From Longimicrobiales bacterium (GTDB lineage Bacteria > Gemmatimonadota > Gemmatimonadetes > Longimicrobiales > Gaopeijiaceae): 64,000 nt of DNA. Numbering within the stretch: the first letter of the stretch is position 1; each line of letters begins with the position of its first letter. The stretch spans positions 1-64,000 of the forward strand of contig JANQDZ010000039.1 in assembly GCA_028278645.1 (NCBI GenBank). Direction: 5' to 3'. The position numbers were made by a program, and so were the translations under genes. Below are positions 1 to 64,000 of this stretch, piece by piece. The notes below the pieces were generated by a model. It was not told where the DNA came from, made no database searches, and saw only the letters and a list, made by a program, of their open reading frames with translations.

Positions 1-327
1 GGACGTCAGAGAGGCAAACACACGCCTCAGCGGGGCCCGAAACAGGGGGTGCGGGACCCGGCTCAGTCCGTCGCCCGAAAACCGTCCATGGTCGGATGGG
101 ACAGATGCATGCCCGTATGGGCGCCGCCTCATGATCTCAAGGGCGGCTGGTGCGTCCTCCGATCCGCCCCTGGAAGATCGTGATGAGACACGAGGATGCT
201 CCAAGGGGCGCCAGAAAATGGAGAGTGGCCCGCGAAGCTGCTCCGGAAGGCGTCGTGGGAGGAGTCGGATCTCACGTCGGGGTGGCTAGGAGGCGTCACC
301 ATCTGACGGCGAGGGGCGGAAGAAGCC

Positions 328-419
328 CACGCGGGGGTCTCATCAGCCAAACACGCGGGGGCCTCATCAGCCAAACACGCGGGGTCTCATCAGCTAAACA
401 AGCAGGGGTCATCAGCCGA
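328..419. repeat. Tandem repeat array 1 (about 24-nt period)
   Basis: Four head-to-tail units lie at 328-351, 352-375, 376-398 and 399-419. The first two are 24 nt and nearly identical; the last two are shortened and degenerate. The shared core is CTCATCAGCCAAA after a CACGCGGGG block. There are no spacers, so this is not CRISPR. Function is unknown; decay toward the right suggests replication-slippage growth followed by drift. Confidence 0.85.
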
Positions 420-429
420 CCCCTCCTGG

Positions 430-540
430 AACCCACCACCGGCCGGATTCAAACCCACCACCGGCCGGATTCCAACCGATCCCCGGCCGGCTTCGAACCC
501 ATCCCCGAACGTTTCCGAAACCCACACCCAAGCTTCCTGG
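430..540. repeat. Tandem repeat array 2 (22-nt period)
   Basis: A second, unrelated array begins 10 nt after the first. Units start at 430, 452, 474, 496 and 518, each opening with AACC and centred on the palindrome CCGGCCGG in the first three units. Units 1 and 2 are almost identical and later ones diverge. It lies about 190 nt upstream of the heme operon start. Function is unknown. Confidence 0.85.
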
Positions 541-711
541 GCAGATGGGCCGAGCCGGCGGGTGTTTCGAACTCGTCCGCGAACAAAAGGCGCCGGCGCC
601 CTCAACCCGGAGGGAGTTTGGGTCCGGCGCCACGTCCACCCCACAATTCCAATTGATCCCCCATCAGGTCATATTATTCGGATTCTGCCAAAGGTCCGGT
701 GTTGGAAGACC

Positions 712-719
712 GAAGGAGG
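712..719 (+). promoter_or_regulatory. Ribosome binding site fixing the hemX start
   Basis: GAAGGAGG lies eight bases before the GTG at 728. It shows that translation of hemX starts at 728 rather than at the far-upstream in-frame ATG at 545. Confidence 0.8.
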
Positions 720-727
720 CCAGGCCC

Positions 728-1567
728 GTGGAAGCGGTCCTACAGTTATTGAGCGTCCTGCTACCGATGGGGTACCTACTCGCTGCGGTAACCTACCTTG
801 TCGTCTTCCTGGAAGCTCCTGAATGGGCCCGATCCTGGGCAACGCGAATCACGTTGGGGGCGGTGGGTTTCCACCTCCTCTACCTCGTATTGGCGGGCTT
901 CACCTACAAGCACGTTCCCATGGCCAACCCGTGGGAGGGGTTCTCCTTCATCGCCTTCGCGGTTGCGGCTGTCTATCTGGCTTTGGAGTGGCGATCGAAA
1001 GACCAGGCCACGGGCGTGTTCCTCATGGTGCCGGTGCTTTTCTTCCAGGTCCTCTCCAGCGCCTTCGTCACGCGCTCGGAGAACGTGGCTGAGATCCTTC
1101 GTGGGCCCCTTTTTGCAGTCCATGTAACGACGGCCCTTTTGGGTTATGTGGCCCTTTCGGTAGCGGCTGTTTACGGCTCGATGTATGTGCTGCTGTACCG
1201 GGAAGTAAAAACCCCCCGCATCGGTTTGATCTTTCGGAGGTTGCCGAGCCTCGAAACCCTTTCGCGATTGAACCTGGCAGCGGTCTTTCTCGGATGGACC
1301 GCCATCACCCTGGCCATCCTCCTGGGCAGTATCTGGGCGAATGAGTTGGGTTCAAGAGGGTGGTTGGAGGGGGCCTTTTTCAGAGATCCGAAGTTCCTTT
1401 TGACTGTGGCCCTGTGGGGGTTCTATGGCTTCACCCTAGGGGGTCGGTACCTGTTTCGGTGGCCCAACCGGCAGGTGGCGTATCTTTCCATCGCTGCGTT
1501 TGTGCTCCTCCTCGGCTCGTCCTTGGCAGTGAACCTCTTCCTCCCCTCGTTCCATCGGTTCTCCTGA
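728..1567 (+). CDS. hemX: HemX/CcsA-family integral membrane protein
   Basis: A 279-residue polytopic membrane protein with about eight hydrophobic helices. The family includes HemX of Bacillus hemAXCDBL operons, which influences glutamyl-tRNA reductase levels, and CcsA/CcmC-type cytochrome c assembly proteins. Position directly before hemA and the length (HemX is about 276 residues) favour HemX. His49, His132 and His276 are candidate heme ligands. A CcsA-type tryptophan-rich WWD motif is not evident. The GTG at 728 is chosen because GAAGGAGG lies at 712-719; an ATG at 545 in frame would add 61 non-hydrophobic residues spanning repeat DNA. It ends 4 nt before hemA and is probably the first gene of the operon. 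Confidence 0.82.
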   Translation: MEAVLQLLSVLLPMGYLLAAVTYLVVFLEAPEWARSWATRITLGAVGFHLLYLVLAGFTYKHVPMANPWEGFSFIAFAVAAVYLALEWRSKDQATGVFLMVPVLFFQVLSSAFVTRSENVAEILRGPLFAVHVTTALLGYVALSVAAVYGSMYVLLYREVKTPRIGLIFRRLPSLETLSRLNLAAVFLGWTAITLAILLGSIWANELGSRGWLEGAFFRDPKFLLTVALWGFYGFTLGGRYLFRWPNRQVAYLSIAAFVLLLGSSLAVNLFLPSFHRFS

Positions 1568-1571
1568 GTCC

Positions 1572-2960
1572 ATGGATCTCATAGTCCTCGGTGTAAGCCA
1601 CAAGACCGCCTCGGCTCGGATCCGAGACGAGGTCCAGGTGCATGCTGAGGAAATGGGTGTCGTTTACTCCAGGCTGAGGGCCCACTCGGAGCTCCTCCGA
1701 GAGGTCCTGATCCTCTCCACCTGCAACCGGACCGAGTTCTACGGGTTCGCCAAAGATCGGGCTGAGGCCGACCAGCTCCTTCGGGAGACTGTCGACGAAG
1801 TGAAAGGCGTTTCCCACTTCAACAACGGAAAACACACCTACTCCTGGTCTGGCCGAGAGACGGTCCGACACCTGTTCAGGGTCGCGTCGGGAATGGACTC
1901 GATGATGATCGGCGAGTCACAGGTCCTCGGGCAGGTGAGAGAAGCCTTCGATACCGCGGACAATCACAAGGCCGTAGGCGCCCTTCTGACCCGCCTGTTC
2001 AACACAGCGGTCCACGTCGGAAAACGGAGCCGGACTGAAACCGAGATCGGGAAAGGGACGGTTTCGGTTGCCCACGCGGCCGTGGAAATGGCTCAGAAGA
2101 TCGTGGACCGGATCGACCGGTGCCCGGTCCTGGTGGTGGGAGCCGGAGAGACTGGGGCTTTGGTGGCGCGGCACTTCGCGGATGCCGGTCCCAAGGTGCT
2201 TTCGGTCGTGAATCGCACCTTCGAGCGGGCTCAGGCGCTGGCCGACGAACTGGGCGGGAAACCCTTACGGTGGGAAGACATGGACCGGGCCCTGGTGGAG
2301 GCCAAGATCATCGTGACCGCCACCGGAGCAAGGGAGCCCATCATCGATCCTAACCGGATGGCAAGGGTCCTGAAGCGCTCGGCCCTGGGACCCAAAGTGG
2401 TGGTGGACATCGCAAACCCAAGGAACGTCCATCCCGATTCAGGTAACCTCGACAGGCTTTTCCTCTTCGATCTGGACGCCCTCGAAAGCGTTGCGGAACA
2501 GAATCAAGCGCGCCGGAGGAAGGAGATCCCCAAGGTCGAGGGGATCATCGTCGAGGAAGTGGACCGGTTCCTGGCCTGGTACGAATCACTCGATATGGTC
2601 CCGGTGATCCGGGCTCTCCGGGGGCGGTTCCAGGAAATCGCAGAGAAGGAAATGGCCCGGCAGGTCAAAAACTTCGACTCTGGGGACCTGGAGGCCCTCA
2701 AAGAGTACACACGGGCCCTGTTGAACAAACTCCTCCACCAGCCGACCACCCTGATTCGGGGAGTGGAGCCATCCAGCAAGCACGGGATCCATAAGCTGGT
2801 GGCCATCCAGGAGTTGTTCGAGTTGGACCTGGAGGGCTTCAGAAAGGGGACTGGAGAGTCCAAAGTTGATGCCGGGACTGAAAAAGACCGAAACGCCAAA
2901 GCCGACGGCGAAACCGACCCCTCCTCTTCCGAGACTGGTGGGGACGAGGTGGACTCGTGA
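1572..2960 (+). CDS. hemA: Glutamyl-tRNA reductase
   Basis: Reduces glutamyl-tRNA(Glu) with NADPH to glutamate-1-semialdehyde, the first committed step of C5-pathway tetrapyrrole synthesis in the cytoplasm. The 462-residue protein has the N-terminal catalytic domain with the nucleophilic Cys51 in LSTCNRTEFYG, His100, the GESQVLGQ motif (114-121), the NADPH-binding GAGETG (190-195) and a C-terminal helical dimerisation domain. An acidic, Ser-rich tail of roughly 35 residues extends beyond the family core. The ATG follows hemX by 4 nt. Its TGA overlaps the GTG start of hemC (GTGA), so the two are probably translationally coupled. Confidence 0.97.
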   Translation: MDLIVLGVSHKTASARIRDEVQVHAEEMGVVYSRLRAHSELLREVLILSTCNRTEFYGFAKDRAEADQLLRETVDEVKGVSHFNNGKHTYSWSGRETVRHLFRVASGMDSMMIGESQVLGQVREAFDTADNHKAVGALLTRLFNTAVHVGKRSRTETEIGKGTVSVAHAAVEMAQKIVDRIDRCPVLVVGAGETGALVARHFADAGPKVLSVVNRTFERAQALADELGGKPLRWEDMDRALVEAKIIVTATGAREPIIDPNRMARVLKRSALGPKVVVDIANPRNVHPDSGNLDRLFLFDLDALESVAEQNQARRRKEIPKVEGIIVEEVDRFLAWYESLDMVPVIRALRGRFQEIAEKEMARQVKNFDSGDLEALKEYTRALLNKLLHQPTTLIRGVEPSSKHGIHKLVAIQELFELDLEGFRKGTGESKVDAGTEKDRNAKADGETDPSSSETGGDEVDS

Positions 2961-3919
2961 CCGGATCAAGAGGCCGGGTTCGAATTGGTACCCGCGGATC
3001 GGCCTTGGCCCTCTGGCAGGCTGAATATGTCGCATCGGCTCTGAAGACCCTCCCTGACGGGCCGGAGGTGGAGTTTGTTCTGGTCAAGACGGAGGGGGAC
3101 AAGATCCAGGACGTCCCACTATCGAAGGTTCAGGGAAAAGCCTTCTTCACGAAGGAGATCGAAGAGGCCCTTCTCGAAGGCGCCGTGGACCTGGCCGTCC
3201 ACAGCCTCAAGGACCTGGCCACCGGATTGCCCCATGGGCTCGAGCTAGGAGCCGTCATGGAACGGGAAGACGCCAGGGACGTCCTCCTCTGTTCACCGTC
3301 TGTTGTGCCAGGCGGACCCCTCCCTTCGCCAGAGGCCCTTCCCATGGGCGCAAAAGTCGGGACCAGTAGTCTCCGCCGCCGGGCGCTACTGGCCCGGTGG
3401 CGTACGGATTTGGAGATCTCCCACCTGAGAGGGAACGTGCCCACCCGGATCCGAAAGCTCGACGAGGGCCAGTACGACGCCATCGTCCTGGCGGCGGCTG
3501 GGGTTAAACGCCTGGGCCTAGAGGACAGGATCTCCGCCTATCTCCCCATCGACGGGTTTCTTCCGGCGGTTTCCCAAGGTGCCATCGGTATCCAGATCCG
3601 GGCCGGAGAGGACGATCTGGGCGGATGGGTGAGGGCTCTCGACCACCCCGATACGAGGGCCGCCACCGCTGCCGAGCGGTCTTTCCTTCGGACCCTGGAG
3701 GGAGGATGCCAGGTTCCGGTGGGGGCGTACGCGGTGGTGGAGGGAAGCCGGCTTTTGCTCAAGGGTACAGTCTGCTCGTTGGACGGGGCCCGGGCGGTGG
3801 ATGGAGAGCTGACGGGGACCCTCTCCGAAGCGGAGGCCCTCGGGCAATCCTTGGCTCGTGACCTGGAGGGGAAGGGGGGGCGGGAGATCCTGGAAGAGAT
3901 ACGGGAGGCGGAGTCGTGA
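2957..3919 (+). CDS. hemC: Hydroxymethylbilane synthase (porphobilinogen deaminase)
   Basis: Polymerises four porphobilinogens to hydroxymethylbilane. The 320-residue protein shows the opening IGTRGSALALWQA, catalytic Asp86 in HSLKDL, an Arg-rich substrate-binding stretch (SSLRRRALL) and Cys251 in LEGGCQVPVGA, which carries the dipyrromethane cofactor by family knowledge. Length is normal. GTG start overlaps the hemA stop, and its own TGA overlaps the GTG of hemD, so it sits in a tightly coupled hemA-C-D block. Confidence 0.97.
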   Translation: MTGSRGRVRIGTRGSALALWQAEYVASALKTLPDGPEVEFVLVKTEGDKIQDVPLSKVQGKAFFTKEIEEALLEGAVDLAVHSLKDLATGLPHGLELGAVMEREDARDVLLCSPSVVPGGPLPSPEALPMGAKVGTSSLRRRALLARWRTDLEISHLRGNVPTRIRKLDEGQYDAIVLAAAGVKRLGLEDRISAYLPIDGFLPAVSQGAIGIQIRAGEDDLGGWVRALDHPDTRAATAAERSFLRTLEGGCQVPVGAYAVVEGSRLLLKGTVCSLDGARAVDGELTGTLSEAEALGQSLARDLEGKGGREILEEIREAES

Positions 3920-4689
3920 GCAGGGAGCTTGCCCTGTCGGGGGTCGGTGTAGCAGTGACCCGAGCGGAAGGGAAGGACGGACCCCTCAGAACCCTCCTCA
4001 AAAAAAGGGGGGCCCGGGTGTTGGACTGGGGTTGCGTGACCTTCTCCCCCCCCGAGGACCTTTGTCCCTTGTTGGCTAGTTTAGCCAGGATCCGTGACTA
4101 CGACTGGATCTGTTTTTCTTCGCCCCGAGCAGTGGAGGCGGTGGTCAGCCGAATTCCGGATCCGGTCGCGGGGGTGCGGATCGCCGCGGTGGGGCCAACC
4201 ACTGCGGCTTCACTCCAATCGGCTGGCTGGGAGGTCCATCGGGTACCGAAGCGGGGGACAGGAGATGCCCTGGTCGAGGAGTTCCATCGGGCCGGTGATG
4301 CTTCAGGTGCCAGGGTGTTTTTCCCCGCAAGCGCCATCGCTCGAGACGTCATCCCCTCGGGTCTCGAAAAGTTGGGCGCGGAGGTCGACCGAACAACGGC
4401 CTATAGGACGGTCACGCTACCGGTCGACGAGGCCCCTTGCCGAGAGGCTTTCGAGGGAGGCACCGTCCAGGTGGTGACCTTCGCAAGCCCATCGGCAATG
4501 GAAGCTCTGCGAGGCGGGATCGGCGAAGAGCTTTTCGATGAGCTCGCGACTTCGTTGCCGGCGGCGGTGATGGGGCCCACTACCGCCCAGGCCTTGACGG
4601 AGGCCGGGTGGATGAACCTATCGGCGGCTAAGGAACCCACCTTGGCCGGGTTGGTCGACGCGGTGGAGGAAGCTATTAGGTCCACGTAG
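3916..4689 (+). CDS. hemD: Uroporphyrinogen-III synthase
   Basis: Cyclises hydroxymethylbilane with inversion of ring D to give uroporphyrinogen III. HemD is poorly conserved in sequence; identification rests on the HEM4 pattern (N-terminal VTRAEGKDG, ICFSSPRAVEAV near residues 70-80, a second-domain VTFASPSAMEAL, and a C-terminal MGPTTAQALTEAGW) and on lying between hemC and hemB. Length of 257 residues is typical. The GTG start overlaps the hemC stop by four bases. A gap of 99 bases separates it from hemB. Confidence 0.93.
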   Translation: MSRELALSGVGVAVTRAEGKDGPLRTLLKKRGARVLDWGCVTFSPPEDLCPLLASLARIRDYDWICFSSPRAVEAVVSRIPDPVAGVRIAAVGPTTAASLQSAGWEVHRVPKRGTGDALVEEFHRAGDASGARVFFPASAIARDVIPSGLEKLGAEVDRTTAYRTVTLPVDEAPCREAFEGGTVQVVTFASPSAMEALRGGIGEELFDELATSLPAAVMGPTTAQALTEAGWMNLSAAKEPTLAGLVDAVEEAIRST

Positions 4690-4788
4690 ATCGACGGGCT
4701 CCGGAAGGGCGAGCTCCGACCGGATGACCGGAACACCAAAAAGCTAGGCGAAACGGCAGAAAAGTTCGGACTGAAAGGCGATACACCC

Positions 4789-5778
4789 ATGGCATTTCCC
4801 ACTCAACGGCCCCGGCGGCTCCGGAAGACCGAGAACTGGCGGAGGCTGGTTCGCGAGACGGCTCTTTCCACCGATGACCTCATTGTCCCGCTTTTTGTGG
4901 TCCCCGGGGAAGGCGTGAACAATCCTGTCGTCAGCATGCCCGGCGTATCCCAACAGTCGGTGGATCAGGTAGCTGAGGAAGCTTCAGAGATCCATGGCTT
5001 GGGAATCCCGGCCGTCATTCTCTTTGGTGTTCCTGACGACGAAGACAAAGACCCGGAGGGGACGGAAGCCTATAACCCGGAAGGCCTGGTTCCCGGGGCA
5101 ATTCGTGCCATTAAGGACGTGGCCCCGGACCTACTCGTTTGGGCCGATGTCTGCATGTGCGAGTACACCAGTCATGGCCATTGTGGTGTTCTGACCGAGC
5201 AGGGAGAGGTACAAAACGATCCCACCCTCGAGCTGCTTGCTCGCGCCGCCTTGGCTTACGCCCAGGCGGGCGCGGATGCCGTGGCTCCGTCGGACATGAT
5301 GGACGGGCGGGTATGGGCCATCAGGGAAACCCTGGACGACCAGGGCTTTGTGGAGACACCCATCGTCTCCTACGCGGCGAAATACGCGTCGGCTTTTTAT
5401 GGCCCCTTCCGTGACGCTGCCCAATCGGCTCCTGCTTTTGGTGACCGGAAGGCCTATCAGATGGATCCGGCGAACGTGGACGAGGCCTTGAAAGAGGTCG
5501 AGCTGGATATCGACGAAGGAGCCGACATCCTCATGGTGAAGCCCGCCCTGGCCTATCTCGATGTGATCCGCCGGGTGAAGGCCACGTTCGGCCTGCCCAC
5601 CGCCGCCTATCAGGTTTCCGGCGAGTATGCCATGATCAAGGCTGCATCCCAAAACGGCTGGGTCGACGAAAAACGAGTGGCGATGGAGAGTCTACTGGGG
5701 ATCAAGCGGGCCGGGGCAGATATGATCCTGACCTACTTCGGGAAGGACGTCGCTCGGTGGCTGGCGGAAGAGGGATAA
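4789..5778 (+). CDS. hemB: Porphobilinogen synthase (delta-aminolevulinate dehydratase)
   Basis: Condenses two 5-aminolevulinate molecules to porphobilinogen. The 329-residue TIM barrel has the zinc site Cys122, Cys124 and Cys132 in [14 protein letters not shown], so it is the zinc-dependent type, and two active-site lysines, Lys198 ([12 protein letters not shown]) and Lys251 ([12 protein letters not shown], Schiff-base former). An ATG with a weak AAAGGCG upstream is the start. The 99-base gap before it contains no obvious terminator, so it is probably still in the hem operon. Confidence 0.97.
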
Positions 5779-5794
5779 GGGAGAAGGGGTGACC

Positions 5795-7102
5795 ATGTCT
5801 GGGCATGAGCTGAGCAAAAAACTCTTCGAGCGGGCCAAGGAGACCATCCCGGGAGGTGTGAACAGCCCGGTGAGGGCCTTCGGGAGTGTGGGTGGGGACC
5901 CGCTTTTTGTCGTCCGGGCCGATGGCGCCCGCATCACCGATGCCGACGGGAAGGAATACCTGGATTTTGTCGGGTCCTGGGGGCCCATGCTCCTGGGGCA
6001 CAACCAGGAAGGGATCCGCCGGGCTGTGTACGAAGCCCTGAAACTCGGCACGTCGTTTGGGGCCCCGACCACTCGGGAGATCGAGCTAGCGGAGTTGGTC
6101 GTCGAGCTGGTCCCGTCGGTAGAGGTGGTTCGGCTCGTGAACTCCGGGACAGAGGCCACGATGAGCGCAGTGCGCCTGGCCCGAGCCGCCACTGGCCGCC
6201 CCCGCATGGTGAAGTTCCGAGGAGGGTACCACGGCCACGCCGACGCTTTCCTGGTGGAAGCCGGATCAGGGGCAGCGACCCTGGGTGTTCCCTCGAGCCC
6301 GGGCGTGACTCCTGGCGCGGCCCAAGACACCCTTGTGGCCGACTATAACAGTCTGGAGTCGGTGGAGAGCCTCTTCGACACCTACCCCGGCGAGATCGCG
6401 TGTGTCATCGTGGAGCCGGTGGCAGGGAATATGGGGTGTGTGCCCCCAATTGAGGGCTTCCTCGAAGGTCTCCGGGAGGTGTGCACGAAAGAAGGGGCTA
6501 TCCTCATCTTCGATGAGGTGATGACCGGTTTTCGGGTGGCCCTCGGAGGAGCCCAGGAGCGATATGGAGTCATGCCTGACCTCACCACCTTGGGGAAGGT
6601 CATTGGTGGTGGGCTTCCGGTGGGGGCCTATGGGGGGCGGGAGGACCTCATGCGGCAGATTGCACCGGACGGCCCGGTGTACCAAGCAGGCACACTCTCC
6701 GGGAACCCCCTTGCCACATCGGGCGGGATCGCCGCCCTGTCCTTCCTGAAGGAAACCCCGGAGGTATTCGAAACCCTGGAGGAACGGGGCCAGCAGCTCG
6801 AAGCGGGTGTCAAAGAGATCATCAAAGACCACGGGTACCCTCTTTCCTGGACCCGTGTCGGATCCATGGCTTCCTTGTTCTTCACTCCTGACGAGGTGAC
6901 GGACTGGGAGTCCGCAGCCCGGTCTGACCGGGAGGCCTTCAAGGGGTTCTTCTGGGGGATGTTGGACAGCGGTGTCTACCTGGCTCCCAGCCCGTTCGAG
7001 GCCCTCTTCCTCTCATCGGCCCATACGCAGGGGGACATTGTTGAGGTTCTGTCGGCTACCAAGGAGGTCCTCAGAGCAGTTTTTGAGGGCGGGACGACCT
7101 GA
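5795..7102 (+). CDS. hemL: Glutamate-1-semialdehyde 2,1-aminomutase
   Basis: PLP enzyme converting glutamate-1-semialdehyde to 5-aminolevulinate, the step after HemA. The 435-residue class III aminotransferase fold shows IPGGVNSPVRAF at residues 18-29, a GTEATMSAVRLAR PLP-phosphate segment, IFDEVMTGFR and the PLP lysine Lys268 in TTLGKVIGGGLPVGA. A GTG at 5789 is an alternative start two codons upstream. The ATG at 5795 is preferred because GAAGGGG lies five bases upstream and the N terminus then matches known HemL proteins. It follows hemB by 16 bases and precedes hemE by 3. Confidence 0.96.
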   Translation: MSGHELSKKLFERAKETIPGGVNSPVRAFGSVGGDPLFVVRADGARITDADGKEYLDFVGSWGPMLLGHNQEGIRRAVYEALKLGTSFGAPTTREIELAELVVELVPSVEVVRLVNSGTEATMSAVRLARAATGRPRMVKFRGGYHGHADAFLVEAGSGAATLGVPSSPGVTPGAAQDTLVADYNSLESVESLFDTYPGEIACVIVEPVAGNMGCVPPIEGFLEGLREVCTKEGAILIFDEVMTGFRVALGGAQERYGVMPDLTTLGKVIGGGLPVGAYGGREDLMRQIAPDGPVYQAGTLSGNPLATSGGIAALSFLKETPEVFETLEERGQQLEAGVKEIIKDHGYPLSWTRVGSMASLFFTPDEVTDWESAARSDREAFKGFFWGMLDSGVYLAPSPFEALFLSSAHTQGDIVEVLSATKEVLRAVFEGGTT

Positions 7103-7105
7103 CGG

Positions 7106-8167
7106 ATGACCGGGATTGAACCGCCCTTTCTGGCCGCTTGCCGAAGGAAGCCGGTACCGTTCACGCCGATCTGGATAATGCGGCAGGCGGGACGCTACCT
7201 GCCCGAGTATCGAAAAGTCAGGGAAAAAGTAGACTTCCTGACCCTCACCAAGACCCCCGAGCTGGCGGCGGAAGTGACCATTCAGCCCATTCGGCGTTTC
7301 GGCTTGGATGCGGCGATCCTTTTTAGTGATATCATGACGCCGGTGGAAGGAATGGGGGTGGACCTGGGCTTCGATCCGGGCCCTGTGATCGGGAACCCCA
7401 TCAGAACCCTGGAGGACGTGGAGCGCCTCCGGGTGCCGGATCCGAGGGAAACGGTACCCTTCGTTTTTGAAGCCATCGGGATCCTTCGAGAGGAGCTCCC
7501 AGATTCAGCTCCCCTCATCGGCTTTGCAGGAGCCCCTTGGACTTTGTTTTGCTACCTGGTGGAAGGGGGCGCTTCGAAGACGTTCATCGGGGCCAAATCC
7601 TTCCTCTTCGCCGAGCCGGACGCTGCCAGGATCCTGCTGAACAAACTCGCCGATCTGATGTCGGCGTACCTCAGAGCACAGGCCGAGGCCGGTGCCCAGG
7701 CCCTCATGGTCTTCGACTCATGGGCCGGCCTCCTCAGCCCGTACGAGTTCCGTAGCTTCGCTCTCCCGGCGGTCCGGAGGACCCTTGCAGGCCTCAGGGG
7801 CCTCGAACTGCCCCTGATCTACTTCCCCAACCAGGGGTCCACGCTCCTGGAGGACGCGACCCTGGCCAGCGCCGATGTCCTGGGCATCGACTGGCGTTTG
7901 CCCCTTTCCCGAGCCCGTGCGGTCGTGGGGCCGGAGGTGGCGGTTCAAGGGAACCTGGATCCAGCGGCCCTTTTTGCGCCAAGGGAGGCCCTGGGGACCC
8001 AAATCCGCTCGGTCCTGAGGGAGGCTGGGCCCGGACCCGGGCACATCTTCAACCTGGGGCACGGGATCGAACGGGCCACCGATCCAGACGCGGTTGCGTT
8101 CCTGGTGGATTGCGTCCACGAGTGGACCGAGGGGGAAACCGGGGCCCTCGACCCCGAAAAACCCTAG
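7106..8167 (+). CDS. hemE: Uroporphyrinogen decarboxylase
   Basis: Removes four carboxyl groups from uroporphyrinogen III to give coproporphyrinogen III. Recognised by the substrate-binding IMRQAGRYLPEYR (24-36), the catalytic-type Asp75 in ILFSDIMTPVEGMG, GAPWTLFCYLVEGG and the late FNLGHGIERATDPD motif. Its 353 residues are normal for the family. Start is three bases after the hemL stop, so it is the last gene of the hem operon here. Later heme-pathway genes (oxidase, ferrochelatase) are not in the window. Confidence 0.97.
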   Translation: MTGIEPPFLAACRRKPVPFTPIWIMRQAGRYLPEYRKVREKVDFLTLTKTPELAAEVTIQPIRRFGLDAAILFSDIMTPVEGMGVDLGFDPGPVIGNPIRTLEDVERLRVPDPRETVPFVFEAIGILREELPDSAPLIGFAGAPWTLFCYLVEGGASKTFIGAKSFLFAEPDAARILLNKLADLMSAYLRAQAEAGAQALMVFDSWAGLLSPYEFRSFALPAVRRTLAGLRGLELPLIYFPNQGSTLLEDATLASADVLGIDWRLPLSRARAVVGPEVAVQGNLDPAALFAPREALGTQIRSVLREAGPGPGHIFNLGHGIERATDPDAVAFLVDCVHEWTEGETGALDPEKP

Positions 8168-8241
8168 GAATCTGTTGGGTTTTGGGGTTGCGCCCGGGTC
8201 CCTGATCCCCTTAGAATTGGCCCCCGCAGCAGGTTTGAGAC

Positions 8242-8293
8242 GGACAGTGGCGCCCCTGCAACAGGGAAAAATTTGCTGAGGTGTCCTTTTTTT
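8242..8293 (+). terminator. Possible terminator after the heme operon
   Basis: GGACA (8242-8246) can pair with TGTCC (8282-8286), enclosing a perfect CCCTG/CAGGG hairpin (8254-8266). A run of seven Ts follows at 8287-8293. The closing stem is short and the loop long, so this is only a candidate end for hem transcripts. Confidence 0.35.
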
Positions 8294-8375
8294 CGGACTA
8301 CCGAAGACTAAGCGCCTGGCAGGAGAGAAAGTTACACAAAGATAAGTTGTTTAAAGATAGATACTTAGGTCGGTA

Positions 8376-8394
8376 GTGGCGGCTCTGCCGCCAC
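8376..8394. promoter_or_regulatory. Perfect palindrome upstream of the sigma-54 promoter
   Basis: GTGGCGGC at 8376-8383 and GCCGCCAC at 8387-8394 form an 8-bp perfect inverted repeat around TCT. It is nested inside a weaker CGGTAG/CTACCG pair (8371-8376 and 8425-8430). It ends about 45 bases before the -24 element. Sigma-54 promoters need an upstream activator site, so this could be one, but it could equally be an RNA hairpin. Confidence 0.45.
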
Positions 8395-8438
8395 AGGGAT
8401 GCCATACTTTTGGTTCTGGTGGGGCTACCGTGCCAGAG

Positions 8439-8454
8439 AGGCACGTGGCTTGCA
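8439..8454 (+). promoter_or_regulatory. Sigma-54 (RpoN) -24/-12 promoter of the PEP-CTERM gene
   Basis: AGGCACGTGGCTTGCA matches the consensus TGGCACR-N4-TTGCW at all positions but the first. GG (8440-8441) and GC (8452-8453) have the required spacing. Predicted transcription start is near 8465, about 50 bases before the ATG at 8516. In other bacteria PEP-CTERM genes are reported under RpoN and the PrsK/PrsR two-component system, which agrees with this site. Confidence 0.8.
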
Positions 8455-8515
8455 AAGTTTTCCGCTCGTCAAAGCATGTACACCTAGCGTAGCAGGCGAA
8501 CAGAACGGAAAAACC

Positions 8516-9235
8516 ATGAAAAAGCTCGGAATCATCCTTTTCGGATTGGCGCTACTGGTTCAGCCCGTGCAGGCGCAGGACTATGCTCCGACGCTCCCGG
8601 ATGAATCCTTTGTGACCTACACCTACACCGGGCCGGAAGAGTGGGTTGTCCAGTGGGGTGTAGCGGTTGGGCCTTATACGGGTACGCTCCTGACTCCCAC
8701 CAATGCCAACATCACCCTGTATTGTGTGGACTTTTATCGGCGTGTGAAATCCGGTGTAATCACGGCACAAGCTCTCAGCCTGGGCAATGCTGACCATTTC
8801 CCGTTCTCACAGCGCTGGGGCGCGTCGAATGTCACCATGCCGGTGCCGTTGGTGAACTTCCAGAAGGCCGCCTACCTGGCTTCCATGTTCCATTCCTATA
8901 CCGGTCAGCCGGGACAGGCTGAAGCCTGGAAGGCCATCCATGGCGCCATCTGGACTCTGGTTTCCGGGGCGCCGAGTGGCGTCTCGGGTTATCCTGGGGT
9001 GGCGGGCTACCTGGCCATGGCTGACGCGGGGTACCTGGGCTACGGGAACTATGACAATTGGCGATTGCTGAAGACAGAGGCCGTAAACGGCAACAAGGGT
9101 CTGACCAGCCAGTACTTCCTTGTCCAATCAGAGGTCGTGACTCCCGAACCTCAGACCTACCTGCTTCTGGGTTCCGGGCTCTTGTTCCTGGTTTTTGTTG
9201 GCCGTCGTCGCCTGAAGGAGAATGGCTACTCCTAA
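8516..9235 (+). CDS. PEP-CTERM sorting-domain exported protein
   Basis: A 239-residue secreted protein. Residues 1-21 are a signal peptide ending PVQAQ. The C terminus has the tripartite PEP-CTERM signal: VTPEPQTYL, a hydrophobic helix (LLGSGLLFLVFVG) and an RRRLK basic cluster. By family knowledge such proteins are sorted and cleaved by exosortase and are linked to exopolysaccharide or biofilm matrix. The middle has no recognised enzyme motif. ATG 8516 is chosen because it begins the signal peptide MKKLGIILFGLALL; the open frame reaches back to 8399, upstream of the sigma-54 promoter. No exosortase is in this window. A strong terminator follows at 9276-9308. Confidence 0.88.
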   Translation: MKKLGIILFGLALLVQPVQAQDYAPTLPDESFVTYTYTGPEEWVVQWGVAVGPYTGTLLTPTNANITLYCVDFYRRVKSGVITAQALSLGNADHFPFSQRWGASNVTMPVPLVNFQKAAYLASMFHSYTGQPGQAEAWKAIHGAIWTLVSGAPSGVSGYPGVAGYLAMADAGYLGYGNYDNWRLLKTEAVNGNKGLTSQYFLVQSEVVTPEPQTYLLLGSGLLFLVFVGRRRLKENGYS

Positions 9236-9275
9236 GGGACGACGCTGAATTTCGATCTGCGCGCTAGCTGTCGGA

Positions 9276-9308
9276 AAGTCGAGCCTCCTCAAGGGGGCTC
9301 GGCTTTCT
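9276..9308 (+). terminator. Rho-independent terminator of the PEP-CTERM gene
   Basis: A 13-bp stem (9276-9288 with 9293-9305, two G-U pairs) closed by TCAA is followed by TCTTAAT. It isolates the PEP-CTERM gene as a single-gene unit. Confidence 0.85.
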
Positions 9309-9361
9309 TAATATTGTCATGAGTGGCTGGTCCTTCGCCCCTACCCTCAGAGGTCAAGTCC

Positions 9362-9889
9362 ATGAGCCCGAATCCCAGTAGAACCTCAGCCATGCTGGTC
9401 TTTGGCGCTTATTTCTTTCTGGTCACCCTGGTGCTTTGGCCGGTGGTTGACCTGGTCACCACGGTCTACCCGATCAGGTGGAGTGATCCGAACTGGCGGT
9501 ACGGGGCCATGGGGCTGATGGCCGCCTATCTCAGCACGCCTGTCCTTGGGGTCTTTTTGGCAACGGCGACGGCATACGTTCTGGGCCACAAAACCACGCT
9601 TCGTGTGGTCTCCGTGTTATCGATTCTTGGGTTCGTGATCGTTCTCGCCGTGCTGGTGTTCTTCCCAATGGACGTGCTCCAGGTGAGAACCACCACTCCC
9701 GCCGAGCAACGGTCGGCGTTCCTGGTCGGTGCCGTCTTGGCCGAGTTGAAACACCTTACCGCTGCCGTAGCGTTGGGCTTCCTGGGATTTGGGGGATTCC
9801 AGACGGCGAAGGGAATGGCTGGGAAGCCCAAGACATCCCAACGCAGCGAACTCACGGCTGAGGTCTTGAAGGCGCAAAAGAGGGATTAA
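9362..9889 (+). CDS. Hypothetical four-helix membrane protein
   Basis: I do not recognise this gene. The 175-residue product has about four membrane helices (roughly residues 10-33, 48-70, 77-100 and 123-143) and a polar Lys-rich C-terminal tail (KTSQRSELTAEVLKAQKRD). There is no catalytic motif. The ATG at 9362 is preferred over a GTG at 9323 because AGAGG stands at 9349-9353. The upstream gene ends in a terminator, so it has its own promoter. A small sensor or transport accessory role is possible but unsupported. Confidence 0.65.
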   Translation: MSPNPSRTSAMLVFGAYFFLVTLVLWPVVDLVTTVYPIRWSDPNWRYGAMGLMAAYLSTPVLGVFLATATAYVLGHKTTLRVVSVLSILGFVIVLAVLVFFPMDVLQVRTTTPAEQRSAFLVGAVLAELKHLTAAVALGFLGFGGFQTAKGMAGKPKTSQRSELTAEVLKAQKRD

Positions 9890-10045
9890 CCCGGACTAAC
9901 TCGTCGCGGCGCCGGCGCACCAGAACCACCGTAGGAATCGCGATCTGATCCAGAGCCGCGTGGATTGCTCCGGCGCTGGGAGTGGTGCCCCCCGCCTGAT
10001 CCCTTCCCCAACCGGGACCTTGGATCCGGAAGGATTACACATGGG

Positions 10046-10074
10046 TTGACACCGGCGCCTTCCACAGGTATTCA
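10046..10074 (+). promoter_or_regulatory. Sigma-70-type promoter of the efflux operon
   Basis: TTGACA at 10046-10051 is a perfect -35. TATTCA at 10069-10074 follows at 17-bp spacing as a weak -10. The -10 lies inside the TetR-type palindrome, as expected for a repressible promoter. Confidence 0.6.
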
Positions 10075-10089
10075 TACAAACGTATGAAT
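10070..10089. promoter_or_regulatory. Palindromic operator for the TetR-family repressor
   Basis: ATTCATAC (10070-10077), spacer AAAC, GTATGAAT (10082-10089) is a perfect 8-bp inverted repeat. It overlaps the -10 element and predicted start point just ahead of the tetR gene. This is the classic layout for autorepression by a TetR-family dimer and would silence the whole efflux operon. Confidence 0.8.
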
Positions 10090-10122
10090 CATCCAACGAA
10101 GAAGCCGGGAGCTGGTGCCTCC

Positions 10123-10764
10123 ATGGAAGGAAAAGGTGAAGTCGGGGAGCCGAAGTCCTCAGATACGGCAGAACGTTTGTTGGCCGTGGGCCGCCGAATG
10201 TTTTCGAAAAGTGGGTTCGATGGGACCTCAGTCAGGGCCCTGACTGCCGAAGCCGGCGCAAACCTCGGGGCCGTGACGTACCATTTCGACACCAAGGACG
10301 GGCTCTATCAGGCGGTCCTCGCAAGCGTCTTCGGGCCCGTGCGGGACGGTGTGTCGCGACTGGCCCAGTCGCCACTCCCTGCTCAAGAGCGTCTTGAGCT
10401 CTTCGTTCGCGTGATGTTCCACCATATGAAGGAGCACCACGACCTACCCCGCTTCATGGTTCGGGAGATCGTTCTAGGTGACGAACCCTCCCCCGAAGTC
10501 CTGGAGACGGTGAGGACTGTGTTGGGGTCCCTCTCAACAATCATGAGAGACGGGCAGGAGGAAGGGAAGCTGGTTCAAGGCGACCCGGTCCTCCTGGCTC
10601 TCACACTACTCTCCCAGCCCATTTATTTGTCCTTGATGCCGCGGTTTTTGGGGCGGGAGGATCTTCGGGATGCCGAGCTCCCTGAGCCCCTGGAATCGGC
10701 GGAAGGCCACGTGATCGCTCTGCTGCGGCGGGCCTTTTTTGTTTCTCAGGAGGAGCCCAAATGA
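10123..10764 (+). CDS. TetR/AcrR-family repressor (CecR-like) of the efflux operon
   Basis: A 213-residue dimeric repressor. The N-terminal helix-turn-helix contains FSKSGFDGTSVRALTAEAG followed by the typical YHFDTKDGLYQAVL. The C-terminal ligand domain resembles CecR/YbiH, which in E. coli controls ybhGFSR; the same type of transporter follows here. ATG 10123 is chosen. The in-frame ATG at 10084 lies inside the operator, and GGGAG at 10107-10111 precedes 10123. Its TGA overlaps the start of the outer-membrane gene (ATGA). It is probably autoregulated through the palindrome at 10070-10089. Confidence 0.88.
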   Translation: MEGKGEVGEPKSSDTAERLLAVGRRMFSKSGFDGTSVRALTAEAGANLGAVTYHFDTKDGLYQAVLASVFGPVRDGVSRLAQSPLPAQERLELFVRVMFHHMKEHHDLPRFMVREIVLGDEPSPEVLETVRTVLGSLSTIMRDGQEEGKLVQGDPVLLALTLLSQPIYLSLMPRFLGREDLRDAELPEPLESAEGHVIALLRRAFFVSQEEPK

Positions 10765-12131
10765 GGTGCCGAATCAGTTTCTTCCTCTTGATCCTTTGTC
10801 TGGCCGGATGGCCACCTGGCCTGGCTGGACAGGAGCCTGACTCTGGGAGTTTGCGGGCCCCGGGTTCCCTTTCCCTTCCGGAGGCTATCCGACTCGCGCT
10901 GGAGTACCACCCGGCCGTGGGAGAGAGAAAGGCTCAAGAGGCCATGGCCGCAGGAGTCCTGAACCAAGCGAAAGCGGCTTGGCTCCCCAGCGTCCACTCC
11001 GACGCTTCCATCATCCGCCACCAGGAACCCATGCTCGTCGCTCCTCTTCACGGGTTCGATCCGTTGATGGCGCCTGAGTTCGACCGCGGCCTGGTGAGAG
11101 GAAACCTCACAGTGGGCTTCTCTCTGTTTGAGGGCGGAGCCCGTCAGGCCCGAATCGAGAAGGCGAAGGCCGGTGGATCTTCGGCGGCCCTGGGGCGCCA
11201 GGCGACCCAAATGGACCTGGCGGTCCAGGTGAGCGCCGCATACCTCGGGGTCCTCACCTCCACGGAGCTCCTGGAGGCTGCCGAGACCCAGAGGGATGCG
11301 CTGGAAGCCGAAGAAAGGCGGGTTCAACAGTTCCTGGCGGTGGGGAAGGCCGCCCGGGTGGATCTCCTGAGGGTGCAGACCTCTCTGAGTCAGGCCGAGG
11401 CCGTCGAGGTTTCGCTCCGTTCTCAACTTGGCGTTGCCAGGGCAAGGCTTGGGCGTCTCACCGGCATCCGGCCGGAAGAGATTCGAACCCGAGATCTGGC
11501 AGGCGTAGCGCTCAATCGGGGACCCGAGCCGGATGTCTCGCAAGCCCTCCTTCGTGCCCGGGAAGCGAGCCCGGACCTGGCCCAGGCCCGACAAAACCTC
11601 GCCGGGGCAAAAGCCGGAGTGAAGGAGGCAAACGCGAGTTGGCTACCTACGATAAAGGTGGCCGGTGCCTACTCGGATTTCGGAGCTCTGGCCGGAGACC
11701 ACACCCAGGAGTGGCAGGGTGCCCTCCAACTCTCCTATCCCCTCTTCACAGGCGGTGCCAGGGATGGAGAACGCCAAAAAGCGGTGGCTGAGGAGCGAAT
11801 GGCGGCCGAAAACCTGAGGAGAGTCGAGCTCAGTGTGGACCAGGAGATCGAAGAAACCCGAGCATCGGTCGTCGAGATCCGGGCTCGTCGGGAAGCTCTC
11901 GAAAGGGCGGTGGAGCAAGCCGCTGAGGTAGCCAGGATCGAGTCGCTGGCCCTGGAGGTCGGGGCTGGCGTCCAAACCGAGTTCTTGCGCGCTCAGGCCG
12001 ATCTCTTCCAGTCCCGGGCGGCCCTGGCTGAAGCGAGACACGGAGAGACGATGGCCGGGGTCCGGCTTGCCCGGGTAATGGGCGAACTGACCCTTGCATG
12101 GATCGAGGATAATATGGAGGTGGTCCGATGA
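10761..12131 (+). CDS. TolC-family outer-membrane efflux channel
   Basis: A 456-residue outer-membrane factor that would form the trimeric exit duct of the efflux pump. It has a signal peptide (cleavage near LAGQ, residue 24) and two similar Ala/Glu/Arg-rich coiled-coil halves, as in TolC, with typical phrases SLPEAIRLALEYHPAV, GNLTVGFSLFEGGARQARIE and LQLSYPLFTGGARDGERQ. Length is normal for the family. It overlaps tetR by ATGA and the adaptor gene by ATGA, so the three are translationally coupled. Confidence 0.92.
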   Translation: MRCRISFFLLILCLAGWPPGLAGQEPDSGSLRAPGSLSLPEAIRLALEYHPAVGERKAQEAMAAGVLNQAKAAWLPSVHSDASIIRHQEPMLVAPLHGFDPLMAPEFDRGLVRGNLTVGFSLFEGGARQARIEKAKAGGSSAALGRQATQMDLAVQVSAAYLGVLTSTELLEAAETQRDALEAEERRVQQFLAVGKAARVDLLRVQTSLSQAEAVEVSLRSQLGVARARLGRLTGIRPEEIRTRDLAGVALNRGPEPDVSQALLRAREASPDLAQARQNLAGAKAGVKEANASWLPTIKVAGAYSDFGALAGDHTQEWQGALQLSYPLFTGGARDGERQKAVAEERMAAENLRRVELSVDQEIEETRASVVEIRARREALERAVEQAAEVARIESLALEVGAGVQTEFLRAQADLFQSRAALAEARHGETMAGVRLARVMGELTLAWIEDNMEVVR

Positions 12132-13126
12132 AGCCCGGAGGTCGAATCCTGGGGTTGGCTCTTTTAGTGGTGACGTCTCCCCTCGTTTCGTGCAGGGACG
12201 TTGAGTCCGACGAGATCAGGGCGTCAGGGACGGTGGAGGCCACGGACGCCGACCTCGGCTTCCAAATGGCGGGCCGGATCGAGTCCATCCTAGTGAGGGA
12301 AGGGGATTCGGTTCGGGCCGGGCAAGAAGTGGCGGCCCTCGACCGGAAGGAGCTCCTGGCCCGAAAAAGGGCGGCTGAAGCACAGGTTGCCGCTGCCCGG
12401 GCTCTCCTGACCGAAATGCAGGCCGGCTTCCGGGACGAGGAGGTCCGGGAGGGGCGGGCGGCTCTGACTCAAGCTGAAGAGCGGAGGGATGATGCCAAAC
12501 GGGATCGGGATAGGGCCCAACGGCTGTTCGACGGCGGGAGCATCAGCCAGGAGGCCTTGGATAAGTCGGTGACCGCTTTCAGGGTTGCCGAAGCGGCTGT
12601 CGAGCAAGCTCTGCAGCGGCTCCAGATTCTCCGGGAGGGCGTCCGAACCGAACGCATCACCGCACAACGGGCCGTCGTCTCTCAGGCGGAAGCAGCCGTG
12701 GCGCAAATCGATGCCGCCCTCTCAAACGCGGTCGTCACAGTGCCCTTCGATGGCCTGGTAACGGTCCGGCACCGGGAGCCGGGTGAAACGGTTTCGCCTG
12801 GAATCCCGGTCATCACCGTTCTAGACCCTGGGGACCGCTGGGTCCGGATCTACGTCAGGGAAGACCGAATAGGCGAGGTCGCCCTGGGGCGCCGGGCCAG
12901 AATCTCCTCTGACACCTATCCCGAACGAGAGTACGACGGGGAAGTCACCTTCATCTCGAACGAGGCAGAATTCACCCCGAGGAATGTCCAGACCACGGAA
13001 GAGCGGGTGAAGTTGGTCTACGCGGTGAAAGTGAGGATCACCGGCGATCCCTCCTACGACCTGAAACCAGGGATTCCGGCAGACGTGATTTTGGAGTACC
13101 CATCCTCGAGCGGACCGGAGGGTTGA
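12128..13126 (+). CDS. HlyD/YbhG-type periplasmic adaptor, lipoprotein
   Basis: Membrane-fusion protein of 332 residues linking the inner-membrane ABC pump to the TolC-like channel. The signal ends in a lipobox (SPLVSC, Cys22), so it is probably lipid-anchored. Domains in order are a lipoyl half-motif (GRIESILVREGDSVRAGQ), a long alpha-helical hairpin (about residues 75-190), a second lipoyl half (VPFDGLVTVRHREPGETV) and a beta-barrel with the YbhG-like FTPRNVQTTEERVKLVYAV. Start overlaps tolC. The stop overlaps the TTG start of the first ATPase. Confidence 0.92.
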   Translation: MKPGGRILGLALLVVTSPLVSCRDVESDEIRASGTVEATDADLGFQMAGRIESILVREGDSVRAGQEVAALDRKELLARKRAAEAQVAAARALLTEMQAGFRDEEVREGRAALTQAEERRDDAKRDRDRAQRLFDGGSISQEALDKSVTAFRVAEAAVEQALQRLQILREGVRTERITAQRAVVSQAEAAVAQIDAALSNAVVTVPFDGLVTVRHREPGETVSPGIPVITVLDPGDRWVRIYVREDRIGEVALGRRARISSDTYPEREYDGEVTFISNEAEFTPRNVQTTEERVKLVYAVKVRITGDPSYDLKPGIPADVILEYPSSSGPEG

Positions 13127-14064
13127 GCTCGGTGATCTTTCTCGAGAAGCTGACCCGTTCCTTCGGGGGCGAGTTGGCGGTGGACGGTCTCACCCTCCAG
13201 GTAGATCGAGGAGAGCTCTTTGGCCTCGTCGGCCCGGATGGGGCTGGTAAGACCACAACCCTCCGCATGTTGGGGGGGGTCCTTCCTCCCACCTCCGGAC
13301 GGGCAGTCGTGTGCGGAGTGGACGTTGGGGAAGATCCTGAAGGGGCGAAACCTCATATCGCCTACATGTCTCAGCAGTTCGGGCTGTACCAGGACCTCAC
13401 TGTCCGTGAGAATATCGAGTTCTACGCGGACCTCTACAGGGTCCCAAGGGAGGACCGGCCCGGGAGACTCGATCGGTTGTACGCGTTCAGCAACCTGGGT
13501 CCGTTTCAGGACCGCTTGGCCGGAAATCTATCCGGAGGGATGAAGCAAAAGTTATCCCTGAGCTGTGCTTTGATCCACCAACCCCAAGCCCTCCTTCTCG
13601 ACGAACCGACCTTCGGGGTGGACCCCATCTCCAGGAGAGATCTATGGCTGATTCTTCATGAGATGGTGGAGGAGGGGGTTACGGTAATCGTTTCCACCTC
13701 CTACCTGGACGAGGCCGAGCGATGTGATCGAGTAGCCCTTCTGAATGAGGGAAGGGTTCTGGCTTTGGATACGCCTTCAAACCTGATGACGCTTCTTCCA
13801 GGGGCGTTGGCCTCGGTCCGGATGGCTGATCCGAGGGGGGGGCGGGACTTCATGCGCACTCTACCGGATGTGGTGAGCACGGCGCTTTTCGGGAATGCGG
13901 TCCATGCACTTCTGGCCGGGGACCCTGGGAGCTTGGACCGATTGGTCGCCCGCTTGGAGACATCGGAGTTCCCGTCGGAATCGGTCGAATTGGTGGAACC
14001 GTCGCTTGAGGATGTGTTCCTCCACTTGGTGCGAAATGAGGAGGTTGGTGATGCCAGACCCTGA
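13123..14064 (+). CDS. ABC transporter ATP-binding subunit 1 (YbhF N-terminal half-like)
   Basis: A 313-residue ATPase of an ABC-2 exporter. Walker A is GPDGAGKTT (37-45, with Asp in place of the usual Asn), signature NLSGGMKQKLSLS, Walker B ALLLDEPTFGVDP and an H-loop replaced by STSYLDEAERCD. After the ATPase core comes an accessory domain of about 90 residues. The start codon is TTG overlapping the adaptor stop (TTGA); a GTG at 13132 is an alternative. E. coli YbhF fuses two such ATPases in one chain, whereas here they are separate genes overlapping by 14 bases. Confidence 0.9.
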   Translation: MSSVIFLEKLTRSFGGELAVDGLTLQVDRGELFGLVGPDGAGKTTTLRMLGGVLPPTSGRAVVCGVDVGEDPEGAKPHIAYMSQQFGLYQDLTVRENIEFYADLYRVPREDRPGRLDRLYAFSNLGPFQDRLAGNLSGGMKQKLSLSCALIHQPQALLLDEPTFGVDPISRRDLWLILHEMVEEGVTVIVSTSYLDEAERCDRVALLNEGRVLALDTPSNLMTLLPGALASVRMADPRGGRDFMRTLPDVVSTALFGNAVHALLAGDPGSLDRLVARLETSEFPSESVELVEPSLEDVFLHLVRNEEVGDARP

Positions 14065-15037
14065 AAGCGGCCACCAGGGTCCATTCTCTCCCATGCGGGA
14101 GGAGCCCGCCATCAGGGTGGAGAACCTCACGAGGAGGTTCGGAGAGTTCACCGCCGTGGATTCGGTGTCATTCCAAGTGGGCAGAGGCGAGATATTCGGT
14201 TTCTTGGGCCCCAACGGTGCCGGGAAGACCACTACGATCCGGATGCTGATCGGCCTCCTCCCGCCGACGTCCGGAGAAGCCTCCGTCTCGGGCCTGGACG
14301 TCCGAAAAAAGGCCGAGGAAATCAGGCGAGAGATCGGGTACATGTCCCAGCGGTTCTCCTTGTACCCCGATCTGAGCGTGGACGAGAATATCCATCTCTT
14401 CTCCGGACTCTACGGCGTGACAGGGGACCGGTTCAAGGAGCGGAGAGACTGGGTGTTGGAGATGGCCGGATTGGGGCCTCATGCTCACCGGATGACTGGC
14501 GGATTACCCTTGGGTTGGAAGCAGCGCCTGGCCCTTGGGTGCGCTGTCCTCCACGAACCTCCCATCCTCTTCCTGGACGAACCGACCTCCGGTGTGGACC
14601 CCTCCGCCAGACGGCAGTTCTGGGACCTGATCAATGAATTGGCCCAAGGAGGAACAACAATCCTTGTCAGCACTCATTACATGGAGGAAGCCGAGTACTG
14701 TAATCGGATGGTGCTCATGAACCGGGGGAAGGTTGTGGCCATCGATGCGCCGGCTGGGCTTCGAAGCCGGATGACCGATCCCTTGTTGGAGATCAGTACT
14801 CCGGTCCCACCCAAGGCTGTTGAGGCACTGAAGAGGATGTCCGGGATCAGCGAGGCGGCCATGTTTGGGCGGAAGGTCCACGCCGTCGTCCCGGGTGACG
14901 AGGGAGGGGCGGAGGCGATCCGGCGACAGCTGGAGAAGGAAGGCATCCCGTTCACCTCCGTGGAACGGGTTTCACCCTCTCTGGAAGACGTCTTCGTGGC
15001 GTTGATCCAGGAGGAGGGTGGGGCGGTGGAGGGCTGA
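14051..15037 (+). CDS. ABC transporter ATP-binding subunit 2 (YbhF C-terminal half-like)
   Basis: A 328-residue ATPase pairing with the preceding one. Walker A GPNGAGKTTT and Walker B ILFLDEPTSGVDP are intact, with the H-loop as STHYMEEAEYC. The signature is the variant LPLGWKQRLALG instead of LSGGQ, as is common in YbhF-type second ATPases. The open frame extends back to 13895 inside the upstream gene, but GAGGAGG at 14038-14044, six bases before ATG 14051, fixes the start. The previous gene overlaps by 14 bases, and the first permease begins 5 bases after its stop. Confidence 0.9.
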   Translation: MPDPESGHQGPFSPMREEPAIRVENLTRRFGEFTAVDSVSFQVGRGEIFGFLGPNGAGKTTTIRMLIGLLPPTSGEASVSGLDVRKKAEEIRREIGYMSQRFSLYPDLSVDENIHLFSGLYGVTGDRFKERRDWVLEMAGLGPHAHRMTGGLPLGWKQRLALGCAVLHEPPILFLDEPTSGVDPSARRQFWDLINELAQGGTTILVSTHYMEEAEYCNRMVLMNRGKVVAIDAPAGLRSRMTDPLLEISTPVPPKAVEALKRMSGISEAAMFGRKVHAVVPGDEGGAEAIRRQLEKEGIPFTSVERVSPSLEDVFVALIQEEGGAVEG

Positions 15038-15042
15038 GGAAG

Positions 15043-16161
15043 ATGAACTTGTACCGTCTTCTGGCCATTGCCCGGAAGGAGGCCATTCAACTCCGGCGCG
15101 ATACACGGAGCCTGATCCTGGCGTTCGTCCTTCCGCTCTTCATGGTCCTGTTTTTTGGCTACGCCATTTCATGGGACGTGAAGGATATCCGGCTGGCCGT
15201 ATTCGATCAGGATGGGACCCGGGCGAGCCGAGAGCTCGCTGAAGCTTTCCAGGCCTCCGGCTATTTTTCCATCGTTGAGTACCCCGAATCCTACCGGGAG
15301 TCGGAAAGGCAGCTGTCCACGGCCGGCGTGAGGGCCGTGCTGGTAATCCCCACTGGGTACGAACGGGACCTGGCGACGCCAGACGGGGTTTCGGTCCAAC
15401 TTCTGCTGGACGGAAGCGACGCCAACACGGCGACAATCGCATCCAACTACGCTGAGGCCATTGTCACGCGGCACTCAGCCCACGTCCTCCTCCTGGGGCG
15501 GTCCCTCCCAGAGGGGGCCACCGCCGAAACCCGTATCTGGTATAACGAAACCCTGGCGAGTCGGAACATGATCGTCCCCGGCCTGGTGGCCGTGATCATG
15601 TCGATCATTGCCGCCATGCTCACCTCCATGACCATCGCCCGGGAGTGGGAGAGGGGAACCATGGAGCAGTTGGCCTCCACGCCGGTTCGGGCGGTGGAAA
15701 TCGTGCTCGGAAAGCTACTCCCCTACCTCTGCATCGGACTGTTTGACGTCGCCATGGTCGTGGCAACCGGGATCGTCGTGTTCCAGGTCCCGTTCCACGG
15801 TAGCGTCATCCTCCTGGGGTTTCTCTCGCTCCTTTTTCTTCTCGGGGCCCTGGGTATCGGGATTTTCATCTCCACGGTCGCCGACTCTCAGATCTTCGCG
15901 ATGCAGGCGGCCATGGTTGCCACCTATCTGCCCGCGATTCTCCTCTCTGGGTTCCTCTTCGACATCGCTGGGATGCCGATAGTCCTTCAGGGGATCACGT
16001 TCCTGATCCCTGCCCGATACTTCGTCGTGGTTACCCGAGGCGTCCTGTTGAAAGGTGTGGGTGCCGGAGTCCTTTGGCCCCAGGCTGTCTTCATGCTGGC
16101 GTTTGCCGTCGTAGGCCTGACCCTGGCCACGAAGGTGTTCAAGAAGGAGATCAGAGTATGA
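15043..16161 (+). CDS. ABC-2 type permease 1 (YbhS/YbhR-like)
   Basis: A 372-residue inner-membrane permease of the ABC2_membrane_3 architecture. It has an N-terminal helix after RKEAIQLRRDTRSL, a periplasmic domain of about 140 residues, and then five C-terminal helices including MSIIAAMLTSMTIARE WERGTMEQL-type sequence and PARYFVVVTRGVLLKG. It would form the translocation path with permease 2 for a drug, lipid or cation substrate, which cannot be told from sequence. The TGA overlaps the ATG of the next permease (ATGA). Confidence 0.9.
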   Translation: MNLYRLLAIARKEAIQLRRDTRSLILAFVLPLFMVLFFGYAISWDVKDIRLAVFDQDGTRASRELAEAFQASGYFSIVEYPESYRESERQLSTAGVRAVLVIPTGYERDLATPDGVSVQLLLDGSDANTATIASNYAEAIVTRHSAHVLLLGRSLPEGATAETRIWYNETLASRNMIVPGLVAVIMSIIAAMLTSMTIAREWERGTMEQLASTPVRAVEIVLGKLLPYLCIGLFDVAMVVATGIVVFQVPFHGSVILLGFLSLLFLLGALGIGIFISTVADSQIFAMQAAMVATYLPAILLSGFLFDIAGMPIVLQGITFLIPARYFVVVTRGVLLKGVGAGVLWPQAVFMLAFAVVGLTLATKVFKKEIRV

Positions 16162-17279
16162 AGATCTCCCCGCTCCGGATCAGGGTCTTGGTCCAGAAGG
16201 AGATGCGGCAGCTCCTGAGAGATCCGAAGACCAAACGCATGACGTTTGCAGCTCCCATCATCCAGCTCCTTCTCTTCGGGTACGCGGTGAACACCGATGT
16301 CCGGAACCTCGCGATGGTGGTGGTGGACCAGGACCAGACATCGGTCTCCAGGCTCCTTCAGGAGAACCTCACCGCCTCAGGGTACTTCAGGATTGTCGAA
16401 CAGTCTGAGCGTGCCGACGCGATTCAAAGAGCCCTCGATGGAGGAGGGGCCGGCGTCGGGGTCCAGATCCCACCCGACTTCACAGAGAGCCTGGAAGCGG
16501 GGAGACGAGCGTCGGTGCAGGTGCTGATCGACGGCACGAGCTCCAACACCGCTACGGTTGCTCAAGGTTATGTCGGCCGAATCGTTCAGGAATTCGCAGC
16601 GGAACAGGCATCTGAAAGAGGTTTTGACTTACCGGGTGGGATCGATCTCCGATCCCGGGCTTGGTACAACCCCGACCTTGCCAGTCAGGACTACAATGTT
16701 CCGGGGATCATAGGTCTCCTCCTCATGCTCATGGCGCTGCTCTTGACCTCCTTGGGGGTGGTGCGGGAAAGGGAGCTCGGCACCCTGGAGCAACTGATGG
16801 TGAGCCCTATCTCTGCCCGGGAGATGATCCTCGGGAAGACGATTCCGGTGGTGATCATTTGCCTGATCGATTTGGCTTTGATCACGACCATGGCAGTTCT
16901 TTGGTTCGACATCCCTCTCCGGGGACCTCTGTTGACCCTGATTGCCGCCTCGTTCCTCTACATCCTCGCAGGCCTCGGATTCGGACTTCTGATCTCGACG
17001 ATCTCGAAAACGCAGCAAGAAGCCTTCCTGACCATGTTTCTCTTCTTCCTGCCCGCCATCATTTTGTCCGGGTTTATGTATCCGGTGGACACCATGCCGG
17101 AGTTCTTCCAAGACCTCTCCCGCCTCGACCCGATCCGGTACTTCATGGAGATGGTCAGGAACATCTTCCTGAAGGGCCACGGTTTCTCAGAGCTCTGGGT
17201 CCACTTCCTGGTTCTCGCCTCCATGGCGTTCCTGGTTCTCCTGGCCGCCGGCGCCCGATTCAAAAAGAGCCTTGAGTAG
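16158..17279 (+). CDS. ABC-2 type permease 2 (YbhR/YbhS-like)
   Basis: A 373-residue paralogue of the preceding permease with the same order: one helix, a periplasmic domain (VVVDQDQTSVSRLLQENL, TSSNTATVAQGYVGRI), then five helices with VRERELGTLEQLMVSPISA and the family-typical RLDPIRYFMEMVRNIFLKG. ATG 16158 overlaps the previous stop; the frame extends to 16074 but that is inside the neighbour. It is the last gene of the seven-gene efflux operon. E. coli YbhSR exports cephalosporin/chloramphenicol-type compounds; the substrate here is unknown. Confidence 0.9.
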   Translation: MKISPLRIRVLVQKEMRQLLRDPKTKRMTFAAPIIQLLLFGYAVNTDVRNLAMVVVDQDQTSVSRLLQENLTASGYFRIVEQSERADAIQRALDGGGAGVGVQIPPDFTESLEAGRRASVQVLIDGTSSNTATVAQGYVGRIVQEFAAEQASERGFDLPGGIDLRSRAWYNPDLASQDYNVPGIIGLLLMLMALLLTSLGVVRERELGTLEQLMVSPISAREMILGKTIPVVIICLIDLALITTMAVLWFDIPLRGPLLTLIAASFLYILAGLGFGLLISTISKTQQEAFLTMFLFFLPAIILSGFMYPVDTMPEFFQDLSRLDPIRYFMEMVRNIFLKGHGFSELWVHFLVLASMAFLVLLAAGARFKKSLE

Positions 17280-17339
17280 GGGCGGCAGGCGGGTTAGTGT
17301 CGATTATCTAGGCATCCCCTTCCCATCGGACTCGGAACC

Positions 17340-17672
17340 ATGGCCAAGAGAAAACCCGACCTGCTACACGGCACCCTCGACCTCCTCATCCTGCGGTCCT
17401 TGGACCTGAGTCCCATGCATGGTTGGGCCATATCCAAGCATATCCAGGCGGTGTCCGAGGACGTGCTGGAGGTCAATCAGGGGTCCCTGTATCCTGCCCT
17501 GTATCGCCTGGAGGGGAGGGGATGGATCAAAGCGGGTTGGGAGACCACCGCAACCGGGCGGAGGGCAAAGGTCTACTCCCTTACGGGCGCGGGTCGAAAG
17601 CAGCTGGCAAGGGAAGAAAGCCAGTGGGCCGCCTTCTCTCTGGCGGTTAACCGGGTGTTGGGCACCGCGTGA
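17340..17672 (+). CDS. PadR-family transcriptional regulator
   Basis: A 110-residue winged-helix regulator with the PadR core LLHGTLDLLILRSL, MHGWAISKHIQAVS, the recognition-helix region VNQGSLYPALYRLEGRGWI and the wing TATGRRAKVYSLTGAGR. In Acidobacteriota and Gemmatimonadota such PadR genes often precede large ABC/MacB-type permeases. Here it stands alone after the ABC-2 operon, 60 bases downstream, and may be co-transcribed with it. Its target is unknown. Confidence 0.88.
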   Translation: MAKRKPDLLHGTLDLLILRSLDLSPMHGWAISKHIQAVSEDVLEVNQGSLYPALYRLEGRGWIKAGWETTATGRRAKVYSLTGAGRKQLAREESQWAAFSLAVNRVLGTA

Positions 17673-17679
17673 CAAGAAA

Positions 17680-17716
17680 AACAGGGTCCCGGGACGTTTT
17701 GCCCCAGGACCCTGTT
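17680..17716 (-). terminator. Terminator of nfuA (minus strand), possibly bidirectional
   Basis: Perfect 10-bp arms AACAGGGTCC (17680-17689) and GGACCCTGTT (17707-17716). Read on the minus strand, the hairpin runs into TTTTTCTT, a good terminator for nfuA. On the plus strand the tail is TTGATT, weaker but able to help end padR. Confidence 0.8.
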
Positions 17717-17754
17717 GATTCAGAGCGTTTGGCTCTGCCTGACTTGTGCCCGGC

Positions 17755-18336
17755 CTAATAGAAGGGGTTGTCTCCCGAGGTGTGATCGGTGACGTCATGG
17801 ACGGCCGTGATTTCGGGAACCGCCTGCCGGACCATACGCTCCACCCCTTGCTTGAGAGTCATCCGGGATAGGGCGCAGCCTTGGCAACCGCCGGCCATCT
17901 CGATGAAGACCTCGCTCCCTTTCACGTCCACCAGGACAATCTCGCCACCGTGGGCGGAAACCGCCGGGTTGACCTGGGCGTCCAGGACTTCCTTCACTTT
18001 TGTCGCTAGTTCGCCTTTTGGCTCTGCGGAGGTTTTTGGTGCCCGAGCCGCCGGTCGGATCTCGAATCCGCTTTCATTGACCCGCTCGACAAAGTCCACC
18101 GTAGCCCCTTCGAGGCGCTCTGCACTCTCAGCGGAAACCAGGACGAAGAAGTCGCCCATGTCCACTCGAACGTCGTCCTCTTCTCTGTCTCCTTCAGACA
18201 CGAGCGAAAGCTCGAACCGAGGTCCGCCGATGCCACCTTCATGTGCGGTAATCCGGAGGGCCCTCAGGTCCCCTTCGCTCTGATCGATGAAGGATCGAAC
18301 CACACTCTGAGCTCGATCGGTGATGTTCAGCTCCAT
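17755..18336 (-). CDS. nfuA: NfuA-type Fe-S cluster carrier
   Basis: Carries and delivers [4Fe-4S] clusters to apoproteins, especially under oxidative or iron stress. The 193 residues divide into an N-terminal degenerate A-type (IscA-like) domain without its cysteines (about 1-95) and a C-terminal NifU domain with the cluster ligands Cys151 and Cys154 in GGCQGCALSRMTLKQG. This matches E. coli NfuA in length, order and even the C-terminal GDNPFY ending. The ATG at 18336 is preferred over an open frame from 18639 because AAGGAG lies just upstream on the minus strand. It is divergent from glyS. Confidence 0.93.
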   Translation of the reverse strand: MELNITDRAQSVVRSFIDQSEGDLRALRITAHEGGIGGPRFELSLVSEGDREEDDVRVDMGDFFVLVSAESAERLEGATVDFVERVNESGFEIRPAARAPKTSAEPKGELATKVKEVLDAQVNPAVSAHGGEIVLVDVKGSEVFIEMAGGCQGCALSRMTLKQGVERMVRQAVPEITAVHDVTDHTSGDNPFY

Positions 18337-18595
18337 TGACTTCTCCTTACCATTTAACCGGGCCCATGCCCGTCCGCCCCCTCCTACCCACGACCGAACG
18401 TTGAGTTCAGCCTTCACCGGTATGTTCAATATCCGGGCAAATCCATGCCACGCAAGGCGTGGGCCGCAGAATCCCGGTCCGCAGGCGTCAAGGGAAGTTC
18501 GCGATACCCCAGGTTGATGTGGGGGGTTGGCGCTTCTACCTTTTTGAGCCCTTTGAGATCCCTTCCGGATGGGACCCCCGAACCAAGAACGACCC

Positions 18596-19909
18596 ATGGC
18601 CGCAAAAGACGTGATGGACAAGCTCGTATCCCTCTGCAAGAGGCGCGGATTTATTTACCAATCCTCCGAGATCTATGGGGGGACGGGCTCGGTTTGGGAT
18701 TACGGGCCTTTGGGAATCGAGCTGAAGCGGAACATCAAGGACCGATGGTGGAGCGCAATGGTTCACCAAAGGGACGATATTGAGGGGTTGGACGCTTCCA
18801 TCCTCATGCACCCCCGAGTTTGGGAGGCGTCGGGGCACGTGGAAGGCTTCACGGACCCGTTGGTGGAGTGCGGGACCTGCCACCGCCGGTTCCGGGCCGA
18901 CATGCCCGAAGTGGCGGAGGGCCAGTGTCCGGTCTGTGGGACAAAGGACACGTTCTCCGAGGCTCGCCTCTTCAACCTCATGTTCAAAACATTCATGGGG
19001 CCGGTGGAAGAAGCTGCCAACCAGGTCTATCTGAGACCGGAGACGGCTCAGGGGAGTTACGTGAACTTCCTCAACGTCCAGACGGCTGCCCGCCAAAAAG
19101 TGCCCTTTGGAATCGCCCAGATCGGGAAGGCGTTTAGAAACGAGATCACACCCGGGAACTTCATCTTCCGGACCCGGGAGTTCGAACAGATGGAGATGCA
19201 GTTCTTCGTCGAACCGGGCACGGACGAGGACTGGTTCGAGTTCTGGAAGGCGGCCCGCATGGACTGGCACGTGGAGATGGGGATCAGGAAGGAGAAACTC
19301 CGGTTCCTGGAACACGGCCCAGACGAGTTGGCCCATTACGCGAAGACCGCCTTCGACATCGAGTACGAGTATCCATTCGGCTGGAAAGAATTCGAAGGGA
19401 TCCATAACCGGACCGATTTCGACCTGTCCAGGCATCAGGAGTACTCCAAGAAGCGGCTGGAATACATCGATACCGCCTCGGGCAAACGGTTCGTTCCTTA
19501 TGTGATCGAGACCGCGGTGGGGGTCGATCGAACCCTCTTGGTGGTTCTCTGTGACGCCTACCATGAGGAGGAGGTGGAGGGTGAACAGCGGGTGGTTCTC
19601 CGCCTTGCCCCGGCCCTGGCTCCGTTGAAAGTGGCGGTCTTCCCGCTGGTGAAGAAAGACGGGTTGCCGGAGATTGCCCAGAAGCTTCACGCGGATCTCC
19701 GGGCCGCTGCAATACCCTCCTTCTATGATGCGGCCGGATCCATCGGGCGCCGTTATCGCAGGCAGGATGAGGCCGGAACCCCGTGGTGTGTGACGGTGGA
19801 CGGCCAAACCAACGAGGATGGAACGGTCACGGTACGGGATCGGGATTCTCTGGAGCAGGTCCGCGTTCCGGCCGACGGCGTCCTGACCTGGGTGAGGGAG
19901 CGGTTATAG
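18596..19909 (+). CDS. glyS: Glycyl-tRNA synthetase, dimeric type
   Basis: Charges tRNA(Gly). A 437-residue class II synthetase of the alpha-2 (eukaryote/archaea-like) type rather than the alpha-2/beta-2 type. It shows [20 protein letters not shown] near the N terminus, a zinc-binding insertion with Cys92, Cys95, Cys111 and Cys114, motif 2 [19 protein letters not shown], motif 3 [11 protein letters not shown], and a C-terminal anticodon-binding domain ([18 protein letters not shown]). The ATG at 18596 gives the usual N terminus; an ATG at 18569 would add nine residues. A strong terminator follows. Confidence 0.95.
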
Positions 19910-19945
19910 GAGTGCTCATCCGGCAGGTAGCGGTTGTTTGAGATA

Positions 19946-19980
19946 AGGGGGCGGCGTAAGGTTGGCCGCCCCCTATTTTG
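19946..19980 (+). terminator. Rho-independent terminator of glyS
   Basis: AGGGGGCGGC (19946-19955) pairs perfectly with GCCGCCCCCT (19965-19974) around a 9-base loop, followed by ATTTTG. It is a strong GC hairpin ending glyS. Confidence 0.88.
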
Positions 19981-20052
19981 TTGATCGTGCGAGACAGTGA
20001 GACAGCGCCCTTCGGCGCGACAGTGGCTCCCCTAGTGTCGAGGAAGGCCGAT

Positions 20053-21258
20053 ATGGTTTTCGAGCGTGGACGGAACTCCGGTTTTTGTTTCCTTCTGACT
20101 GGGCTCTTGATGCCTCTCTTCGCCTGCGGAGAAGGAGGAAACGACCGGCCGGAAGCCGCCGTTTCGGAGGGGCGGGCCGTCCAAGAGCCGGAGATGTGGA
20201 GGCTGGCCCAAGCGCCTTTCCTGGAGATCGGGGTCCGGGAAGGTGAAGACGCATACCAACTTCACCGGGTCCATGGTTCGGTCCTGCTGGAGGACGGCCA
20301 GGTAGTGGTGTTGAATGGGGGCTCGCAGGAGCTCCGTTTTTTTGATTCTGAGGGTCGTTTCCTTCACTCCGTAGGTGGGAGGGGTGAGGGGCCTGGAGAA
20401 TTCAGGTCCCCGGCCGGTCTTCGGCGGGCGGCCGACGGGGGGTTCCAGGTTTGGGACCAAAGCCTATTGAGGGTCTCAAACTTTGCAGAGGACGGGACTT
20501 TCCAGGATCTCCAGACGCTCCTAGCCACGCGAGAAGAGATGTTTCCCGGGGACGACTGGCTCCTTGGCCAGGACTGGATCGTGAGCCCGGTCCCTCCGGG
20601 AGCCCGGGGCCCCATCCGTGCGGCCGTGGAAGCTCTACCATCCCCTGATTCCGTGGGCACCCTCCGGATCCTGCGGGTGACGGATCAGGGTCGGATCTGG
20701 AGCCCTCGCCAACGGCCGCCAACCGATGATCCGGTGGAGTGGGAAGTGTTTGACTTCGATGGGAACCAGGTAGCCCAGGTGACCACCCCTCCCCGATTCC
20801 TACCCCATGAGATCGGTGAGGACTATCTCACTGGCTTGTTCCTGGACGACGTTGACGTGAACTACGTCAGGATCTACCGACTGGAGAAGCCCGAGGGGAG
20901 CCCGCCTGGCCCAGGCCTGGATCGGACGGTGGTGGAGTCTTCCAGCTTGGAACCAGCCATCTCGAGCCCTGCCCCCTCCGATTCCGTCATGGCAGACATC
21001 CGGTCTTTGGTGAAAGTCATGGCCTCTCTTCAGGAGATCAACTACTCCGAACACTACACCTACACCACGGACGTCGATGCTCTCATCGCCGACCCCCGAA
21101 ACCGGAAACCCCCCGACCTGGAAATAGACATTCTGTTCGCTGGGGAGAGCGGGTGGGCCGGGCAGGTGAGCCACCCCGAGAGTGGGGGACGCTGCCTCTT
21201 GGCGTACGGGTTCTACGTCCCAATGGGATGGCAGCCAGGAGCGATTATCTGTATCTGA
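20053..21258 (+). CDS. Beta-propeller lipoprotein with a pilin-like C-terminal domain
   Basis: A 401-residue exported lipoprotein. The signal MVFERGRNSGFCFLLTGLL leads to a lipobox (LFAC, Cys near residue 24). Residues about 50-300 form a 6-bladed/NHL-like propeller (LRFFDSEGRFLHSVGGRGEG, FRSPAGLRRAADGGFQVWD), a class abundant in Gemmatimonadota. The last roughly 90 residues differ: MADIRSLVKVMASLQEINY and YTYTTDVDAL, then GWAGQVSH and two late cysteines, resemble the globular head of type IV pilins. The ATG at 20053 is chosen because AGGAAGG (20041-20047) precedes it. Role unknown; a surface sensor or binding protein is plausible. Confidence 0.75.
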   Translation: MVFERGRNSGFCFLLTGLLMPLFACGEGGNDRPEAAVSEGRAVQEPEMWRLAQAPFLEIGVREGEDAYQLHRVHGSVLLEDGQVVVLNGGSQELRFFDSEGRFLHSVGGRGEGPGEFRSPAGLRRAADGGFQVWDQSLLRVSNFAEDGTFQDLQTLLATREEMFPGDDWLLGQDWIVSPVPPGARGPIRAAVEALPSPDSVGTLRILRVTDQGRIWSPRQRPPTDDPVEWEVFDFDGNQVAQVTTPPRFLPHEIGEDYLTGLFLDDVDVNYVRIYRLEKPEGSPPGPGLDRTVVESSSLEPAISSPAPSDSVMADIRSLVKVMASLQEINYSEHYTYTTDVDALIADPRNRKPPDLEIDILFAGESGWAGQVSHPESGGRCLLAYGFYVPMGWQPGAIICI

Positions 21259-21375
21259 GGCTCGCCGGGGCCCAAAATACCCAGGGGCCTTCGTCTGCTC
21301 CCGACGTTGACCGGGTTCTCTTCAACCAGCACCTTGGCCGGTTCAGGAATCAAGCTTTCCAGCTAGGAGGGATGC

Positions 21376-22827
21376 GTGGCGTCCAAGTCCGAGGTCTTCA
21401 GCTCTCGTTGGGGGATGCTCCTGGCCATGCTCGGCATGGCGGTGGGAACTGGGAATATCTGGAGGTTTCCTCGGATCGCTGCCTCCAACGGTGGGGGCTC
21501 TTTCCTGGTGGCGTGGGCGGTGTTCCTCCTTCTGTGGTCGGTTCCGCTCCTGATCCTCGAGTTCGGAATGGGGAAGGGGACGCGGAAAGGCACGGTTGGG
21601 GCGTTTGCCAAGACACTGGGCCCGAAGTTCGGATGGATGGGGGCCTGGGTAGCGTGGACAGCCACCGCCATCATGTTCTACTACAGCGTCGTGATGGGGT
21701 GGACGATTCGGTTCTTCTGGGCCACGATCACCAAGGAAATCCCCACCGAGGTGCCCGGCGCTTTCTGGGAAAGCTTCGCGGGAACGAACTCCGCCCTGAT
21801 TACCCACCTCATCGCCATGGCGCTCGGGGTTTTTGTAGTCTCGAAGGGCGTGAAGGGGATCGAGAAGGCTGCCAAGATCCTGATTCCCAGTCTCATCGTC
21901 CTGGTCATAGTCCTGGCGATCAAAGCCCTTACCCTCCCCGGTTCGGGCCGTGGGCTGGCCTTCCTCTTCACCCCTGATTGGGCCGAGTTGGGGAACTACC
22001 GGCTTTGGCTGGAAGCTCTCACACAAAACGCATGGGATACGGGCGCCGGTTGGGGGCTCGCTTTGACCTACGCCGTCTACATGCGACAGAGGGAAGACAC
22101 GGCCCTGAATGCCTTTGTCATCGGCTTCGGGAACAACTCCATGTCCCTCCTGGCTGGGATCATGGTGTTGTGTACCGTCTTCTCCATCATGCCGGACGCC
22201 TACGGGACGATCGTGGGGGCTGGAAACGAAGGTTTGACGTTCATCTGGGTCCCGCAGCTCTTCGCTCAGATCCCTTGGGGTCAGTTCTTCATGGCCATTT
22301 TTTTCATGGCTCTGGTATTCGCCGCTTGGACCAGCCTGGTTTCCATGATCGAGCTGGCAAGCAGGATCCTCCAGGACATGGGCCTCACCCGGGGGCGGGC
22401 CATCGGAATCGTGGGCGTGGCGGGCCTCCTCTGCGGTGTTCCCAGCGCCCTCAACATGGCCGTATTCCAGAACCAGGATTGGGTGTGGGGAGTCGGGCTC
22501 ATGCTTTCGGGCTTCTTCTTCGCCGTGGCTGTCCTCAAGTACGGGGTCACGGAGTGGAGGGAGACCTTCATCAACACCGGCCACTCTGACATCCGTGTGG
22601 GTCGGTGGTGGGACTGGGCCATCCGCCTTGTAGTGGTGGAGGCGGTGGTCCTGATGGTGTGGATGCTCCTCCAATCCCGGGGGCAAGACTGGCGGGAAAC
22701 CTGGACCCTCTTCTCCAACTACAATATCGGTTCCGTCCTGATTCAGTGGGCCATCGTCCTGGCGGTCCTCATGGGGCTGAACCGATTCCTGGTCCAGAGG
22801 TCTCTTGCCGGAGACGAGTCGGGGTAG
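21376..22827 (+). CDS. Sodium-dependent transporter of the NSS (SNF) family
   Basis: A 483-residue inner-membrane symporter with about 11-12 helices of the LeuT fold, importing amino acids with sodium. It shows AVGTGNIWRFPRIAASNGGG in helix 1, the unwound substrate and sodium region, and the conserved FYYSVVMGWTIRFFW of helix 3. The start is GTG 21376 with AGGAGG about five bases upstream. MetP-type NSS proteins usually have a tiny MetS partner beside them; none is seen next to this gene, but a candidate lies at 55822-55935. The location among secreted peptidases suggests uptake of released amino acids. Confidence 0.9.
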   Translation: MASKSEVFSSRWGMLLAMLGMAVGTGNIWRFPRIAASNGGGSFLVAWAVFLLLWSVPLLILEFGMGKGTRKGTVGAFAKTLGPKFGWMGAWVAWTATAIMFYYSVVMGWTIRFFWATITKEIPTEVPGAFWESFAGTNSALITHLIAMALGVFVVSKGVKGIEKAAKILIPSLIVLVIVLAIKALTLPGSGRGLAFLFTPDWAELGNYRLWLEALTQNAWDTGAGWGLALTYAVYMRQREDTALNAFVIGFGNNSMSLLAGIMVLCTVFSIMPDAYGTIVGAGNEGLTFIWVPQLFAQIPWGQFFMAIFFMALVFAAWTSLVSMIELASRILQDMGLTRGRAIGIVGVAGLLCGVPSALNMAVFQNQDWVWGVGLMLSGFFFAVAVLKYGVTEWRETFINTGHSDIRVGRWWDWAIRLVVVEAVVLMVWMLLQSRGQDWRETWTLFSNYNIGSVLIQWAIVLAVLMGLNRFLVQRSLAGDESG

Positions 22828-22831
22828 GTTG

Positions 22832-22872
22832 CCTCTTTAGGTAAGAGGTGGATGGTCCCGGAGCCGGGTTTT
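22832..22872 (+). terminator. Weak hairpins after the NSS transporter gene
   Basis: CCTCTT/AAGAGG (22832-22837 and 22843-22848) forms a 6-bp stem. A second small CCCGG/CCGGG hairpin ends at 22868 and is followed by TTTT. Together they could end the transporter transcript where it converges with guaD. Confidence 0.4.
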
Positions 22873-23341
22873 AGTACTCGGTCCGATCGGGCTTACGCTT
22901 CCACTTCTCCATGATCTCCTTGCCCTCGTCTCGGAGAGCTTGGGAGCTCTGGATACTTCTGGCTTCCCAAGGCAAAACCAACTCCTGGGCTATGAGGGCG
23001 TCGTCAAACCCGATGGCCCTGGCGTCCTCGGCATCCGTGGCAAACACCACCCTGGGGATCCGGGCCCAGTAGATGGCCGCCAGGCACATGGGGCAGGGTT
23101 CACAGCTACTGTACAGGACCGTGTCCTCGAGAACGTGGGTTCCGATGTGGTTGGCAGCCTCCCGAATTGCCAGGATCTCAGCGTGGGCCGTGGGGTCCCG
23201 CTTTTCCACCACGCGGTTCCATCCCTCACCCACAACTTCCCCGTTTCGCACGATCAGAGCGCCGAACGGGCCGGCCGTGCTGGAAAGCGAATGTTCTTCA
23301 GCCAGGGCGATGGCTTTTCTGAGGAAGTCGAGATCGTCCAT
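22871..23341 (-). CDS. guaD: Guanine deaminase, small cytidine-deaminase-fold type
   Basis: Converts guanine to xanthine and ammonia in purine salvage. A 156-residue CDA-fold enzyme with zinc ligands His53, Cys83 and Cys86 and catalytic Glu55 in HAEIL and PCPMC. Length, ligand positions, GFDDALI and the C-terminal EY ending match Bacillus subtilis GuaD, a domain-swapped dimer; this argues against tRNA adenosine deaminase TadA. The ATG at 23341 has no clear ribosome binding site; an in-frame ATG at 23419 adds 26 residues and lies within a GC hairpin. It converges with the NSS gene. Confidence 0.85.
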   Translation of the reverse strand: MDDLDFLRKAIALAEEHSLSSTAGPFGALIVRNGEVVGEGWNRVVEKRDPTAHAEILAIREAANHIGTHVLEDTVLYSSCEPCPMCLAAIYWARIPRVVFATDAEDARAIGFDDALIAQELVLPWEARSIQSSQALRDEGKEIMEKWKRKPDRTEY

Positions 23342-23388
23342 GAAAAAATGATGGCTTACGGAGAGTCTCTTTTCCAGGGGAACGCTAA

Positions 23389-23417
23389 GCGCCCCGAGGC
23401 TCGATGCCCCGGGGCGC
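23389..23417. terminator. GC-rich hairpin between the M14 gene and guaD
   Basis: GCGCCCCG (23389-23396) pairs with CGGGGCGC (23410-23417). No T tract follows on the minus strand. It may end M14 transcripts or act as a leader structure for guaD; the sequence does not decide. Confidence 0.4.
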
Positions 23418-23479
23418 ATTTCAGGTTTTGGCGACGAACCGTTCTCAATCGGTCTCGGAAATGACCACCAAACGTGCCG

Positions 23480-25270
23480 TCAACGATAGTAGCGGTTGGG
23501 CTCGTACGCGTTGAAGGGCCTCACCAGGATCCCCGGGATGTCAGCCTTCTTCATCACCCGGTAAATGGGAATGGGCCGGCCCTGGTTCGCCTGCTCAATC
23601 TGCCGCTCCAAACGGGCACCCATCTGGGCCCGTTGGTCCGGCGTGAGGTTGGCGAGCCTCTCTTCCAACTGGGCCCTCTGTTCCGCCATTGCCTCGGCGG
23701 AAGGCGTCACCTGGACCACGTTATCCAAATACCCCCAGGTGACGAGGTTGTCATTGGTCGTGGGCTCCAGCAGGTAGCTGATGAGGTTCGAACTGGCCTG
23801 GCCACTGGGAATGAAGAAGGATCCGGCGGGGAGCGACACGGTCTCGGTTCGCCTTTCGGCCGTGACCGACTTCAGATAGTGGGCTTGGAAGTACTGATCG
23901 TGGGTGACCTCCGTGGCATACCAAGTCTCAACCTCCAACTCCACCGGCTCGGTGGTCCGCTTCACCGAGATGTCATGCTGGAGGAGGAGGGGGACCACCT
24001 TCGCCAACGAATTCGGGATTAAATAACCCCACGGGCGGGTGACGGTCTCCGTCGGTGCCCACTTGGTGAGGATCGGCCCTTCAACCAGCTCGAATTCCCC
24101 ATCCGATCCTCTGCCACCTGCCCTGTACCAGAACTGTTCCCGATGCTTTTCAACCTGCTCGTAGGCGATAGGGATCTGGTCATTGTCGGAGTCGTCGTTC
24201 CCACGAGCGATAGCGTCCGCACGGGCTTGGGCCACCACTGCTCTGACTTTCTCCGGGTTGGTAGCCGCGTATCTGATGAGCTCCCTCTGACCGATGTACT
24301 CACCTCTCACCTGATGCCGATATCTCTCCTCTTGGGGGATCTCCACCACCCGGGTGCCGTTGTCCACTACCCGGTGGCTTCCGCTGGGCGTTTCGAAGAG
24401 AAAGCCCAGCGTGTTGGCCAACGTGCCGTAGACGTGCTGCTTCCTCGGTTCCACGGAGGTGGGCGACCAGCCGACCTCACCGTTCGGCAACTGCCGGGCC
24501 CCGGAGTACCAGAATCCATCGTAATCTTCCGCCTGGAGAGCCGCCCGGATCTGCGGCATGATCTCCTCGTTCCCGAGCCGCATGATGTTCGGGTCCCCAG
24601 CCGGGTTCATGTTTGTCTGGAAGGTAAGGGTGTAGGGCGCGGAGCCTCCGTGGTGCGTATCCACAAAGATGTCCGGCCGCCAGTCGTAGATGATTTTTGT
24701 GACCAGGGCTTGGATCTCCTGGGACTCCAACTTCAGGTAGTCCCGGTTCATGTCGAAGCCTTCGTCGTTGGTCCGGCGCCGGACCTCCGCACCATCGGGG
24801 TTGATGGTCGGCACCACCAACACCACCACGTCGTCCAAGAGAGGATTCAGGTCGCCCATGACCAGGTCCCGCATGATCTCCATGGCGGCGTCCTTACCGG
24901 CCACCTCCCCACCGTGGACGTTGTTCACGATCAGGACCACCGGTTTGTCCGAGTAGGCCAGGTCGGCCTTCTGGAATACGGGTGGGTTGGAGAGGATGGC
25001 CATGACCACGTCCCGACCTCCGAGGGTCTCCGTGATCTTCACCACGTTCATCAGTTCGGTCCGGGATTCGAGCTCATAAACGAACTCCATCAACGGACCG
25101 TAGAGCGTGCCGCCCTCTTGATAGTCCACGGCCTCGGCCGGGGCGTGGAGCCACTCCTGGGCATGGATATGCCCGCCGTGGCCGCTGAAGACGGGGAGGG
25201 ATAGTAGGACCGCCGTTACGCAGAGTGAGGCGAGCCGCTGGATGCTGTTTTGGATCATTCTAAAGGGCAT
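23480..25270 (-). CDS. Secreted M14 zinc carboxypeptidase-like protein
   Basis: A 596-residue exported metallopeptidase. A signal peptide (about 1-37, ending HIHAQ) precedes the M14 domain. Zinc ligands are His119 and Glu122 (HGGE) and a His in DTHHGG (206 or 207), with the general base Glu293 in LFETPSGS. All catalytic parts are therefore present. The C-terminal third is Gln/Glu-rich and has no named domain. The start at 25270 is supported by AGGAGGAG upstream on the minus strand. It is divergent from the tricorn gene and probably part of extracellular or periplasmic peptide degradation. Confidence 0.88.
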   Translation of the reverse strand: MPFRMIQNSIQRLASLCVTAVLLSLPVFSGHGGHIHAQEWLHAPAEAVDYQEGGTLYGPLMEFVYELESRTELMNVVKITETLGGRDVVMAILSNPPVFQKADLAYSDKPVVLIVNNVHGGEVAGKDAAMEIMRDLVMGDLNPLLDDVVVLVVPTINPDGAEVRRRTNDEGFDMNRDYLKLESQEIQALVTKIIYDWRPDIFVDTHHGGSAPYTLTFQTNMNPAGDPNIMRLGNEEIMPQIRAALQAEDYDGFWYSGARQLPNGEVGWSPTSVEPRKQHVYGTLANTLGFLFETPSGSHRVVDNGTRVVEIPQEERYRHQVRGEYIGQRELIRYAATNPEKVRAVVAQARADAIARGNDDSDNDQIPIAYEQVEKHREQFWYRAGGRGSDGEFELVEGPILTKWAPTETVTRPWGYLIPNSLAKVVPLLLQHDISVKRTTEPVELEVETWYATEVTHDQYFQAHYLKSVTAERRTETVSLPAGSFFIPSGQASSNLISYLLEPTTNDNLVTWGYLDNVVQVTPSAEAMAEQRAQLEERLANLTPDQRAQMGARLERQIEQANQGRPIPIYRVMKKADIPGILVRPFNAYEPNRYYR

Positions 25271-25444
25271 TTCAAGCTCCTCCTGGAGTCACTTTCCTCG
25301 GAGACCACCAATATCCTTGGGGCGAGAAGGTAGTGAAATGGGCACCGGGGGGCACTCCCTCCGGAACCTTCGTGGCAGCGATGTCGGTCCGGCCGTACCT
25401 TAACGCCGTTCCCTGACTGGATCCGCCACACCGTGGAGACGACC

Positions 25445-28400
25445 ATGAGGACCCTGCGCTTTTTGACGTTCTTTTGCTTTCTGGCTTCGTTTTTTGCCTT
25501 GACTCAGGCTGGAGCGACCGCGCCTGAACCCATCAGGTTCATGATGAATCCCCATGTTCATGGGGAACTAATCACCTTCTCCTACCAGGGCGATATCTGG
25601 ATCGTGGAGCGGGATGGAACCCTCGTCAGGCGCCTTACGAACCACCTGGCCAGGGACGTTTCCCCCCGGTTTTCCCCGGACGGGCAGCAGATCGCCTTCT
25701 CTTCCAACCGCTTCGGGAACCACGACGTGTTTTTGGTGGGGGTGGAGGGAGGGGAGCCCACCCAGCTCACCTTCCGTACAGAGGCCAGAGTGGGGGATGT
25801 CGTGGAAGGTTGGACCCGGGACGGCCGGATCATGTTCGCCACCTCCCGGGGGGTCATGAGTCGTTTCTATTCACCTCTCTATACGGTCTCTCCTGAAGGG
25901 GACCTCCCAGTGCCCATGGAGATGGACCAGGCTCGGAACGCGGCCGAGAGCCTCGATGGCCGGTACCTGGTGTTCAACCGGGCGGGCCTGAGTACCTCCC
26001 GGAAGGGCCAGAAGGGGAATCGAACGACCGACATCTGGATCCTGGACCGCCGATCCGGGGACTTCACGAGGCTCACCGATCCCATCTCCAACCCGGAGAT
26101 GGAGGGATTCCGGGAGCACGTTCACGACGCCATCCCCATGTGGGGCGCCGACGATATGATCTACTTCGTGAGCGAGCGGGACGGGATCTTCAACCTCTGG
26201 AGAATGTCGCCGGACGGCGGGAACATCTCTCAGGTAACCCGTCATACACAGGGAGGGGTGAAGTACCCGGCCATCAGCAACGACGGCCGGACCATCGTCT
26301 ACACCAACGATCATGAGCTCTTCGTCCTGGACGTCCCCAATGGGACGCCCCAGGAGGTTTCGGTGGAATTGGCCTTCGATCCCTCCATCAACCAGGTGGA
26401 GTGGGTGGAGGTGGAGGACCAGGCCCAGGGGTTTGCCGCACACCCGGGCGGCGACATGGTGGCGGTGGATTCCCGGGGGGAGATCTTCATCGTCCCGGCC
26501 GACTCGGAGAAGGGTGAAAAGAGCCAGGTCACCTCCTCGGCCTGGAGAGACCGCTACCAGAAGTTCTCTCCCAACGGGGAGTATCTGGCCCACATCTCCG
26601 ACGAAGGAGCGGAAGAACAGCTTTGGGTGACCGAGTTGGCCACGGGTGAACGCCGAAAGCTCACCGACCACGATTCCTATAAGAGCGCCAACTACGTCTG
26701 GTCTCCGGACTCGGAGCGCATCGCCTTTGTCGCCGCAAACCGCCTTTTTGAGGTGGATGTGGGCTCCGGCCGCACGACCGAGCTGGCCTACAACCGGAAT
26801 CGAGGCTTCAACCTCCGCGAGTACTCGCCGGACGGGCGCTGGTTGGTGTTCTCCAGGAGCGACCTGGACGAGGACTCGGAGGTATACCTCTTCGAGGTCG
26901 ATTCCCGCAGGGAACTCAACGTTACCCAGGATCCATTCCGGGACTACGACGGGGTTTTGACCCCCGATGCCGCTTTCATCGTGTTCCGCTCGTCCCGAGA
27001 TGCCGGCACCCCGCACCTTTTTGTTGCATCCCTCGATGCCCTCACGGAGGACCCCGATGACCCCTTGGTGAAAGGCCGGGATGAGGAAGAGGAAGACGAG
27101 GAGGAGGATCGTCGAGGGAGCGGGGGAGACGAGGAGGAAGCGCCGACGGCCCTGACCGTGGACCCGGACGGGATCCGCGAGCGGGCCAAACAGCTCACGT
27201 CAGGGAGTAACGGTGCCGGGTCCTACTTCCTTTCGGCCGATGGTGAGACGGTCTACTACACTTCTTCCGACGACGAAGGGGCTGGCCTGTTCTCCGTGCC
27301 TGTGGCGGGGGGTGAATCCCGGAAGGTGGCGTCGGGAAGCTTTTCCAACATCCAACCGACCAAGGATCGAAGGGCCATCTTCTTCGGACGAGGTAGGGGT
27401 CAGATTCACCATATGTCCCTCTCAAGCGCCAGGCCCGAGCAAGTGGAGTTCTCCTTCTCGGTAAAGGTCGATCATCGAGCCGAATGGGAGCAAATCTTCG
27501 AAGAAGCCTGGCGGGTCATGAAGTTCCGTTTCTATGACCCGAACATGCACGGGAAGGATTGGGACGCCATTAAGGCTCACTACAAGCCCCTACTGGCCCA
27601 TGTTGGCACCTATGAGGATGCCCATGACCTGGCGAACCAGATGATCGGTGAGCTCAACGCTTCCCACGTGGGGGTTCGGGGTTCGTCGAGCGTGAGCATG
27701 GAGTCGGAATATGCCACCCGTGAGACCGGGGTGGAATTGGAGGCGGCCCAGGGTGGGTACCGGGTCAGTCATGTCTACCGCGACGGCCCGGCCGACAAAG
27801 AGTGGCTGGACATCGAGGTCGGGGATTACGTCCTGGCTATCGACGACCAGGAAATCCGACCGCCGGAAAACTACTGGAAGATCCTGAACCACGTCCTCAA
27901 CGAATACGTCACGCTCCGTGTGGCCGACTCCCCAGGCGGAGCCAACGCACGGGACCAAAGAGTGCGGACGGCGACCTCCCTCAGGAGCGTCCGTTATCTG
28001 GAGTGGGTGGAGAAGAATCGGGAATTTGTGGAACAGGAATCCGGCGGGAGGATCGCCTACGTCCACATCGAGGGCATGAACCAACCCTCATTGCGGATCT
28101 TCGAGAACGAGATCAACCGTTTTTGGAATGCCGAGGGGATTATCGTCGACATCCGCTACAACGGCGGAGGGAACACCGACCAGCAGATTCTGGATATTCT
28201 GGAGAGGCGTCCCTACGAATACTGGAACAATCGGTGGGCGGCGCCCAGCTCCGGCAGACGCCCGAGGCAGGCAATCGCCGGACCGAAGGTCATGCTCATC
28301 AATGCCCGATCGGGGTCGGACAGCGAGGTAACTCCCCTGGGGTTCCGGGATCTCGGACTTGGAAGCATCGTGGGGAACCCCACGGCGGCAGCGGTAATCG

Positions 28401-28654
28401 CCACCGGGAGTTATGGCCTGATCCACGGCGGATCGATCCGAACCCCGGGATCTTTGGTCGTGAACTACGATCCAACAAAACCCCACAACCACGGCATCAA
28501 TCTCGAAAACTACGGAGTAGCCCCGGATGTCTTCGTCTGGAACACCCCTGAAGACGAATTGGCCGGCTACGACCGAGAGCTGAAGGCAGCGGTGGACGAG
28601 GCTCTCAGGATGCTGGCAGCGGGGCTTTATCAGTACCAGGGGGGAGAGCTCTGA
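25445..28654 (+). CDS. Tricorn-type protease (S41 family)
   Basis: A very large (1069-residue) peptidase, here with a signal peptide (ending TQAGATA), so extracytoplasmic. The order is a six- then seven-bladed beta-propeller (WD40/PD40-like repeats such as FSPDGQQIAFSSNR), an acidic low-complexity linker (KGRDEEEEDEEED) near residue 540-570, a core helical domain, a PDZ domain (VSHVYRDGPADKEWLDIEVG) and the C-terminal S41 domain with catalytic Ser958 in NARSGSDSEVTP. Tricorn trims oligopeptides to di- and tripeptides. ATG 25445 follows GGAG by six bases; a GTG at 25433 is less likely. Confidence 0.93.
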   Translation: MRTLRFLTFFCFLASFFALTQAGATAPEPIRFMMNPHVHGELITFSYQGDIWIVERDGTLVRRLTNHLARDVSPRFSPDGQQIAFSSNRFGNHDVFLVGVEGGEPTQLTFRTEARVGDVVEGWTRDGRIMFATSRGVMSRFYSPLYTVSPEGDLPVPMEMDQARNAAESLDGRYLVFNRAGLSTSRKGQKGNRTTDIWILDRRSGDFTRLTDPISNPEMEGFREHVHDAIPMWGADDMIYFVSERDGIFNLWRMSPDGGNISQVTRHTQGGVKYPAISNDGRTIVYTNDHELFVLDVPNGTPQEVSVELAFDPSINQVEWVEVEDQAQGFAAHPGGDMVAVDSRGEIFIVPADSEKGEKSQVTSSAWRDRYQKFSPNGEYLAHISDEGAEEQLWVTELATGERRKLTDHDSYKSANYVWSPDSERIAFVAANRLFEVDVGSGRTTELAYNRNRGFNLREYSPDGRWLVFSRSDLDEDSEVYLFEVDSRRELNVTQDPFRDYDGVLTPDAAFIVFRSSRDAGTPHLFVASLDALTEDPDDPLVKGRDEEEEDEEEDRRGSGGDEEEAPTALTVDPDGIRERAKQLTSGSNGAGSYFLSADGETVYYTSSDDEGAGLFSVPVAGGESRKVASGSFSNIQPTKDRRAIFFGRGRGQIHHMSLSSARPEQVEFSFSVKVDHRAEWEQIFEEAWRVMKFRFYDPNMHGKDWDAIKAHYKPLLAHVGTYEDAHDLANQMIGELNASHVGVRGSSSVSMESEYATRETGVELEAAQGGYRVSHVYRDGPADKEWLDIEVGDYVLAIDDQEIRPPENYWKILNHVLNEYVTLRVADSPGGANARDQRVRTATSLRSVRYLEWVEKNREFVEQESGGRIAYVHIEGMNQPSLRIFENEINRFWNAEGIIVDIRYNGGGNTDQQILDILERRPYEYWNNRWAAPSSGRRPRQAIAGPKVMLINARSGSDSEVTPLGFRDLGLGSIVGNPTAAAVIATGSYGLIHGGSIRTPGSLVVNYDPTKPHNHGINLENYGVAPDVFVWNTPEDELAGYDRELKAAVDEALRMLAAGLYQYQGGEL

Positions 28655-28700
28655 GGAGCGGCGCAAGGAGCAGAGCAAGGAGCAGCCCAAGGAGCAGCGC
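28653..28700. repeat. 12-nt minisatellite with repeated Shine-Dalgarno-like motifs
   Basis: Units at 28665-28676, 28677-28688 and 28689-28700 share AAGGAGCAGNGC, preceded by a degenerate copy at 28653-28664. Each carries an AAGGAG core. The array begins at the tricorn stop codon and ends 19 bases before the next gene, whose own GGAG is at 28710-28713. It looks like slippage of a ribosome-binding-like stretch. Confidence 0.8.
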
Positions 28701-28719
28701 CGGGTGACTGGAGCGAGCA

Positions 28720-29517
28720 ATGCCTATCCATGACGGCTACGCCAGGATTACGCCCTTCGAACTTCTTTTACCTGAGGAGGGCTTTGCCGACGAGCGGTTT
28801 CCCTTGATCCAAAAAGAGGCGGAGGAGCGGAAGGTGGATCTCTCCCACCCCGAGAGGTTTGCGTTGTTGAGTGAGGCCGGATCCGTCCTCCGAGAAATCC
28901 GCGGGGAGGAGGACGATCCTCAGCTTATTCATCAGTTCGGGATTCTGCTATACCACGCCTTCCATTTCTGGAAGGAGGGACTCCCGTTCTTTCAGTTGGA
29001 AACCGGTGCGGTGCGATATCTCGTTGAGGCCGGACCGGGAGAGGGTGGCTGGGGAGCCTCCCTACCCGGCGCCGCAGGGTACGTTCAACTTCCCCAGCAC
29101 CTCTTATGGGTCCCTGGCGGAGAGGGGGTCCAACCGGAATCGGTGGATGGGTTCTTCTGGTCTGCCCCTGAATCGGACGACCTCTCACTCCTGCTCGTGA
29201 TGGGAATACGAAAAGACAGGCCCGGTGTGAGCGTCGTACCTCTACCGAACCTTCCCCTTCCGGCGGCTGGGGAGTGGGCCACGCTGACCGTGAGGCCGGA
29301 TGGGGACGATTTTCGCAGCTCCCTCCCTGGAGCCGACCTGGAGAATCTCTACGGTTTGGAGGCCGGTGCAGAGGCGGTGAAGCTGGCCATGCGAGTGTTC
29401 TGGTACCTGGACACGTTTCCGGCCGCCGTGGCCGATGGAAAGCCCGCTGGGGACGTAGGTGACGGGCCGATCCCCAGCCGTTTGACGGCCCGGAGGATCG
29501 TGCTGAGGGAGGACTGA
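28720..29517 (+). CDS. Hypothetical protein upstream of nth
   Basis: I do not recognise this gene. The 265-residue soluble protein has no signal peptide or membrane helix. It is acidic, with phrases such as LLPEEGFADERFPLIQKEAE and FGILLYHAFHFWKEGLPFF. ATG at 28720 follows GGAG by six bases. Its stop overlaps the start of nth (TGATG), so the two are co-translated; the minisatellite separates it from the tricorn gene. No enzymatic residues can be proposed. Confidence 0.75.
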   Translation: MPIHDGYARITPFELLLPEEGFADERFPLIQKEAEERKVDLSHPERFALLSEAGSVLREIRGEEDDPQLIHQFGILLYHAFHFWKEGLPFFQLETGAVRYLVEAGPGEGGWGASLPGAAGYVQLPQHLLWVPGGEGVQPESVDGFFWSAPESDDLSLLLVMGIRKDRPGVSVVPLPNLPLPAAGEWATLTVRPDGDDFRSSLPGADLENLYGLEAGAEAVKLAMRVFWYLDTFPAAVADGKPAGDVGDGPIPSRLTARRIVLRED

Positions 29518-30167
29518 TGCCGAGGGAGTCCAAAAAGGCGAAGAGGGAGAGGGCTGCGGCCATCTTTCAGCTGCTGGAGAAGGAACACCCCACCGCCCGC
29601 ACCGCCCTCGATCACAGGGATCCGTTCGAGTTGGCGGTAGCGACCGTGCTGTCGGCTCAGTGCACCGATGAACGGGTCAACATGGTGACTCCGGAGTTGT
29701 TTCGCCGGTATCCAGACCCAGCCACTCTGGCAAAAGCGTCCCAAAAAGACCTCGAGGGCGTGATCCACTCCACCGGTTTCTTCCGGAACAAGGCGAAGAA
29801 CCTGATCGGGATGGCCCAGGCCATTCAAAAAGACCACCAGGGTGAGCTCCCTAGAACGTTGGCAGAGCTCGTGAAGCTCCCCGGGATAGGTAGGAAGACG
29901 GCGAATGTGATCCTGGGCAACGCTTTCGGAATCGACGAGGGGGTGGTGGTGGATACTCACGTGAAGCGCCTATCAGGCCGCATGGGCTTCAGCCGTGAAT
30001 CGACGCCAGAGAAGATTGAGCTGGACCTGATGGACGTGTTCCCTCGGGACCGGTGGACTCCCCTCTCACACCTTCTCATCTTCCACGGCCGGGGCCCGTG
30101 CCCTGCACGGAAACCACGCTGCGCGGAATGTGTGGTGGCCCACCTCTGTCCGTCGTCTACGGTATAG
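29517..30167 (+). CDS. nth: Endonuclease III (DNA glycosylase/AP lyase)
   Basis: Base-excision repair glycosylase removing oxidised pyrimidines and nicking abasic sites. The 216 residues carry the helix-hairpin-helix LPGIGRKTANVILG with catalytic Lys127, catalytic Asp146 (VVVDTHVKRL) and the [4Fe-4S] ligands Cys195, Cys202, Cys205 and Cys211 in the exact C-x6-C-x2-C-x5-C spacing. Start overlaps the preceding stop by one base. It converges with the acyltransferase gene, 66 bases downstream. Confidence 0.96.
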   Translation: MPRESKKAKRERAAAIFQLLEKEHPTARTALDHRDPFELAVATVLSAQCTDERVNMVTPELFRRYPDPATLAKASQKDLEGVIHSTGFFRNKAKNLIGMAQAIQKDHQGELPRTLAELVKLPGIGRKTANVILGNAFGIDEGVVVDTHVKRLSGRMGFSRESTPEKIELDLMDVFPRDRWTPLSHLLIFHGRGPCPARKPRCAECVVAHLCPSSTV

Positions 30168-30233
30168 GCAGGAGACGTCTGGCACCATCCGGACCGCAGA
30201 GGGAGGGAAGGACCGAGCCCGCTCGGGCCAGGG

Positions 30234-31622
30234 TCAGCCGGGTTCCTCCGGGCCCGTTTCTCCTTCCCGAGCAGAGGCACGGTCACCGGCTTCCATCCTC
30301 AACCCGATTCGGTCGAACTCCTTCACCAACTCCGCCCGCATTGCACCGAGACGTTCCCTTCGGTCCCGCTGGAAAGCGACTCGGAAGAAGAGCTTCACAT
30401 CCTCCTCCACTCTGATCCACCGCTCGTGCCAGGCGATGGCCAAGAGGCCCAACGGGACCAGGATTAGTCCAATACCCAGGGCCCACGTCCAACCACCGTA
30501 CCACCAGGCCAGGAAGGTCCATCCCACCAGGGTGATGATTGCCAGCAGTGCTGAGGCAGAGAACTTCCAGGTCGATAACGCTTCCCGTTCAGGGTGGATG
30601 CGTCGAACAATCACCCGGGACAGAAGGTAGACCGGAAGCCAGGCCACGATACCTACCGCCGCAAACGGAGCCTCCAGCAGCAGGATGCTCCCCTCCACCA
30701 GGGCATACTTGATCGTGGCGCCGGTCCGGTATTTTGGCGGGACGCCGGCCTCACCGGCTCCCAGAAGCCCAGCCGCTCGCTCCAGGGCTCTCACCCGGCG
30801 AGCTAGCCGCCTGTATCTCTCCGGGTCCTCGGTTCTGAGCCAGGTCGCTCCCCTGGCGAACAGCTTGAGCCGAGGCATCCTTTCACCAAGGGTTTCTCGC
30901 TCCCGCCATTGGACAAGGCCCACCTCTCGGGCGTAAACCCTTTCGGCGACTTCGATGAGCTCTCTCTCCCGGGGAGACTCGGCGTTCAGAGTGACCTCTT
31001 CCAGGCCGTCCCTTATTTTTTCCGTAAGGTCTCGAACCGCCTCACGCTCCCGGGTGGAGTAGGCGTCTTTCCAGGCTGAGACCTCGATGGGTTTCCCGAC
31101 CTGGGCTACGACCCGGCCCCGGAAAAAGGCCTTCCGAACGTAGGTCAGACCTACCGGGAGGAGCTTTAACCCGAGGCTCCAATCTTTGCCCGTTTCGGCC
31201 TGGAAGGCGATGCGAGCTGTACCGGTCCTCAGGGGCGCCAGCGAGGCTTCGGAATGAGAGAGCCCCTCCGGATAGATCTGTATGGCTTCTCCGTTGTGGA
31301 GGGCTTCCACCGCTGCGTCGAACGTTCCCCGGTTCTTCCTCATCTCCCCGGGGAAATCCTGTTTCCGGTAAACGGGGAGTCCCCCCATCGCTCGGAGGAT
31401 GTACCCGAGGATCTTTTGATCGAAGAGGGGTGCTTTGGCGAGGGGCCTGGTCTGGCGGTCCAAGATCCGGATCAGGACGAGGGGGTCCATTAGGGAGTTC
31501 GGGTGGTTGGCAACCACCACGAGGGGGCCGTCGGGAACCGGCCCACCCTGTCGCTCCACATGGAAGAATACTCCGGCTGTCCAGCCGAAGAACTTTGAGA
31601 GGAGGGTTTTTCCCTTCGTCAT
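30234..31622 (-). CDS. PlsC-like glycerolipid acyltransferase
   Basis: A 462-residue membrane-associated acyltransferase, probably acylating lysophospholipid or glycerol-phosphate. Motif I is NHPNSLMDP (an H-x5-D form seen in GPAT/DHAPAT-like members), followed by YPEGLSHSE (motif III) and a Pro-rich VVVANHP context. The C terminus has two to four hydrophobic helices (SILLLEAPFAAVGIVAWLPV, LLAIITLVGWTFLAWWYGG), longer than simple PlsC of about 240 residues. The open frame reaches 31832, but ATG 31622 starts the conserved part; no clear ribosome binding site is visible, so the start is uncertain. Divergent from the S9 gene. Confidence 0.82.
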   Translation of the reverse strand: MTKGKTLLSKFFGWTAGVFFHVERQGGPVPDGPLVVVANHPNSLMDPLVLIRILDRQTRPLAKAPLFDQKILGYILRAMGGLPVYRKQDFPGEMRKNRGTFDAAVEALHNGEAIQIYPEGLSHSEASLAPLRTGTARIAFQAETGKDWSLGLKLLPVGLTYVRKAFFRGRVVAQVGKPIEVSAWKDAYSTREREAVRDLTEKIRDGLEEVTLNAESPRERELIEVAERVYAREVGLVQWRERETLGERMPRLKLFARGATWLRTEDPERYRRLARRVRALERAAGLLGAGEAGVPPKYRTGATIKYALVEGSILLLEAPFAAVGIVAWLPVYLLSRVIVRRIHPEREALSTWKFSASALLAIITLVGWTFLAWWYGGWTWALGIGLILVPLGLLAIAWHERWIRVEEDVKLFFRVAFQRDRRERLGAMRAELVKEFDRIGLRMEAGDRASAREGETGPEEPG

Positions 31623-31779
31623 AAGGTTGGAAGCGTGACTCTGGGAGGGGAAAAAGGCAAGAGATGCCTCTCCTGGCACCGGAGGAAAGAGTCGGTTTGG
31701 GTGGTCGCCCTTTTGGGGGCGGACCCCGATATTGTTCGAATCTTCCAAGTTGCTTCCCCTGAGATGGAAGGAATCGACC

Positions 31780-33981
31780 ATGCGCATCATTCTCTGGACC
31801 GCGATCCTCTTGGCCCTCTCCTCCCCTCTCATTGTCTGTACCGACCCCCCGCCCGCGGTGCCGGCGCAGGAGTTCCCGGATGTTTTTGCGCCTCCGGAAG
31901 GGCGCCCGCTCAGGATCGAAGACTACTATGAAACCCCCAACCTTCGGGGATTGGTGGTGTCCCCGGACGGTGCTTGGGTGGCTTTGGCGATTGCCCATCC
32001 CGTGGAGGAGACAAACGGAGACATCCACCAGGTGTGGATCGTCCGATCGAACGGATCGGAGCCGCCGACTCCCATACAACATGAAGGGGAGGACGTGATG
32101 GCCCCGTCCTGGGGGGAGGATGGTCGCCTGTTTTATACGAAGGACGGGAGATGGAGCATCGATCCCTCCGATCCCGTGGCGTCCCTCCGGTCCGAGGTCT
32201 CCGAGGACCCTCGGGGCAACGTGAGCCCGGACGGATTCTGGGTGGCCTCGCTGGAAGAGTCCCCGAGGATGGAGGAACTCACGCCGGCTCTTAGCGAGTT
32301 CGAGCTTCGGCACGAAGAACGTTTCCGGGGCGTCCAGTTCGACTGGCTGAACTTCCAACGCGACGGAGCCCCGTTTCCGAATCCCGATCCCACGGCCCGG
32401 AATCCCAGGGAGATCGTCGTGATTCCGGCGGAGGGTGGGGCTTCCCTCGAGGGTGATGAAACAGCCGAGGCAACCCGGCTGACCGATCTCGGGCTCCGGC
32501 CGGGGGATCCCGTCTGGCACCCCGATTCCAACGTGTTGGCTTTCACCGCCGATCCCGATTGGAAAGACGAGTTGCGCTATGGGCGGCCGGACATCTGGCT
32601 CGTCACGGTTGGGGGGGAGTTGGTTCGACTCACCGACGATGGGTGGAGTTACGGCTCACTGGCATTCTCCCCGGACGGAAGGTTCCTGTCCTACGTGGGA
32701 GGATATGGGACCGACATGGTCAAGGAACAACGACTGGACCACGGTGGCCCCAGGGACCTCTTCTTGGTGGCTCTGGAGGCCGGGTTGCCGGTGGGGCTGG
32801 AGTCCGGGGGCGCGGAATCCGGGGGAACCCCACCCGCCATGAACTTGACGGCGGACTGGGATCTGGATCCCAGCGGTCCGCTCTGGTCCCCCGACTCGGA
32901 GCACATCTACTTCCGGGCAGAGAAAAGCGGGGGGACCCACCTCTTTCGTGTGCCGGTGGAGGGCGGACCGGTAGAGCAGATCACAGGTGGGGAGAGGAGC
33001 TACAACTCCATACAGATCTCCGAAGACTTCTCGACGATGGTTTATACCCTCGGCCTCTTCGAGACTCCGGCCGACGTGTTTGCATCGGAGCTGGACGGCT
33101 CCGGAGAGCGAAGGCTGACGGACTTGTACTCAGAGTTGCGAGAGGAGGTCACGTTGAGCCGAGCAGAGCCTCTCCTCTACCCCAGCTACGACGGCACCCC
33201 CATTGAGGGCTGGATCCTCTACCCCTACGGATACGACCCATCGGACGGCCCGTACCCCATGATCGTCCACAGCCACGGAGGTCCCCACTCGGCCTCCGGC
33301 TACGGGTTCAGTTTCAAGCACCAGTTGTTCGCAGCGAACGGATACTTCGTCCTCCAGACCAACTTCCGAAGCTCCACCGGTTACGGGACGGACTTCAAGT
33401 GGGCCACCTGGGGTGCATGGGGGGACAAAGATGGCGAAGACGTCATGGCGGGAATCGACTATGCGATCTCGAACTTCGCCATCGACCCGGACCGTGTGGC
33501 CTCTATTGGCCATTCCTACGGTGGGTTCATGACCAATTGGCTCATCTCCCGGTATCCAGGTCGATTCGCGGCCGCGGCCGCCGGGGCGGGGATCGTTAAC
33601 TGGGTAAGCGACTACGGGACCGCCGATATCGCCCGGACCAAAGAGACCGAGTTCTTCGGGACTCCATGGGAAGCGGAAGCTCTCGACCGGCTTATCCGCC
33701 AGTCTCCTCTCACATACGCGGGTCAGGTGACGGCTCCGACCCTCTTCGTGCATGGCGAACTGGATGAACGGGTACCGTACTCCGAAGCCGAGCAGATGTA
33801 CGTCGCGCTGAAGAAAAACGGAGTCCCTGCAAAGATGATCCAGTATGAGGGGCAGGCCCACGGGATTCGAGGTCATTGGAACAACGTCCACCGCATGCTG
33901 AACGAGTTGAGGTGGTTCGATCGGTGGATGAAGGTGGCTGGGGAAGGGCCTTCCGAGGATGTGGATGGGGGGGACCGATGA
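31780..33981 (+). CDS. S9-family prolyl oligopeptidase/acylaminoacyl peptidase, exported
   Basis: A 733-residue serine peptidase with an export signal ending in a possible lipobox (SSPLIVC). The N-terminal part is a PD40-type beta-propeller (LVVSPDGAWVALAI, FSPDGRFLSYVG). The C-terminal alpha/beta hydrolase has catalytic Ser579 in GHSYGGFMTNW, Asp662 in GELDERVPYSEAEQM and His694 in EGQAHGI, so it is complete. ATG 31780 begins the signal peptide; an upstream ATG at 31732 adds 16 polar residues. It is the first of three consecutive plus-strand genes with M14 and CheY-like products downstream. Confidence 0.92.
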   Translation: MRIILWTAILLALSSPLIVCTDPPPAVPAQEFPDVFAPPEGRPLRIEDYYETPNLRGLVVSPDGAWVALAIAHPVEETNGDIHQVWIVRSNGSEPPTPIQHEGEDVMAPSWGEDGRLFYTKDGRWSIDPSDPVASLRSEVSEDPRGNVSPDGFWVASLEESPRMEELTPALSEFELRHEERFRGVQFDWLNFQRDGAPFPNPDPTARNPREIVVIPAEGGASLEGDETAEATRLTDLGLRPGDPVWHPDSNVLAFTADPDWKDELRYGRPDIWLVTVGGELVRLTDDGWSYGSLAFSPDGRFLSYVGGYGTDMVKEQRLDHGGPRDLFLVALEAGLPVGLESGGAESGGTPPAMNLTADWDLDPSGPLWSPDSEHIYFRAEKSGGTHLFRVPVEGGPVEQITGGERSYNSIQISEDFSTMVYTLGLFETPADVFASELDGSGERRLTDLYSELREEVTLSRAEPLLYPSYDGTPIEGWILYPYGYDPSDGPYPMIVHSHGGPHSASGYGFSFKHQLFAANGYFVLQTNFRSSTGYGTDFKWATWGAWGDKDGEDVMAGIDYAISNFAIDPDRVASIGHSYGGFMTNWLISRYPGRFAAAAAGAGIVNWVSDYGTADIARTKETEFFGTPWEAEALDRLIRQSPLTYAGQVTAPTLFVHGELDERVPYSEAEQMYVALKKNGVPAKMIQYEGQAHGIRGHWNNVHRMLNELRWFDRWMKVAGEGPSEDVDGGDR

Positions 33982-34040
33982 GAGCCGTCCTCGTATACAT
34001 GCTTACGGAGTAGAACCCTCTTCCTTCTGGAGAGAGAGCG

Positions 34041-36665
34041 ATGAGATCCCGCCTGACGTCCTTCGTTCGTTCGATGTTTCTTCAGTTTTCCTTGATAACC
34101 TTCAGCGCTTCCCCGGGTTCTGCCCAGATCACCGCACCCGCGGACTACCTCGGGTTCGAACCGGGGGCCGATTTCCACCTCATGACGTACGAGGCGGCGA
34201 TTGGGTACTTCGAGCTCCTAGCCTCGGAGACCGACCGGATGATCGTGTTGGACATGGGGGAGACCACCGCCGGAAGGCGGATGAAGTACGGAGTGATCTC
34301 CTCCGCTGAGAACCTTCGGCGCTTGGATCACTTCAAGGAGATCAACCGCAGGATCAGTTTACCCCACGGCCTATCTGATGAGGAAGCCCAAGAGCTCGCC
34401 TTGGAGGGGAAAGCGTTCGTTTGGATAGACGGAGGTCTCCACGGGACAGAAGTTGCGCCGGCCCAACTCCTGCCCCAGTTGGCGTATGATCTGGTCACCG
34501 GGGAAGATCGGCAGATGGAGATGGTCCGGGAAAACGTCGTTACCCTATTGGTCTTCGCCAATCCAGACGGAATGACCATCGTGTCCGACTGGTATATGGG
34601 GAATGTGGGGACACCCTATGAAGTGAGTCCGATCCCGTGGTTATATCACGAATATGTCGGACACGACAATAATCGGGACTCGTTCATGGCGAATCTCGTC
34701 GAGACCCAGAATATGAACCGGGCACACTCACAAGAGTGGTTCCCCGAGATCCTCTACAACCAGCACCAGACCGGTCCGTTCCCGGCCCGGATATGGACTC
34801 CTCCGGACGCCGAGCCGACGAACCCGAACGTCCACCCGCTGATCGTCCGTTGGAAGAACCTGATCGGAACGGCTATGGGGAAGGCATTCGAGGAGAACAG
34901 GCAGCCAGGGGCCATCTCCAGAATCCGATACGATACCTGGTATCCGGGTTATGCAACGCAGGTCGTGGACGCGCACAACGTCGTGTCGATCCTGACCGAG
35001 ACTCAGTTGTACCGATATGCCACCCCTCAGCATTTCACGGTGGAGGATTTCCCGGAAGGGCATCGTGACCTGACGATGGGGGTGTTCTATCCGAGCCCCT
35101 GGCCAGGCGGATGGTGGCGACTAGGGGACGCCGTGGAGTATAACAGCACCGCTTGCAAGGCCGTCCTGGAGGTGGCTGGGAGATATAAATATGAGTTGAT
35201 CTATGACAAATACCGGACCGGCGTTGAGGTCATGGCCCGATTCGAATCTGAGCCTCCCTATGGGTATATCATCCCGGCCGACCAGCCTGATCGGTCGAGC
35301 ACGGCTCTCCTTATCGACCGCATGATCCTGAACGGGATCGACGTGTACGCCGCCGACGGACCCTTCGAGCACAACGGCATCCAATACCCGGAGGGGACCT
35401 TCGTCCTCCCCACCAGCCAGCCCTTTGGCCTTTTTTTGAAGAACATCTTCGAGAGGCAGGCCTACCCGGACCTTCGAGAGTACTCTCATCTCTGGCAGGG
35501 ATTGGTGAACCCGGAGGAGTGGGAGGGCGGGCCGCTTCGGCCCTACGATGGGGTAGGATGGACTCTGCCCCTTCAGATGGGGGTAAATTACCGGGAGATG
35601 TCCTCTCCCATTACCGCTGGCTTGACCAGGGTTGATCGGGCCGGTTTGTCGACTACGGGTCCAACGAGTGGGTCTTTCGTGTTTAGCTCCGCCGACAACG
35701 CCAGTATCTCCGCGGCCTTCGCTCTCCTAGAAGCGGGATCCGACGTTCGCCGAGCCGACGAACCGTTTTCTCTTGGTGGCAAACGTTTTCCCCCTGGCAC
35801 ATTTGTAGCACGAGGAGGGGAAAGGGCGAGGCAACGCTTAGGTGAGCTCGCCGAGGCCACAGGATTGGAATTTGTGAACGGGTCGCCTGGCGTATCGGCC
35901 ACCCGAGTGAGGATGCCCAGGATCGGTCTCCACAAGGCGTGGGTAGCCAGCATGGATGCCGGGTGGATCACCTACTTGTTCGATACCTATGGGATCCCCT
36001 TCCGCTCTGTCACGAACGCGGAGATAAGATCCGGGGACCTAGGCGATCGATACGATGTGTTGGTATTTGCCGACCAAGGTGCGTATGAGATCGTGGATGG
36101 GCATGCAAGGGGGACGGTCCCCCCCGATTACGTGGGTGGAATCGGAGACGAGGGGGTCGTGGCCCTGAGGGAGTTCGTCCGGGAGGGGGGTAGCTTGATC
36201 TGTAACAACCGTTCTTGTGATCTCCCCATCGAGCACTTTGGTCTCCCGATCAAGAACGTTCTGGAAGGAGTCGCCGCCGACAGCTTCAACGCCCCTGGGG
36301 CGATCTTCAAAGCCGAGTTCGAGAACACCCACCCCCTGGCCTACGGCATGCCCGCCAGAGGAATGGTGTTCTTTTCGGGCGGACGTGTCTTCGAGGTGAA
36401 GCGGGACGATCCGGGAACGACGGAGAAAGGGGAGCTGGATGAGAGTCAGCCGGGCCCGATGGTGGACATTGTGGTCCGCTACCCGGACGAGCCTCTCCTC
36501 CTGAGCGGTTGGATGGTGGGGGATGACTTGATTCGGACGAAGGCTGCCGCACTCGAGATCCCTTATGGGGAAGGAAAGGTCCTGGCTTTCGGGTTTAACG
36601 TCCATAACCGGGCTCAGGCTAGATCTACCGTGAAGTTGCTGTTCAACGGCCTCCTCTATGATTGA
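34041..36665 (+). CDS. Secreted M14 metallopeptidase with GATase-like C-terminal domain
   Basis: An 874-residue exported protein with a signal peptide ending PGSAQ. The M14 domain keeps zinc ligands His134 and Glu137 (LHGTE) and His242 (NQHQTG), and the likely general base Glu320 (ILTETQ). Beyond about residue 640 the chain changes to a Rossmann-like, glutamine-amidotransferase-like fold (YDVLVFADQGAYEI, GVVALREFVREGGSLICNN), a combination seen in large M14 proteins of Bacteroidota and Gemmatimonadota. GGAGAGAGAGCG precedes the ATG. The protein differs clearly from the 596-residue M14 enzyme at 23480-25270. Confidence 0.87.
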   Translation: MRSRLTSFVRSMFLQFSLITFSASPGSAQITAPADYLGFEPGADFHLMTYEAAIGYFELLASETDRMIVLDMGETTAGRRMKYGVISSAENLRRLDHFKEINRRISLPHGLSDEEAQELALEGKAFVWIDGGLHGTEVAPAQLLPQLAYDLVTGEDRQMEMVRENVVTLLVFANPDGMTIVSDWYMGNVGTPYEVSPIPWLYHEYVGHDNNRDSFMANLVETQNMNRAHSQEWFPEILYNQHQTGPFPARIWTPPDAEPTNPNVHPLIVRWKNLIGTAMGKAFEENRQPGAISRIRYDTWYPGYATQVVDAHNVVSILTETQLYRYATPQHFTVEDFPEGHRDLTMGVFYPSPWPGGWWRLGDAVEYNSTACKAVLEVAGRYKYELIYDKYRTGVEVMARFESEPPYGYIIPADQPDRSSTALLIDRMILNGIDVYAADGPFEHNGIQYPEGTFVLPTSQPFGLFLKNIFERQAYPDLREYSHLWQGLVNPEEWEGGPLRPYDGVGWTLPLQMGVNYREMSSPITAGLTRVDRAGLSTTGPTSGSFVFSSADNASISAAFALLEAGSDVRRADEPFSLGGKRFPPGTFVARGGERARQRLGELAEATGLEFVNGSPGVSATRVRMPRIGLHKAWVASMDAGWITYLFDTYGIPFRSVTNAEIRSGDLGDRYDVLVFADQGAYEIVDGHARGTVPPDYVGGIGDEGVVALREFVREGGSLICNNRSCDLPIEHFGLPIKNVLEGVAADSFNAPGAIFKAEFENTHPLAYGMPARGMVFFSGGRVFEVKRDDPGTTEKGELDESQPGPMVDIVVRYPDEPLLLSGWMVGDDLIRTKAAALEIPYGEGKVLAFGFNVHNRAQARSTVKLLFNGLLYD

Positions 36666-36725
36666 GGAACCAAGGGCCCGGTATTCCGTACTTGAACCTG
36701 AGGATCCTACCGTTCGGGCAGGGGC

Positions 36726-36761
36726 CTCGGTCCGTAAGTCCTTTTTGGTTTGCCAACCGAG
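36726..36761 (+). other. Intergenic hairpin before the response-regulator gene
   Basis: CTCGGT (36726-36731) and ACCGAG (36756-36761) can pair, extended by a few G-C pairs across a bulge. The loop contains CCTTTTTGG, so it is not a standard terminator. Confidence 0.35.
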
Positions 36762-36821
36762 CCCGGGGGAGAGAGTTTAGCAGAGTAGGTTCCCGATGTT
36801 GTCCAGCTTTGGAGAGAGACC

Positions 36822-37202
36822 ATGGCGGAAATCCTGATCATCGATGACGAACCCGGAGTCCTGGGGATCTTGAGAAAGATCCTCGAGAGTGCCGGCCATT
36901 CGGTGGCCGATGCGCCGGACGGCGAGGTTGCGCTCCGCCATTTCGAGGGGAAACCGGCTGACCTGGTGATCACCGACATTTTTATGCCGGGAATGGACGG
37001 GATCGAGTTCTTGGTACACATCAGAAAGACGTTCCCGGACGCTCGAGTCCTGGCCATGTCGGGAGGGGGTTTGCTCTCCCGAGATCAGGCTCTCAGTGAC
37101 GCCGCTCTCCTCGGCGCCGACGGGATCCTCCAAAAGCCCTTCACCAAAGATGAGGTCTTGGAGGCTGTGGCGCGGACAATGAAATCGGATACGGAGGAGT
37201 GA
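36822..37202 (+). CDS. Single-domain CheY-like response regulator
   Basis: A 126-residue receiver domain without an output domain. It shows the acidic pocket Asp8/Asp9, phospho-acceptor Asp52 (ITDIFMPGMDG), the switch Ser80 (LAMS) and Lys105 (LQKPF). It would relay a signal by protein contact from an unlinked histidine kinase; none is in the window. The next gene starts 6 bases after its stop, with its ribosome binding site inside the end of this gene, so the two share a transcript. Confidence 0.93.
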   Translation: MAEILIIDDEPGVLGILRKILESAGHSVADAPDGEVALRHFEGKPADLVITDIFMPGMDGIEFLVHIRKTFPDARVLAMSGGGLLSRDQALSDAALLGADGILQKPFTKDEVLEAVARTMKSDTEE

Positions 37203-37207
37203 AGTCG

Positions 37208-38062
37208 ATGAAAAAGAATCGGATGCCTCGCTGGGCTGCACTTTCCGTGGTGGGCCTCGCCATTCTGCCGAGTGCTACCTCGGGGCAGGACGCCGCCGAT
37301 CTCATGAGACGGGCCATGGCTGCCCAGGCCGAGCGGCTCTCCGGAGTCGAGAACGTGACCATCGTTCAGGAAACGATGGGCATGGAGATGAGCATGTACA
37401 TGGAGAAGCGGGACGCCGGTGGCACACCGATCCTCATGCCCGTCTCCGTGACAGTGGCAGGCATGACTAACGCCGTCCCTCAGGACATGGCACAGGCGGA
37501 CTGGTCCAATCCGTTCCAGGAGGAATGGGTGGAACATACCCGCTTCGTGGGACGGGAGGACTTGGATGGGGAAACGGTCCTGGTCTTTGTCATTGACGAT
37601 TTCTCGGGAATCGAAGTCCCGGAGATGCCGGGGGCAGGGGACTCGGGCGAGGACTTTCAGCCGAAATCGTTCCGCTACTCCATGACCGACGGTGACTTCC
37701 TACTCCGACACGTTCAGATGGAAGGGGAGGCCGTGCAAGACGACGGGAGCCTGGCCCCGGTCAAGATGAACATGTTCCTGGGGGACTACCGGGAGGTGGA
37801 CGGCTACGTACACCCATTCGAAACCCGGGTGATCACGGAGGGTGTGCTGGAGGCCGCCAACGTGGATCGGCAAGAGATTCAGAGACAGCTCGAACAGATG
37901 CAGGCCCAACTCGACCAGATGCCCGAGGCCCAGCGGGCTATGATGGAGCAAATGATGGGCCCCCAAATCGAACAGCTGAAGGAGATGCTCGGCGGCGACG
38001 GGACCATCGAGATGACCCTCACTGTGAAGGAGCTGAAGGTCAACGCTGGCGGGAGTTCATGA
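37208..38062 (+). CDS. Hypothetical secreted protein with Gln/Met-rich C terminus
   Basis: I do not recognise this gene. The 284-residue product has a signal peptide (ending ATSGQ) and a middle region of LolA-like character (VEHTRFVGREDLDGETVLVF, FLGDYREVDGYVHPFETRV), suggesting an outer-membrane-lipoprotein-sorting-like beta fold, followed by a helical Gln/Met-rich stretch (MEQMMGPQIEQLKEML). ATG 37208 is chosen over GTG 37199 because GGAGGAG lies eight bases upstream. It is coupled to the CheY-like gene. It converges with the S9 gene 34 bases beyond. Confidence 0.75.
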   Translation: MKKNRMPRWAALSVVGLAILPSATSGQDAADLMRRAMAAQAERLSGVENVTIVQETMGMEMSMYMEKRDAGGTPILMPVSVTVAGMTNAVPQDMAQADWSNPFQEEWVEHTRFVGREDLDGETVLVFVIDDFSGIEVPEMPGAGDSGEDFQPKSFRYSMTDGDFLLRHVQMEGEAVQDDGSLAPVKMNMFLGDYREVDGYVHPFETRVITEGVLEAANVDRQEIQRQLEQMQAQLDQMPEAQRAMMEQMMGPQIEQLKEMLGGDGTIEMTLTVKELKVNAGGSS

Positions 38063-38096
38063 CTCGCTGGTCACTCCTTGATTGAAGTGAGGGGCG

Positions 38097-40256
38097 TCAA
38101 CTCTCCTTCAGCCAGTGAGTGAACCAGTCCCTCAGTCTCCCCAGCCGGTCCACGAGGAGCCATGGCTCGCCCGAACGTGAAAGGTCATGGGTGGATCTTG
38201 GGTATCTCATGAACTCCACCGGCACACCTTGTTTCTCAAGAGCCATGAACCACTGTTCCGCATCGGTCATTGGAGTACGGTGATCCTCTTCGGACTGGAC
38301 GATGAGGGTGGGCGTTTTGACGTTCCCAACGTGCTTGAGAGGTGATAGCTCCCAATAGAGATCCGGGTTGTCCCAGGGTTTCCCGTAGAATTCGAACTCG
38401 GTCAGGCCTTGAGCCTCGGACGTGCCGTACCAGGAGAACCAGTTACAAATCATCCGATCAGTTTGGGCGGCCTTGAACCGATCGGTCTTGGTGGTGATCC
38501 ATGCGGTCATAAACCCGCCGTAGCTCCCGCCCGTCACCCCGAGGCGATCCGGATCCACATCCGGCCTTTCGATGACGATGTCAACTGCCTTCATCAGATC
38601 TTCGTAATCCTCCATTCCCCAACGGCCCCGGGTAGAGTAGGTGAACTCCGCACCGTATCCGCCGGAACCCCGGGGGTTGGTGTAGAGGACGAACATGCCG
38701 GCCCCGGTGAGGTTGTGGAACTCGTCGAACCAACCTTCTCCGTAGGCCGAGTGCGGCCCGCCATGGATGTAAAGGACCAAGGGGTAGCGCTTCCCTTCTT
38801 CATACCCGTGGGGGTATTGGAGCCAGGCTTCAATCTCAAGGCCACCCACTGATTTGTAGGTGAAACGGTCCGCTTTGGGCCAGGCGATTTCCCGATTGAG
38901 CTTGTCGTTGAAGCCGGTGAGTCTCCTCTCATTCCCGCCGTCCAGGTCGGCAATGAAGAGCTCGGTGGGTTGGTGGACAGACGTAGCTACGAAGGCCACC
39001 GTTTCATAATGGTCGTCGTAGGAGAATCCGCTGATTCGCCTCCTCCCCGAGATCACCTCTTTCATCTCCCCGGATTCCGGATCCACATGGAAAAGGGCTG
39101 ACCGGCCTCCAATCGAGGCGTTCATCACGATCGGCCCTCTTGGAATCCACTGGAACCCGCCCGGCTCGAACTGCCAGTCACCTAGGAGATCCCTGGGTTC
39201 GCCACCTTCCAGATCGACGATCCAGAGCTTGTTATTGGACGTTCTCTCCAGCCGGGAGGAAAAAAGGATGTGGTTTGAGTCCGGGGACCATACGATGCGG
39301 CCTTCGGACCCGTTCTGATTCGTCATGCGTTTGGGCACGCCTCCGTCAGCTGGGATAACGAAGATGTCAGCGTCATTCCGTGGTGCTTCGTCCCGAACCG
39401 GATCGTACGGGAGCTTCGCGATGGAATCCCTTTCGGCTTGCAGCACGGAGTCCGGCAAGAGGCGGGGGCTGGCAACAAAAGCGATCCACCGACCGTCCGG
39501 GGATACGGTGGCGTTTCGATGGGAAAAGACTTCGTCGGTGAGCTGAATTCTGGTCGTGTCTCCATCGAGTTGTTTCCAAATCTGCGCGGCGTCGTAGGTC
39601 CTGGGCTCCCGGCGGTTGGGCGTGAACCCGGCACCGTTTCGTTTGTATGGGAAGTCCACGATCTGCATCCCGTCGAAACGCTGAGGGTCAACCGGCTGGG
39701 TGATACTTCCGAGAGGTGGTCTCGCCATGGGCCGCATCCTGGCATATGGATCCCTCTCAGGCTCCTCCTCGTCCGCCCCCTGGCTCTCCTCTTCGTCGGC
39801 GGTTCCTTCGGTCCAGACCACGAACGATCCGTCGTCAGGCTCTGATCCCCGGCGTCCCTCATCCATTTGGAATGCTTCCCCCATTCGGGAGCCGTCCATT
39901 CGCAGCACCCAGGTGCTTCCCTCACCGCCCTCCCGCCGAGACGAGAAGAACAGATGGGTCCCGTCCTCGGACCATCTCGGTCCGGAGCTTTCGGTGCCCG
40001 GGGCCGTGAGTCGAACAGGGTCTCCACCATCCGTGGCCACCATCCAGACTTCCGAGTGTCGGGCGTTCTCCGCCTCATTCACCGTGGTCACGGTAAATGC
40101 CACGTATTTCCCGTCCGGGGACATGGCCGGGGAAGACACTCGCGTGAGACGATACCAGTCTTCCGGAATGAACGCCCGACCCGGCCCTGAGGAGGCTTCC
40201 TGGGCGCCGAGGGCCGGTGCGAGAATGAGTAGACCGAGGAGAAGAAGACGGGACAT
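38097..40256 (-). CDS. S9-family prolyl oligopeptidase, exported
   Basis: A 719-residue serine peptidase. A short signal peptide (ending ALGAQ) leads into a PD40 propeller (SPDGKYVAFTVTTV, WSPDSNHILFSSRL) and a hydrolase domain with the nucleophile Ser578 in TGGSYGGFMTAW, an Asp in EEDHRTPMTDAEQ and a His in PRSTHDLSR. A Glu/Asp-rich linker (EEESQGADEEEPERD) lies in the propeller part. ATG 40256 is supported by GGGAG upstream on the minus strand; the longer frame to 40298 lacks one. It is the second S9 enzyme in the window, divergent from the acyl-CoA ligase. Confidence 0.93.
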   Translation of the reverse strand: MSRLLLLGLLILAPALGAQEASSGPGRAFIPEDWYRLTRVSSPAMSPDGKYVAFTVTTVNEAENARHSEVWMVATDGGDPVRLTAPGTESSGPRWSEDGTHLFFSSRREGGEGSTWVLRMDGSRMGEAFQMDEGRRGSEPDDGSFVVWTEGTADEEESQGADEEEPERDPYARMRPMARPPLGSITQPVDPQRFDGMQIVDFPYKRNGAGFTPNRREPRTYDAAQIWKQLDGDTTRIQLTDEVFSHRNATVSPDGRWIAFVASPRLLPDSVLQAERDSIAKLPYDPVRDEAPRNDADIFVIPADGGVPKRMTNQNGSEGRIVWSPDSNHILFSSRLERTSNNKLWIVDLEGGEPRDLLGDWQFEPGGFQWIPRGPIVMNASIGGRSALFHVDPESGEMKEVISGRRRISGFSYDDHYETVAFVATSVHQPTELFIADLDGGNERRLTGFNDKLNREIAWPKADRFTYKSVGGLEIEAWLQYPHGYEEGKRYPLVLYIHGGPHSAYGEGWFDEFHNLTGAGMFVLYTNPRGSGGYGAEFTYSTRGRWGMEDYEDLMKAVDIVIERPDVDPDRLGVTGGSYGGFMTAWITTKTDRFKAAQTDRMICNWFSWYGTSEAQGLTEFEFYGKPWDNPDLYWELSPLKHVGNVKTPTLIVQSEEDHRTPMTDAEQWFMALEKQGVPVEFMRYPRSTHDLSRSGEPWLLVDRLGRLRDWFTHWLKES

Positions 40257-40484
40257 ATCGTGCGCTCCCATGTATGGGCGGTGGCTGGGGGCCTGCAAGA
40301 AGTATCGGCGGGAGAGGATAGTGGGCTCTGAGATGGAGCGTCAACAGGGTCTCGTGACGGCACGGCATCCCGGTGGGATCAGAGCCCGCACCCTTGCTCC
40401 GGCCCCCCGGCCCCCTTAAGCATCCTGGGACGCTGGGCCAGAAGCCAAGCGGTTTTTCCCTGACCAACGCCTGGGAGGACGACC

Positions 40485-42398
40485 ATGGAACCCCGTACGC
40501 TCATCGATCTGATGGAGACCCGGGCCAAGGAGTTCGCCGACGAGGTTTACCTCCTGGAGAAGCCGGACGACAGCTACGACGAGCTGACGTACGTGGAGAC
40601 CCGGACACAGGTCCACCGGTTTGCCGCGGGTCTGCTGGCCCTGGGGATCAAGAAGGGCGACCGGATTTCGGTTATCAGCGAAGGTCGGAACCTGTGGGTC
40701 ATCGCTGAGCTGGGGATCTTCTACACGGGGGCTATCAACGTTCCGATCTCGGTGAAGATCAATGAACCCACGGAGTTGAAGTTTCGGCTGGCCCACTCCG
40801 GCTGCCGCCTGGCCGTGGTTTCGTCCAACCAGGCTCCCAAGGTGGAGGCCATCAAGAAAGACCTCCCCGATCTGGAGACCATCATCCTCCTGGACGGGGC
40901 GGCCAAGGATCCGGACGAGATGGAGGTGGATCGTCTGCTGACCATGGGCGACGAGTGGTTGGCGGACCACACGGAGGAACTCGAGTCGACCTACCGGAGC
41001 GTTGAAGCGGACGATCCGGCCACGATCAGCTATACGTCCGGAACTACGGCGGATCCTAAAGGAATTGTCCTCACCCACCGAAACTACACGGCCAACGTGA
41101 TGCAGGGCGCGGCCATGGTGAAGGAGATTCAGCCCTACTGGCGGTCACTCATCATAATCCCCTGGGATCATGCCTTCGGCCATACTGTAGGCATCTACAT
41201 CATGATGCACTACGGCGCGAAGCTGGCGGCGGTCCAGGCCGGCAGTTCGGCCATGGATTACCTCCGAAATGTGCCGGTCAATATCAAGGAGGTGAGGCCC
41301 CACTTCATGCTTAGCGTTCCTGCCCTGGCATCAAATTTCCGAAAAAACGTGGAGAAGGGGATTCGCCAGAAAGGCCCACGGGTGGAGAAGCTCTTCGAGC
41401 GAGCACTGAAGAACGCATACGGCTACATCGGGGACGGGTGGAACCGTGGGAAGGGGTTAAGGGCCCTTCGAGCCCCTCTCCATAAGGTTTTTGACCGCCT
41501 CATTTTCTCCAAGGTCAGGGGAGAATTCGGAGGCCGATTGGAGTTCTTCATCTCGGGCGCAGCCATGCTGGACATCGAGATGCAGCGTTTCTTCTATGCC
41601 ATCGGCATCCCCATGTACCAGGGGTACGGCCTTTCCGAAGCCGCGCCGATCATCTCCGCCAACACTCCCAACGCCCACAAGTTCGGGAGCTCGGGTAGGC
41701 TTGTGCCGGATCTCGAGCTTCGGATTTGTGACGAGGACGGGAACGATCTGCCGGTGGGTGAAAAGGGGGAAATCGTCGTTAAGGGCGAGAACGTTATGGC
41801 CGGGTATTGGAGAAATGAGGAGGCCACGGCGAAAACGATTCGTGACGGGTGGCTGTTCACGGGGGACCTGGGATTCATGGATTCGGACGGATTCCTCTAT
41901 GTCCTGGGCAGGGTGAAGAGCCTTCTGATCAACGGGACCGGTGAGAAGTACAGCCCGGAAGGGATCGAGGAGGCTCTGGTTGCCGGCACGCCATACATCG
42001 ATCAGGTCATGCTCCACAACGACCACGATCCCTATACGGTGGCCCTCATCGTTCCGAACCGGGAGCGGTTGAGGGAGTGGCTTTTAGAAAAAGGACTGGG
42101 TTGTGCCTCCGACGAGGGTCAGCAAGCCGTCATCGAGCTGTTTCAGGGTGAGATAGACTCCTTTCGGAAGGGAGGCTCCCGGGAAGGTCTTTTCGAGACC
42201 GAATGGCTCCCGTCGGCGTTCGCGATCCTGGGCGCGCCCTTCACCGAGGAGAACCTTCTCCTGAACAGCTCCCTGAAACTCGTCCGTAGGAAGGTCCGGG
42301 ACTTCTATCGAGACCGGTTGGATTACCTGTACACCCCGGAAGGTCGAGACCCGCTGAATAAGCGGAATCGACGGATAATCTCCCGGCTGAACGAATAG
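40485..42398 (+). CDS. Long-chain acyl-CoA synthetase (AMP-binding)
   Basis: Activates fatty acids to acyl-CoA through an acyl-adenylate. The 637-residue protein carries the P-loop TISYTSGTTADPKGIVLTH, the HAFGHTVGIY substrate-pocket region, YQGYGLSEAAP (A5 motif), GWLFTGDLGFMD and the late VLGRVKSLLINGTGEKYSPE with the A10-like NSSLKLVRRKV. The LC-FACS insertion places it with FadD-type enzymes. Start is the first ATG, with AGGACG upstream. The HD gene follows after 45 bases. Confidence 0.93.
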   Translation: MEPRTLIDLMETRAKEFADEVYLLEKPDDSYDELTYVETRTQVHRFAAGLLALGIKKGDRISVISEGRNLWVIAELGIFYTGAINVPISVKINEPTELKFRLAHSGCRLAVVSSNQAPKVEAIKKDLPDLETIILLDGAAKDPDEMEVDRLLTMGDEWLADHTEELESTYRSVEADDPATISYTSGTTADPKGIVLTHRNYTANVMQGAAMVKEIQPYWRSLIIIPWDHAFGHTVGIYIMMHYGAKLAAVQAGSSAMDYLRNVPVNIKEVRPHFMLSVPALASNFRKNVEKGIRQKGPRVEKLFERALKNAYGYIGDGWNRGKGLRALRAPLHKVFDRLIFSKVRGEFGGRLEFFISGAAMLDIEMQRFFYAIGIPMYQGYGLSEAAPIISANTPNAHKFGSSGRLVPDLELRICDEDGNDLPVGEKGEIVVKGENVMAGYWRNEEATAKTIRDGWLFTGDLGFMDSDGFLYVLGRVKSLLINGTGEKYSPEGIEEALVAGTPYIDQVMLHNDHDPYTVALIVPNRERLREWLLEKGLGCASDEGQQAVIELFQGEIDSFRKGGSREGLFETEWLPSAFAILGAPFTEENLLLNSSLKLVRRKVRDFYRDRLDYLYTPEGRDPLNKRNRRIISRLNE

Positions 42399-42443
42399 GA
42401 CCCGTCGGCCAACATCTGCAGAAAGAAAGACGAAAGACTACAC

Positions 42444-43016
42444 ATGCCAGATCGAAACGACGCCCTCGCACTCCTCCACGAATGGGTGGAAACCGAGGGT
42501 TTAAGAAAGCACATGTACGCGGTGGAAGCCGCGGTGAGGTTCTATGCCAGGAAGATGGGCGCGGACGAAGAGGTTTGGGGCCTTGCCGGCCTCCTCCACG
42601 ACCTCGACTGGGAAAAACACCCCGATGTTCATCCCATGGAAGGTGTTGAGGCTTTAAAGCGGGGTGGATACCCGGAGGAGGTGATTCACGCTGTTCTTTC
42701 CCACCGCCCCGAGTACACCGGTGTGGAGCCGGAAACCGACCTGGACCGGGTCCTGTACGCGTGCGACGAGATAAGCGGACTGATACACGCCGCATGCCTC
42801 ATGCGGCCCAACGGCATCGATGACATCAAACCCAAGTCGGTCGTTAAGAAGCTGAAGGACAAGGCCTTTGCCGCTGGAGTGGACCGAGAGCAGGTCGCCC
42901 GGGGCATCGAGCTTATCGGTTTGGACCGAAGCGAACACATCCAGAACGTGATCGAAGGGATGCGGGAGGCCGGTGAAGTCCTCGGCATTCGGGGAGAGGA
43001 TCTACAGAAGGACTGA
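42444..43016 (+). CDS. HD-domain (HDIG) metal-dependent hydrolase
   Basis: A 190-residue HD-superfamily phosphohydrolase. The metal-binding residues visible are His23, His52-Asp53 (GLLHDLDW), and later histidines near 82-87 (IHAVLSHRPEY), with a conserved DEISGLIHA segment. Members of this HDIG type hydrolyse nucleotide or phosphate esters; the natural substrate cannot be read from sequence. It lies behind the acyl-CoA ligase and converges with the nucleotidase pair, with only 5 bases between stops. Confidence 0.88.
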   Translation: MPDRNDALALLHEWVETEGLRKHMYAVEAAVRFYARKMGADEEVWGLAGLLHDLDWEKHPDVHPMEGVEALKRGGYPEEVIHAVLSHRPEYTGVEPETDLDRVLYACDEISGLIHAACLMRPNGIDDIKPKSVVKKLKDKAFAAGVDREQVARGIELIGLDRSEHIQNVIEGMREAGEVLGIRGEDLQKD

Positions 43017-43021
43017 GGGGT

Positions 43022-43996
43022 TCAGTCCAGTTCGGCATCCACGCTGTAGGAGTTCCAGCCCCACGATCTGGGGTGGTGACTGGAGCCGCCGTCCGACCAG
43101 GTGGTGCGTGCCTGGCTCCGGGCGCTTTCGGGCCCCATCACAACGTCGATTCTTCCCAACCGCATCCCGGCCCAACCCACCTGGTTTACGACGGTCCTCC
43201 CACCGCTCGGATAATCGTACACGTCGGGTTGGTCCATGAAGGTGTGGGTGTGTCCTCCCAGAATCAGGTCGATTCCCTCCACCCGCTGGGCCAGAAGGGT
43301 GTCGGAGGGCTCATTTCCCCGGTACCGGTAGCCCAGGTGGGAGAGGCAGATCACCAGCCCACACCCTTCCCCCCTTAGGTGTTCGACGGCAGCCCGAGAC
43401 ATGGCGTATGGGTCTCGGTATTCCACGCCCTCGTGGAGGCTGGACAAGACCAGGCCCTCGAACCTGATACCCAACCCAAAAATCCCTACCTTCACACCAC
43501 CTATCTCCTTGATGATCCATGGCTCGACGTGAGGCTTAAGTGCGGGATGGTCGACCTGATAGTTGGCGGATACGAACTGGAAAGTGGCGTGGGGAATCAT
43601 TTCGACGAGGCCGTCAACCCCATTATCAAAATCGTGGTTTCCGATGGTGGCTACGTCGTAGTCCATGGCCGACATGGCTTTGAACTCGATTTCGCCGTCG
43701 AAGAAGTTGAAGTACGGGGTCCCTTGGAAGATGTCGCCCGAATCCAGCAACAAAACGTTGCTGTTCTCCTCTCGAATCCGCCGGATGAGGGTCGCTCGCC
43801 GCGCCGCACCCCCCAAGCCCTCAAATGGACCCCCGTCCATGGGGAAAGGATCCATACGAGAGTGGGTATCGTTTGTGTGGAGAATCACAAGCCGAACATC
43901 ATCGGCTTCCCCACCGGTGGCACCCGCCGGGCCGGGGTAGAAGAAGCCCCCGACAGCCCCCGCTCCCGCGAGCCGGAGGAACCGGCGGCGCCTCAT
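43022..43996 (-). CDS. 5'-nucleotidase, catalytic (metallophosphatase) half, Tat-exported
   Basis: A 324-residue calcineurin-like phosphatase equal to the N-terminal domain of UshA. Metal-binding blocks are HTNDTHSRM, DSGDIFQG, GNHDFD and GGHTHTF. The N terminus MRRRRFLRLAGAGAVGG is a twin-arginine signal, so it is folded before export. It lacks the UshA C-terminal substrate domain, which is made by the overlapping upstream gene (ATGA, 43993-43996). The two products should work together on nucleotides or sugar-nucleotides in the periplasm. Confidence 0.93.
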   Translation of the reverse strand: MRRRRFLRLAGAGAVGGFFYPGPAGATGGEADDVRLVILHTNDTHSRMDPFPMDGGPFEGLGGAARRATLIRRIREENSNVLLLDSGDIFQGTPYFNFFDGEIEFKAMSAMDYDVATIGNHDFDNGVDGLVEMIPHATFQFVSANYQVDHPALKPHVEPWIIKEIGGVKVGIFGLGIRFEGLVLSSLHEGVEYRDPYAMSRAAVEHLRGEGCGLVICLSHLGYRYRGNEPSDTLLAQRVEGIDLILGGHTHTFMDQPDVYDYPSGGRTVVNQVGWAGMRLGRIDVVMGPESARSQARTTWSDGGSSHHPRSWGWNSYSVDAELD

Positions 43997-44817
43997 TCTC
44001 CGATCCCCTCGGTTATGCGCCCTTCCAGCTTGGGCTGGAGGGTACCCACTTCTCTGATGTACCCAATGAACGCCTCCCTGACCAGGACCGGTAGGTCGGT
44101 CCGAGAAAGGGGCGCCTCCAGGGCCGAAAAGGAATCACCTCCGTTCGCCATGTAGTCGTTGGTGACCAGTCTGTATTGTGCCGTCGGATCCAGCATCTCT
44201 CCCCCCACCAGGACGTCCTGGGCGATCCGCTCCTGACCCTGGCTCACAATCCGAAAGCTGAATCCAGCAATGGGTTCCCCCCTTTTTTCAGCCAGCTGGT
44301 CACAGAGCTCCTGGACTTGGGAACCGGATAAGGTCAGGACGGAAAGCATGTTCTCAAAGGGCATGAGTTCATACATCTGTCCCATGGTTATGGGCCCCGG
44401 GCCGATGGGGACACGCAACCCGCCATTGTTTGTCAGAGCCATATCAATCGGACGATCGTGGGTCCGGTTGGCGGCCCAGAGCATCGCGTCCGTGGCGAAA
44501 TTGCCGAGGGTCCCTTCGGGCCAGGCTTTGCTGAGGACTCCGTCCACGTCTCCGATGACCTCACGGATCTCCTCATCCATCCGGTCCCGGAAGGGGGCGA
44601 TGAGAGAGACCAAGGCCGGATCACCCTCGGTGGACTCCTCGATTAAGGAATAAGAGACCGGCGCTTCCACGACGACGAGGGGTGGGTAGGGCTCCTCAGA
44701 GACAGGGGCCGGGCCTGGAGCCCTGGCCGGATGTGGCTCGGCCCCGGGAGGGGGTGGTGATCCTCCGCATCCTCCCACGAGCAGGAGAACGCTCAGGAGG
44801 GTCCAGTTGGCTCGCAT
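43993..44817 (-). CDS. 5'-nucleotidase, C-terminal substrate-binding half, lipoprotein
   Basis: A 274-residue lipoprotein (lipobox LLVGGC, Cys17) containing the 5_nucleotid_C domain: LGNFATDAMLWAAN, MALTNNGGLR, MYELMPFENMLSVLTLSG and YRLVTNDYMANGGDSF. In UshA this domain binds the nucleoside and supplies stacking residues. It is upstream of, and overlaps, the catalytic-half gene, reversing the domain order of UshA. A Pro-rich linker follows the lipid anchor. Confidence 0.92.
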   Translation of the reverse strand: MRANWTLLSVLLLVGGCGGSPPPPGAEPHPARAPGPAPVSEEPYPPLVVVEAPVSYSLIEESTEGDPALVSLIAPFRDRMDEEIREVIGDVDGVLSKAWPEGTLGNFATDAMLWAANRTHDRPIDMALTNNGGLRVPIGPGPITMGQMYELMPFENMLSVLTLSGSQVQELCDQLAEKRGEPIAGFSFRIVSQGQERIAQDVLVGGEMLDPTAQYRLVTNDYMANGGDSFSALEAPLSRTDLPVLVREAFIGYIREVGTLQPKLEGRITEGIGE

Positions 44818-44916
44818 GGCGTTGAAACCCCGAAATGTGAAAGAACGGCGCTTCCCCTAATCTGGTGCCTCTCGGCTCAGGGGAAAACCGGGGATCCTAA
44901 AAGGGGTGAGAAGAAG

Positions 44917-44998
44917 AACCGGTCCCCGGGAGATCCCCCCGGGAACCGGTTACTCAGAACGCGACCCCCTTCGACCGATCGTCGTTCGAAAGGGGGGC
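44917..44998 (-). terminator. Two strong hairpins between the small unknown gene and the nucleotidase pair
   Basis: Hairpin 1 pairs 44917-44930 with 44938-44951 (14 positions, one mismatch). Hairpin 2 is built on CCCCCTT/AAGGGGG between about 44964 and 44997 with a bulge. On the minus strand, hairpin 1 is followed by CTTCTTCTCACC. They probably end transcription of the gene at 45026-45343 before the nucleotidase genes. Confidence 0.55.
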
Positions 44999-45025
44999 CG
45001 GTGCTACGCTGCCGGGACCTCGGAA

Positions 45026-45343
45026 TCAGGCTCCCGGCTTGATTGTCGCCAGGCGGGCGTAGATGTCGTAGATCTTCTTTTTCATTGCCTTGATGCGGGC
45101 AGAGTCCTCCGGAGTGCTCCACTTGGGCTCATGAATGGAGAAGATCTGATGGTTGAGGTCGTCCAAAAGGGCCCGGGCGTTGGAGCACCAGGTCTCCGTG
45201 CAGTCCATAGGCATCTCTGCGGCTTCGTTTACCGCCTGCTCCATGGTCTGCATGGATGCGAACAGGTTCTCCATGTAGGTATGCCACGCATTGTCCAACG
45301 GGGCCTCGACCCCGCCCTTGATTGCATCGTCCAGCTTGGTCAT
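45026..45343 (-). CDS. Small hypothetical helical protein
   Basis: I do not recognise this gene. The 105-residue product is soluble, without signal or membrane segment, and looks helical (MTKLDDAIKGGVEAPLDNAW, ARIKAMKKKIYDIYARL). Two cysteines lie close together (MDCTETWC). It is flanked by divergent tryptophanase and a terminator-like pair of hairpins, so it is probably a single-gene unit. Confidence 0.65.
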   Translation of the reverse strand: MTKLDDAIKGGVEAPLDNAWHTYMENLFASMQTMEQAVNEAAEMPMDCTETWCSNARALLDDLNHQIFSIHEPKWSTPEDSARIKAMKKKIYDIYARLATIKPGA

Positions 45344-45574
45344 CTCGGTGTCCTTTTTTGGTCGACCTCGGGTCCCGGTCCCCGCCCCCAGCGGTTCCCT
45401 TTTGCCCTCCCGGTCTGATTATTGGGTCGGGTCCGGGAGAGTCCCATTCCCCCTCCCCTGGATTGCCCCAGTCAGGTGAGGCTCTAACTTCGTAAGAAGA
45501 GAGTTGAATTTTCAGGCTGACACAAGAGGCCCCGCCTTAACGACTGTGGGGTGCTCCCAAGGACCCAAAAGCTC

Positions 45575-46978
45575 ATGAAGACCATTATCGAGCCGTTCAA
45601 AATCAAGGTGGTGGAGCCCATCCGGATGACCTCCCGGGAAGAGCGCCTCGATTACCTGGAGACTGCGGGGTTTAACGTTTTCCGACTTCGTTCGGAAGAC
45701 GTGCTGATGGACCTCCTGACAGACTCGGGGACCTCAGCCATGAGTTCCCAACAGTGGGCTGGGGTCATGAGGGGTGACGAGGCTTATGCAGGGAGCCCTT
45801 CGTTTTTCCGGTTCGAGGAGACGGTCACCGACATCTTCGGCTTCGAACACGTGATCCCCACCCACCAAGGACGAGCCGCCGAGCGGATTCTTTTTTCTAC
45901 GGTTTGCCGGCCGGGTCATGTGGTCCCGAACAACACTCATTTCGACACCACGCGGGCAAACATCGAAGCTGCTGGGGCCCAGGCTGTGGACCTTCCTGTC
46001 CCCGAAGGGCTGGTCCCGTCGGAGCCACGGCCCTTCAAAGGGAACATGGACGTACCTAGGCTGAGGTCCCTGATCGCGGAGGTGGGCGCCGAGGCGATTC
46101 CGCTCTGCATGTTGACCGTGACCAACAACACGGGTGGCGGACAACCGGTCTCGATGGCAAACATCAGGGAGGTATCGGAGGTCTGCCAATCCCACGGGAT
46201 TCCCCTTTATATCGATGCTTGCCGGTTCGCTGAGAATGCATACTTCATCAAACTCCGGGAAGACGGATATAGCCAAAAGACGGTCAAAGAGATCGTCCGG
46301 GAACTCTTCTCGTACGCCGACGGATGCACCATGTCCGCGAAGAAGGACGGTCTCGCGAACATCGGCGGGTTCTTGGCCACCAACGACGCGTGGCTGGCCA
46401 AACGCGAGCGGGACCTCCTGATCCTCACCGAAGGGTATCCCACCTATGGCGGCATGGCCGGAAGGGACCTCGAAGCAATTGCGGTCGGTCTCGAAGAGGT
46501 CCTGTTGGAGGACTACCTGGAATACCGATTGGCCTCTGTTCGATACCTGGGCGAGCACATATCGGCAGAGGGAGTCCCCATTGTCCAGCCCCCGGGTGGG
46601 CATGCTGTTTATATCGATGCAGCCGCCTTTCTTCCTCATGTTCCGGCATTGGAGCTTCCCGGCCAGTCGGTCGTGAGCGAGCTCTACCTGGAGGGGGGGA
46701 TTCGGGGCGTAGAGGTGGGCACGGTGATGTTCGGTAGGAAGGACCTCGACACCGGCGAAGACATTCCGGCGGCGATGGAGCTCGTTCGACTCGCGATGCC
46801 TCGGAGGGTTTACACCCAGAGCCATGTGGACTTCATGGTCGAAGCCATCGTCGAGGTCCACCGGCGGAGGGACGGGATCGGTGGTTTCAGATTCGCTTAT
46901 CAGGCACCGGCGCTTCGGCATTTCACGGCGGTGTTCGAACCCCTGTACCAGGTGGGTGGCCCGGTCCCAGGGGCTTAG
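45575..46978 (+). CDS. tnaA: Tryptophanase (tryptophan indole-lyase)
   Basis: PLP-dependent beta-eliminating lyase releasing indole, pyruvate and ammonia from tryptophan. The 467 residues show DLLTDSGTSAMS, GDEAYAGS, THQGRAAE, the PLP lysine Lys257 in SAKKDGLANIGGF and LRHFTA near the end. Tryptophanase and tyrosine phenol-lyase are close relatives; positions I recall as diagnostic read Asp124 (HFDTTR), Val381 (GVEVG, where tyrosine phenol-lyase has Arg381) and His449 (LRHFTA), all of tryptophanase type. ATG 45575 is preferred to GTG 45551. A terminator follows at 47050-47080. Confidence 0.88.
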   Translation: MKTIIEPFKIKVVEPIRMTSREERLDYLETAGFNVFRLRSEDVLMDLLTDSGTSAMSSQQWAGVMRGDEAYAGSPSFFRFEETVTDIFGFEHVIPTHQGRAAERILFSTVCRPGHVVPNNTHFDTTRANIEAAGAQAVDLPVPEGLVPSEPRPFKGNMDVPRLRSLIAEVGAEAIPLCMLTVTNNTGGGQPVSMANIREVSEVCQSHGIPLYIDACRFAENAYFIKLREDGYSQKTVKEIVRELFSYADGCTMSAKKDGLANIGGFLATNDAWLAKRERDLLILTEGYPTYGGMAGRDLEAIAVGLEEVLLEDYLEYRLASVRYLGEHISAEGVPIVQPPGGHAVYIDAAAFLPHVPALELPGQSVVSELYLEGGIRGVEVGTVMFGRKDLDTGEDIPAAMELVRLAMPRRVYTQSHVDFMVEAIVEVHRRRDGIGGFRFAYQAPALRHFTAVFEPLYQVGGPVPGA

Positions 46979-47049
46979 CTGCGAACTCCCGAAAGCGTTC
47001 TCACAGGAACTCCGGCCCCGTGATATGTTTATCAGACGGGAACAACCGG

Positions 47050-47080
47050 CCCCCGGGCAGGCCCGGGGGTCCTTTTTTCT
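47050..47080 (+). terminator. Rho-independent terminator after tnaA
   Basis: CCCCCGGGC (47050-47058) and GCCCGGGGG (47061-47069) form a strong GC stem followed by TCCTTTTTTCT. It ends only 26 bases before the start of the M6 protease gene. Confidence 0.88.
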
Positions 47081-47106
47081 CTAGCACCACTTTTGAGCGG
47101 GCAGGC

Positions 47107-49737
47107 ATGCATCCGACGATCCGGCGGGCTTTTTTATCCGCCATGATGTTTTTTCTAATGGGGAATGCTGGGGCAGGCGCACAGGACGTGGAGCTGTGGG
47201 GAAAGATCCACGGCACCCGGCCTCCACAGGGGTACTACGACCTTTTGGAGAAGGACCCCCGTGCCTTTCAGTTTCGGAGAGCGCTCATCCGAAGGGGGTT
47301 GGGCTTGCGAGAGCTCCCGGACATCAAAACCCCGTCGGGAGCTCTGCCCGCCACCTATGATCAGGAGTTCGCCCGGCTCCTCGCGGAAGCCCCTGATCGA
47401 TCCCCGGTCGTCGGCACATTTAACTTCCCTTTGATCCTCGGCCTGTTCGCCGATTCCGATCCGGTCCTCCCGGCCTACCAACAGGCCGCGGTCCAAGCGG
47501 AGTTTTTTGACGGCCCCCAAGCGAACCCGGCAGCCGTAGGCACCATTCCCGAATTCTACTCCGAGATATCCGGGAATCGGGTGACCCTCACCGGCACCAC
47601 GTTCGACTGGGTTTCCACCGATCTGACCCAGGTTCAAGTGACGGCCGGAGCGAGCGGCATTGGAAACGGCTCCAGGGTAGGGGAGTACATCGTTCGGATC
47701 CTGGAGTCCGTGGATGACGGCACGGTGGACTGGGGTCATTTCGACAACGACGGGCCCGACGGTGTCCCCAATTCAGGGGACGACGATGGTTACGTGGACG
47801 TCCTGGCGGTCATGCACCCCACGCCAGGAGCGGAGTGTGCGAGCGGAAACCGGGACATCCGGATCTGGTCCCACCGGTGGGACCTCTATTGGAACGCCCA
47901 GTCGAATGGCTTGTCCTGGAGCCCATCGGTCCGGAACTCGATCATTCAGAACGAGGGGTATGTCACCCAGACTCCGTCGGCCACTCCGGGCATTCCGTTC
48001 ATCAAGGTCCTCGACTACACAATCCAACCGGTGATGGCCTGCAGCGGGACGACCATCAACTATATCGGAGTTTTTGCTCACGAGCTCGGTCACGGCTTTG
48101 GACTCCCCGACCTCTATGTCACCTCCAGCAGCCAGAATCACGAGGGCATCGGAAACTGGGGTCTCATGGGCACAGGGTCCTGGGGATGCGATGGCCAGTC
48201 GGCCTGGAGCCCCTGTCACATGAGTGCTTGGAGCAAAGACGTCCTGGGTTGGGTCAATGTTCAAACCCTGCCGGTTGGGACCGATTTGGGGACCGTCGTG
48301 CTTCCCCCGGTCGAGACGGGGGGGGATGTGTATCGAATCGATTCGGGGGACGGATCGTCCGAGTACCTCCTTCTGGAGAACCGGCAACGACTGGGATTCG
48401 ACCAACACTTGTACGAACCAGGCCTTCTGATCTGGCATGTCGATCCCGTCACTGTCGACGGATCCCCGGGGGGAATCAACAACGATCCGGACCGGATGGG
48501 TGTTTGGCTCCGACAAGCCGACGGGCTAAATGAGCTCGCGGAGGATTTCGGCGGCAGGGGCGACGGTGGTGATCCCTTCCCCGGCTCCTCCGGGAACACC
48601 GAGTTCCACGCTTCCTCCGATCCCAGCAGCTGGACTCACGGGGGGAATTCCATGGGGGTGACCCTACTGGACATCCGGCAGGTGGGTCAGGACATGAGCT
48701 TCAGAGCCCTGACGCGGTACCAAGACCTCACCCTCCGGACTCAGGGGTCACCGTCAGGCGGTGGACTGGTTTCAGTGGACGGTGCCCCGCCTGGGGGTTC
48801 AGCTCTCGTGATCAACTCTGCACCTTTCCAACATCACGTCATCGAGGCAGCACCCGGTGAGGTGGTGGAGGAGGGGATCCGTGTGGGGTTCGAGGGTTGG
48901 ACCGATGGCGCCCCTCGAATTCGGGAGCACACAACCCAACTCGAGGACGCCACGCTCACGGCTACCTACGGGGGGCAGGAGTTCCTGGTGGACGTGACCC
49001 TCTCGAGCTCCGCCCCAGGGGTGGTCCCTGGCTCCATCGATTTCTCAGTTGGAGACGGCGACGGATGGGTGCCCGCAGATGAGGAAGTAACCGTTACAGC
49101 CACTCCTCGGACGGGTTTCCTCTTCCAAGAATGGGATGGGGGGTTCGTGGGCCTTCCGAACCCGGCGGAGGTAACGGTTTCCGAACCGATCCAGGCGGAT
49201 GCGGTCTTTGAGGTGATCTTCAGCGTGGCCGGTAACCCCTCTGTGGTGGAGCTGGACGGCGGAATCAATCACGATGTTCTACTCACCGTGGAGAACGCCA
49301 ACCCACCGGTTCATTGGAGCCTGACGTCAGGGGCCTTGCCGCCCATGATGGAGTTGCTGCCAAGTGGCTCGATCCATGGGGCACCTACGGCCATGGGTGA
49401 GTATCCGGTTACCCTCAGGGTTATCGATGACATTGGCCTCCAGGGATTCGTGACCTTGACCCTGGACGTCGAAGACCCGGAAATCCCGTCGGACGCCTTG
49501 GCTTCGGACTTCCTCCTTCAAGGGCCACCCCTTTCTCCCGACACGAAGGTCTTCCTCGACAACGAGGGGAATCGGAACGGTGTGTATGACTTGGGTGATC
49601 TCAGAGCCTATGTCTTGAGGAACCCAACGGTGGGCTCTTTCACCCAACTGGAAACACTGCTGGAGATCGTTGTTCCCGTGGGTGAGTTGGAACGGCCTCA
49701 AAAAGGTGCGGATCGGAGAGGGGGTGGAGGACGATGA
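47107..49737 (+). CDS. Secreted M6-family metalloprotease with InlB-, Ig- and dockerin-like domains
   Basis: An 876-residue exported protease. A signal peptide (ending AGAGAQ) and a prodomain precede the M6 catalytic domain, with zinc motif HELGHGFGLPD (His325, Glu326, His329) and the family-typical NWGLMGTGSWG. Later come an InlB-type repeat (ATPRTGFLFQEWDGGF), a putative Ig domain (WSLTSGALPPMMELLPSGSI) and a terminal EF-hand loop at Glu820-Asp831 (ligand positions 1, 3, 5, 9 and 12 with Gly at 6) resembling a single dockerin repeat. ATG 47107 gives the signal peptide; the frame opens at 47020 inside a terminator. It overlaps the next gene by ATGA. Confidence 0.88.
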   Translation: MHPTIRRAFLSAMMFFLMGNAGAGAQDVELWGKIHGTRPPQGYYDLLEKDPRAFQFRRALIRRGLGLRELPDIKTPSGALPATYDQEFARLLAEAPDRSPVVGTFNFPLILGLFADSDPVLPAYQQAAVQAEFFDGPQANPAAVGTIPEFYSEISGNRVTLTGTTFDWVSTDLTQVQVTAGASGIGNGSRVGEYIVRILESVDDGTVDWGHFDNDGPDGVPNSGDDDGYVDVLAVMHPTPGAECASGNRDIRIWSHRWDLYWNAQSNGLSWSPSVRNSIIQNEGYVTQTPSATPGIPFIKVLDYTIQPVMACSGTTINYIGVFAHELGHGFGLPDLYVTSSSQNHEGIGNWGLMGTGSWGCDGQSAWSPCHMSAWSKDVLGWVNVQTLPVGTDLGTVVLPPVETGGDVYRIDSGDGSSEYLLLENRQRLGFDQHLYEPGLLIWHVDPVTVDGSPGGINNDPDRMGVWLRQADGLNELAEDFGGRGDGGDPFPGSSGNTEFHASSDPSSWTHGGNSMGVTLLDIRQVGQDMSFRALTRYQDLTLRTQGSPSGGGLVSVDGAPPGGSALVINSAPFQHHVIEAAPGEVVEEGIRVGFEGWTDGAPRIREHTTQLEDATLTATYGGQEFLVDVTLSSSAPGVVPGSIDFSVGDGDGWVPADEEVTVTATPRTGFLFQEWDGGFVGLPNPAEVTVSEPIQADAVFEVIFSVAGNPSVVELDGGINHDVLLTVENANPPVHWSLTSGALPPMMELLPSGSIHGAPTAMGEYPVTLRVIDDIGLQGFVTLTLDVEDPEIPSDALASDFLLQGPPLSPDTKVFLDNEGNRNGVYDLGDLRAYVLRNPTVGSFTQLETLLEIVVPVGELERPQKGADRRGGGGR

Positions 49738-50111
49738 GGCGTTCGGCGATTGCTCTGGTTCTGCTGGTCTTTGCCGGCGGATGTGATTCCGGACCGGATG
49801 GCCCCGGGGACATTACTGGTGCCCTCAAGACACCGGGGGCTTCGGTAGGAGCCGCAGTCTTGGAGGTCGTCGGAGGCGGAGTCCAGGGGTTCTCGGGAGC
49901 CGGCGGGACGAAGGTGTTCTGGGCGCAGCAGAATGATCCGACGATCCACCGAGTCGTGGTGGTGGGATCCGGGGGCGGTGATCTCCAGTTCCAGGTTTCG
50001 GTGGAAGACCGGTCGAAAAGGGCGCCCCGGGTAACCGTGATAAACCTGGTCGATACGGGGAACAGGTCCATCCCGGTGAGTCAGGAATACAAGGTCAAGT
50101 TCTCCTACTAG
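49734..50111 (+). CDS. Small lipoprotein coupled to the M6 protease
   Basis: A 125-residue lipoprotein (lipobox FAGGC, Cys17) with a predicted all-beta core: GAAVLEVVGGGVQGF, HRVVVVGSGGGDLQFQVSVE and ATVINLV-like strands. The pattern is reminiscent of cohesin-like or immunoglobulin-like sandwiches, though I cannot assign a family with confidence. Its ATG overlaps the protease TGA (ATGA), so the two are made together. With the EF-hand/dockerin-like tail of the protease, a docking or anchoring role is an inference worth testing. Confidence 0.72.
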   Translation: MRRSAIALVLLVFAGGCDSGPDGPGDITGALKTPGASVGAAVLEVVGGGVQGFSGAGGTKVFWAQQNDPTIHRVVVVGSGGGDLQFQVSVEDRSKRAPRVTVINLVDTGNRSIPVSQEYKVKFSY

Positions 50112-50278
50112 CGGATCGTCAGTCGAGGGGTTTCGAGGTTGAACTGAGCCGGGGTCCCGAATACGGCGGCCCCGGCTGGGATTCGCGAGGGGGCCCTCCA
50201 CTTGCCTGCGGCGAAGGAGTTTTGCCACCTTTAAACCTCTCAACAAGTCAGACCAAGCGGCCGATAGGAGTGTTTTGG

Positions 50279-50764
50279 ATGGAGCAGGCGCCTTCGATGC
50301 AGTCTCTCTCCCGGGATCAGCTGAGCGACGCCCTGATCAGGATTAATCTCCTGCGAACTCAGGAGCCTCGAGACCCGATGGTGCTCGGCTTGCTCGAGGA
50401 GGCCATTGATGCGCTCTTCTCGGTTTCCAAGCGCCTGATCGTCTACGGCAGCCTGGCTCCTGGGGGTCCGAATCACGGACTCCTGGCCGAACTGGACGGT
50501 GAGTGGACCAAGGGTTGGGTCACTGGGGAGCTTCTCGAAAGAGGATGGAGTGCCGCCATGAGCTACCCGGCTCTCCGATGGTGTCCGGAGGGGGGTGAAA
50601 TCGAGGCCCACCTCCTGGTCTCAGACGACCTCCCGCGTTTCTGGAGACGGCTGGACGATTTTGAAGGCCTGGAATACAATCGGATATGGGCCCCTTTCCT
50701 GGCCCCTGACGGCGAAGTCTCGGTGGGGAATCTCTATGCCATGGAGTGTGATCTAACCCGTTAA
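50279..50764 (+). CDS. Gamma-glutamylcyclotransferase-like (GGCT/AIG2) protein
   Basis: A 161-residue protein. Residues 1-50 are a helical extension. Residues from about 52 form the GGCT-like fold with the signature VYGSLAPGGPNH (YGSL at 56-59), an acidic residue near 109 (GEIEAHLLV) and LDDFEGLEYNR. The fold acts on gamma-glutamyl amines or glutathione-related compounds, but the exact reaction is not determined. ATG 50279 follows AGGAG by eight bases; an ATG-less upstream frame to 50222 is less likely. Confidence 0.78.
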   Translation: MEQAPSMQSLSRDQLSDALIRINLLRTQEPRDPMVLGLLEEAIDALFSVSKRLIVYGSLAPGGPNHGLLAELDGEWTKGWVTGELLERGWSAAMSYPALRWCPEGGEIEAHLLVSDDLPRFWRRLDDFEGLEYNRIWAPFLAPDGEVSVGNLYAMECDLTR

Positions 50765-50776
50765 GTGAGCCTCAGC

Positions 50777-51307
50777 ATGTTCCAATCCCACGGTGTTCCG
50801 GCACGAGCCACTGCCGCCTGCCTTTTCTCTCCGGCTCTTGTTGCCCTGTTCTGCTTCTCCTTCGCCGCCGGGTGCGACGCCCGGGAGCCGGTGTCGGAGC
50901 CTCTCGACCCTCCGACCGCGGTCCTGGATCGGTGGGTGGAGATGTGGAATAGCTACGATCTGGATGAAGTGACCGAGCTGTTCCTGGACCACCCCAGCCT
51001 CACGTACTTCTCCTCAGAGAAGGAGGGTGTGATCAGGGGGATGGAAGCCGTCCTGGAACACCATGGAGGGTTCGGTTTTGTTCCTGGAGGGAATCCGAAG
51101 GGAACTCGCCTTTGGCTCGAAGACCTGAACACTGATCTGAGGGGAGAGTTGGCAGTCGCCACTGGCCTCTGGTTCTTCCAGGCAGCGGGGGACACCACCG
51201 GTGATCCCCAGAAAGGGCCCGTCACCTTCGTGTTGGTTCGGGATTCGGGCGCCTGGAAGTTCATGCATATGAACTTCTCCGAGTACGTTCCGGTCGAGTC
51301 TTCCTAG
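50777..51307 (+). CDS. NTF2/SnoaL-like lipoprotein
   Basis: A 176-residue exported protein. A hydrophobic signal ends in a lipobox (FAAGC), followed by an NTF2-like (DUF4440/SnoaL) fold: AVLDRWVEMWNSYDLDEVTE, VIRGMEAVLEHHGGFGF and WKFMHMNFSEYVPV. The fold binds small hydrophobic ligands or is a calcium/calmodulin-kinase association-type domain; no catalytic residue is evident. The GTG at 50765 is an alternative start. Its TAG stop lies within the stop of the convergent aminotransferase (shared CTAG at 51304-51307). Confidence 0.75.
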   Translation: MFQSHGVPARATAACLFSPALVALFCFSFAAGCDAREPVSEPLDPPTAVLDRWVEMWNSYDLDEVTELFLDHPSLTYFSSEKEGVIRGMEAVLEHHGGFGFVPGGNPKGTRLWLEDLNTDLRGELAVATGLWFFQAAGDTTGDPQKGPVTFVLVRDSGAWKFMHMNFSEYVPVESS

Positions 51308-52701
51308 ACTCCCTGAAACTCTTCGAAAAACTGAAGAACCTTCCACGCGTCTTCGAACGTGGAAGCGACACCAAAAGAAACCCGGACTGCGCCGGTGCTC
51401 TTGTTGTCGATGCACTGGTGGAACTGATCCAGAGTCATCCGGTCCTGGGCCCGAGTCAAACACCCGACGATCTCATCCCTCTCGAGACCCATGGCCATCT
51501 CCCCCGCTCCAGGATTGCAGAAACATCCCGTGCGAAGGGAGATCTTCCAGCTGTTGGCTTTCTCCTCTACCAACTGGTGGTCGATGGGCTGCCCGGCCGA
51601 ATCGTAGAGGTTCAGGGCGACGGTTCCCCCTCGGGAGCGCGTATCGATGGGGCCGTAGATCCGGGCCACCCTCTCCCCGGTGGAATGCCTGAGGGCCACC
51701 AGCTCATCCATCAGCCAGCCGGCCAGGGTATTGACCCGATCATGGATTGTGTCCACCCCCACCGAGTCGAGGAACTCGAGGCCCAGCTCAACCGCCGGCA
51801 GGCTGGTGTAGTTCAGAGTTCCGTCCTCGAACCCTTCGGATCCGGGGGAAAGGGTGTGGCTCTCGGCCAGGACCGACGCCCAGGAAATCGTCCCACCGGC
51901 GAACCAGGGCCGGTGGAGTTTCTGGAGCGCCGGGCGCCTCGCGAGTAACGCTCCCACCCCGGTCGGATACCCGAACATCTTATAAAAGGAGAGGGTGACG
52001 TAGTCCGGGTGCCACTTTTGGAGGTCCAGGCGATTCGTGGGAACGAAGGCGGCGGCGTCCAGAAGGACATCCCAACCCAACTCCTGCGCCCGACCGATCC
52101 ACTCCAGGGGATGCTGGACCCCGGAGAAATTGGATTGGGCCGGATAGGCGAACAGCTTGTTCTGGCTGTCGGGGCTGCTCTTCAAAAACGCCTGCAACCG
52201 TTCGTCAGGCACCCTGAGGTCTGGGGGTTCCACAGGGATGTACTGGGTGGAAGCGCGCTTCACCCGGTCGAAAGCCCTGATCCCAACCACCGAATTGTGG
52301 TTGTCAAAAGTGAGAAGGAACTGGTCACCCTCCGAAAACGGGTAGGACTCCCCCACGAGCTTCAGCGCTCCACTGGCGTTGGACGTAAAAATCAGAACGT
52401 ATTCTTCAGGATCGGCATTGAAGAATTCCAACACCCTCTTTCGGCAGGAAACCACCCGCTCGGTGGCGAGAGCCGACGTCGGATTTGTGGAGTGGGGATT
52501 CCCCAGGACCGAGCCGGAAAGGAATTCCATGTGGTGACGGATCTGAAAGTCACCGAAGAGACCACCCCCGGTATAGTCGACGTAAGTATGACCCAACCGG
52601 TCCAACCTGGAGAACTCCCGTTTCCGGAGCTCGTCGATTGCCTCGGTACCGTGGTAGTCCGGATACCGCTTCAGAAACTCGGTGAACTTTGACTCCACCA
52701 C
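51304..52701 (-). CDS. Class V aminotransferase, MOCOS N-domain-like cysteine desulfurase
   Basis: A PLP enzyme of 465 residues. The PLP lysine is in SFYKMFGYPTG and the putative persulfide cysteine in RTGCFCNPGAGE, the same block as eukaryotic molybdenum-cofactor sulfurase (MOCOS/ABA3), which sulfurates MoCo for xanthine oxidase-type enzymes. Here only the N-terminal PLP domain is present; the MOSC domain is missing. It may therefore supply sulfur to another acceptor. The frame opens at 52986, but GTG 52701 starts the conserved part with GGAAGAG-type sequence upstream on the minus strand. Divergent from the VPS10-like gene. Confidence 0.82.
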   Translation of the reverse strand: MVESKFTEFLKRYPDYHGTEAIDELRKREFSRLDRLGHTYVDYTGGGLFGDFQIRHHMEFLSGSVLGNPHSTNPTSALATERVVSCRKRVLEFFNADPEEYVLIFTSNASGALKLVGESYPFSEGDQFLLTFDNHNSVVGIRAFDRVKRASTQYIPVEPPDLRVPDERLQAFLKSSPDSQNKLFAYPAQSNFSGVQHPLEWIGRAQELGWDVLLDAAAFVPTNRLDLQKWHPDYVTLSFYKMFGYPTGVGALLARRPALQKLHRPWFAGGTISWASVLAESHTLSPGSEGFEDGTLNYTSLPAVELGLEFLDSVGVDTIHDRVNTLAGWLMDELVALRHSTGERVARIYGPIDTRSRGGTVALNLYDSAGQPIDHQLVEEKANSWKISLRTGCFCNPGAGEMAMGLERDEIVGCLTRAQDRMTLDQFHQCIDNKSTGAVRVSFGVASTFEDAWKVLQFFEEFQGV

Positions 52702-52969
52702 CTCTTCCGACCTTTCCTGACTTTCCTGAGTGTGTCCCCCCTCACGGAGAATCCCCGGGGCTTCCCGTTTCTGGTCCGAGGAGTTGGATGCAGGGGGGGC
52801 TTGACCAAATCTGGTACTATCCCGGATCGGGTGGAAGACCGAAGCTCGAGCCGGAGCCTGGGTGGGGCCCTTGCGGGGAAGGAGACCCCCGGCCATGCTC
52901 CCGGATCTCGAGTCCCGGCATTCACTCCGGTCTCGATCGGTGCCCACCATGTCTCGCTGGAGGTCCAGC

Positions 52970-55816
52970 ATGATGCGTGTTCTCACCCACGGCCCGACCC
53001 TTTTCGCACTTCTCTTCCTCAGTGTGAGCAGCGTTTCCGCTCAGGATGGCCCAAACCTCTCCGGGGACTTGGAGTGGCGTAACATCGGTCCCTCCAACAT
53101 GGCGGGCAGGGTCACCGATATCGAAGCGGTAGTCTCGAACCCCGCCCGTGTCATCGTCGGATCGGCATCAGGTGGTGCTTGGCTCTCCAACAACGCCGGT
53201 ACAACCTGGGAGCCGATCTTTGAACATTATGGATCCGGGAACATCGGTGATATCGCCATCTTCCAACCCAACCCGGACATCATCTGGATCGGGACCGGTG
53301 AGTCGTGCACCCGAAACTCCGTCACATGGGGCGATGGCGTTTACAAGTCCACCGATGGCGGTGAGACCTTCGTGAACGTGGGCTTGACGGACACCCACCA
53401 CATCAGCGAGGTCCTGGTCCACCCGACCGACCCCGACGTGGCTTATGTAGCTTCCCAAGGGCACCTCTGGGGCCACACCGGTGAGAAGGGCATCTACAAA
53501 ACCGAGGACGGGGGTCGTACCTGGAGACACCTGTCCGAAGGACTCCCAGACGATGGCAGGACCGGGGCCTCCGATCTGAAGATGGACCCCCGGGATCCTA
53601 ACGTGATGTACGCGGCGTTCTGGGAGAGGATCAGGATGCCGCACAAGTTCCTTTCCGGGGGGCCGAACGGCGGGATTTTCAAGTCTACCGACGGGGGGGA
53701 GAGTTGGACCAAGCTGACGGAAGGGCTGCCATCGGGGGACACGGGCAAGATCGGCCTGGCCATCTACCATTCCGACCCGGACATCGTCATGGCCATCGTC
53801 GAACACGGGTTTCAGCCCACCCGACAGGACCCGGCCTTCTCCGACATGACCCAGTTGGGGACCGGCTTGTACCGGTCGGAAAACGGAGGCGCCTCCTGGG
53901 AGTATGTGAACCGATATAACAACCGACCGTTCTACTACTCGCATATCTGGATGGATCCCAAGAACGATCAGCGCGTTTACGTGCTGGCTGGGTCGGCTCA
54001 GGTCTCGGAGGACGGAGGCCGGACGTTCGACCGGGTCCTTCAAGGAATTGCCGGGGACTTCCATGCTCTTTGGATTGATCCCAACAATCCGGACATGTAC
54101 TACGTCGGAAACGATAAGGGATCTTATGTAACTTTCGACCAGGGCCACCACTTCGTGATGTTCGACAACATGGACATCGGCGAGTTCTACGCGGTGACCA
54201 CCGACAACCGGGATCCCTACTGGGTTTACGGAGGACTACAGGACAATGGGAACTGGGGCGGCCCCTCCAATAGTCGGGATTGGAACGGAATCTTCACCGA
54301 CCACTGGTTCAAGTTCCATTCGGGGGACGGATTCCACACAACAGCCGATCCGAACGATTGGCGGACCGTCTATACCGAGTCCCAGGGGGGGAATATCCGG
54401 CGCCTCGATGCCGTTTTTCGGCAACAAGGAAAATCCATCACACCTACCCCGGCTACGGTAATCAACTTCCAGGAGATTTTCCCGGACCAAGAGGTCGGCC
54501 GGAACCTGCCGGATGAGCTCTTCCGGTTCAACTGGTCCTCGCCGTTGCGCCTCTCCCCCCATAACAGCAATACGGTCCTCTTCGGTGGAAACCACCTCTT
54601 TAGGAGTTACGATCGAGGTGACAGCTGGGAGATCATCAGTCCGGACCTCTCCACCAATCACCCGGATCTCACGGATCCGGAGAGCGGGGGGCTCACCAGA
54701 GATGTGACCAGCGCTGAGACCCACGCCACGATCATCACCCTCGCCGAGTCCCCGGTGAAGCCGGGACTCATCTGGATCGGGACCGACGATGGCAGGGTCC
54801 ATCTCACCAGGGACGGGGGAGGGACCTGGGTGGAGGTTGGCCTCACCATCCCTGACCCGCCGAGGGGCCTGTGGGTGAGTCGGGTGGAGCCGTCCCATTT
54901 CGACGAAGCAACGGCGTATGTATCCATCGACGGCCATAGGTCGGACGAGTTCCGCCCATGGATTTTCGTGACGACGGACTACGGTGAGTCCTGGACTCGG
55001 ATTACTTCGGGAATCCCGGATGGGAACCCGATCTATGTGGTCCGGGAGGATCCGAAGAACCCCGACCTGCTCTTCGCCGGATCGGAGTTCGACGTGTTCT
55101 TCTCGGTGGATCGAGGCTCGAGTTGGGACGGGCTGGGCGTTGGCTTGCCCACGGTGGGGATCCACGATCTGGTGATCCACGAGAGGGAAGGGGACGTGAT
55201 TGCCGGCACACACGGCCGGAGCATCTGGATTCTTGACGATATCACGCCTCTCCAACAGCTGACCCCCGAGGTCAAAGCGTCGCGGCTTCACCTTTTCGAG
55301 CAGAAGGTCGCCACGAAATGGCAGGGTATCAGCCGGGGGGCCACCCGAGGCCATCAGCTCTTCATCGGCAGGAACCCCCTCACAATCAACCAACAACCTC
55401 CCGGGAATTCCCCGAACGAGCTCCAGAATTCTGCGGCCGTACATTTCTGGCTGGGATCGGACCCTGAAGGCCCTGTCCTGGTGGAGGTTCTCACCATGGA
55501 CGGAACGCGGGCGACGGCGGAGGAACTCCACCGGGCCCATGCCGGGATCAACCGCTGGTTCTGGGATCTTCGGCTCCCACCCAGTGAGGCCGAAGTAGCT
55601 GAGTTCGAAGAGCAAATGGCCCAGATGCGAGAACGGTTTGCCGGGGCGGCACCCAGCGGGCAGGCTGCCCGGTTCCTGGGGAGGCGGCCCCAGGGTGGAG
55701 TGGCCCCGGCCGGAACGTACCTGGTGCGGGTCACTGCCAATGGCATTACCGTCGAAGGGACTCTGGCAGTCAGAGACGATCCCGGCCTTGAAGGCGCACT
55801 CCCGAGCGTGAGGTAA
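52970..55816 (+). CDS. Secreted VPS10/sortilin-like BNR-repeat beta-propeller protein
   Basis: A 948-residue exported protein with a signal peptide ending SVSAQ. It contains at least nine BNR/Asp-box repeats (VYKSTDGGETF, IYKTEDGGRTW, IFKSTDGGESW, LYRSENGGASW, LFRSYDRGDSW, VTTDYGESW and others) forming two propellers like glycosyl hydrolase 33/74 or sortilin VPS10 domains, then THGRSIWILDDITPL and a C-terminal beta-domain near residue 850-948. Large secreted proteins of this type are frequent in Gemmatimonadota; the substrate is unknown. Start is ATG 52970 after GGAGG (52959-52963). A short MetS-like gene begins 6 bases after its stop. Confidence 0.88.
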   Translation: MMRVLTHGPTLFALLFLSVSSVSAQDGPNLSGDLEWRNIGPSNMAGRVTDIEAVVSNPARVIVGSASGGAWLSNNAGTTWEPIFEHYGSGNIGDIAIFQPNPDIIWIGTGESCTRNSVTWGDGVYKSTDGGETFVNVGLTDTHHISEVLVHPTDPDVAYVASQGHLWGHTGEKGIYKTEDGGRTWRHLSEGLPDDGRTGASDLKMDPRDPNVMYAAFWERIRMPHKFLSGGPNGGIFKSTDGGESWTKLTEGLPSGDTGKIGLAIYHSDPDIVMAIVEHGFQPTRQDPAFSDMTQLGTGLYRSENGGASWEYVNRYNNRPFYYSHIWMDPKNDQRVYVLAGSAQVSEDGGRTFDRVLQGIAGDFHALWIDPNNPDMYYVGNDKGSYVTFDQGHHFVMFDNMDIGEFYAVTTDNRDPYWVYGGLQDNGNWGGPSNSRDWNGIFTDHWFKFHSGDGFHTTADPNDWRTVYTESQGGNIRRLDAVFRQQGKSITPTPATVINFQEIFPDQEVGRNLPDELFRFNWSSPLRLSPHNSNTVLFGGNHLFRSYDRGDSWEIISPDLSTNHPDLTDPESGGLTRDVTSAETHATIITLAESPVKPGLIWIGTDDGRVHLTRDGGGTWVEVGLTIPDPPRGLWVSRVEPSHFDEATAYVSIDGHRSDEFRPWIFVTTDYGESWTRITSGIPDGNPIYVVREDPKNPDLLFAGSEFDVFFSVDRGSSWDGLGVGLPTVGIHDLVIHEREGDVIAGTHGRSIWILDDITPLQQLTPEVKASRLHLFEQKVATKWQGISRGATRGHQLFIGRNPLTINQQPPGNSPNELQNSAAVHFWLGSDPEGPVLVEVLTMDGTRATAEELHRAHAGINRWFWDLRLPPSEAEVAEFEEQMAQMRERFAGAAPSGQAARFLGRRPQGGVAPAGTYLVRVTANGITVEGTLAVRDDPGLEGALPSVR

Positions 55817-55821
55817 GACCG

Positions 55822-55935
55822 ATGACCACCGCGACCTGGGTCACGATGATCGGCATCCTGGCTTTTGTCTGGGGCGGATTCTCCATCGCCCTGCGAAAGG
55901 CCGTTAGGAGCGAGTCGGACAAAAGCCAAGAGTAG
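55822..55935 (+). CDS. MetS-like NSS transporter small subunit (37 residues)
   Basis: A short gene easily missed: 37 residues with one membrane helix (WVTMIGILAFVWGGFSIAL) and a charged tail (RKAVRSESDKSQE). The order of short N terminus, hydrophobic helix, WGG motif and basic end matches the MetS/MaAIMP_sms family, the tiny partner of MetP-type NSS methionine/alanine importers. GAGG at 55810-55813 precedes the ATG. It follows the VPS10-like gene by 5 bases and may be co-transcribed with it. An NSS transporter lies 33 kb away (21376-22827) rather than next door. Confidence 0.68.
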   Translation: MTTATWVTMIGILAFVWGGFSIALRKAVRSESDKSQE

Positions 55936-55946
55936 GGTGAAAGGCG

Positions 55947-56023
55947 GGAGGGCCAGGCGTCCCCCTCGCGAGAGAACCGGCCGTTTCACTTCCGGACACT
56001 CGCTCGCGGGACCCTGGCCCTCC
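55947..56023. repeat. Palindromic repeat element, copy A
   Basis: The outer arms GGAGGGCCAGG (55947-55957) and CCTGGCCCTCC (56013-56023) pair perfectly over 11 bp, continued by GTCCC/GGGAC and GCGAG/CTCGC inside. The 36-base core (55968-56003) matches copy C at 31 of 36 positions in inverted orientation. The arms are different in sequence from those of copy C but equally complementary, which points to selection for structure. Confidence 0.85.
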
Positions 56024-56046
56024 GGCCTATTCGACCGGGCGGGTCC

Positions 56047-56080
56047 GAGAGAACCATTCGCTTCGCTACTGGACACTCTC
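56047..56080. repeat. Palindromic repeat element, core copy B
   Basis: A 34-base core, same orientation as copy A, matching copy C (inverted) at 31 of 34 positions, with inner arms GAGAG/CTCTC. It lacks the long outer arms of copies A and C. It is followed by a separate small hairpin AGGGGAG/CTCCCCT (56083-56101). Confidence 0.82.
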
Positions 56081-56082
56081 TC

Positions 56083-56101
56083 AGGGGAGCCGGCCTCCCC
56101 T
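56083..56101 (+). other. Short perfect hairpin upstream of the methyltransferase gene
   Basis: AGGGGAG (56083-56089) and CTCCCCT (56095-56101) pair around CCGGC. There is no T tract, so this is a structural hairpin, not a standard terminator. Confidence 0.5.
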
Positions 56102-56149
56102 GCCTCCGCTCCGAAGGTTCGTCCAGGGCGAGGAAGTTGAGGTTCTTCG

Positions 56150-56929
56150 ATGAGCTCTGTCTACGATCGGATCGGCGACGGTTTTTCCAAGTATAGGCGA
56201 GCCGATCCGCGGATTGTGGACCGGATCCTCCGATTCCTGGACCTATCCCCCCCCGCCACGATTGCCGACATCGGGGCCGGATCCGGAAACTACAGCAGGG
56301 CACTGGCCGACCTCGGGTACCGGATTGAAGCTGTCGAGCCATCCCAGGTCATGCGGGATCAGGCCGTCCCCCATAACGGCGTGCGGGTCCATGAAGGGGT
56401 GGCTGAGCGTCTCCCGCTCCAAGATGCCTCCGTGGATGCCGTCATCTGCCTCCTTGCCGCCCATCATTTCCAGTCAAGGAGGTCTGCGGGGGCCGAGATG
56501 GCTCGGGTTTGCCCCGAGGGGCCACTCGTCTGGTTGACGTTCGACGCAAGGGAGGCCGAGGAACCTTGGTTCAAGGAATACTTCCCAACCCTCTGGGAGC
56601 TGGCTCTCGAACGGTCCCCGCCCATCGGTGAGGTCAGGCGGGAGTTGGCCATAGTCACGGGAAGGAGCGTGGACGTAGTCCCGTTCCTTGTGCCTTGGGA
56701 CCTGAAGGACTGCTTCATGTCATCCGGATGGCGGCGACCTGAGCTGTACCTGGACCCGGAGGTCCGGTCAGGTATGTCGGCTTTCCAACTCTCGGACCCC
56801 CGGGTCGTCGAAAAGGCGTTGGAGAGGTTGGCATCCGACCTGGACTCAGGGGCGTGGGCGGCCGCTCACGGCGACGTCCTTGAGAAAGACGAGATCGACT
56901 GGGGCTACCGGTTCTTGGTCGCCAGGTGA
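56150..56929 (+). CDS. Class I SAM-dependent methyltransferase flanked by repeat elements
   Basis: A 259-residue methyltransferase of the UbiE/Methyltransf_11 type. It shows SAM motif I IADIGAGSGNYSRALADLG, an acidic motif II (EAVEPS) and the hydrophobic motif with AVICLLAAHHF. The substrate is not known. The gene stands between copies of the palindromic element: A and B upstream (55947-56080) and inverted copy C downstream (56954-57036). This makes it either cargo of the elements or simply a gene in a repeat-rich gap. Ribosome binding sequence is weak. Confidence 0.85.
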   Translation: MSSVYDRIGDGFSKYRRADPRIVDRILRFLDLSPPATIADIGAGSGNYSRALADLGYRIEAVEPSQVMRDQAVPHNGVRVHEGVAERLPLQDASVDAVICLLAAHHFQSRRSAGAEMARVCPEGPLVWLTFDAREAEEPWFKEYFPTLWELALERSPPIGEVRRELAIVTGRSVDVVPFLVPWDLKDCFMSSGWRRPELYLDPEVRSGMSAFQLSDPRVVEKALERLASDLDSGAWAAAHGDVLEKDEIDWGYRFLVAR

Positions 56930-56953
56930 GGGCTCGGCTGAACCGGAAAAAAT

Positions 56954-57036
56954 GCCCGGGCCGGGGAACTCCCCACAGCGAGTGTCCAGAAGCGAAGCGG
57001 ATGGTTCTCTCGCGAGGGGAGGCCCTCGGCCCGGGC
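56954..57036. repeat. Palindromic repeat element, copy C (inverted)
   Basis: Outer arms GCCCGGGCCG (56954-56963) and CGGCCCGGGC (57027-57036) pair perfectly over 10 bp. CTCCCC/GGGGAG and GCGAG/CTCGC continue inward to a core (56978-57013) that is the reverse complement of cores A and B. It ends 14 bases before the stop codon of the OmpA gene and could also end transcripts from either side. Confidence 0.85.
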
Positions 57037-57049
57037 TCAAGAGCTTCGG

Positions 57050-57931
57050 TTAACCCCCGACGTTGGACTCGGCGATGACGTCCAGGTTCGGGAGCATCAC
57101 GATCTCGATTCGCCGGTTCAAACGCTGACCGTCCTCGGTAGCGTTGGTCGCCACCGGCTGGAACTCGCCGTAACCCGCTCCCGACACCAGGTCGGGGGAC
57201 ACTCCACGGTCCACCAGCAGCTTTACCACCGAAAGCGCTCGGGCGGCTGACAGCTCCCAGTTGCTGGGGAACTGGGCAGTGGAGATCGGGTCGTCGTCGG
57301 TATGCCCCTCCACCTGGAAAGTCCGATCATCGAACTCGCTCAGGACGGAAGCGATCTCCCCAAGGGTTTCCCGTCCGTCCCGGCCCAGATCCGCGCTACC
57401 GGGAGAGAAGAGAATGTCCTGGGGCAGGTTGATAACCATCCTGCCCCGAACAATCGAGACGCTCAGTCGCCCGGCATCGATGAGAGACCGGAAACGGCCA
57501 AGGACCTCTTCGTAAATGCGATTCCTCTCCCGGATCTCCTCTTCGATAGCCGCCAGCTGATCGAGGCGGCCTCGAAGGCGTTGAGCTTCCGCACCCTGGG
57601 CGCTCATGAGATCCTGGTTTCGCTGGGCCTCGAGCTGACACTCGGAGAGTCGCTCCTGGACCCTGAGAGTTTCCCGCCTGGAAGTACCCAGCTGTTCGAT
57701 AAGCTGATCCGCATCAGTCTGGAGGCCGTCGATCCGGGATTGGAGTCGGGATTCCCGGTCATCTCTGCGCTCTAGCTCACGCCGGAACTCTTCGTTCAAC
57801 TCCTCTTGGGTAAGCCGAGCGGCAGAGAGCTCCTCCAAAGTCCGGTTGTGGGTGCTCTTCTGAACACAACCGACCAAGGAGAGGGGAACGAGGGCGGCTA
57901 ACAGCATGCCACCGGGCTTGAGCGTGTACAC
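57050..57931 (-). CDS. OmpA/MotB-type peptidoglycan-associated lipoprotein
   Basis: A 293-residue outer-membrane lipoprotein (lipobox SLVGC, Cys22). Residues about 30-140 are a Glu/Arg/Leu-rich coiled coil. Residues from about 165 are an OmpA_C peptidoglycan-binding domain with ILFSPGSADLGRDG, VEGHTDDDPI and GYGEFQPVATNATEDGQ, NRRIEIV. It would tether the outer membrane to peptidoglycan. The start is GTG 57931, with AGGAGG five bases upstream on the minus strand. Divergent from carB. Confidence 0.9.
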   Translation of the reverse strand: MYTLKPGGMLLAALVPLSLVGCVQKSTHNRTLEELSAARLTQEELNEEFRRELERRDDRESRLQSRIDGLQTDADQLIEQLGTSRRETLRVQERLSECQLEAQRNQDLMSAQGAEAQRLRGRLDQLAAIEEEIRERNRIYEEVLGRFRSLIDAGRLSVSIVRGRMVINLPQDILFSPGSADLGRDGRETLGEIASVLSEFDDRTFQVEGHTDDDPISTAQFPSNWELSAARALSVVKLLVDRGVSPDLVSGAGYGEFQPVATNATEDGQRLNRRIEIVMLPNLDVIAESNVGG

Positions 57932-58117
57932 GATGACCTCCTGAGTTCTACGGCCGGACTACTTCCTGAAGAAGTCTCAATACCCGGGGTCCAACCCGCA
58001 AGACGGGGAGTCGATTTGGCCGGATCTGGCCACCCTCCTTGCCAAGCCCTCTAGGGTTCCGACACCTTTGGCCGTCCCGGATACTTCCCGAGCCGACCCT
58101 TAGCACAGACGACGAAC

Positions 58118-61100
58118 GTGCCCAAACGCACTGACATCGAGTCCATCCTGATCCTCGGGTCTGGGCCCATCGTTATCGGCCAGGCCTGCGAGTTCGACTA
58201 CTCCGGCACCCAGGCGGTCAGGGCCCTGAAGGAGGAGGGCTACCGGGTGATCCTGGTGAACTCCAACCCGGCCACCATCATGACCGATCCCGACCTGGCG
58301 GATCGGACCTACATCGAACCCCTCTCTCCGTCATGGGTGGAGCGGGTGATCGACGCCGAGAAACCCGACGCGCTGCTTCCGACCATGGGGGGTCAGACGG
58401 CGTTGAACCTCGCTATGGAATTGCACGAGAGAGGGTTTCTGGAAGACCGGGGCGTGGAGCTGATAGGGGCTAATGCCGGGTCCATCCGCATGGCAGAGGA
58501 CCGGGAGCAGTTTACCGAGGCCATGCTCCGGATCGGCTTGGCCGTGCCCCACGGTGGATTCGCCCGGTCCATGGAGGACGCCCGAGAGATCGTGAAGGAC
58601 ACGGGATACCCGGCCATCATCCGGCCTTCATTTACCCTTGGCGGAACCGGGGGTGGGATCGCGTACAACCTGGAGGAATTCGAGGCTCAGATACGTAAAG
58701 GGCTGGACGCCTCACCCATCACCGAGGTCCTCATCGACCGGAGCGTGTTGGGGTGGAAGGAATATGAGCTGGAGGTTGTGAGAGACGGAGCGGACAACGT
58801 GATCATTGTCTGCTCCATCGAAAACTTCGATCCCATGGGTGTCCATACCGGGGACTCCATCACCGTGGCCCCGGCGCAAACCCTCACGGACGTGGAGTAC
58901 CAGGCTTTGAGGGATGCGTCCATCGAGATCATCCGCGAGATCGGCGTCGAGGCCGGCGGGTGCAATATCCAGTTCGCCGTCAGCCCTGAAACCGGCGAGG
59001 TCCTGGTGGTGGAGATGAACCCCAGGGTGTCCCGGTCGTCGGCCCTCGCCTCCAAAGCCACCGGATTCCCCATCGCCCGGATAGGGGCCAAGCTTGCGGT
59101 GGGGTATCACCTCGACGAGCTACCAAACGACATCACCGAGACCACGCCTGCGTCGTTCGAGCCGGTCCTGGACTATGTCGTGGTGAAGCTACCTCGGTTC
59201 GCCTTCGAGAAGTTCCCCGAAGTCGATCCGGTTCTCGGCGTCCAGATGAAGGCTGTGGGTGAGACCATGGCCATCGGACGGACCTTCAGGTCGGCATGGC
59301 AAAAAGGTTTTCGTGGGTTGGAGATCGATCGAGCCGGCTGGGAAATCGGTCAAACCCCCAAAGACGATGCTTTGGAATCCGACCAGCCGGAGGCCCTCCT
59401 GTCGGCCCTGAGGAGGCCCAGCGCTGAGCGCCCTTTCCAGCTGAAGAGGGCCTTCGAGGCCGGGATTTCTCAGGATGAGTTGTTTGAGGCCACAAAGATT
59501 GATCCCTGGTTCCTGGACCAGCTCTCCCAGGTGATCGAGCACGAGAACTGGTTCCGGGGGTTGGAGGAAGTGGCAGCCGAGGACCTCCGCCTGATGAAGC
59601 GGGAGGGCTTCAGCGACCGTCAGCTGGCGGACCTCCGGGGGACAACCGAGAGGGAAATCCGGGAGGAACGTTGGGGGTTCGGTATCCGGCCGACCTACAA
59701 CGTCGTGGATACGTGTGCGGGTGAGTTCCCCGCCGCCACCCCATACTTCTACTCCTCCTATGAATCCGAGAACGAATCGGTACCCACCGATCGGGACAAG
59801 ATCATAATCCTCGGTAGCGGACCGAACCGAATAGGGCAGGGGATCGAGTTCGACTACTGCTGTGTGCAGGCCGTGATGGGTCTGAACGACGCCGGGTACG
59901 AGACCATTATGGTGAACTCCAATCCTGAAACGGTCTCTACGGACTTCGATGTGAGTGACAAGCTCTACTTCGAACCGCTGACCCTGGAAGACACCCTTGA
60001 GATCATTGAGCTGGAGAAGCCGAAGGGCGTGGTGGTTCAGCTCGGCGGCCAAACTCCGCTCAAACTTGCGGAAGGCCTTCGGGACTTGGGTGCGCCGATC
60101 CTGGGGACCTCTGTGGATGCCATCGACCGGGCCGAGGATCGGGAGCGGTTTGCGGAGGTTTGCGAACTCGTCGAGGCGATGGTCCCCGCCAACGGCGTCG
60201 CGACGAGTGAGGAAAAGGCACTTCAGGTCGCCAACTCCATCGGATATCCGGTGCTGGTACGACCGAGTTATGTGCTGGGTGGGCGGGCCATGGAGATCGT
60301 TTACGACGAAGAATCTCTCAAAGGATACTTCGAGCGCGCTGTAAGAGCTTCTCCGGATCGCCCGGTTTTGATCGATTCCTTTCTCGAGGACGCTTTTGAG
60401 GCCGACGTCGACGCCCTGTCCGACGGGGAGGACGTGGTCATCGGCGGCATCCTCCAACATATCGAAGATGCCGGTGTTCACTCCGGCGACTCGGCCTGCG
60501 TCTTGCCCCCTTATCTGTTGGGGGCTGAGGAGCTTCAGGTGATCCGAGAGACCACCAGGAAGTTCGCTCTCGAGCTGGGCGTGGTCGGGCTGGTGAACGT
60601 CCAGTACGCCATCAGGGATGGACAGGTCTATGTGTTGGAGGTGAACCCCAGGGCTTCGAGGACCATCCCCTTTGTCGGGAAGGCCACGGGCGTCCCACTG
60701 GCCCGGTTGGCTGCCCGTGTCATGGCCGGCGAGAAGCTGGCTGATTTGGGCGTTCCCGCCGAGCCACCGGTGCCGGGGGTGGCTGTAAAAGAGGCGGTGT
60801 TTCCTTTCAACCGCTTCGAGGTGGACACCCTCCTTGGGCCGGAGATGCGTTCTACCGGGGAGGTGATGGGGATCGACGACTCATTCGGGATGGCTTTCGC
60901 GAAGGCTTCAAAGGCCTCTGGGAATGCAGTGCCCCTGAGGGGTGGCACGCTGGTCGTGAGCGTCAACGACCGGGACAAGGCTACGATTACCCCCATCCTT
61001 CGGCGCTTTCACGATCTGGGCTACGAGATTCGAGCCACCAAAGGCACCCATGCATACCTGTCGCGGTTGGGTATTCCCAGCAAGCGGATCTTCAAAGTTG

Positions 61101-61360
61101 GGGAGGGACGGCCGAACATCGTCGACGGGATCGTATCCGGTGAGGTGGGTTTCCTGATCAACACACCCCTGGGGAAAAAGTCCCAATACGACGACTATGC
61201 CATGCGACGGGCAGCCATCACCCACAACATCCCGTATCTTACTACCATGTCAGCTGCCAGCGCGGCGTGCGATGCCCTTATCGCTCTCCGGAGCCGGACC
61301 CTTTCGGTCCGAGCTCTCCAGGATCGGATAGCCGATGCCCGGAGGGAGGTGGGCCAATGA
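58118..61360 (+). CDS. carB: Carbamoyl-phosphate synthase, large subunit
   Basis: Makes carbamoyl phosphate from bicarbonate, ammonia and two ATP for arginine and pyrimidine synthesis. The 1080-residue chain has two homologous ATP-grasp halves (starts [20 protein letters not shown] and [19 protein letters not shown]), the paired [16 protein letters not shown] metal-binding blocks and the C-terminal MGS-like allosteric domain. Length is standard. It starts with GTG 58118. The small subunit gene carA is not adjacent, unlike the usual carAB. Its stop overlaps the deacetylase gene (ATGA). Confidence 0.97.
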
Positions 61361-62361
61361 CCGGAGGCGAGGGATCGAAGAGCGGGAAGCTTACGGGTTT
61401 CCTCCTCCATCCCGCCGCGGCCCTCCATGACACCGGTTGGGGCCATCCCGAGCACCAGGGCCGTATGAGGGCCGTCTCCTCCGCGGTGAGCAAGGATATG
61501 CTGGCCCTTCACGATCGGGTGGCTCAGATGGAACCCCGGTCGGCCTCGGAAGAGGACGTCCTCAGGGTGCACACCCAGGAGCATGTGGACCTGATCCAGG
61601 CCTACTCGGATCGGGCCATGGAAGAGGAACGCTCCATTCCCCTCGAATCCGATACCCTGGTCTCGGGAGCGTCGTGGGACGCCGCGATGGGGAGCACCGG
61701 TGCGGTCCTCACGGCGGTGGACGGGGTCGCGAACGGCACGATCCGGAATGCCTATGTTGCCACCCGCCCCCCAGGCCATCATGCCACACCCACCAAGGCC
61801 ATGGGCTTCTGCTTGTTCAATCATGTGGCAGTGGCAACCCGGTACGTCCAGGCGAAAGGACTGGCCGACCGAATTCTGATCGTGGACTGGGACGTGCACC
61901 ACGGGAACGGGACTCAGGACGTGTTTTATGAGGATGGGGATGTGTTCTTCCTTTCCCTACACCAATCCCCCCACTACCCCGGGACAGGCTCGGCCGGCGA
62001 GACCGGGGCGGGTCCAGGAGAGGGAACGACCAGGAACGTACCACTCCCACCGGGCACCTCCAGGGAGGAATATCGAGATCGGTTCAGGGGGGCCACGGAG
62101 GAGGTCCTGTCCACCTTCGAGCCGGAGTTCATTTTTATCTCGTCCGGTTATGACGTGCTAAAAGGTGATCCTCTTGGCGGGCAAGAATTGGAGCCCGAGG
62201 ATCTGCACGGCTTCACGAGGGAATTGATGGCCGTGGCGGACCGAACGGCAGGTGGCCGGCTGGTGGTCCTCATGGAGGGGGGGTACGTCCCGGAACGGGT
62301 TGGAGCCGGAACAGTGGCTGTCGTGAGGGCTCTGGTAGGGCTTGATCCCCCGGGCTCCTAG
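61357..62361 (+). CDS. Histone-deacetylase-superfamily amidohydrolase
   Basis: A 334-residue zinc-dependent deacetylase of the arginase/deacetylase fold, class II-like. It shows [10 protein letters not shown] with the catalytic His141-His142, the zinc site Asp179-His181 in [12 protein letters not shown], a later Asp in ISSGYD and GGY near the C terminus. Bacterial members deacetylate polyamines, acetoin-type amides or lysines; the target is unknown. ATG 61357 overlaps the carB TGA, so the genes are co-translated. Confidence 0.9.
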
Positions 62362-62508
62362 GGAAGCCTCGGGCTGACCTTGACTGCCCGCCGACGCCCT
62401 CCCGTGGCCCTTTCGCACGCCAAAGGGGTAGATTCAGTACACCGATAAGTTCTCCGGGGCAGGACACCTCCCCCCTGGCTCCGGGCTTCACCGAACTCTG
62501 GAAGGGAC

Positions 62509-63051
62509 ATGATTCGAAGATGTGGGGCCGTATGGGCCCTTTGGTTTGTGGTTCTTCCTGGCTTTTCGGCGCAGGCTCAGGAAACGCCCATCCTGGACCA
62601 ATCGGTTCAGGCTCAGGGCGTACCCTTTCTGGACCAACCAATCCAGGCCCACCCGGAAGGTGATGCGGCCATTAGCCGTCTCCGATCACCCTACTGTCCC
62701 GGCCTGATGTTGGAGGTTTGCCCAACCCCTCAGGCGAAGGAGCTTCGGGATACGCTTCAGATCCTGGCTCATGACGGAGCTTCTTCCGACAGCATCGTCG
62801 CCTGGATGCTCGGGCAGTATGGGGAGGAGTATCGTGCCGTTCCCCAGGCCAGGGGTGGCGGGTTGTTGGCTTGGTTGATGCCTCCCCTGGCTCTGGTGGC
62901 GGGCCTGATCGGAGTGATCGCGGCCTTGAAGCATCTCCGTGCCCGGAAGGAGGAGGACTCCAAGCCGACTCGAGACCTTTCCCCGGAAGAAGAGTCGGTG
63001 CTGGCCAAGGCCCTGCAGGAACAGAAAGCCGCAGAGGAGGTTCCCTTCTGA
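62509..63051 (+). CDS. Variant CcmH-type cytochrome c biogenesis protein
   Basis: A 180-residue thiol protein of apocytochrome c handling. A signal peptide (ending AQAQE) leads to the CcmH-like region LRSPYCPGLMLEVCPTPQAKELRD. The canonical motif LRCxxCQ has lost its first cysteine (Ser60), leaving Cys63 and adding Cys71, so a C-x7-C pair could replace it. This is followed by a membrane helix (WLMPPLALVAGLIGVIAAL) and a charged tail. The N-terminal segment repeats an ILDQSVQAQ-like unit twice. By family knowledge it would reduce apocytochrome for heme ligation. Confidence 0.75.
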   Translation: MIRRCGAVWALWFVVLPGFSAQAQETPILDQSVQAQGVPFLDQPIQAHPEGDAAISRLRSPYCPGLMLEVCPTPQAKELRDTLQILAHDGASSDSIVAWMLGQYGEEYRAVPQARGGGLLAWLMPPLALVAGLIGVIAALKHLRARKEEDSKPTRDLSPEEESVLAKALQEQKAAEEVPF

Positions 63052-63083
63052 CCTCACCTTCCGAACCTGAACAGAAGTCTGAG

Positions 63084-63108
63084 AAGGGGACCGGGGCACG
63101 GTCCCCTT
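63084..63108 (+). promoter_or_regulatory. Hairpin sequestering the ribosome binding site of the last gene
   Basis: AAGGGGACC (63084-63092) pairs perfectly with GGTCCCCTT (63100-63108), ending two bases before the ATG at 63111. The AAGGGG that could serve as ribosome binding site is in the stem, suggesting translational control or coupling to the preceding gene. Confidence 0.6.
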
Positions 63109-63110
63109 CC

Positions 63111-63986
63111 ATGTTGGACCTGGTCCGCCTCAGCCCCCGTCGGCTGTTCCCTCCGGGCGGTGAGGACCTCTACCGACAAATAGGTCTGTTGACCGACCTC
63201 TCTCCCGGCATGGAGGTCCTTGGTGTGGCCTGTGGGAAGGGAGTGGCCCTGGAGTACTTCGTCCGTGAGTACGGAGTCCACGGAACGGGGGTGGATGAAG
63301 ATCCCGATTTGGTGGGGGCGGCCGAGGCCCACTTCAGGGAGGCAGGCCTTTCAAAAGACGGAGCCTTCCAAACCGCCCCGCCGTCGGACTTGCCTTTCAG
63401 AGACGAGACCTTCGACCTCGTGATGGGCGAAGTGGGCCTGGCGGCCACGGTGAATCCCGAGGCCGCGATCCGGGAATTGGTGCGGGTAACGAGACCTGGC
63501 GGGCGAGTGGTCCTGGTCCAACTTGTTTGGCAAGCCCCGGTGAGCGAGGAGAGAAAAGAGGTGCTTTCGAGGCACCTGGGGGCCCGGCCGCTGATGGCAG
63601 TGGAACTCCGGAGACTCCTTCTCGAATCAGGCGTGGGCGAGTTGCACACGGAAGACTGGATCGACGCCGGAACAGCCTTCCGGTCGAAAGCCAGGAAACC
63701 ATTCCCCGATTTTGCCGAGTTGTTCAACATCAACGAGAAACTCGGCATCCTCCGACGGGCTCGGAGGAGGTGGGGATGGAGGAACGGGGTTTGGACCGTG
63801 TTCCAAAGGGAGATGGAGGTCCACCGCCTCCTGACCAAGGAACGAATCCTGGGTTTGAATCTTCTGCTAGGGATCAAGGCCGGCCCTTCCCACGACGGGA
63901 CGGTGAAAACAGGGGAAGCCTTGGACGGCGACCACCAGACGTCCGGGCTCCCCCTGTTCGGATCCGAGGACGGTCAGGAGGGTTGA
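63111..63986 (+). CDS. SAM-dependent methyltransferase, probable
   Basis: A 291-residue protein with a class I methyltransferase core: motif I is the divergent EVLGVACGKGVALEYFV, then GTGVDEDPDLVGAAEAHF (motif II Asp) and RDETFDLVMGEVGLAATV, and the post-I signature RVTRPGGRVVLVQLVW. It lacks a recognisable substrate domain, and the C-terminal third is basic and Leu-rich. ATG 63111 is chosen; the frame opens at 62871. GAGGAGG at 63034-63040 precedes a CTG at 63048 that overlaps the ccmH stop, an unusual but possible start. Confidence 0.75.
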   Translation: MLDLVRLSPRRLFPPGGEDLYRQIGLLTDLSPGMEVLGVACGKGVALEYFVREYGVHGTGVDEDPDLVGAAEAHFREAGLSKDGAFQTAPPSDLPFRDETFDLVMGEVGLAATVNPEAAIRELVRVTRPGGRVVLVQLVWQAPVSEERKEVLSRHLGARPLMAVELRRLLLESGVGELHTEDWIDAGTAFRSKARKPFPDFAELFNINEKLGILRRARRRWGWRNGVWTVFQREMEVHRLLTKERILGLNLLLGIKAGPSHDGTVKTGEALDGDHQTSGLPLFGSEDGQEG

Positions 63987-64000
63987 GTTGGGTGGTTCGC

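Follow-up and report, generated by a model that had tools for sequence, protein, structure and literature searches.

A small genus-restricted family of intergenic palindromic repeats with a conserved hairpin tip and locus-specific arms in a Longimicrobiales bacterium

The window analyzed here, a stretch of 64,000 nucleotides, contains three palindromic elements, A, B and C, around a methyltransferase gene. Element A (positions 55942–56028, + strand; tip at 55977–55995) is an 87-nt hairpin with locus-specific arms that starts 6 nt past the stop codon of a 37-aa ORF (55822–55935, + strand; MTTATWVTMIGILAFVWGGFSIALRKAVRSESDKSQE). This ORF sits between a sortilin-like gene and element A, and encodes one membrane-like segment; we take it to resemble very small transporter subunits. 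Element B (core at 56043–56088, + strand; tip at 56054–56072) consists of a core with weak arms. The methyltransferase gene (Methyltransf_11, Pfam E-value 3e-17; 56150–56929, + strand) lies between B and element C (56954–57036, − strand; tip at 57004–56986), an 83-nt hairpin that again has locus-specific arms. Elements A and B are located between two co-directional genes. Element C occupies the convergent gap between the methyltransferase gene and an OmpA-family gene (57050–57931, − strand; Pfam E-value 4e-19), just past the OmpA stop codon, and is followed by six T residues on the − strand, which is the OmpA strand.

The window matches the core pattern three times, and 100 shuffles give no match. 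Element A is predicted to fold with −59.8 kcal/mol on the core strand (z −5.7) and −65.2 on the other strand, and element C with −54.8 kcal/mol (z −6.0) and −61.5, respectively. A fold scan of the whole 64 kb in 100-nt windows with a step of 10 ranks C first and A third in stability. The analysis confirms the long hairpins around a common core that an earlier note on this DNA had described for A and C, as well as the inversion of C, on the − strand, relative to A and B on the + strand. The outer arms of A and C, presented there as fully complementary, show an actual complementarity of 86–94%. The description of B as a core with short arms holds for the core; its fold is no better than that of shuffled sequences (z values of +0.45 and −0.83), and its arm pairing is not above the non-cognate level.

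The genome holding the window (G000) was compared with those of two congeners, G001 and G002 (assembly completeness of 95.6%, 90% and 67%, respectively). The core pattern identifies seven copies in G000 versus none for the reversed control pattern. A search with a covariance model built from these seven copies, as the earlier note had proposed, adds three weak matches, which proved to be long hairpins that share the apical tip but have a different internal loop. The total for G000 is ten copies across seven intergenic regions, so that the three copies originally reported were an undercount. Congener G002 has nine copies across five intergenic regions, and none was detected by covariance model in G001. 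The final model was built on 17 copies; the E-values given by model R2 for the G000 and G002 copies range from 2e-13 to 1e-3. Of the five G002 loci, three (L101, L103 and L099) are situated no more than 240 nt from the end of their contig, which suggests that the hairpins interrupt short-read assemblies; probable breaks of this kind make all copy counts lower bounds. The OmpA contig of G001 stops exactly at the junction occupied by element C in G000, and assembly breaks could hide copies in G001.

No genuine copies were found outside G000 and G002 among the genomes of the family (about 95–96). A weak covariance-model match in G042, from another genus, was discarded because it does not fold as the element. 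The exact tip gave single hits in four other genomes among 395 of the phylum, close to chance expectation; with a looser tip pattern, relatives other than G002 showed isolated single hits at about the control level. Strict core searches of genome-contig and viral-contig collections returned chance hits only, none folding as the element; a phage collection contained no match, and plasmids just weak partial matches to coding sequence. Rfam gave no match above the gathering score, and its permissive matches are mostly to microRNA precursors, that is, to generic long hairpins. The elements are, accordingly, a small genus-restricted family of palindromic DNA repeats, present in G000 and one congener.

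The repeat unit is formed by a 19-nt tip and an inner stem of about 15 nt per side. The tip reads CCR-TNC-GC-TNC-GC-TNC-YGG in the 19 copies; the T, the C and the GC pairs are invariant or changed once, the three N positions vary freely, and R and Y covary. This invariance is in part by construction, since the collecting pattern fixes much of the tip; covariance-model searches, in which the tip letters are not required, gave no further tip variants. The complementary strand (CCR-GNA-GC-GNA-GC-GNA-YGG) displays three GNA triplets and contains GC-GNA-GC in 18 of the 19 copies, the exception being copy A with GT-GAA-AC. RNA parameters predict the more stable fold for the GNA strand in 16 of 19 copies, DNA parameters in only 13 of 19, so that the case for a single-stranded DNA role stands on the motif and not on these energies. 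Two subfamilies are set apart by an internal loop below the tip, which is AGAA/ACA in seven G000 copies (one of them AGGA) and typically CTGG/AGG in most of the remaining ones. The second subfamily is also present in G002, with perfect or near-perfect arms of about 25–30 bp. A five-pair helix under the internal loop is formed in about 71% of cells, 85% of cells are paired overall, and the 5′ inner stem is CTCGC rather than GCGAG in the rho and C303a copies. Covariation of the tip and inner helix amounts to 0.249 versus 0.128 in shuffles and was exceeded in 0 of 500, in a control where shared ancestry remains. Both further copies and conserved pairing, on which the earlier note had made its proposal depend, are thus found.

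The outer arms are unrelated between loci and paired within each locus, and their information content is approximately at background past about 16 nt from the tip. The mean duplex energy of the outer arms is −34.5 kcal/mol for cognate and −22.3 kcal/mol for non-cognate arms; five copies beat every non-cognate combination, and the arms of B, E and C139 pair no better than the non-cognate average. These energies support the claim that divergent arms keep their base pairing. The selection on structure that had been deduced from it may exist but is not a necessary conclusion: template switching creates and repairs perfect stems, inverts spacers, and can maintain the pairing of palindrome arms even where selection is absent (PMC8794818, PMC8604942). 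Two sources of the arms were considered and rejected: similarity to the adjacent coding tail is not above the non-cognate or chance level (4.9 vs 4.9 nt), and matches elsewhere in the genome are only chance-like and GC-rich.

All copies are intergenic, and some are clustered, as in A–B, in D–mid–E (+, −, +) and in a G002 tandem array with a period of 72–75 nt. In G002 C303 (L099, 1–490), the array comprises partial elements linked by GCTCTTGGNGGATAAGAG, and the linker could form a small hairpin. Orientation relative to the genes and to one another varies, with no strand bias among the copies. The tip starts 30–51 nt past a stop codon at eight of the ten loci examined, an offset of about one arm length that reflects the very short junctions. 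Such placement directly after stop codons, which most copies share, would also be expected of a structured RNA or 3′-end element, in which the hairpins serve as mRNA terminators or 3′ stabilizers, a protein or the ribosome contacts the tip, and the spread of the repeat is incidental. The covariation and the T6 tail of element C on the OmpA strand agree with this explanation. However, short junctions force tolerated insertions to follow a stop, and most upstream mRNAs read the TNC version, whereas it is the GNA version that folds better with RNA parameters. Moreover, the copies at his and F are antisense to the genes on both sides, the C139 copy is flanked by divergent genes, and those at his and Gfo lie inside probable operons. 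A terminator scan did not flag C, although its loop limit excludes hairpins this long. We consider an RNA function as the origin of the family unlikely, while granting it some weight.

A comparison of orthologous junctions reveals occupied and empty sites. G001 shares gene neighborhoods with G000 at about 75–87% nucleotide identity. The hisB/hisF and Gfo/MFS genes overlap or abut in G001, about 20 bp separate rho from the phosphoribosyltransferase (PRTase) gene, and the space between the ABC and auxin-carrier genes measures about 55 bp; each of these junctions is occupied in G000. Conversely, the C139 site of G002 is empty in both G000 and G001. The auxin-carrier junction carries one orthologous copy in G000 and G002 with recognizably shared arms, and two further copies in G000. 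The family is, therefore, multi-copy, intergenic and sometimes clustered, and congeners differ in whether a given orthologous junction carries an element. The empty sites and the orthologous auxin-carrier copy indicate that the arms are inherited at the locus and arrive with the element, and a scenario in which terminator hairpins already in place received the tip is rejected, since the empty sites have no arms. The clean short junctions of G001 imply that the elements, including their arms, were gained by insertion or else lost. G000 and G002 both carry elements at two junctions, and because G000 is nearer in nucleotide identity to G001 than to G002, loss from G001 is as likely as separate gain at shared junctions. 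No target-site duplication is apparent by eye at the C139 site, and most sites are not base-exact. In G000 C69 (L105, 5207–5390), hisB and hisF are set apart by about 170 bp that include a hairpin; the two genes abut in G001, and the stretch is a putative natural insertion inside the probable his operon. In G000 C90 (L104, 5733–6716), a CarboxypepD_reg-like gene follows the rho-linked element and precedes the gene for the phosphoribosyltransferase, whereas only about 20 bp lie between rho and the latter in G001.

The congeners also bear on the proposal that A, B and C bracket the methyltransferase gene like a mobile cassette. B/A and C indeed flank the gene in opposite orientations, and no DNA match to it was found in either G001 or G002. 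Neither congener, however, has a match to the terminal part of the sortilin-like gene that precedes element A, which shows that the strain-specific segment reaches past A and is not delimited by the elements, and C lies in a convergent gap. In addition, A, B and C have different arms and no common ends, nothing comparable is flanked by other copies (e.g., his, F and G), and a cassette arrangement of the kind that accompanies integron attC core sites and the IntI integrase is not seen. The cassette is unsupported, and we deem it very improbable.

Purely mutational palindromes are another conceivable source of the family: tandem duplication and recombination would amplify the element, and template switching would make and homogenize its arms, with no dedicated mobility. 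The known ability of template switching to create and repair stems and to invert spacers, the CTCGC stems and the G002 tandem array all fit this scheme. Dispersal is nevertheless needed to bring the same tip to about a dozen different junctions of two genomes, the empty sites lack outer arms, and the arms do not copy the adjacent coding tail beyond chance. This origin appears rather improbable to us.

We favor, as the probable explanation, that A, B and C are genus-restricted, REP/BIME-like intergenic palindromic repeats that are mobilized in trans and whose pairing is kept by template switching and perhaps by selection. A trans-acting enzyme would use the folded single strand, most likely the one with the GNA triplets, as its substrate and insert non-autonomous copies, which would survive where no gene is broken. 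After insertion, pairing may be upheld by replication template switching and possibly by selection, to which use as transcript-end structures might contribute. Against this trans-mobilization stand the low copy number for REPs, loss in G001 as an alternative to insertion, the varied orientation of the copies, the failure to see a target-site duplication by eye, and the lack of a mobilizing enzyme in a search that covered Y1_Tnp. In a more specific scenario, which we regard as quite improbable, a non-Y1 enzyme would recognize the single-stranded DNA hairpin by its GNA-rich tip and provide each insertion with near-perfect arms of its own, for instance through hairpin-primed synthesis as the element inserts. 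A conserved tip with private stems separates tip recognition from the upkeep of pairing, and the insertions, some of them inside probable operons, provide test cases for the origin of near-perfect palindromes. They also call for caution in RNA discovery, as such covariation alone does not prove selection on an RNA.

Among known systems, REP and BIME repeats are the closest in placement. REPs are found just after stop codons (PMC3733652), and the present elements resemble REP/BIME sequences in being palindromic, intergenic near gene 3′ ends, situated after stops in convergent or co-directional gaps, grouped in mixed-orientation clusters (D–mid–E and the G002 array), and variably present between related genomes (PMC3733652). 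By contrast, REPs have stems of 6–13 bp with a conserved sequence and number hundreds, whereas here the arms span about 30 nt, the tip is conserved with unrelated outer arms, and there are about ten copies. The REP foot tags GTAG and CGTC each occur in 5 of 30 feet (4.2 and 3.7 expected), no excess over chance. The earlier note had reported no RAYT in the window and suggested looking for a partner REP-type transposase; this absence extends to the genome, as Y1_Tnp (PF01797) was found in none of the three genomes of the genus, incomplete assemblies in which a gene may have been missed, and in 5 of 14 genomes of a control search. The element works like a REP/BIME, but with neither foot tag nor Y1 transposase we do not class it as one. 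The usual definition of REP-like repeats calls for conserved stems and a tyrosine transposase; this family combines a conserved tip with site-private stems. Of the relationships first suggested, REP/BIME likeness thus stands for placement and clustering, and a MITE in the usual sense is rejected, since conserved terminal inverted repeats are lacking and the outer arms have about background information between loci. The double-hairpin and repetitive hairpin elements of fungal, algal and sponge mitochondria, going by the titles and abstracts that describe them, are likewise dispersed hairpins that invade intergenic DNA and offer a lead, although they are organellar. Finally, GC-GNA-GC is the extra-stable DNA minihairpin of Hirao and colleagues as outlined in PMC4686876, which gives d(GCGAAGC) a melting temperature near 78 °C and describes it as nuclease-resistant. 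Whereas d(GCGNAGC) minihairpins are known as oligonucleotides and parts of aptamers, the motif is here located inside a natural repeat and is predicted to fold as DNA.
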